21,773 nt of DNA from a virus, in IMG/VR virus record IMGVR_UViG_3300021376_005093, positions 1-21,773 of that record; one strand, written 5' to 3'. Below are positions 1 to 21,773 of this stretch, piece by piece. The notes under the pieces are model-generated. The model was not told the DNA's origin. It made no database searches and saw only the letters and a list, made by a program, of their open reading frames with translations. Each line of letters starts with the position of its first letter. Positions within the stretch are counted from its first letter, which is position 1. Made by a program: the position numbers and the translations under genes.

Positions 1-1
1 T

Positions 2-247
2 AAGGGTACTGGTAAGCGCGGTCGTCCACGTAAAGATCCGTCTCAGTTGCAACAACCAAAAGTGTATGTTCCTACAGGTGGTAAACGAGGACGTCCCCGC
101 AAAGACCCTAATATGCTACAAGCACCCAAAGTTTATGTCCCAACAGGAGGTAAACGTGGCAGACCAAAAATGGATCCAGCACTTAGAAAATCAACAGTGT
201 ATGTTAAAAAAGGAGGCAAACGTGGTCGCCCAAAGAAACAATCGTAA
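2..247 (+). CDS. Tandem AT-hook DNA-binding protein (5' end outside window)
   Basis: The reading frame is open from the first bases of the window, so the true start lies upstream; the TTG at 47 is internal. The visible 81 residues contain four copies of the AT-hook core (K-R-G-R-P-R/K) at bases 14-34, 83-103, 152-172 and 218-238, spaced 69, 69 and 66 bases apart, so the protein is a 22-23 residue repeat. Each full unit also carries V-Y-V plus a Thr/Lys-Gly-Gly lead-in. AT-hooks bind the minor groove of AT-rich DNA, so a phage nucleoid, silencing or regulatory role is plausible, but that is inference. Codons differ between units while the core residues stay the same, which points to selection on the protein. 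It is the first of a run of closely spaced genes. Confidence 0.85.
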   Translation, partial: KGTGKRGRPRKDPSQLQQPKVYVPTGGKRGRPRKDPNMLQAPKVYVPTGGKRGRPKMDPALRKSTVYVKKGGKRGRPKKQS

Positions 248-265
248 ATTTAATTAAATAAAAAC

Positions 266-279
266 AAAATAAAGGTTAT
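266..279 (+). promoter_or_regulatory. A-rich translation leader, shared with the gene at 8322
   Basis: The 14 bases AAAATAAAGGTTAT directly before the ATG at 280 recur exactly at 8310-8323, where the ATG begins within the repeat. AAAGG is a weak Shine-Dalgarno-like core, but it lies only 3-5 bases from the start. The A-rich context is typical of Bacteroidota translation starts. No other gene in the window has this exact leader. Confidence 0.45.
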
Positions 280-942
280 ATGAAAGCAACATTTAAATCT
301 CCCGTTGGTACATCATTTCACGATAGTGTGATTAATACCACAGTAAACAAACTTACCAAAGTATTAGGTACACCACAGTATGATGATAATGAAGGCGCCA
401 ACAAAATTAACTTTGAATGGGTAATGGAATTAAACAGTGGAGATGTATTTACTGTTTATGACTATAAAGAATACCGTGTATTAGGTAAAGACGAAATCAT
501 TGAATGGCATATTGGTGGTGCAAATAAAAACGTTACTGATGCCGCTTTAGTTGAACTCTCTTTAGCTTTAAATAATGTTAAAGATGATTGGGATATGGTT
601 ATTGATAATTACAAGAAAACTATGTTGAGCCACTATAATCACTTTAATGAGTGGGATCAAGAGCACCAACCTCTACTTAATTTCCTAAAACAACACTACG
701 AAGCACCTGTTGCTTTGCCTGTAGTAGAATATCCTGAGGTTGAAGATCATTCTACCTATACAACTAATGTTTTTACTTTAAGTTATAAAGGTAAGGAGTA
801 TATTGTTCGTTGGAATGAATCATTTGATGATTACTTTACTAATGAATTTGAAGTTGAAGATGTAGCTGGGGGTGAGGTTGATGATGCTACTGAAGAAATG
901 TTAATCAATATTTGTACACCATTAGTTAAAACGGCTAAATAA
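280..942 (+). CDS. Conserved phage protein of unknown function (220 aa)
   Basis: The protein starts at an ATG behind an A-rich leader (AAAATAAAGGTTAT). It is acidic and soluble, with no signal peptide or membrane segment. Residues about 20-80 form a compact stretch ending in V-Y-D-Y-K-E-Y and E-W-H-I-G-G, a pattern I recognise from uncharacterised proteins of large tailed phages, where it accompanies GTP-like turn sequences without a known activity. Residues about 165-215 (Y-K-G-K-E-Y-I-V-R-W-N-E) look like a second small domain. The 71 bases after it are A-rich with no gene. I do not assign a function. Confidence 0.8.
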   Translation: MKATFKSPVGTSFHDSVINTTVNKLTKVLGTPQYDDNEGANKINFEWVMELNSGDVFTVYDYKEYRVLGKDEIIEWHIGGANKNVTDAALVELSLALNNVKDDWDMVIDNYKKTMLSHYNHFNEWDQEHQPLLNFLKQHYEAPVALPVVEYPEVEDHSTYTTNVFTLSYKGKEYIVRWNESFDDYFTNEFEVEDVAGGEVDDATEEMLINICTPLVKTAK

Positions 943-1013
943 TATATACGTATAAAAAAATTAAAAAAAGTCAAAAGCAAAGAGTAATTAAAAACAAATA
1001 AAAATTAAAACAT

Positions 1014-1433
1014 ATGGGTTCAGTTATAGATTACATAGAATGTCCTAATTGTAAAACAGAAGCAACGTCTGATTTCTATTACAAGACAGGCGAAGAATAT
1101 ATCAACTGTGCTAATTGTGGATATCACTACAGCGCTACAATTAAGAATAGGAATAAAAAGTTAAATGAATTAACTGATGATGATTGGGAAATAAAGGAAC
1201 TAAAACACCCGTATGCGGCCTATCGAATTAAGTCATATGAATCAATTGCAACAGAGTGTGGTTCACTTGAAAGTGAAGAGCAACTTAACGAACTAAAATA
1301 TGAAGTAAGTAAATTAGATACTATTGAATATTGCAGTGTTAGTCGGTTTGTAAATGGTGAGATTGTAGTTGAAGAAATTATTGACAATGGCCCAAAAACA
1401 GACAGCGCTGGATTTACTGAACAAGATAGATAA
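1014..1433 (+). CDS. Small zinc-ribbon protein (139 aa)
   Basis: The N-terminus carries C10-P-N-C13 and C32-A-N-C35, a spacing typical of a zinc ribbon that binds one zinc ion. The rest (residues about 50-139) is acidic, with no motif I recognise. The ATG follows an A-rich leader of about 70 bases that holds no gene. Phage zinc-ribbon proteins often bind nucleic acid or RNA polymerase, but nothing here decides the partner. It lies in a run of small genes that ends with bS21. Confidence 0.75.
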   Translation: MGSVIDYIECPNCKTEATSDFYYKTGEEYINCANCGYHYSATIKNRNKKLNELTDDDWEIKELKHPYAAYRIKSYESIATECGSLESEEQLNELKYEVSKLDTIEYCSVSRFVNGEIVVEEIIDNGPKTDSAGFTEQDR

Positions 1434-1449
1434 TAAAATATAATAATTT

Positions 1450-1713
1450 ATGATATACAATAACGATAGAGACCCAAATGATGTAATGTGGGAAAAACAA
1501 AATCAAAATGAAGGTTATTTACCTAATGAAATTATAGAAGAAGGTACTTTAATTGATAGGTGGCCTTGTGATATAAATGAATATGATGAAATGCAATCAA
1601 ATGGTTCTCAAGAATGGTTGTATGAATATAAAGGAAATAAGTATTGTGTTTGGATGGATTGGGAAGATAATCCTATTTGTCCTGAAGTTAAATTATATCC
1701 TTATGAGTATTAA
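1450..1713 (+). CDS. Small acidic hypothetical protein (87 aa)
   Basis: A short, strongly acidic protein rich in Asp, Glu, Asn, Trp and Tyr, with no signal peptide, no membrane segment and a single Cys pair too far apart to be a metal site on its own. The central Y-E-Y-K-G-N-K-Y-C-V-W resembles one beta-hairpin. The gene starts 16 bases after the zinc-ribbon gene, in an A-rich context, and codon use matches its neighbours. The family is not recognised; small acidic phage proteins often act as host inhibitors or DNA mimics, but that is speculation here. Confidence 0.65.
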   Translation: MIYNNDRDPNDVMWEKQNQNEGYLPNEIIEEGTLIDRWPCDINEYDEMQSNGSQEWLYEYKGNKYCVWMDWEDNPICPEVKLYPYEY

Positions 1714-1731
1714 TACATGTAAACCCTAAAA

Positions 1732-1944
1732 ATGAATAAGCATATGTTAAATAACATTACATTTGAACGTTTTGAGCAAATTGAAAATGAACGTGCTAAA
1801 ACATTTAATGACCCTGCGTTTATTAAATGGATGAGAAAATTAAAAGTATCTCGTTTGGCAACTAATCCTAATGCTATGGAACAAACACGCCGTGCAATGG
1901 AGGATTATAATTTTTCAAACTATAAATTCCCTAGAGTTAAATGA
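1732..1944 (+). CDS. Small hypothetical protein (70 aa)
   Basis: A basic, probably helical protein without recognised motifs. ATG codons at 1732 and 1744 could both serve as start; the first gives MNKHML. Its stop overlaps the next ATG (ATGA, 1941-1944), so translation of the two is probably coupled. No signal peptide or membrane segment is visible. Confidence 0.65.
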   Translation: MNKHMLNNITFERFEQIENERAKTFNDPAFIKWMRKLKVSRLATNPNAMEQTRRAMEDYNFSNYKFPRVK

Positions 1945-2444
1945 ATAAATTCGAACGCATAACGCCTGAACAATCCCATTTTTATAAATGGCTAGATCCT
2001 GATAAATTATCTTCTGAAGAGGTTTGTCGTAAGGCAACAGCGTTTACTCTTATTCCTTGTAACGAACCGGGATGGGCAGGATGGGAAGAAGTAAAATATT
2101 ATCAAGATTCACCTGTTGATGCTGATGGTAATTTAAAACCAACTGAATTTGTTTATGTATTAGTAAATAAATCTATTCCTGGGATGGTTAAAATAGGAAT
2201 GACAATACGTAATGTAGATGAACGTGCTAAAGAAATATCTGGTGCTACTGGTGTACCAACACCTTGGGTTCCTGTTTATTCATTTCAATGTTTTAATTCA
2301 TATGAATTAGAACAAGAAATACATTCTTATCTTGATGCTATCCGCGTTAATGAGAATAGAGAAATGTTTGCTATATCATCTACAGATGCAATTAAAATTA
2401 TTAAACAATTAGGAAAAAAATATACTCAACATGAACCCAGCTAA
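1941..2444 (+). CDS. T5orf172-domain (GIY-YIG-like) protein (167 aa)
   Basis: Residues about 70-145 fit the T5orf172/MUG113 domain, a relative of the GIY-YIG nuclease fold. The signs are F-V-Y-V-L-V-N at 70-76, V-K-I-G-M-T at 83-88, an Arg/Glu-rich helix after it, a strand ending P-V-Y-S-F-Q-C, and Y-E-L-E-Q-E-I-H-S-Y-L followed by N-R-E-M-F. Residues 1-69 are a separate segment rich in Trp and acidic residues. Known members are phage and mobile-element proteins of mostly undefined function; nuclease activity is possible but unproven. It overlaps the upstream gene by 4 bases and the downstream gene by 14. Confidence 0.75.
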   Translation: MNKFERITPEQSHFYKWLDPDKLSSEEVCRKATAFTLIPCNEPGWAGWEEVKYYQDSPVDADGNLKPTEFVYVLVNKSIPGMVKIGMTIRNVDERAKEISGATGVPTPWVPVYSFQCFNSYELEQEIHSYLDAIRVNENREMFAISSTDAIKIIKQLGKKYTQHEPS

Positions 2445-2679
2445 TCTAAAACGCTACGCCTTTCGTAAACATAAAATTAAACTAAAAGACACATCTCAAG
2501 AGGATGCGTATAATGAAAATTACGCTATCAATAAAATAACAGATATTCTTGAGGCAAATGGTGTTGATGAACAAACAATTAGTAATTATATTAACGACAT
2601 ATTTAGCTACGATAGTTATGAGCCGTACGCTGAAATGAGTGAACAAGATATACTACAAGATTTTTATGATTGGAAATAA
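2431..2679 (+). CDS. Small hypothetical protein (82 aa)
   Basis: The start overlaps the end of the T5orf172-type gene by 14 bases, a common arrangement in this genome. The first 20 residues are basic (N-L-K-R-Y-A-F-R-K-H-K) and the rest is acidic and probably helical, ending D-F-Y-D-W-K. No membrane segment or metal-binding motif is present. The family is not recognised. Confidence 0.65.
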   Translation: MNPANLKRYAFRKHKIKLKDTSQEDAYNENYAINKITDILEANGVDEQTISNYINDIFSYDSYEPYAEMSEQDILQDFYDWK

Positions 2680-2680
2680 T

Positions 2681-2836
2681 ATGATAATTATTTTTCTTGC
2701 ATATTTAATGATTGGGTGTTTAATAATTTCTGTTCAATTAGAAAACGCACCTATGTATGATGAAATAAATGATAAATTCATCTACAAAGAGTGGTACACC
2801 ATATTTGGCATTAAAATAAAGCGAAATAAAAAATGA
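2681..2836 (+). CDS. Small single-pass membrane protein (51 aa)
   Basis: I place the start at the ATG at 2681, one base after the previous stop; the frame is open back to an ATG at 2639, but that would overlap the preceding gene by 41 bases for little gain. Residues 1-17 are hydrophobic (MIIIFLAYLMIGCLIISV), giving one N-terminal membrane segment, or an uncleaved signal, followed by about 33 mostly polar residues with a basic end. The stop overlaps the bS21 start by ATGA. Function unknown; an envelope protein is likely. Confidence 0.6.
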   Translation: MIIIFLAYLMIGCLIISVQLENAPMYDEINDKFIYKEWYTIFGIKIKRNKK

Positions 2837-3021
2837 TAATTGTTGATGTACAAAAATATAAGAGCATAGACCAAGCGCTTAAACAATACAAGAATAAACA
2901 TAACAAATTGGGTATTGTTAAAGAATTACGTGCACGACAAGCTTATACTAAACCATCTGTTACACGTAGAGAAGAAATACTCAACGCAGTATATAAAGAA
3001 AAAAAGTATAAAAGGGATTAG
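2833..3021 (+). CDS. rpsU: Ribosomal protein bS21, phage-encoded
   Basis: At 62 residues this matches the usual bS21 length (about 58-71). The order of features fits the family: an N-terminal I-I-V-D-V strand, an acidic/polar helix with I-D-Q-A-L-K-Q-Y-K, a K-L-G-I-V-K-E-L-R-A-R-Q segment, then K-P-S-V-T-R-R and a basic tail. The L-R-A-R-Q and K-P-S-V motifs are the Bacteroidota flavour of bS21. The protein sits on the 30S platform near the 3' end of 16S rRNA and helps mRNA binding. It is the last gene of the left run, translationally coupled by ATGA to a small membrane protein. Phage bS21 genes are known from metagenomic phages; the use made of it here is inference. Confidence 0.88.
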   Translation: MIIVDVQKYKSIDQALKQYKNKHNKLGIVKELRARQAYTKPSVTRREEILNAVYKEKKYKRD

Positions 3022-3057
3022 TTTTAATATATTATGCGGTGCTAAAATACGCGACTT

Positions 3058-3086
3058 TATAGAGCGTTAGTTTCTAACGTACTATA
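3058..3086. promoter_or_regulatory. 29-base palindrome, copy 1 (candidate operator)
   Basis: The site has the form TATAGNGCGTTA - 5 bases - TAACGCNCTATA, centred on 3072. Eleven of 14 position pairs match; the breaks are at pairs 6, 7 and 14. It lies 37 bases after bS21 and 105 bases (centre to -7 box) upstream of the promoter of the RadA-like gene. Two more copies exist at 3107 and 8195. A run of six T lies 8 bases further on, so a weak terminator role is possible as well. Confidence 0.7.
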
Positions 3087-3106
3087 CACATTAATTTTTT
3101 ACCATT

Positions 3107-3135
3107 TATAGAGCGTTAATTATTAACGCGTTATA
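3107..3135. promoter_or_regulatory. 29-base palindrome, copy 2 (candidate operator)
   Basis: Same symmetric pattern as at 3058, centred on 3121, with an unbroken inner stem GCGTTAAT/ATTAACGC around a single T. Twelve of 14 pairs match. Its centre is 49 bases from that of copy 1 and 56 bases upstream of the -7 box at 3177; it ends 17 bases before the TTTG box. A dimeric DNA-binding protein is the expected ligand. Confidence 0.75.
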
Positions 3136-3152
3136 AAGTATTTGTAAACAAA

Positions 3153-3194
3153 TTTGGTTACCCAAAATATTGTTCGTATCTTTACGGAAATTAA
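3153..3194 (+). promoter_or_regulatory. Bacteroidota-type promoter for the RadA-like ATPase
   Basis: The -33 element TTTG lies at 3153-3156 and the -7 element TATCTTTA (consensus TAnnTTTG) at 3177-3184, with 20 bases between. The transcript should start near 3190, leaving a short A-rich leader before the ATG at 3205. The block is duplicated at 8251-8292: GGTTACC follows the -33 box in both, and 3175-3194 is identical to 8273-8292. Confidence 0.8.
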
Positions 3195-3204
3195 AAATTA
3201 AAGT

Positions 3205-4011
3205 ATGAACAAACGTAAAAGAGGTCGTCCGCGCAAGCAAGTCGCTGGATTAGAAGTTGTTAGTGCAAAACAAGTATTCGATGCGTCCATCATTAAAACG
3301 ATGCGCGGTAATGACTTGTATTTTAACAGTAGTATTTTTGAGCCAATGAAAACGCATTCTGAACTTGATACTATATTAAGTACAGAAGGTGGACTTATGC
3401 CTGCTACTAATATGATTCTCATTGGTAGTCCAGGTTCAGGTAAATCTACAGTTGCGCTTGATATGATGGCTAATCTTGTTATGCAAGGTTACAAATGTTT
3501 ATTTGTTAGTGCTGAAATGGATGAAATTGCTTATTACAAGTATTGTCGCCGTTTACCTAAAATTAAGCATGTTCCTGTTTTGTTCCTAAACAACTATCAG
3601 CATCAACTCAAAGAAACAATGGAACACGTATTTGAAGAAGGTTATGATGTTGTATGTATTGATTCTATTGCTGAGGTAATCGAATCGTACAAAATTATAT
3701 ATCGCACAACTGAAAGCGCTGCTGAAAAATGGCTACTTGAGTTACAAACGAAACATAAAAAAGGAGATAATCCGAAAAACTATTATACAACATTTGTTAA
3801 TATTCAGCAAGTAACTAAAGCTGGAGAATTTGTAGGTAGTAATCGTTTGAAACATATGATGGATGCTATGATGCATATTGATCGTTCACGTGATGGTTTA
3901 GAGCGTACAATTCATTTTAGTAAAAACCGTGATTGCGATAAGGATTTTAAAGTACATTTTGCAATTCATAATGATAGTATTCATTATGCATATGAAAATG
4001 TTAATGAATAA
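3205..4011 (+). CDS. RadA/Sms-like RecA-fold ATPase with N-terminal AT-hook (268 aa)
   Basis: Residues 4-11 (R-K-R-G-R-P-R-K) are a full AT-hook. A RecA-fold ATPase follows: Walker A G74-S-P-G-S-G-K80-S-T82, a strand ending F-V-S-A-E at 100-104, and Walker B V-V-C-I-D153-S. The stretch N-I-Q-Q-V-T-K-A-G-E-F-V-G at about 199-211, then L-K-H-M-M-D and F-S-K-N-R-D at 238-243, closely parallels the RadA/Sms sequence V-T-K-E-G...L-E-H-M-V-D...K-N-R-F-G. RadA works in recombination and branch migration, so DNA repair or recombination is the likely role; a replicative helicase-like role is the alternative. The RadA zinc finger and the C-terminal Lon-like domain are absent, and the AT-hook sits where the zinc finger would be. 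The gene has its own promoter and terminator. Confidence 0.82.
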   Translation: MNKRKRGRPRKQVAGLEVVSAKQVFDASIIKTMRGNDLYFNSSIFEPMKTHSELDTILSTEGGLMPATNMILIGSPGSGKSTVALDMMANLVMQGYKCLFVSAEMDEIAYYKYCRRLPKIKHVPVLFLNNYQHQLKETMEHVFEEGYDVVCIDSIAEVIESYKIIYRTTESAAEKWLLELQTKHKKGDNPKNYYTTFVNIQQVTKAGEFVGSNRLKHMMDAMMHIDRSRDGLERTIHFSKNRDCDKDFKVHFAIHNDSIHYAYENVNE

Positions 4012-4034
4012 TTTGTTTGTTATATTTTAATTAC

Positions 4035-4063
4035 TCCCGCTGTTTATACAGCGGGATTTTTTT
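4035..4063 (+). terminator. Rho-independent terminator after the RadA-like gene
   Basis: A 9-base-pair stem (TCCCGCTGT paired with ACAGCGGGA) with a TTAT loop is followed by seven T (4057-4063). It lies 23 bases after the stop codon. This is the clearest terminator in the window and, with the promoter at 3153, makes the ATPase gene a single-gene unit. Confidence 0.93.
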
Positions 4064-4082
4064 ACTTTTTCCCTAAATAATC

Positions 4083-4113
4083 TTTGTTATACAAACTAAT
4101 TTACTTAACTTTA
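4083..4113 (+). promoter_or_regulatory. Bacteroidota-type promoter for the DUF932-like operon
   Basis: TTTG at 4083-4086 and TAACTTTA at 4106-4113 are separated by 19 bases, giving the -33/-7 arrangement with the same TAnnTTTA variant seen at 3177. The next ATG is at 4134, just after the expected transcript start. It lies directly after the terminator at 4035. Confidence 0.65.
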
Positions 4114-4133
4114 ATTTAATCAAAAATTTCTAT

Positions 4134-4919
4134 ATGAAAAATTCTTACATTCCTGTTAACAACAGCATTGACAAAGCATTAGTATTTGCTCCTACATTAA
4201 GCGAATCATATCGTAAAAACAATCAACGTATTAGTACTAAACCTAAGTACATCGAAACGATTGATACAGTTAAAAATTTAATGAAACAAGGATGGATACT
4301 TGAAGGTGTTTGCGAAAACAGAAACAAATCTAGTTTTAAAATTGATTCGCATCATATCAAAATGTCACATCCAGATTTACAAATGAAAACAACATCAGGT
4401 AAAACTGAAGGTATTGCTAATCTGTTTGTAGGTAATTCATGTAATGGAATGAAAGCAATGAATATCGATTTTGGAATGTATCGAAAAGTTTGCTCAAACG
4501 GATTAGTTCGTTTTGATGGCGAGCAAGTAGGTAGTATTCCTCATAACAACAAAGGCATTAAGCATTATCCTATTATAATGAGTAAGATAAATGAACTAGC
4601 AGCTGATGCAATGGAATCGTTTGCTCAATTTAAACAAAAAGAACTTACTATATCTCAAATACAAAAACTAACACGCGATGCTCTTAAATTGCGTTTTGTA
4701 GGACGTTCAGATATTAATCCTAATCAATTAAATAAATCACATCGCCCTGAGGATGAAGGTAATCAATTATGGAATATTTATAATCGCGTTCAAGAAAACC
4801 TTACTAAACCAGGAATGTTAGTTGATGCTCAAGGTAATCTAATTAACGGAATTGTTAGTGTTAAGGAAGATATAGATATTAATAAACAATTATTTAGTTT
4901 AGTACATGCATATGCATAA
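4134..4919 (+). CDS. DUF932-like phage/plasmid protein (261 aa)
   Basis: The pattern of a long soluble protein with R-K-V-C-S-N-G-L-V in its middle (about residues 119-127), preceded by G-I-A-N-L-F-V-G-N-S-C-N-G and followed by helical segments, fits the DUF932 (phage/plasmid-like, TIGR03299-type) family. Members are common on phages and plasmids, and their biochemical function is not established. The start is the first ATG after a good promoter at 4083. The end overlaps the next gene by 14 bases (or 8 if the second ATG is used). No signal peptide, membrane segment or ATPase motif is visible. Confidence 0.7.
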   Translation: MKNSYIPVNNSIDKALVFAPTLSESYRKNNQRISTKPKYIETIDTVKNLMKQGWILEGVCENRNKSSFKIDSHHIKMSHPDLQMKTTSGKTEGIANLFVGNSCNGMKAMNIDFGMYRKVCSNGLVRFDGEQVGSIPHNNKGIKHYPIIMSKINELAADAMESFAQFKQKELTISQIQKLTRDALKLRFVGRSDINPNQLNKSHRPEDEGNQLWNIYNRVQENLTKPGMLVDAQGNLINGIVSVKEDIDINKQLFSLVHAYA

Positions 4920-5106
4920 CAGCAAATTTCAAGGAATATACCTATCACAAGCCGATTTCGAACAACTTGCTAAAAACGAGAGAATGAAAGTGGCTGAGCA
5001 GTTGGGTATTACCTTGGAAGAATATGAAGACGCTTTATTAAACGGAAAGGTATTAACACCTAAACCGCCTAAACCAAAGGCACAACAAATGAAGTTATGG
5101 GATTAA
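4906..5106 (+). CDS. Small hypothetical protein (66 aa)
   Basis: Two ATG codons, at 4906 and 4912, both inside the end of the preceding gene, could be the start. The body is helical (F-E-Q-L-A-K-N-E-R-M-K-V-A-E-Q-L-G-I-T-L-E-E-Y-E), followed by a Pro/Lys-rich tail ending M-K-L-W-D. The helix-turn with G-I-T-L-E-E-Y vaguely recalls a small DNA-binding helix pair, but this is weak. It overlaps the next small gene by 10 bases. Confidence 0.65.
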   Translation: MHMHNSKFQGIYLSQADFEQLAKNERMKVAEQLGITLEEYEDALLNGKVLTPKPPKPKAQQMKLWD

Positions 5107-5219
5107 GAAAAAAAATTGAATGGATTTGGGATTATTATTTTGCTTGGATGTTTTATAATGGTAATAAAACTTACAAGTATATAGAATATATGGAAAAGAA
5201 ATACGGTAAAAAGAAATAA
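5097..5219 (+). CDS. Very small basic, aromatic-rich protein (40 aa)
   Basis: An ATG at 5097, inside the end of the preceding gene, opens a 40-codon frame that fills an otherwise empty gap and ends 4 bases before the next ATG. The protein is dominated by Trp, Tyr, Phe and Lys (W-I-W-D-Y-Y-F-A-W-M-F-Y, then Y-I-E-Y-M-E-K-K-Y-G-K-K-K). Tight overlap and the lack of any other gene in this gap favour a real gene. Similar tiny W/Y-rich proteins are frequent in T4-like phages, with unknown role. Confidence 0.6.
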   Translation: MGLRKKIEWIWDYYFAWMFYNGNKTYKYIEYMEKKYGKKK

Positions 5220-5223
5220 CGTT

Positions 5224-5814
5224 ATGACATATAAAGAAAAAAGAATTGCAGAATTGTTAGAAGCACCAAGAATGTATTATCAATCTTCTGATAATAGAAT
5301 CAATAGACTTATTGGTTTAAAAATGTTAATTGATGATTTCATTACTAATAGTACCCGGATGGTTGAAGTAGGTTCATTCGCCGGGGTTAGTAGTGAATTA
5401 TTTGCCTTGCATTGTAAAGAAATTATTTGTGTTGATGAATGGAACCCATACTGGGAAATTCAAACACCTGAGTTAATTCAGAGTGCTGAGGATCAATTTG
5501 ATAAGCTATTGTTAAACTATATTAATATTACTAAATACAAATCATCAAGTGTAGAAGCCGCAACTAAATTCTCAGATAATTCACTTGATTTTGTTTATAT
5601 TGACGCCGCTCACGATTATGAAAATGTAAAAAAAGATATTACTGCTTGGTTGCCTAAAGTAAAAATAGGTGGTGTGATAGCAGGACATGATTATCATCAC
5701 AATCCTTATATTCAAGTATACGAAGTAGTAAATGAGTTTTTTGCTAATGATTATAAAATATCATCTTATCCTGATTCAAGCTGGGCGGTGGTAAGAGGAA
5801 ATAGATTTTTATAA
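5224..5814 (+). CDS. Class I SAM-dependent methyltransferase (196 aa)
   Basis: The Rossmann-fold methyltransferase signature is complete: motif I V-E-V-G-S-F-A-G-V-S at 47-56, the acidic residue after the second strand at D71 (I-C-V-D-E-W), L-D-F-V-Y-I-D-A-A-H-D-Y at 121-132, and G-G-V-I-A-G-H-D-Y at 149-157. This matches the Methyltransf_24-type family, often found in sugar or lipid modification clusters. The substrate cannot be read from sequence. It is the first of four surface-chemistry genes; the following glycosyltransferase-like gene starts 18 bases later. Confidence 0.85.
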   Translation: MTYKEKRIAELLEAPRMYYQSSDNRINRLIGLKMLIDDFITNSTRMVEVGSFAGVSSELFALHCKEIICVDEWNPYWEIQTPELIQSAEDQFDKLLLNYINITKYKSSSVEAATKFSDNSLDFVYIDAAHDYENVKKDITAWLPKVKIGGVIAGHDYHHNPYIQVYEVVNEFFANDYKISSYPDSSWAVVRGNRFL

Positions 5815-5832
5815 TAAAGAATATCGTTTTAG

Positions 5833-6771
5833 ATGAAAGCTAAGAAAATAGCATTAATTAGTTCGTTTTGTGATAATGAAGAAAAAATTGTTGTCTTAAA
5901 TAAAAATATAGATATTATTAAAAATTTAGGACTAGATATTTTTGTTGTTAGTCCTATTTCTTTACCTGAATATATTATAAAAAAATGTGATTATTTTTTA
6001 TTTACTAAAGATAATCCTGTATTAGATTGGCCTACTAAAGCTATGTATTTTTGGAGAGAAAATAACTATGATGATAAAAAAATTCGCATTACTAAAACAT
6101 ATGCAGATTATGGGTGGGCTGGATTATACCAGGTAAAAAAAATAAGTGAAATTGCTTTAGGTCTTGATTATGATTATTTTTATCATATGATATATGATTT
6201 AGTAATAGATAAAAATGTTATTAATGGTTTCAATTCTGTAAGAGAAAAAGTGGTTTATCCTTCAAAAAGAGATAAAACTATATGGGATGTAGGATTACAT
6301 TTTATGATATTTGATAGAAAAAATTTATCTCAATTTATTTCATATATTAATTTAGAAAGTTATTTAAATGTAAAGGGAGGTGATGCTTTTGTATGGTTAC
6401 ATACTTTACATGAAATATTTCCTTTTGATATTGAAAAAATACCTGTTTCGGATGAAATTTTTTATTATCATAATAAAGATTTTTTTGATATATCTCCTTT
6501 AAAAAATAAAAAATATAAAATATTTGTTGAGAAAAATGATGAAACTCAAACCCCTATTAGATTATTATTTTTTGATGTAGAAGAAGAAGAGGTTATTAAT
6601 ATATATATCGAAGATGAGATTTATATTTTTAAAGTAAAAAATAATGCTATATTTAATTTAGGTTTTAATAAGTTTAACATCAAAAATGTTTTTATTGAAT
6701 GTGATAATGAAAAAATAGATTTAACTAATATTATAAAAAATACTAAACATACTACCCTTACTATTTTATGA
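5833..6771 (+). CDS. Putative glycosyltransferase-like protein (312 aa)
   Basis: The N-terminus (I-A-L-I-S-S-F-C-D-N) with L-G-L-D-I-F-V-V-S-P and a later L-D-Y-D-Y-F-Y-H-M-I-Y-D at about 111-122 resembles the nucleotide-sugar-binding part of GT-A glycosyltransferases; D112 and D114 may stand for the D-x-D metal site. W-D-V-G-L-H-F-M-I-F-D and G-G-D-A-F-V-W-L-H further on support a conserved enzyme fold. The last 80 residues are beta-rich, Lys/Asn-rich and look like a separate accessory part. The gene is visibly more AT-rich than its neighbours, a hint of recent transfer. It is coupled by ATGA to the acetyltransferase. The family call is by recollection, not by search. Confidence 0.6.
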   Translation: MKAKKIALISSFCDNEEKIVVLNKNIDIIKNLGLDIFVVSPISLPEYIIKKCDYFLFTKDNPVLDWPTKAMYFWRENNYDDKKIRITKTYADYGWAGLYQVKKISEIALGLDYDYFYHMIYDLVIDKNVINGFNSVREKVVYPSKRDKTIWDVGLHFMIFDRKNLSQFISYINLESYLNVKGGDAFVWLHTLHEIFPFDIEKIPVSDEIFYYHNKDFFDISPLKNKKYKIFVEKNDETQTPIRLLFFDVEEEEVINIYIEDEIYIFKVKNNAIFNLGFNKFNIKNVFIECDNEKIDLTNIIKNTKHTTLTIL

Positions 6772-7313
6772 TAGAAAATATTCATTTATGGAACGCAGAT
6801 AAAGGAACTTATTTTGATAGAAACGTTAATATAATTTCCTGGAGCGATCAGTATATAGTTAAATTAGGTAAATACAACTCTATAGGTAGAGATTGTAATT
6901 TTTTTCTTCACGCTAATCATAGAGCAGACTGGATTACAACTACATCTCAACTTTGGGGCCCTGTTACTCCTGAAATAGCTGAAAGGCATATGAATATGGG
7001 TCACCCAACTTGTAAAGGTAATATTAATGTTGGAAATGATGTTTGGATAGGGGCTAAATCTACTATCATGTCAGGTGTTACTATTGGTGATGGAGCTATT
7101 ATTGGTTCTACTTCTACAGTAGCTAAAGATGTTCCACCATATGCTATTGTGGTTGGTAACCCAGGTAAAGTAGTAAGATATAGATTTACACAAGCTCAAA
7201 TTGATGGTTTATTACAAATACAATGGTGGAATTGGGATGAAGAAAAAATAAAAGCAGAGGCAATGGATTTATGGTCTCCAAACATTGATGAATTTATATA
7301 CAGACATTTATGA
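6768..7313 (+). CDS. Hexapeptide-repeat acetyltransferase, CatB/Vat type (181 aa)
   Basis: A left-handed beta-helix acetyltransferase: hexad strands run through V-K-L-G-K-Y-N-S-I-G-R-D (31-42) and again from about residue 85 (I-N-V-G-N-D-V-W-I-G-A, then V-T-I-G-D-G-A-I-I-G), ending with V-P-P-Y-A-I-V-V-G-N-P-G-K at 122-134. N50-H51-R52 matches the catalytic histidine of xenobiotic/CatB-type acetyltransferases. The length is close to the family norm of about 200. With a glycosyltransferase before it and a methyltransferase after it, sugar O-acetylation is more likely than drug resistance. It is coupled on both sides by ATGA overlaps. Confidence 0.88.
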   Translation: MIENIHLWNADKGTYFDRNVNIISWSDQYIVKLGKYNSIGRDCNFFLHANHRADWITTTSQLWGPVTPEIAERHMNMGHPTCKGNINVGNDVWIGAKSTIMSGVTIGDGAIIGSTSTVAKDVPPYAIVVGNPGKVVRYRFTQAQIDGLLQIQWWNWDEEKIKAEAMDLWSPNIDEFIYRHL

Positions 7314-8149
7314 TAAAAGTAGATTTTAATAATGGAATTAGAATTGAAACAGGTAAATTAGAATATGCTTTCCAACCTGATCAACTTCCTCTTGAAGTAC
7401 AAATACAAAGAGCAGTATCTAAAGAAATACTCTGGGAAACGGAAATGAATAGTGGGATGTGGGCTACATATCCTGAAAGTGAAATTAATAATGTAATTGT
7501 TAATGATGCTAAAGGTAAATTTGTATATCAACGCAATTGGGAACCCATTACAGACGGATCTGTATTTTACCAATCACTTATTTTATACTGCAAATCAGTA
7601 GCTAATAAAAATAAAAAACCCAAAGGACTAGTTGTTGGAACACACGATGGTGAATTTGGTGAATGGGTACCTGTTGCTCTTAAAGTATTATCAGATATGG
7701 TGTTGGTTGAGGGTAGTAAAAACCAATATGATAAACTTTGGAAAAATTATGTTGGCCGACCAGGTATAAAAGTATTATTTGATTTAATAACCCCAGATGG
7801 TAGTGAGGTTGAGTTTTGGGAAGGAGGGAAAGGTTATACTAATACAATTGTTAAGCGTGTTATTGATTATTGGGAAAAAGAACCCATATCCTCTACTAAA
7901 CGTACATCAACAAGTATTAATCAACTAATTGAAACACAATGTGGTGGTGAAATAGATTGGTTACATTTAGATGTTGAAGGATTAGATGCAAAAATTATTA
8001 TGGCTATTAGTATTAAGTACCTACCAGGATTTATAATATTCGAAGATTTTAATTTACCACAAGAAGAAAAAGATACTATATACAATTACCTAAAAGAAAA
8101 AGGATATAAATTACATTCCGAAGCTGGTATTTGTATGGCCGCGCTATAA
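7310..8149 (+). CDS. FkbM-like SAM-dependent methyltransferase (279 aa)
   Basis: Motif I reads G106-L-V-V-G-T-H-D-G-E-F-G117, the acidic strand end is V-L-V-E-G, and D216-W-L-H-L-D-V-E-G-L-D-A is the FkbM-type motif (L-K-I-D-x-E-G-x-E). Residues 1-100 are an extra N-terminal region with W-A-T-Y-P-E and N-W-E-P-I that I do not recognise. FkbM family enzymes O-methylate sugars and related compounds; the acceptor is unknown. The gene ends the cluster at 5224-8149 and is followed by the second control region. Confidence 0.78.
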   Translation: MIKVDFNNGIRIETGKLEYAFQPDQLPLEVQIQRAVSKEILWETEMNSGMWATYPESEINNVIVNDAKGKFVYQRNWEPITDGSVFYQSLILYCKSVANKNKKPKGLVVGTHDGEFGEWVPVALKVLSDMVLVEGSKNQYDKLWKNYVGRPGIKVLFDLITPDGSEVEFWEGGKGYTNTIVKRVIDYWEKEPISSTKRTSTSINQLIETQCGGEIDWLHLDVEGLDAKIIMAISIKYLPGFIIFEDFNLPQEEKDTIYNYLKEKGYKLHSEAGICMAAL

Positions 8150-8194
8150 TTTCTACATAACTTAGTCAAAAAAACTACACATTTTAGTTAAATT

Positions 8195-8223
8195 TATAGG
8201 GCGTTAATTACTAACGCTCTATA
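8195..8223. promoter_or_regulatory. 29-base palindrome, copy 3 (candidate operator)
   Basis: Same pattern as at 3058 and 3107 (TATAGNGCGTTA, 5 bases, TAACGCNCTATA), centred on 8209, with 12 of 14 pairs matching, including the complete outer arms TATAG/CTATA. Its centre is 66 bases upstream of the -7 box at 8275, one helical turn more than the 56 bases of copy 2. It lies 45 bases after the FkbM-like gene. Confidence 0.75.
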
Positions 8224-8250
8224 AAACTTCGCAAGATTTCTGCAAAATTC

Positions 8251-8292
8251 TGTGGTTACCTAAGAGATTCAGCGTATCTTTACGGAAATTAA
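8251..8292 (+). promoter_or_regulatory. Bacteroidota-type promoter for the gene at 8322
   Basis: TGTG at 8251-8254 (one mismatch to TTTG) and TATCTTTA at 8275-8282 are 20 bases apart. The block is a second copy of the promoter at 3153: GGTTACC at 8254-8260 and the 20 bases at 8273-8292 are shared at identical spacing. The transcript would begin near 8288, and the leader then runs into the AAAATAAAGGTTAT element before the ATG. Confidence 0.75.
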
Positions 8293-8321
8293 GTAATTAA
8301 TTAAAAATTAAAATAAAGGTT

Positions 8322-9167
8322 ATGTCAAACATTTTAAAAGAAGCTCTACAGAGCAAGTTAGAACAGTTGAAAGCTGAACAATCAACACGTGTTCAAAAGG
8401 TTCAAGATTATCAAAAACGAGTATTTAATGATTGGAAAACCCAATACATTGATTCAGTTCCATTTATCAGCCAAAAAGCTAAAGATACATTGGTTATTGA
8501 ACCTTGTAGTAGTCGTATTGAATTTAAATGCGATACTGAACGTTGGGGTAGTACAATTTCTCTTGAACGCGATGCAAATTGGCGTAGTGAAGAAAAACGT
8601 CCTGAATTAAGTTGGTTTAGTTCACGTACTGATAAAGAAGATAAAAACAATTATCTTAGTATTCTTCAAATATTAGGTTTGTTATCAAATTATATGGAAA
8701 ACGAAAAGACTGGGTCGGATTTGAATCCATTTAATGAATTGTTAGAAATATTTGATTTTTATCAGAAAACTTCTTCAGAAATTATGGGTAATATTAGTCA
8801 TCAGATTTGGGAAGTTGAAAGTGCAATTCATAACGCTGAATCTAATCAGCGTGAACAAGAAAAAATCAAGATACTTAACAAAGGTAAAATGGAATTACCT
8901 GAGGATATTGATTATATGCCTAGCTTTTATGCAAGCGCAGATAAATGGTCTAACAAAAGATTTAGTCATATGACTTGGGAAGTAAATAAAGGTGGTAAAA
9001 CCTATAAAGTTTCAGGTTATGTGATAAATAAAAATTGGGCTGATGGTAAAAAATGTCAAACGTGGTTTGTTGATCGTATGAGAAAAGATCGTTTGTTAGA
9101 TGCGATCAGTGAAGGAATGAAGAGATTGAAAGAATATAATGAAGATAAAGCCACTGTTAACGCCTAA
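8322..9167 (+). CDS. Conserved hypothetical protein, coiled-coil N-terminus (281 aa)
   Basis: The first 40 residues are a charged helix likely to form a coiled coil (L-K-E-A-L-Q-S-K-L-E-Q-L-K-A-E-Q). The middle holds a Trp-rich stretch (E-R-W-G-S-T-I-S, then W-R-S-E-E) and a long helix at about 140-190 (Q-I-W-E-V-E-S-A-I-H-N-A-E-S-N). The C-terminal third is basic. No signal peptide, membrane segment or catalytic motif is visible. It is controlled by the same type of promoter and palindrome as the RadA-like gene, which suggests the same timing of expression. I do not recognise the family. Confidence 0.75.
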   Translation: MSNILKEALQSKLEQLKAEQSTRVQKVQDYQKRVFNDWKTQYIDSVPFISQKAKDTLVIEPCSSRIEFKCDTERWGSTISLERDANWRSEEKRPELSWFSSRTDKEDKNNYLSILQILGLLSNYMENEKTGSDLNPFNELLEIFDFYQKTSSEIMGNISHQIWEVESAIHNAESNQREQEKIKILNKGKMELPEDIDYMPSFYASADKWSNKRFSHMTWEVNKGGKTYKVSGYVINKNWADGKKCQTWFVDRMRKDRLLDAISEGMKRLKEYNEDKATVNA

Positions 9168-9196
9168 TCCAATTATTAAACCATTAAATTAAAGAA

Positions 9197-9427
9197 ATGA
9201 AACTAGAATCAACATTAACTAAAATTGCAGAACAAGTCTTTAGCGCAACAAGCGTCGAACAAGCCAAAACAATTGCCCTCGATTTCTTAAGTGAAAGTAA
9301 AATCAATGAAACGGATCGTAAAAAGATGATTGCTGAAATTGAAACAAAGAAAGATTTAGTTAAACTGCAAATATATATAGCAAACGCATTACTTAAATTT
9401 GAAGGATTAAGCCTTAACGATAAGTAA
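9197..9427 (+). CDS. Small helical hypothetical protein (76 aa)
   Basis: An all-helical, charged small protein (T-K-I-A-E-Q-V-F..., I-N-E-T-D-R-K-K-M-I-A-E-I-E) with a C-terminal helix I-Y-I-A-N-A-L-L-K-F-E-G-L. I recall related-looking short proteins in T4-like marine phages with no known role. It starts 29 bases after the previous gene, with no promoter between, so it is probably on the transcript that starts near 8288. Confidence 0.7.
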   Translation: MKLESTLTKIAEQVFSATSVEQAKTIALDFLSESKINETDRKKMIAEIETKKDLVKLQIYIANALLKFEGLSLNDK

Positions 9428-9451
9428 GTGTCTAACTAAAAAATAAACAAC

Positions 9452-9724
9452 ATGAAAAAATTATTTACAATTGCCCTAATATTATTCAGTTCAGTAGTAT
9501 TTAGCCAGCAATTACCCTCAAGAAATATAGATAATTTACCTTCACGTCGTCCTGAAATGTTACATTCAAGAATGTATCAACAACCAAAAGTGAAGATTAA
9601 AGGTAATAAAGTAATAATTACAATGTCTAAACAACAATATTTAGAAATGGAAAGAAGGAAACAAATGATGATGGCGCATAAACCACATCGCCCTGGATTC
9701 CGTCCTCAAATGCCTAAAAAATAA
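9452..9724 (+). CDS. Small secreted protein with signal peptide (90 aa)
   Basis: The N-terminus MKKLFTIALILFSSVVFSQQ is a textbook signal peptide, with a Bacteroidota-typical cleavage just before the Gln pair (F-S/Q-Q). The mature part has two L-P-S-R / L-H-S-R type repeats (Q-L-P-S-R, N-L-P-S-R-R, L-H-S-R), a central V-K-I-K-G-N-K-V-I-I-T-M strand pair and a basic Met/His/Pro-rich tail. It would act in the periplasm or at the envelope. A role in superinfection exclusion or lysis is possible but unsupported. It is the last gene before the terminator at 9749. Confidence 0.75.
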   Translation: MKKLFTIALILFSSVVFSQQLPSRNIDNLPSRRPEMLHSRMYQQPKVKIKGNKVIITMSKQQYLEMERRKQMMMAHKPHRPGFRPQMPKK

Positions 9725-9748
9725 TTTTCGTTCCTTTATTTTTAATTT

Positions 9749-9783
9749 AGCAATACCCCTCCTAGTGAGGGGCTTTTGCTTTA
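9749..9783 (+). terminator. Rho-independent terminator after the secreted-protein gene
   Basis: The stem CCCCTC/GAGGGG around a CTAGT loop (9756-9772), extended by outer AGCAA/TTGCT pairing, is followed by a T-rich tract. It ends the transcript that starts near 8288 and separates the middle and late halves of the window. Confidence 0.85.
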
Positions 9784-9786
9784 TAT

Positions 9787-9794
9787 ATATTTAT
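9787..9794 (+). promoter_or_regulatory. Candidate late promoter (ATATTTAT), copy 1
   Basis: The octamer ATATTTAT lies between the terminator and the next gene, 14 bases before the GTG start at 9809, with no TTTG box at the -33 position. It is one of six such sites at or near starts in the late half. Confidence 0.5.
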
Positions 9795-9808
9795 ATCAAA
9801 TAATAGTT

Positions 9809-10075
9809 GTGGAAGAATTAGAAGACGAATTTAAACTTGCTTTAGCTGATATAATGGATAGTGCTGTTGATTCATTACTTGAGGTGATCAAGCTTGATAA
9901 AACACTTAAACACCATTACATTAAAAATTTATCTAAAGAACAAGCAGAAGAAATAATTAAATGGTTTGATGATGAGGTAATTCCTTTGTATATTGAGTTA
10001 GAATTATTTGAAAAAGTATCTAATGCTAAACAAATAAAAGATACAATAAAAAAATTCCATGAAAACATTTGTTGA
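9809..10075 (+). CDS. Small acidic helical protein (88 aa, GTG start)
   Basis: The frame opens at a TTG at 9776, but that start lies within the terminator hairpin, so I choose the GTG at 9809, after the candidate late promoter. The protein is acidic and all-helical (E-E-L-E-D-E-F-K-L-A-L-A-D-I-M-D-S, then L-S-K-E-Q-A-E-E-I-I-K-W-F-D-D-E-V). No recognised family, signal peptide or membrane segment. Its end overlaps the FkbM methyltransferase by 17 bases. Confidence 0.6.
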   Translation: MEELEDEFKLALADIMDSAVDSLLEVIKLDKTLKHHYIKNLSKEQAEEIIKWFDDEVIPLYIELELFEKVSNAKQIKDTIKKFHENIC

Positions 10076-10649
10076 AATAGGTTGTTGTTATTTTAATACG
10101 CTTCATTCTTTATTAGATGAAGGGTGGGCAGGATATATGATTGATCCTGTTGGAGAATATTTAGATAAAATACCTAATCATCCTAATTTAACTAAAATAG
10201 AAGCAGCAGTTACTGCTCATCAACTATATAAAACGCCATCAGTTAGTTTAACATATATTACTGAACAACATTATGCTAGTTTTGATGAACAAGCAAAAAA
10301 AGATTTCCATGGGATGGGCAGTACACAACCATTCAGAACAAATATATTAAGTGGAAAAATAAGTAAGTATAATGATGGAGACATTGCTACTAAAGTAGTG
10401 CCTGCAATATCATTAAATTGGCTTATAGATTATTTTAAAATACCTAAAATTGATTTACTTAAGATAGATACCGAAGGTGCTGATTTTGATATTTTAGCTT
10501 CTATAGATTTATCTAAAATAGAAATACCTGAGATAAAAATTGAACATAAACACTATGATGATATTTTCTTAGGAAGATATCTTGAATTAAATAATTATAA
10601 ATGGGAATTTGATCCTAATGATTGGTCAACTGTAATAGCTAAAAAATAA
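10059..10649 (+). CDS. FkbM family methyltransferase (196 aa)
   Basis: Motif I (F-V-E-I-G-C-C at 4-10) begins almost at the N-terminus, followed by the strand-2 acid (Y-M-I-D29-P) and the FkbM hallmark I-D-L-L-K-I-D-T-E-G-A-D-F-D at 131-144. The C-terminus I-E-H-K-H-Y closes the fold. These short forms lack the N-terminal extension of longer FkbM enzymes and are common in phages. Target unknown: a sugar, a lipid or possibly a protein. The oxygenase-like gene follows after 3 bases, so the two are probably co-translated. Confidence 0.85.
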   Translation: MKTFVEIGCCYFNTLHSLLDEGWAGYMIDPVGEYLDKIPNHPNLTKIEAAVTAHQLYKTPSVSLTYITEQHYASFDEQAKKDFHGMGSTQPFRTNILSGKISKYNDGDIATKVVPAISLNWLIDYFKIPKIDLLKIDTEGADFDILASIDLSKIEIPEIKIEHKHYDDIFLGRYLELNNYKWEFDPNDWSTVIAKK

Positions 10650-10652
10650 TTT

Positions 10653-11288
10653 ATGGTAAATGTATTTGTTATAGATAATTTTCATCCTAAACCTCATGAA
10701 CTAAGAGAGTTTGCTTTAAAACAAGATTTTAATGTTGATGGAAACTATCCTGGACACCGCACACGTTCATTTTTAAAAGATTCAGATTATCCTTTAGGAC
10801 TAGTTCCTTTTTCTCCCCCACCTGATTATACTTCTACTATGCAACAAAAAATTGCTGATGTATTAAGACCATTTGCTGGGGATATAACATGGTGGGGTGA
10901 TGAAGAATATTCTGGGGCATTTCAATATACAACATCAAGAGATAGAAGTTGGATTCATGTTGATCATATAACATCATGGGCCGGTGTTTTATATTTAACA
11001 CCTAATGCTCCTGTTTCCTCAGGCACAGGATTATTTAAACATAAATTAACAGGTTGGACTACAGAACCATATTTTGATAACGGAGAGGTAAATCAAAATT
11101 TAAAAGATTTAATGTATTTGGATTCTTGGGATATGACTAAATGGGAAATGCATACTATGGTTGGTAATCAATTTAATCGTTTAATCTTGTATAGAGCAAA
11201 TCAATGGCATCAATCTCTTGATTATTTTGGTAATGGAATTGAAGATGGAAGATTATTTATGACATTCTTTTTTAATACAGAGATATAA
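10653..11288 (+). CDS. 2-oxoglutarate/Fe(II) oxygenase-like protein, DUF6445 type (211 aa)
   Basis: The double-stranded beta-helix iron site is recognisable: W-I-H102-V-D104 gives H-x-D, H186 (N-Q-W-H-Q-S) the distal His, and R200 (D-G-R-L-F) the probable 2-oxoglutarate-binding Arg. The segment V-L-Y-L-T-P-N-A-P plus S-G-T-G-L-F-K-H-K fits the DUF6445 group. Such proteins hydroxylate small molecules, sugars or protein residues. The neighbour is a methyltransferase, so both may act on the same molecule. Length 211 is normal for the group. Activity is inferred from the motif alone. Confidence 0.75.
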   Translation: MVNVFVIDNFHPKPHELREFALKQDFNVDGNYPGHRTRSFLKDSDYPLGLVPFSPPPDYTSTMQQKIADVLRPFAGDITWWGDEEYSGAFQYTTSRDRSWIHVDHITSWAGVLYLTPNAPVSSGTGLFKHKLTGWTTEPYFDNGEVNQNLKDLMYLDSWDMTKWEMHTMVGNQFNRLILYRANQWHQSLDYFGNGIEDGRLFMTFFFNTEI

Positions 11289-11318
11289 ATAAACTTGGTA
11301 TTTTAATATTAAATTTAT

Positions 11319-11326
11319 ATATTTAT
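11319..11326 (+). promoter_or_regulatory. Candidate late promoter (ATATTTAT), copy 2
   Basis: The octamer overlaps the first bases of the ATG at 11325. If it is a real -10 element, the transcript would start in the G-rich tract and the gene would have to use a GTG start further in (11370, 11376 or 11379). Confidence 0.4.
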
Positions 11327-11684
11327 GACGGGGGGTAAAAGGGAAATAGGGGGTGAGAGAAGAGGGGTAGTGGAGGTGGTGACTTTTACTTTAGAAGGTT
11401 GCGGTGCGTGCATGGAATTAAAAAATTTACTTAAAACTAAAAAAGTACCGTTTCGTAACATTTCTGTAGATGATAGATTAGGACCTATACTTGAACGAGA
11501 ATATCTTACTGATCATTACCCTATAGTAGCAATAATGGATAAAGTAACAAAAACACCTTATTGGGTATTTGTTACTGAATCTCCTTTAGAAGACCCAAAA
11601 GTTATTCACTGGGAAATAATAGGTGAATTAGTAATTAAAATAAAAAATAAATACGATGCGTTACAAACAACTAGTTTCGGATAA
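11325..11684 (+). CDS. Glutaredoxin/thioredoxin-like protein (119 aa)
   Basis: V-V-T-F-T-L-E-G-C26-G-A-C29 is the redox-active C-x-x-C at the end of the first strand, and Y-P66-I-V-A-I carries the cis-proline of the thioredoxin fold. The fold proper starts at about residue 15, so the first 15 residues (T-G-G-K-R-E-I-G-G-E-R-R-G) are probably not part of it. They are encoded by the G-rich tract at 11330-11367 and may be an untranslated leader, with translation from a GTG at 11370, 11376 or 11379. A second protein of this kind lies at 14039. Reduction of phage or host disulfides, for example in nucleotide reduction, is the likely job. Confidence 0.82.
   Translation: MTGGKREIGGERRGVVEVVTFTLEGCGACMELKNLLKTKKVPFRNISVDDRLGPILEREYLTDHYPIVAIMDKVTKTPYWVFVTESPLEDPKVIHWEIIGELVIKIKNKYDALQTTSFG
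11330..11367 (+). other. G-rich tract with quadruplex potential
   Basis: Four runs of G (11330-11335, 11341-11343, 11349-11353, 11364-11367; 6, 3, 5 and 4 G) are separated by loops of 5, 5 and 10 bases. This fits a G-quadruplex pattern on the + strand, hence also in mRNA. It stands out sharply in an AT-rich genome. Confidence 0.7.
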
Positions 11685-11835
11685 GTTAGACCAAGCGGTT
11701 AACACTCTGAATGTTTTAAGACATGCCATTTCAATGAATGATTCAAATGCTGCTAAACAAGTAATTGAACAAATTAAGGATAAACTTGAGGAAGTTCAAA
11801 CATTAGTAAATACTGAGCATGATGATAATCGATAA
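11656..11835 (+). CDS. Small helical protein overlapped on both sides (59 aa)
   Basis: An ATG at 11656 opens a 59-codon frame that overlaps the glutaredoxin-like gene by 29 bases and the next gene by 17, filling the 134-base gap between them. The product (M-R-Y-K-Q-L-V-S-D-K-L-D-Q-A-V-N-T-L, then A-K-Q-V-I-E-Q-I-K-D-K-L-E-E-V-Q) is two amphipathic helices, with codon use like the neighbours. I recall similar short proteins near the late genes of marine T4-like phages. Function unknown. Confidence 0.75.
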   Translation: MRYKQLVSDKLDQAVNTLNVLRHAISMNDSNAAKQVIEQIKDKLEEVQTLVNTEHDDNR

Positions 11836-12619
11836 GATCAAAAATATATTTAATCAACAAGACAATATATTACATTGTTATACTAATAATCCCTCTGTTA
11901 ATGAATTTGGAGGAATTGAATTAGCTAAAAAATGCCTTCCTAATTGGTGGAAAGAAATCCCATCTACGGTTTCTTATAAACCACATTATTTTTCTTCTCA
12001 AAGAAATTCTAATAATATATTTTCTTCTTTTATATCAAATATTTCTTCTATAAAACATTGTCCTGCTATTCAAGGATTATATTCAACAGGAATACTTATT
12101 AAAGCATGGTGTGATATAAAAATATTTGTTAGCCCAGAGGGATATGTTGATAGTATTCAAAAAGAAGACAGAATAAATCGACAAAAATTAGCAGGATCAT
12201 TTCATCCATATAGTCAAAGAGCAGGATTTCTTTCAAACATGGCGCATTGGAAAATCCATAATCCCTGGATATTTAATACTAATAGATATAGAAAATTTTT
12301 TTGGAATGGAGCCTACTGGTGGAATCCTCAATTAATAGAAAATAATATCCATATAGTACCAGGATTCATAGATTTTTACACTCAACATGGAACTGAAATT
12401 AATATGTTTTTACCTATTAAAAATGAATCATATGAAATTCATATAAATTGTGGTGATCCTTTAATACATTTATTTCCAATAGATGATAATTCTATTAATA
12501 TTAAAACCCAATTAATATCCGCTGAAAAACTTGATTCTTTTAATAATTCTCATCTTAAATGGGTTGGATCTGCTTATCAAGTAAAATCTAAAAAATTAAA
12601 AAATAACCATATTTATTGA
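11819..12619 (+). CDS. Conserved phage protein of unknown function (266 aa)
   Basis: Sequence features I recognise from uncharacterised T4-like marine phage proteins are H-C-P-A-I-Q...G-I-L-I-K-A-W-C-D-I (about 81-100), K-I-H-N-P-W (about 144-149), and I-V-P-G-F-I-D followed by G-D-P-L-I-H-L-F-P near the end. The pattern of short strands suggests a beta-rich fold. ATGs at 11819 and 11822 could both be the start. There is no signal peptide or membrane segment. The gene has very AT-rich codon use. I give no function. Confidence 0.7.
   Translation: MMIIDKIKNIFNQQDNILHCYTNNPSVNEFGGIELAKKCLPNWWKEIPSTVSYKPHYFSSQRNSNNIFSSFISNISSIKHCPAIQGLYSTGILIKAWCDIKIFVSPEGYVDSIQKEDRINRQKLAGSFHPYSQRAGFLSNMAHWKIHNPWIFNTNRYRKFFWNGAYWWNPQLIENNIHIVPGFIDFYTQHGTEINMFLPIKNESYEIHINCGDPLIHLFPIDDNSINIKTQLISAEKLDSFNNSHLKWVGSAYQVKSKKLKNNHIY
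12609..12616 (+). promoter_or_regulatory. Candidate late promoter (ATATTTAT), copy 3
   Basis: Lies at the very end of the preceding gene, 23 bases before the ATG at 12640, with no -33 TTTG box. It would drive the two unrecognised late proteins that follow. Confidence 0.45.
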
Positions 12620-12639
12620 TAGTAAATTATTAATAACAC

Positions 12640-13236
12640 ATGTCTTTTAATTCAACTGAGTGGAGAAATTTATTATCTAATCATTCAGGATCACAAGTAG
12701 GAACTCGATCTTGGTCGGTGTTGGGAAATAGCCAATATCAGGGTGAATATTATGGCACGGTAACTAAAGTATATTCTGGTACTCCTGATACTTATAATAT
12801 GAAAGTAAGAATTGAAGGGTGTAAGGGTACTTCTAGTAACCCTAAAACTGTTGAAAGTTTTTACTCAGTAACTGGACAGCGCTTTACATTTCAAACTTAT
12901 TATGCTCCCCAAACCTCTACAGTTCTATACCAAACATTAACAAACACTATCTTTAGTACTCCATTTTCTGCATATACATTAGGAACTTTGGCAATTGTTG
13001 CTGATACATCCTTTATTACTTTCAATACTTCAGAACAATTTTTTAACCAATCAGGTACAGTAACAGCATTTAATGGAAATAATTCCCATAATTTTTATAA
13101 TTATTCTCCTTGGGGAGCTTCTCCTTATAGTGGGGGCAGCCCAGGAAGTGATGTTGCTATAGGACGTGGACCTTCTGGTTCACCTTCTTCAGGTTATCCA
13201 TATCAAAGATATTACATTTTTTCTGGATGTCCTTAA
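12640..13236 (+). CDS. Unrecognised late protein, Ser/Gly/Thr/Tyr-rich, possibly structural (198 aa)
   Basis: Low in charge and rich in Ser, Gly, Thr, Tyr, Asn and Phe, with alternating beta-strand-like stretches (G-T-V-T-K-V-Y-S-G, M-K-V-R-I-E-G) and a Gly/Ser/Pro-rich C-terminal part (S-P-Y-S-G-G-S-P-G-S, then G-R-G-P-S-G-S-P). This composition is common in phage fibres, head decorations and adhesins. No signal peptide or catalytic motif is seen. It is followed after 14 bases by another unrecognised gene. Confidence 0.6.
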   Translation: MSFNSTEWRNLLSNHSGSQVGTRSWSVLGNSQYQGEYYGTVTKVYSGTPDTYNMKVRIEGCKGTSSNPKTVESFYSVTGQRFTFQTYYAPQTSTVLYQTLTNTIFSTPFSAYTLGTLAIVADTSFITFNTSEQFFNQSGTVTAFNGNNSHNFYNYSPWGASPYSGGSPGSDVAIGRGPSGSPSSGYPYQRYYIFSGCP

Positions 13237-13250
13237 TTAATATTATTTAA

Positions 13251-14021
13251 ATGCCAAGAACTACTTATTATTATAAGGATTTTAATGCAAGAGGAAGTGA
13301 TTTTCAAGGGCAACAATACTTTAAAATTACTGAAGACATTGAGGTTAGAGGTTTAGATGAACCTACTCAATTAATAATGGTACTTAATAAAACGTCTAAT
13401 CCTGATAATACTGTTTTTTATTCAATAAGATGGTCTTGGAGTACATATGTTACGACAGATAGAAATCTACAACCACAAAATGGAGGTTATTTTAATAAGT
13501 GGCAAAAGGTTAAAAATCAAATAACTAGGGCAGAGGAGATACGAGAGGATGGACTAGGAATCTTTTTCGAGAATTATAAAAGTCTTTATGAGGCTATTTA
13601 TAATACAGCTGATGTAATAAAACCTTATTCCACTCTTTATAAAACAAAACAAACCCGACCTCCATTTGCAACAAACCAACTCACCGAGCAACATTTTTAT
13701 TACTTTTCTAATTCAAAAACAAATGGTTCACTCGTTACAGTAAGTTGGGACTCAAGCAGGAATTGTAATATGATGGGGCTTTCATTAGTTACAGGAAATA
13801 AAGATCAAAGCGCTAAAAATCCAATTAAAGCAGCTTATACGTTGTGGAACTCTTCTGAATATGCTCAGAATTATGGTAATATTTTTGATGAACTTTATTA
13901 TTTTAATATATATAATAAGAAGCAAGCAGAAGGAGAAAATCTGTCCCCTTTTTGGTATGAAGAAAGTGGTGGTGGTGGAATTGATGAAATCGCCACTCCG
14001 GTGTTTGATTCAGGGCGATAA
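13251..14021 (+). CDS. Unrecognised late protein, beta-rich, possibly structural (256 aa)
   Basis: The first 65 residues look beta-rich (Y-F-K-I-T-E-D-I-E-V-R-G, L-I-M-V-L-N-K-T, V-F-Y-S-I-R-W-S-W-S). A helical stretch around 95-125 and a Tyr/Asn-rich C-terminal half (Y-Y-F-N-I-Y-N-K-K) follow, ending in G-G-G-G-I-D-E-I-A-T-P-V-F-D. A virion or tail-associated role fits composition and position, but nothing specific is recognised. Probably co-transcribed with the gene before it. Confidence 0.6.
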   Translation: MPRTTYYYKDFNARGSDFQGQQYFKITEDIEVRGLDEPTQLIMVLNKTSNPDNTVFYSIRWSWSTYVTTDRNLQPQNGGYFNKWQKVKNQITRAEEIREDGLGIFFENYKSLYEAIYNTADVIKPYSTLYKTKQTRPPFATNQLTEQHFYYFSNSKTNGSLVTVSWDSSRNCNMMGLSLVTGNKDQSAKNPIKAAYTLWNSSEYAQNYGNIFDELYYFNIYNKKQAEGENLSPFWYEESGGGGIDEIATPVFDSGR

Positions 14022-14038
14022 TTCAAGATAGTTTTTAT

Positions 14039-14371
14039 ATGAATAAAAAAGTTATATTAATAGTACGTGAAGGATGTCAATTATGTGAAGTATTAGAATA
14101 TGAACTAGTACATAATGAAAAACTCGAAGTTCTTATTTTTTCAGATATCACTCATCCTGATGTATTTCAAGAATTTACTCAACGTTTTGGTATTAGTAGA
14201 TATCCTGCTATACAAGTAGATGAGGGCACTGATTTTATTACAATACATGCAGATCCTAATTTTATAGAATCTACTAGTGGTGCTGGTTCTAGTATGAATA
14301 AAAAATTGTTTTACTTTGAAAATACAGTTAACAAACAAATAAGTAGACTAAAAGAACTACTTAAAGACTAA
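14039..14371 (+). CDS. Glutaredoxin-like protein (110 aa)
   Basis: Strand V-I-L-I-V-R-E-G-C13-Q-L-C16 gives the C-x-x-C redox site, and S-R-Y-P56-A-I-Q-V the cis-proline loop. The last 35 residues form a helix (N-K-Q-I-S-R-L-K-E-L-L-K-D). It differs from the thioredoxin-fold protein at 11325 in most positions, so this is not a recent duplication. The start ATG follows 17 bases after the previous stop. Confidence 0.82.
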   Translation: MNKKVILIVREGCQLCEVLEYELVHNEKLEVLIFSDITHPDVFQEFTQRFGISRYPAIQVDEGTDFITIHADPNFIESTSGAGSSMNKKLFYFENTVNKQISRLKELLKD

Positions 14372-14404
14372 TTTGGAAACGCCCTTAGCAGGACGTATAT
14401 TTAT
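14372..14404 (+). promoter_or_regulatory. Promoter for the HD gene: -33/-7 type and late motif combined
   Basis: TTTG at 14372-14375 and TATATTTA at 14396-14403, with 20 bases between, match the Bacteroidota promoter form. The octamer ATATTTAT (14397-14404) lies within the same -7 element, so the site may be read both by the host sigma factor and by the phage gp55-like factor. The ATG follows 17 bases later. Confidence 0.6.
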
Positions 14405-14421
14405 ATATAATTAAATACGTT

Positions 14422-15195
14422 ATGCTACAAGCTGAACAGATCAAACAAAACTGGGACACGTTCCTAAACATAATCGATACGCATATCACTGGCGAACGCA
14501 AGGATAAGCTACTCGAATTTTACAAGCAATATGAAGATAGATTTATATTGCTTCCTGCTTCTCATAAAAAAGCTTATCACAACTGCTTTCCAGGCGGCTA
14601 CATCGACCACGTGCTGCGCGTTATAGAATGTTCTCTCAAATTAGATAAGGTTTGGAGAGAAATGGGTATGGCAGATACTTATACAACTGAAGAATTAGTA
14701 TTTTCTGCTATCAATCACGATTTAGGTAAGTTTGGTAATCTAGAACAAACATCTGTTTTCGATAACGATAATGAGTGGGAGATTAAAAATAGAGGTGAAT
14801 TATATAAGTTTAATACTAATATTACTTATATGTCTGTTCCAGATAGAAGTTTACATATCTTATTTTCACTTGGTATTCCAATGAGTGAAAACGAATATAT
14901 TGCTATTAAAACACATGATGGTATGTATGATGAAGCAAATAAATCATATTTATTATCTTATATGCCTGAAACTAAACCACGTTCGTCTTTACTTTACGTT
15001 TTACATCATGCTGATATGATGTCTGCTCGTATTGAGTATGAACGTGAGTGGTTACCTAAACTAGTAAAGGGCAATACAAGTAAACCTCCTAAAAAAGAAT
15101 TTGTCTTAAATAAATCAGGACAATCAGCCCAAAAACAAAAAGCACTTAAAACAATGGGCAACGATAATCTAGCTAACATTTTAAAAAATATATAA
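14422..15195 (+). CDS. HD-domain metal-dependent phosphohydrolase (257 aa)
   Basis: The metal-binding residues of the HD superfamily are in order: H63 (I-D-H-V-L-R-V), H99-D100 (A-I-N-H-D-L-G-K), H165 (K-T-H-D) and D198 (H-H-A-D-M-M). Residues 47-58, with H-K-K-A-Y-H and F-P-G-G-Y, add the entry to the active site. Related proteins are encoded by T4-like phages. The substrate could be a nucleotide or (p)ppGpp-like compound, but this cannot be read here. The C-terminal 45 residues (P-P-K-K-E-F..., Q-K-Q-K-A-L-K) are basic and probably flexible. It heads a run with the membrane protein and the sigma factor. Confidence 0.85.
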   Translation: MLQAEQIKQNWDTFLNIIDTHITGERKDKLLEFYKQYEDRFILLPASHKKAYHNCFPGGYIDHVLRVIECSLKLDKVWREMGMADTYTTEELVFSAINHDLGKFGNLEQTSVFDNDNEWEIKNRGELYKFNTNITYMSVPDRSLHILFSLGIPMSENEYIAIKTHDGMYDEANKSYLLSYMPETKPRSSLLYVLHHADMMSARIEYEREWLPKLVKGNTSKPPKKEFVLNKSGQSAQKQKALKTMGNDNLANILKNI

Positions 15196-15196
15196 T

Positions 15197-15472
15197 ATGA
15201 ATTGGGGAATAGTAGCTATTATACTTTGGATAGCAACAATTATAGGTTATTTTGTTCGTAACCTAATGGTTCAAAATGAGAAATTAACTCGTTTAATAGA
15301 AGAAAGAGATATTTACATTAATAATCTTGATGCTGTAGTTGAAGATATTAATAAGCGTCTTCAAGAAATTGATAATAGAGGCACATTTGCTAGTGATGAT
15401 GAAGTAGGTTTTTTCTTTAATAGCCTAAAGCAAATGTCTGAAACACTAAACGTGTATAAAATAAGAAAATAA
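15197..15472 (+). CDS. Membrane-anchored coiled-coil protein (91 aa)
   Basis: Residues 3-20 (W-G-I-V-A-I-I-L-W-I-A-T-I-I-G-Y-F-V) form one membrane segment, followed by a long charged coiled coil (Q-N-E-K-L-T-R-L-I-E-E-R-D) and the motif R-G-T-F-A-S-D-D-E-V-G-F-F-F-N-S-L-K. I recognise this arrangement from proteins located near the late sigma factor gene in marine T4-like phages; their function is unknown. It begins 1 base after the HD gene stop and is followed 3 bases later by the sigma gene. Confidence 0.75.
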   Translation: MNWGIVAIILWIATIIGYFVRNLMVQNEKLTRLIEERDIYINNLDAVVEDINKRLQEIDNRGTFASDDEVGFFFNSLKQMSETLNVYKIRK

Positions 15473-15475
15473 CAA

Positions 15476-16246
15476 ATGGTAAAAAATACAATTGATGAAT
15501 TGTTAAAGGACGATAATGTGTCCCTTACAAAACGAGGTACTATACGTAAACGTAAACCAAAAGAATCAAATATTTATTTTACTTCAGATACTGAAGAAGC
15601 AATTTTAGAGTACTTACGAGCTAAAAGTCCAGCTAAACGCAATAAAATATTTAATGAACGTATTAACTATGCTTTCCATAAATTAGCGGAAAACATTATT
15701 CATACATTTAAATTCTATTATACTGAAGTAAATACAATTGATGAACTTAAGCATGAGGTAGTAGCGTTTTTACTTGAAAAATTACACTTATATAAGCAAG
15801 AAAAAGGTAAAGCATATTCGTATTTCGGTACAATTGCTAAACGTTATTTAATCTTATATAATAATGCTAATTATAAAAAATTAAAAGAAAAAGCTGAAGT
15901 AAATGCTGTAGATGAAGATAAATCTACTTTTATTAGTTTAATAAATGAAGAAAATAATAATATATCTATTAATAATTTTATTGATGCATTTATTATTCAT
16001 GTTGATAAAAATTTATCTAAATATTTTCCCAAAGATGATGATATTAAAACAGCAGATGCCATATTGGAATTATTCAGGAGACGTGAAAATTTAGATATAT
16101 TTAATAAAAAAGGCATATACATTTACATAAGGGAGATAACAAATCAATCAACTCCTCAAATTACTAAGATAATTAAAAAATTAAAAACAATATATAAAAG
16201 CTTACTTTCGCAATATCTTGAGCACGATAGAATACTTGATGCTTAA
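15476..16246 (+). CDS. gp55-like sigma factor for late transcription (256 aa)
   Basis: Residues about 59-130 carry the pattern of the gp55/sigma region 2 core: N-E-R-I-N-Y-A-F-H-K-L-A-E-N-I-I, an E-L-K-H-E-V-V-A-F-L-L-E-K-L helix, and G-K-A-Y-S-Y-F-G-T-I-A-K-R-Y-L-I. The N-terminus is basic (K-R-G-T-I-R-K-R-K-P-K). Residues about 208-250 (Y-I-R-E-I-T-N-Q-S-T-P-Q-I-T-K-I-I) look like a helix-turn-helix. In T4, gp55 binds host core RNA polymerase and, with gp33 and gp45, reads late promoters that have only a -10 box. This fits the ATATTTAT sites without -33 boxes in this half of the window. It sits directly upstream of the baseplate genes. Confidence 0.75.
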   Translation: MVKNTIDELLKDDNVSLTKRGTIRKRKPKESNIYFTSDTEEAILEYLRAKSPAKRNKIFNERINYAFHKLAENIIHTFKFYYTEVNTIDELKHEVVAFLLEKLHLYKQEKGKAYSYFGTIAKRYLILYNNANYKKLKEKAEVNAVDEDKSTFISLINEENNNISINNFIDAFIIHVDKNLSKYFPKDDDIKTADAILELFRRRENLDIFNKKGIYIYIREITNQSTPQITKIIKKLKTIYKSLLSQYLEHDRILDA

Positions 16247-16261
16247 AAGTTTCATAAGATA

Positions 16262-16269
16262 ATATTTAT
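16262..16269 (+). promoter_or_regulatory. Candidate late promoter (ATATTTAT), copy 5
   Basis: In the 36-base gap between the sigma factor gene and the gene at 16283, 13 bases before the ATG. No proper -33 box. It would drive the baseplate operon 16283-21237. Confidence 0.5.
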
Positions 16270-16282
16270 TATCAAAACATGT

Positions 16283-16657
16283 ATGGATTTTAACCAAGTA
16301 ACATTATTCGGGAATAAAACGTTCGCCGATTTACTTAAAGAAATTTATAATAATTCTAAAGATAAAGAAAAGCAAATTTCCGCTTTAATTCAGGGTTTAA
16401 AACCATTAATCGAATCCCCAGGTGATGCCACTCTTATTGTTCCATTAATTAAAGAATACATGGAAATAGCTGTTAAAAACGATGAGGCATTGATTAAAAT
16501 GGCTGGTATCGTTCAACGCGCTATGATGAATGCAAGTGCAAATGAGGATTTACTTTTAAGTGACGCCGATAAGGAAATGTTATTTAAAAGTTTAGATGAA
16601 TTGGGTACAAATGTTAAACAAACTGAAATAAAAGAAGCAGATGTCATTAACTCCTAA
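16283..16657 (+). CDS. Small structural-region protein of unknown function (124 aa)
   Basis: A soluble, mostly helical protein (F-A-D-L-L-K-E-I-Y-N-N-S, A-L-I-Q-G-L-K-P-L-I, V-P-L-I-K-E-Y-M-E-I-A). It overlaps the baseplate hub gene by 17 bases, and this arrangement is one I recall from T4-like marine phages. It may act as a chaperone or small baseplate part. No specific family is claimed. Confidence 0.7.
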   Translation: MDFNQVTLFGNKTFADLLKEIYNNSKDKEKQISALIQGLKPLIESPGDATLIVPLIKEYMEIAVKNDEALIKMAGIVQRAMMNASANEDLLLSDADKEMLFKSLDELGTNVKQTEIKEADVINS

Positions 16658-18662
16658 TTTTGGTGGAGATATAGCTGGTTTAGGTCAGTCAAGTAAACGC
16701 GGCGGGAAAGCCCAAATATTTCCCGCTAGGGTTAAGGATATTGTATTACAACCTAGTACAGATCCTAATTCATTATTTTATCAAAATAGAGGATATCCTG
16801 CTATTGGTTTTATATCATTTCACCCTTTATATTCTGTTGTTGATTCAAATAATAAGGCTAATTTAGTAGCTGCACCAATGGATGTAAACATTAGGCGTTT
16901 GCCTTTAATTAATGAAATTGTATTAATAATACAATCAGCAGATATATTAAACGATAATCCTCAAGCGCAAAAATATTATTATTTAAATAATGTTAATGTT
17001 TGGAATAGTATACATCATAATGGTTTTCCCGATTTACAAAATTTAAATACTACACAAAAACCAGAAGAACTACTTGGATATATAAGTACTGAAAATGGGT
17101 TAGTAAAAAAACAAGATGATTCACCTAAAGATTTATATTTAGGAAATACATTTGTTGAAGATCCACAAATTAGAAACTTATATCCTGTTGAAGGTGATAC
17201 AATGATTGAAGGTCGTTTTGGTAATTCAATTCGTTTTTCTCACACATCAATTTCTCCATCTCAATCAGTAGTAAGCCCCTGGAGTAAATCAGGACGTAAT
17301 ACAAGTCCTATTACTATTATTCGTAATGGCCAAACAAAACCTGCTTCATCTATAAGATGGACTCCTGTATTTGAAGACATTGATGGTGATGCATCATCAA
17401 TTTATCTTACTAATGGGCAGGAAATTAATATGACTCTTGCTTCTAAAAACTTAGCATCATATAATATGGTTGTAACTTCAACACCTACAGTAGTTCAGAT
17501 CCCTAATGTTGTATCACAACCTCAAAACCAATCCTTAAATCAATCAGAAGAGGAAGAATTAAAATTAGCTACTTCTCAATCATTAATAGAAGCTCCCGCT
17601 GTATTAACTAGACCAGTAACAGCTTCTATAGCAATAACTGCTTCTCAAGCTCCTAATAATTCAACAACTCAAAATCCTTCCCCAACTTCATCAGTAAATC
17701 CCTCACCAGAAAAAACACCTACATCAGGTCCTGGTTCTTCTAAATATGAACCTATCCCTGAATCTAAATTAGGACCATTAACATGGGCAGGTGAAGAAGT
17801 TCAAGTATTAAATTATCAAGAAAATTATTCTCAATTAGAAGAAGATGAGTCTCAATATTGGGATATGAATCCACCATCTATTAATATTCCTAAGGCATTA
17901 GAAAAATTTATACTAGATATACCCCCATCTGGACCTGCTGGAAGTTCATACACACCAGGAGCTACTGTTGCAGAAGCTAATTTAACTCCTGCCCAAATTG
18001 AACAAGCTAAAGCAATAGCTTTAAAAACTGGTTTAGATATAGTTCCTGGAAGTTATACTAATAATGCTGGTAAGGTAATATCATTAGTTGTAGTAGGTAG
18101 TCAAGTAATAGAAATCGAAGCAGCTAAAGCATTTATAGTAATGGCTGCTGCTGCTAAAGCCTCCGGTGTTAATATTAGAATTAGTAGTGGATATAGACCT
18201 CCAATTACACCTGTAAGTTGTAAATCTAGTAAAGGTGTAGATCTTAAATTTACAGCTCAATATCAATTGAGAACAGTTGATAGATGGACAGGTAAATGTG
18301 GAGCATATAACGATAATCAAAGGATGAATGCTGGCGCTAGTTGTTTCCATCCAGCAACTGCTGCTCCTCGTAAATCTAAACATGGAGATGGAATTGCTAT
18401 AGATATCAACACTGGAGGATTCTCATCTAAATCACCATCTACAAGTGCTTTAACTAATGTATTTGTATGGATGGCTTTAAATGGTTGGAAATATGGATTT
18501 GTTAGAACAGTGTCAACAGAAACATGGCATTGGGAATATCATCCACAATTAGCAAAACAAGGACCATACGTTAAATTAGGAGGAAAACCAGATAATAACT
18601 TTAAAAGAACTATGACTCTTGCTGGTTTAACATATGATTTAGCTAATATTAAAGTAGTATAA
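16641..18662 (+). CDS. Baseplate hub/spike protein with M15 peptidase domain (gp5-like, 673 aa)
   Basis: The N-terminal part (L-T-P-N-F-G-G-D-I-A-G-L-G, then F-P-A-R-V-K-D-I-V, L-P-L-I-N-E-I-V-L-I) fits the OB-fold start of gp5-like baseplate proteins. Residues about 320-370 are a Pro/Ser/Thr linker. The C-terminal third is a D-Ala-D-Ala carboxypeptidase-type M15 peptidase: S-G-Y-R519, the zinc motif S579-K-H581-G-D-G-I-A-I-D588, and E627-T-W-H630. In T4 the equivalent gp5 carries a lysozyme that cuts peptidoglycan during DNA entry; here a peptidase cutting the stem peptides would do that work. The function call is strong for the peptidase and good for the baseplate role. Confidence 0.82.
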   Translation: MSLTPNFGGDIAGLGQSSKRGGKAQIFPARVKDIVLQPSTDPNSLFYQNRGYPAIGFISFHPLYSVVDSNNKANLVAAPMDVNIRRLPLINEIVLIIQSADILNDNPQAQKYYYLNNVNVWNSIHHNGFPDLQNLNTTQKPEELLGYISTENGLVKKQDDSPKDLYLGNTFVEDPQIRNLYPVEGDTMIEGRFGNSIRFSHTSISPSQSVVSPWSKSGRNTSPITIIRNGQTKPASSIRWTPVFEDIDGDASSIYLTNGQEINMTLASKNLASYNMVVTSTPTVVQIPNVVSQPQNQSLNQSEEEELKLATSQSLIEAPAVLTRPVTASIAITASQAPNNSTTQNPSPTSSVNPSPEKTPTSGPGSSKYEPIPESKLGPLTWAGEEVQVLNYQENYSQLEEDESQYWDMNPPSINIPKALEKFILDIPPSGPAGSSYTPGATVAEANLTPAQIEQAKAIALKTGLDIVPGSYTNNAGKVISLVVVGSQVIEIEAAKAFIVMAAAAKASGVNIRISSGYRPPITPVSCKSSKGVDLKFTAQYQLRTVDRWTGKCGAYNDNQRMNAGASCFHPATAAPRKSKHGDGIAIDINTGGFSSKSPSTSALTNVFVWMALNGWKYGFVRTVSTETWHWEYHPQLAKQGPYVKLGGKPDNNFKRTMTLAGLTYDLANIKVV

Positions 18663-18663
18663 A

Positions 18664-19083
18664 ATGGCATACACTCCAGAATTTCCATATAAAGGTGATC
18701 AAGCAATTATAACATCAGGGCGAGTATTATTAAATGCTAAGGATGATTCTGTGTTTATATTTGCTAAAAAATCAATAGGTTTTTCTTCAGCTGGTACTAT
18801 TAATTTTGATAGTGATGATGCATGTATTATTAATTCACCTAAAATTTATTTAGGATTAAATGCAACTGAACCACTAGTTAGAGGGGGAAGATTAGCTGAT
18901 TATTTAGGAGATTTAAATGATTCTTTAGTTCTATTAGCTAAGGCTTTATCGAAAGTAAAAGGTGTACCTAGTGGTACTCCCTTTGCTGCATTAAACGTTG
19001 CAGGAACTGATTTATTAAAAACAATTGAATTACTATCTACTCAAGTAGATGGTTTACTTTCAAAAAATAATTTTACTCTGTAA
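18664..19083 (+). CDS. Putative spike-tip / beta-helix baseplate protein (139 aa)
   Basis: Residues about 14-75 are a run of short strands (A-I-I-T-S-G-R-V-L-L-N-A, V-F-I-F-A-K-K-S-I-G-F-S, C-I-I-N-S-P-K-I-Y-L-G) like the C-terminal needle of gp5-type spikes. In T4 that needle is part of gp5 itself; here it would be a separate protein following the peptidase-carrying hub. The last 50 residues are helical (L-N-D-S-L-V-L-L-A-K-A-L). The gene starts 1 base after the hub gene ends and is itself followed without gap by the 717-residue protein. Confidence 0.72.
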   Translation: MAYTPEFPYKGDQAIITSGRVLLNAKDDSVFIFAKKSIGFSSAGTINFDSDDACIINSPKIYLGLNATEPLVRGGRLADYLGDLNDSLVLLAKALSKVKGVPSGTPFAALNVAGTDLLKTIELLSTQVDGLLSKNNFTL

Positions 19084-21237
19084 ATGGCTGACCCAATTAT
19101 AAATAGTAATCCTAATCCTAATCAGGCGCCAATTCAATCTACTCCACCTGCTGCACCCACTCCTTCTCCAGCGGCTGGTTCAACTACACCTGCGGCTGCA
19201 GTAAAACCTCTTTCTCAACAAGAGGAATTTGCATTACAAGATCAAGGAATTGCCACAGGTGACTTAGCAAAAACAAAAACACTAGACGAAGTAGTTATAG
19301 TTGCCCCTGCTTCAAAAAGCAGAAAAAAACTTAGAAAAAAAGAAAGGGACGTAATAAAAGAACTTAAAGGAGTAACTCCAATGGATTATCCTTATATTGA
19401 TAGTGCTCCATTAGGTAAATTTTTACAAAATGCTTCGAACTACGCTATTCAAATAAGTAAAGACATAAAGAAAGTAATAGTTAAAGCATCAGACAAAGTT
19501 GAAACAATAAATGAAATTGATTTATGTAATTTAGTAAGTTATTTTCTTACACAAGCTTTACCCTCAGGATCTAATGTAGAGCAACAATTTCAAAAAGTAA
19601 AAGATCAATCTGCTAAATTATTACAAAAAATAGAAGACACAGAACAAAAAATTATTAATCAACCTTTTACTAGATCTTCTATAGCTTCTCCTGCTAATGC
19701 TTTAACAGGAAGTGTTACTTCATCAAGTGCAACTACTAATGTAAATAGTGGGGCACCTGCTCCAACTAACATAGCTGCTCAAAACGCAAATTATGGTGGC
19801 AGTGGAGCATTTAATACACCCCCTACCCCCGCTGTTCAATCTGTAACAGGAGGAAATAATGGAACATCTGCTACAATAGGCAGCACTTTAGATGCAATAC
19901 GTTCAGTAAAGGGACTTATTGATGGTTTAAATATCCCCACTCCAGTATTAAGAGTAATTCCTGGGGGAGGTAAATTACTAAGTTCATTAAAAAGAATTAA
20001 TGAACAAATCCCCACTAACATAAGTAATTTTCCTAATCAGGATTTACAAAAAATTACTCAATCATTTTCTGAGTTAAAAAATATATTATCTGGTATTTCA
20101 ATTGCTGAAAATCCTGCTGATTTATTAGCAGTATTTCAAGCGAAAAATGCCATAACTAAATTACAGGATAAAATAAATCCTGTTAAACTTATTCCTGCAT
20201 TAAACGAAATTGTAAAATCACTTGAAGTTTTAAGTAAAGTTTTAAATACAATTACAAGTTATTTAGGTAAAATAGCTACTGTTATAAGAACGTTAAACAC
20301 AATTGTAAATGTATTTAAAATTTTAATTAAATATATTCGTCTATTGCCTCTACCCGCTCGTTTTTTAACTTCTGGAATTATATCTACTCTTAGTAATATA
20401 GCAGATAAATTAGACGAAAAAGTAAAAAAAATAGCTTCTACTTTATCTCAAGTATCTTATTTCTTATCTACATTTGTTTCTATAATATCAGGTATTAATA
20501 GAAAATTAGCTGTATTAGTTTTAGAGTTAAGAATTTTATTACAAAACCTCAAAAAATGTAAAAAAACAACTAATCTTCCTATAACTAAAAAATTAGAAGC
20601 AGCAACGTTAGTTTTAGAAAATAGTTTAGCTGCTTTAGAAGATGTTTTACCAAAAACTAATCCAAATAAAAAGATTATATATAAAGGATTTACTTTAGAA
20701 ATTATTGAAGAACAAGTAACTGATGAAGGTATTTCTATAAATAGAAGATATGGTGTTGCTTTAAATGCAAGAGGAGTAGTAGTTGTTCAAACTAAATTAA
20801 CATTTGCTACTAATCTTGATATAATAAGAAATGAATTACGCTATTTAATTGATGCAAATAATCTTAATGCTAATCCAGTTAATCAAAATACAACAAGTGA
20901 AGAAGATCAAATTCTTGCAGATCTTGATTTACCAAGTGAACAAGACCAAATAAATGATGCTGCTGAAGCTCAAGCACAAATTGATAATTTAATTAAACAG
21001 ATTCCTGCTGAAGAAAATCTTAAAAAAGAACGTAGTAAAAAAGATAAACGTAAGTTTAGACGTTTGGTACGTGTAGTTAAAAGATACAGAGTAACAGAAA
21101 TATTTGGTAAAAGATTTACTAAAGAAGAAATTAAAGCTAAAGTATTAAATAAAAATAGATTTGACCAATTTGACGAATCTGATTTCGAAGAAGCATGGAA
21201 AGCCAGCCAATCATCCATTAACATTGCGCTGAAATAA
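19084..21237 (+). CDS. Large baseplate- or tape-measure-like protein (717 aa)
   Basis: Residues 1-45 are Pro/Ala/Thr/Ser-rich low complexity, followed by a basic patch (S-K-S-R-K-K-L-R-K-K-E). Residues about 190-270 are a Ser/Thr/Asn/Gly-rich linker. Residues about 270-510 are a long series of hydrophobic and amphipathic helices (I-A-T-V-I-R-T-L-N-T-I-V-N-V-F-K-I-L, L-A-V-L-V-L-E-L-R-I-L-L), resembling the helical core of a tape measure. From 533 (Y-K-G-F-T-L-E-I) a small beta-rich domain (R-R-Y-G-V-A-L-N-A-R-G-V) resembles structural proteins of marine T4-like phages. The C-terminus is very basic, then acidic. Tape measure or baseplate scaffold are both open. Confidence 0.65.
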   Translation: MADPIINSNPNPNQAPIQSTPPAAPTPSPAAGSTTPAAAVKPLSQQEEFALQDQGIATGDLAKTKTLDEVVIVAPASKSRKKLRKKERDVIKELKGVTPMDYPYIDSAPLGKFLQNASNYAIQISKDIKKVIVKASDKVETINEIDLCNLVSYFLTQALPSGSNVEQQFQKVKDQSAKLLQKIEDTEQKIINQPFTRSSIASPANALTGSVTSSSATTNVNSGAPAPTNIAAQNANYGGSGAFNTPPTPAVQSVTGGNNGTSATIGSTLDAIRSVKGLIDGLNIPTPVLRVIPGGGKLLSSLKRINEQIPTNISNFPNQDLQKITQSFSELKNILSGISIAENPADLLAVFQAKNAITKLQDKINPVKLIPALNEIVKSLEVLSKVLNTITSYLGKIATVIRTLNTIVNVFKILIKYIRLLPLPARFLTSGIISTLSNIADKLDEKVKKIASTLSQVSYFLSTFVSIISGINRKLAVLVLELRILLQNLKKCKKTTNLPITKKLEAATLVLENSLAALEDVLPKTNPNKKIIYKGFTLEIIEEQVTDEGISINRRYGVALNARGVVVVQTKLTFATNLDIIRNELRYLIDANNLNANPVNQNTTSEEDQILADLDLPSEQDQINDAAEAQAQIDNLIKQIPAEENLKKERSKKDKRKFRRLVRVVKRYRVTEIFGKRFTKEEIKAKVLNKNRFDQFDESDFEEAWKASQSSINIALK

Positions 21238-21265
21238 CTTATGTAAATAAATTATGATTTTGTAA

Positions 21266-21273
21266 ATATTTAT
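21266..21273 (+). promoter_or_regulatory. Candidate late promoter (ATATTTAT), copy 6
   Basis: Only 4 bases before the ATG at 21278, so a transcript from this site would start at or just past the ATG. Either the gene start or this promoter is misplaced, or the leader is absent. No -33 box is present. Confidence 0.35.
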
Positions 21274-21277
21274 ATAT

Positions 21278-21736
21278 ATGAAAGTCGAAACATTTAGAAA
21301 ATTAATAAGAGAAGAGGTAAAACGCGCGCTTCGTGAAGAATTACCATCTTTACTTACTGAAGTTATTGAACAACCTAAAGGGGTAGCTAAACCAGGTCGT
21401 GCTTTTAGTGGTTTATTTGAAGAAATGGATCATAAAATTAAACAACCTATGGTTGAATCTACAGGTAACCCAATGCTCGATTTAATTAATGAAACAAAAA
21501 TGAGCATGGTTGCAGGTGGTGAAGAATGGAAATCAATAGGTAATTTTGATTCAAATAATATTAATAGTTATCGTGCTGAAATGATGTCCGCATTTGGTGG
21601 AGCTCCTGCCGTAGAATCAGTTGATCAAATGATGGCAACTGCTCGCCCTTCAGCCGATATTAACCAAGTTCAAATCAATGCCGTTCCTGATTTTAGTAAA
21701 ATGATGGGCGCTTTAAAAGAAAAAGGTAAAATATAA
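21278..21736 (+). CDS. Small virion-associated protein candidate (152 aa)
   Basis: The basic/acidic helix at the N-terminus (F-R-K-L-I-R-E-E-V-K-R-A-L-R-E-E) is a motif I recall from structural proteins of marine T4-like phages. The rest is a helix-and-loop protein with G-N-P-M-L-D-L-I-N-E and repeated Met/Ala/Gly. There is no signal peptide or membrane segment. Its position among baseplate genes and its strong charge pattern fit a virion protein. The stop (TAA) shares one base with the next ATG. Confidence 0.65.
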   Translation: MKVETFRKLIREEVKRALREELPSLLTEVIEQPKGVAKPGRAFSGLFEEMDHKIKQPMVESTGNPMLDLINETKMSMVAGGEEWKSIGNFDSNNINSYRAEMMSAFGGAPAVESVDQMMATARPSADINQVQINAVPDFSKMMGALKEKGKI

Positions 21737-21773
21737 TGCCTACTGTAAATTACATATTTCGTAATAATCTAGA
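21736..21773 (+). CDS. Start of a further gene, cut by the window end
   Basis: An ATG overlapping the previous stop by one base (TAATG) opens a frame M-P-T-V-N-Y-I-F-R-N-N-L that runs off the window. Only 12 residues are visible, too few to name the product. Position suggests another baseplate or tail gene. Confidence 0.6.
   Translation, partial: MPTVNYIFRNNL

Follow-up and report, generated by a model that had tools for sequence, protein, structure and literature searches.

Phage-encoded bS21 and translation in Bacteroidota

bS21, a small protein that takes part in selecting the mRNAs to be translated, is the commonest ribosomal protein in phages, and Shine–Dalgarno (SD) pairing is blocked in Bacteroidota. 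To our knowledge, the role of bS21 in infection has not yet been tested in this phylum. The 16S tail of Flavobacterium johnsoniae is held by the C-terminal portion of bS21 and diverted by residue Tyr54, which stacks on A1534. The mutation Y54A raises SD-dependent translation and increases the use of strong SDs (PMC9976891).

Replacement of host bS21 by a phage copy, with a resulting bias of translation towards phage mRNA, has already been proposed (PMC6375957, PMC9723584, PMC9976891). Mizuno et al. listed bS21 among the exchangeable ribosomal proteins and observed that the bS21 of Pelagibacter phage HTVC008M enters Escherichia coli 70S ribosomes, with in vitro translation falling to about 5% (PMC6375957). 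Chen et al. reported that phages with bS21 express it late, and located the N-terminal bS21 helix where mRNA would bind (PMC9723584).

A Bacteroidota-type bS21 in the window

The window analysed here is itself a virus record of 21,773 bases, and its open reading frame (ORF) at 2833–3021 encodes bS21, as the preliminary description had proposed (Table 1). The 62-residue protein matched Pfam family PF01165 (Ribosomal_S21) with E = 1.3e-13 and 50.9 bits, above the cut-off of 27, and residues 4–56 aligned with model positions 2–54 of 55, essentially the full length of the family. It also matched PHROG 21469, 'ribosomal protein S21' (1.9e-10). In a PDB sequence search, two Bacteroidota-type chains, 9i5v_9 (8.8e-13) and 7jil_z (6.2e-12), outranked all other bS21 proteins; 7JIL is, according to the literature, the F. 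johnsoniae ribosome. The AlphaFold2 model (mean pLDDT 88) predicts α-helices at residues 12–26, 28–36 and 41–61, and its top fold match was a bS21-length chain from a 30S complex, although this match was weak (E = 0.089).

Table 1. Features at and around the bS21 gene of the window.
Feature	Position	Strand	Remarks
82-aa ORF	2431..2679	+	Earlier member of the closely packed run that ends in bS21; read from sequence
51-aa ORF directly upstream of bS21	2681..2836	+	Hydrophobic N-terminus; last 4 nt (ATGA) shared with the start of bS21
Phage bS21 gene (rpsU-like)	2833..3021	+	62 aa, ATG start; Tyr54; Q14, Q18 and N21 in helix 1
Two palindromic 31-nt repeats (TTTATAGAGCGTTA..TAACG..CTATA), 3′ of bS21	3056..3135		Possible terminator or operator
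Conserved promoter-like block GGTTACC-N13-GTATCTTTACGGAAATTAA	3156..3194	+	Ahead of gene 3205
KaiC/RadA-like P-loop ATPase (gene 3205)	3205..4011	+	First gene past the palindromes; 94% identical in contig L022, 88% in L023

The window bS21 shares approximately 47% identity with the F. johnsoniae protein (7JIL; McNutt et al. 2023, PMC9976891), as well as Tyr54, the three helices and a similar C-terminal half. It differs in that residues R14, R18 and R21 of F. johnsoniae are replaced by Gln, Gln and Asn. The genes differ as well: F. johnsoniae rpsU is autoregulated and carries an extended SD (PMC9976891), whereas the window gene lacks an SD and overlaps its upstream neighbour by 4 nt.

The freshwater Bacteroidetes phages of Chen et al. 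2022 (PMC9723584) also encode a bS21 that is nearest to Bacteroidetes bS21 yet stands apart from the host proteins, with an aromatic residue at position 54 and a diverged N-terminal helix. In those phages, the gene lies on the reverse strand amid terminase, capsid and portal genes, whereas the window gene lies on the same strand as its predicted neighbours and ends a run of small genes before the RadA/KaiC-like ATPase. Chen et al. named residues R21, F23, D25 and T28; here, positions 10, 14, 18 and 21 separate host from phage well, and host proteins of the Saprospiraceae type can carry His23 too. HTVC008M (Mizuno et al. 2019, PMC6375957), a large lytic phage, resembles the window phage in encoding a bS21 with a non-basic Gln18 for which host replacement is proposed. 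Its bS21, however, belongs to an alphaproteobacterial lineage, lacks Tyr54 and is basic at positions 14 and 21.

A phage lineage with a rewritten helix 1

The comparison set was drawn from 80 bacterial and 80 viral loci plus loci found earlier, and comprised 73 host and 50 viral distinct proteins. The viral loci were the nearest 80 of 431, and the search pattern admitted only Gln, Arg or Ser at position 14 but left positions 18 and 21 unconstrained. A second host set (n = 33) was collected without a sequence pattern.

In a maximum-likelihood tree, 48 of the 50 viral proteins grouped apart from all 73 host proteins with support of 99/95, values read from few alignment columns and with a bootstrap that had not settled. 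The window bS21 fell within this supported group and belongs to an ancient branch made up of viral proteins alone. The idea that the gene was recently captured from one of the sampled hosts was rejected, as the best bacterial bS21 proteins are 62–64% identical and phage relatives reach 75%. The two viral proteins placed among hosts come from contigs L187 and L191. The former (L187:3001–3198) is a Chryseobacterium-like bS21 with His54 in place of Tyr54, and represents either a recent host capture or a misassigned contig.

The window protein has Tyr54, as do 48/48 distinct members of the phage clade. The C-terminal half is largely conserved, and the window bS21 retains residues K40, S42, V43 and R46. 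The strongest differences between host and phage lie at positions 10, 21, 18, 24 and 14. Hosts carry an acidic residue at position 10 (E10) and basic residues at positions 14, 18 and 21 (R14, R18 and R21). All three of the latter are basic in 69/72 hosts and in 29/33 proteins of the second set, whereas 45/48 members of the phage clade have no basic residue at any of them. The window protein carries K10, Q14, Q18 and N21.

Positions 14, 18 and 21 lie within the first predicted helix, and the differing sites fall on one side of it (helical-moment shuffle, p about 0.009), with residues K17, K20 and K22 unchanged. Total charge is the same (+11.0 vs +11.3) but shifted, the N-terminal stretch being more positive and helix 1 less so.

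Residues at the signature sites vary within the phage clade (Q/V/S/T/A/I/L at position 18; N/F/S at position 21), with a median pairwise identity of 55%. As positions 14, 18 and 21 stay non-basic in 45/48 members despite this turnover, the pattern resembles constraint more than recent common descent, although the split between host and phage can partly reflect a single ancestral change inherited by the clade. The signature is a property of the window's clade rather than a rule for phage bS21, because the more distant proteins of two huge phages (L238 and L240) and a faecal record (L241) keep the host-like basic residues. Two further huge-phage proteins (L237 and L239) are intermediate at these sites, and those of Pelagibacter, Methylophilales and PA5oct phages have a basic residue at position 21 but not at position 18.

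These patterns bear on a rival account of the gene, plain dosage, in which a phage bS21 that behaves like the host one merely supplements a late-binding protein that is loosely held, so that every 30S subunit is complete during the burst, with the sequence differences being drift in a fast-evolving lineage. Retention of Tyr54 and the C-terminal residues fits this account, as do the exchangeability of bS21 (PMC6375957) and the accessory status of the gene, which is missing at the locus in near kin (see below). Drift, however, predicts neither a change confined to one helix face with K17, K20 and K22 fixed, nor positions 18 and 21 staying non-basic while the identity of the residue changes. Dosage is thus regarded as a possible but distinctly less probable explanation.

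Start signals and gene neighbourhood

The sequence upstream of the bS21 gene is GCATTAAAATAAAGCGAAATAAAAA, with an SD length of 0, and the extended SD of autoregulated Flavobacteriales rpsU is absent from it. Across the window, 2/37 starts showed SD complementarity of at least 4 nt against 1.8 expected from shuffles, so the earlier statement that most genes here lack an SD was right. Loss of the SD as a general phage trait was discarded, because few host bS21 genes carry one either (8/73 vs 6.2 expected).

The preliminary description had further supposed that a phage copy could change how the anti-SD is covered. The observations favour the opposite: Tyr54, K40, S42, V43 and R46 are kept, the window phage has no SDs that would profit, and the change lies in helix 1. 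Taken in one of its two directions, that idea would have phage bS21 let the 16S tail go and thereby favour SD-bearing phage mRNAs. Two phage relatives (L209 and L226) do carry AAAGGAGG ahead of their own bS21 genes, but the invariance of Tyr54 across the clade and an SD frequency in the window no higher than chance make release of the anti-SD the least probable of the explanations weighed, and a very improbable one.

The 4-nt overlap between the 51-aa ORF and bS21, the final gene of the plus-strand run of small ORFs, suggests that bS21 may be translationally coupled to this ORF. An upstream ORF overlaps bS21 in 8/50 distinct phage genes vs 0/72 host genes, and lies within 20 nt without overlap in a further 6/50 phage genes vs 4/72 host genes. 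The 51-aa ORF itself, searched in a longer GTG form from position 2639, had no family match in Pfam or PHROG. A conserved bS21 neighbour is not claimed, since the upstream partners vary among phages (a short hydrophobic ORF, a basic ORF and, by eye, an IscU-like protein).

The absence of a family match for the adjacent ORF also weighs on a third alternative, host shut-off. Here, phage bS21 would act as a dominant poison that slows host initiation and frees resources, with another factor sparing phage mRNAs. The near halt of E. coli in vitro translation caused by HTVC008M bS21 (PMC6375957) keeps this explanation alive, but that experiment used a distant host and no candidate sparing factor was identified beside the window gene; shut-off is therefore judged unlikely. 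In other phages, bS21 is annotated beside IF-3 and an L7/L12/ClpS-like adaptor gene (L236, Vibrio phage 2.275.O), or beside ClpX and near ClpS (L235, Pseudomonas phage PA5oct); these neighbours are possible factors for host bS21 exchange.

Downstream of bS21, the palindromic repeat is followed approximately 20–40 nt on by the promoter-like block. The block recurs in the window at 8254–8292 and in relatives L020, L022 and L023, and the paired arrangement is found at 3056–3194 and 8192–8292 of the window and in the same three relatives. The two elements are likely to form a phage regulatory unit, or a terminator plus a promoter. The strict Bacteroidota promoter TTTG-N17-23-TAnnTTTG had 0 matches in the window vs 2 expected by chance, and only the lineage-specific block is therefore reported.

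The virus, its relatives and its probable host

A search of the phage collection returned no close DNA relative or near-identical record of the window. Among the window proteins tested against Pfam and PHROG, no terminase or capsid gene was recognised, the window being a fragment. Relatives of genes 16641 and 3205 occur in many IMG/VR contigs. Of these, L022 and L023 are the nearest for gene 3205 and have other sequence in the place of bS21 upstream of it; in L022 (positions 1–1100), this is an apparent run of minus-strand tRNA genes, read by eye from the sequence. ARAGORN found no tRNA in the window.

bS21 was likewise found in 0/36 related contigs searched whole, themselves fragments. Given this and its absence from the locus in the nearest kin, bS21 is an accessory gene within the window's phage group. 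The closest proteins to the window bS21 (66–75% identity) come from phages in which, near bS21, no other gene in common with the window was detectable, which suggests that the gene has been exchanged between phages.

The nearest bacterial bS21 proteins are those of Bacteroidota, with Saprospiraceae and Phaeodactylibacter first (62–64% identity). An order-wide search of 248 genomes, covering the order of Phaeodactylibacter luteus, gave a best bS21 of 62%. Flavobacterium phages encode distant relatives of protein 16641. Together with a TonB-dependent receptor gene in a close relative of the window phage, these matches lend indirect support to the earlier proposal of a Bacteroidota host, which is likely at the level of the phylum, with the order not settled. 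The receptor (L243:10041–12557, IMGVR_UViG_3300008116_006782; 838 aa, Plug and CarboxypepD_reg-like) lies between two phage genes and is missing from the syntenic relative L242 (6934–8525); it is either a phage-borne outer-membrane receptor or the product of a chimeric assembly.

Multiple bS21 paralogues occur in Saprospirales. P. luteus has two bS21 genes, and a Phaeodactylibacter MAG (L245; G044 contig 731) has three in tandem within approximately 1.5 kb and a fourth elsewhere in the genome.

A proposed model for bS21 replacement

In the preferred explanation, which is also the simplest, phage bS21 would replace host bS21, keep the anti-SD masked and alter mRNA handling through its helix-1 face; the product of the gene would be a working bS21 paralogue from a lineage confined to phages. 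A probability of roughly one in two is given to this explanation as a whole. It is proposed that bS21 is translated during infection through coupling to the preceding gene, without an SD, and that the protein then enters host 30S subunits and displaces host bS21. The conserved C-terminal half and Tyr54 would keep the 16S tail in the bS21–bS18–bS6 pocket. Retention of Tyr54 is the argument for continued masking, and with phage genes that lack SDs, unmasking the anti-SD would bring no gain. The rewritten helix-1 face (K10, Q14, Q18 and N21 in place of E10, R14, R18 and R21) would alter the hold of the 30S platform on SD-less leaders, and initiation would thereby come to favour phage messages or to disfavour those of the host. 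The earlier suggestion that a phage bS21 might take the place of the host protein and skew translation towards phage mRNA is plausible.

The kind of gene, the host phylum and the hypothesis have been published (PMC6375957, PMC9723584, PMC9976891). New here are this member of the family, its different gene neighbourhood, a sharper helix-1 signature that adds positions 14 and 18 to the published 21, and the second, pattern-free host set; part of the signature may already be visible in logos in the supplementary data of the published papers. It is tentatively suggested that a widespread phage-only bS21 lineage splits two jobs, keeping anti-SD masking at the Tyr54 end and presenting a neutral helix-1 face, such that specialised ribosomes might choose phage leaders without SD pairing. 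The two-part signature, a masking end that is kept and one helix face that is neutralised, defines a small, testable set of residues.
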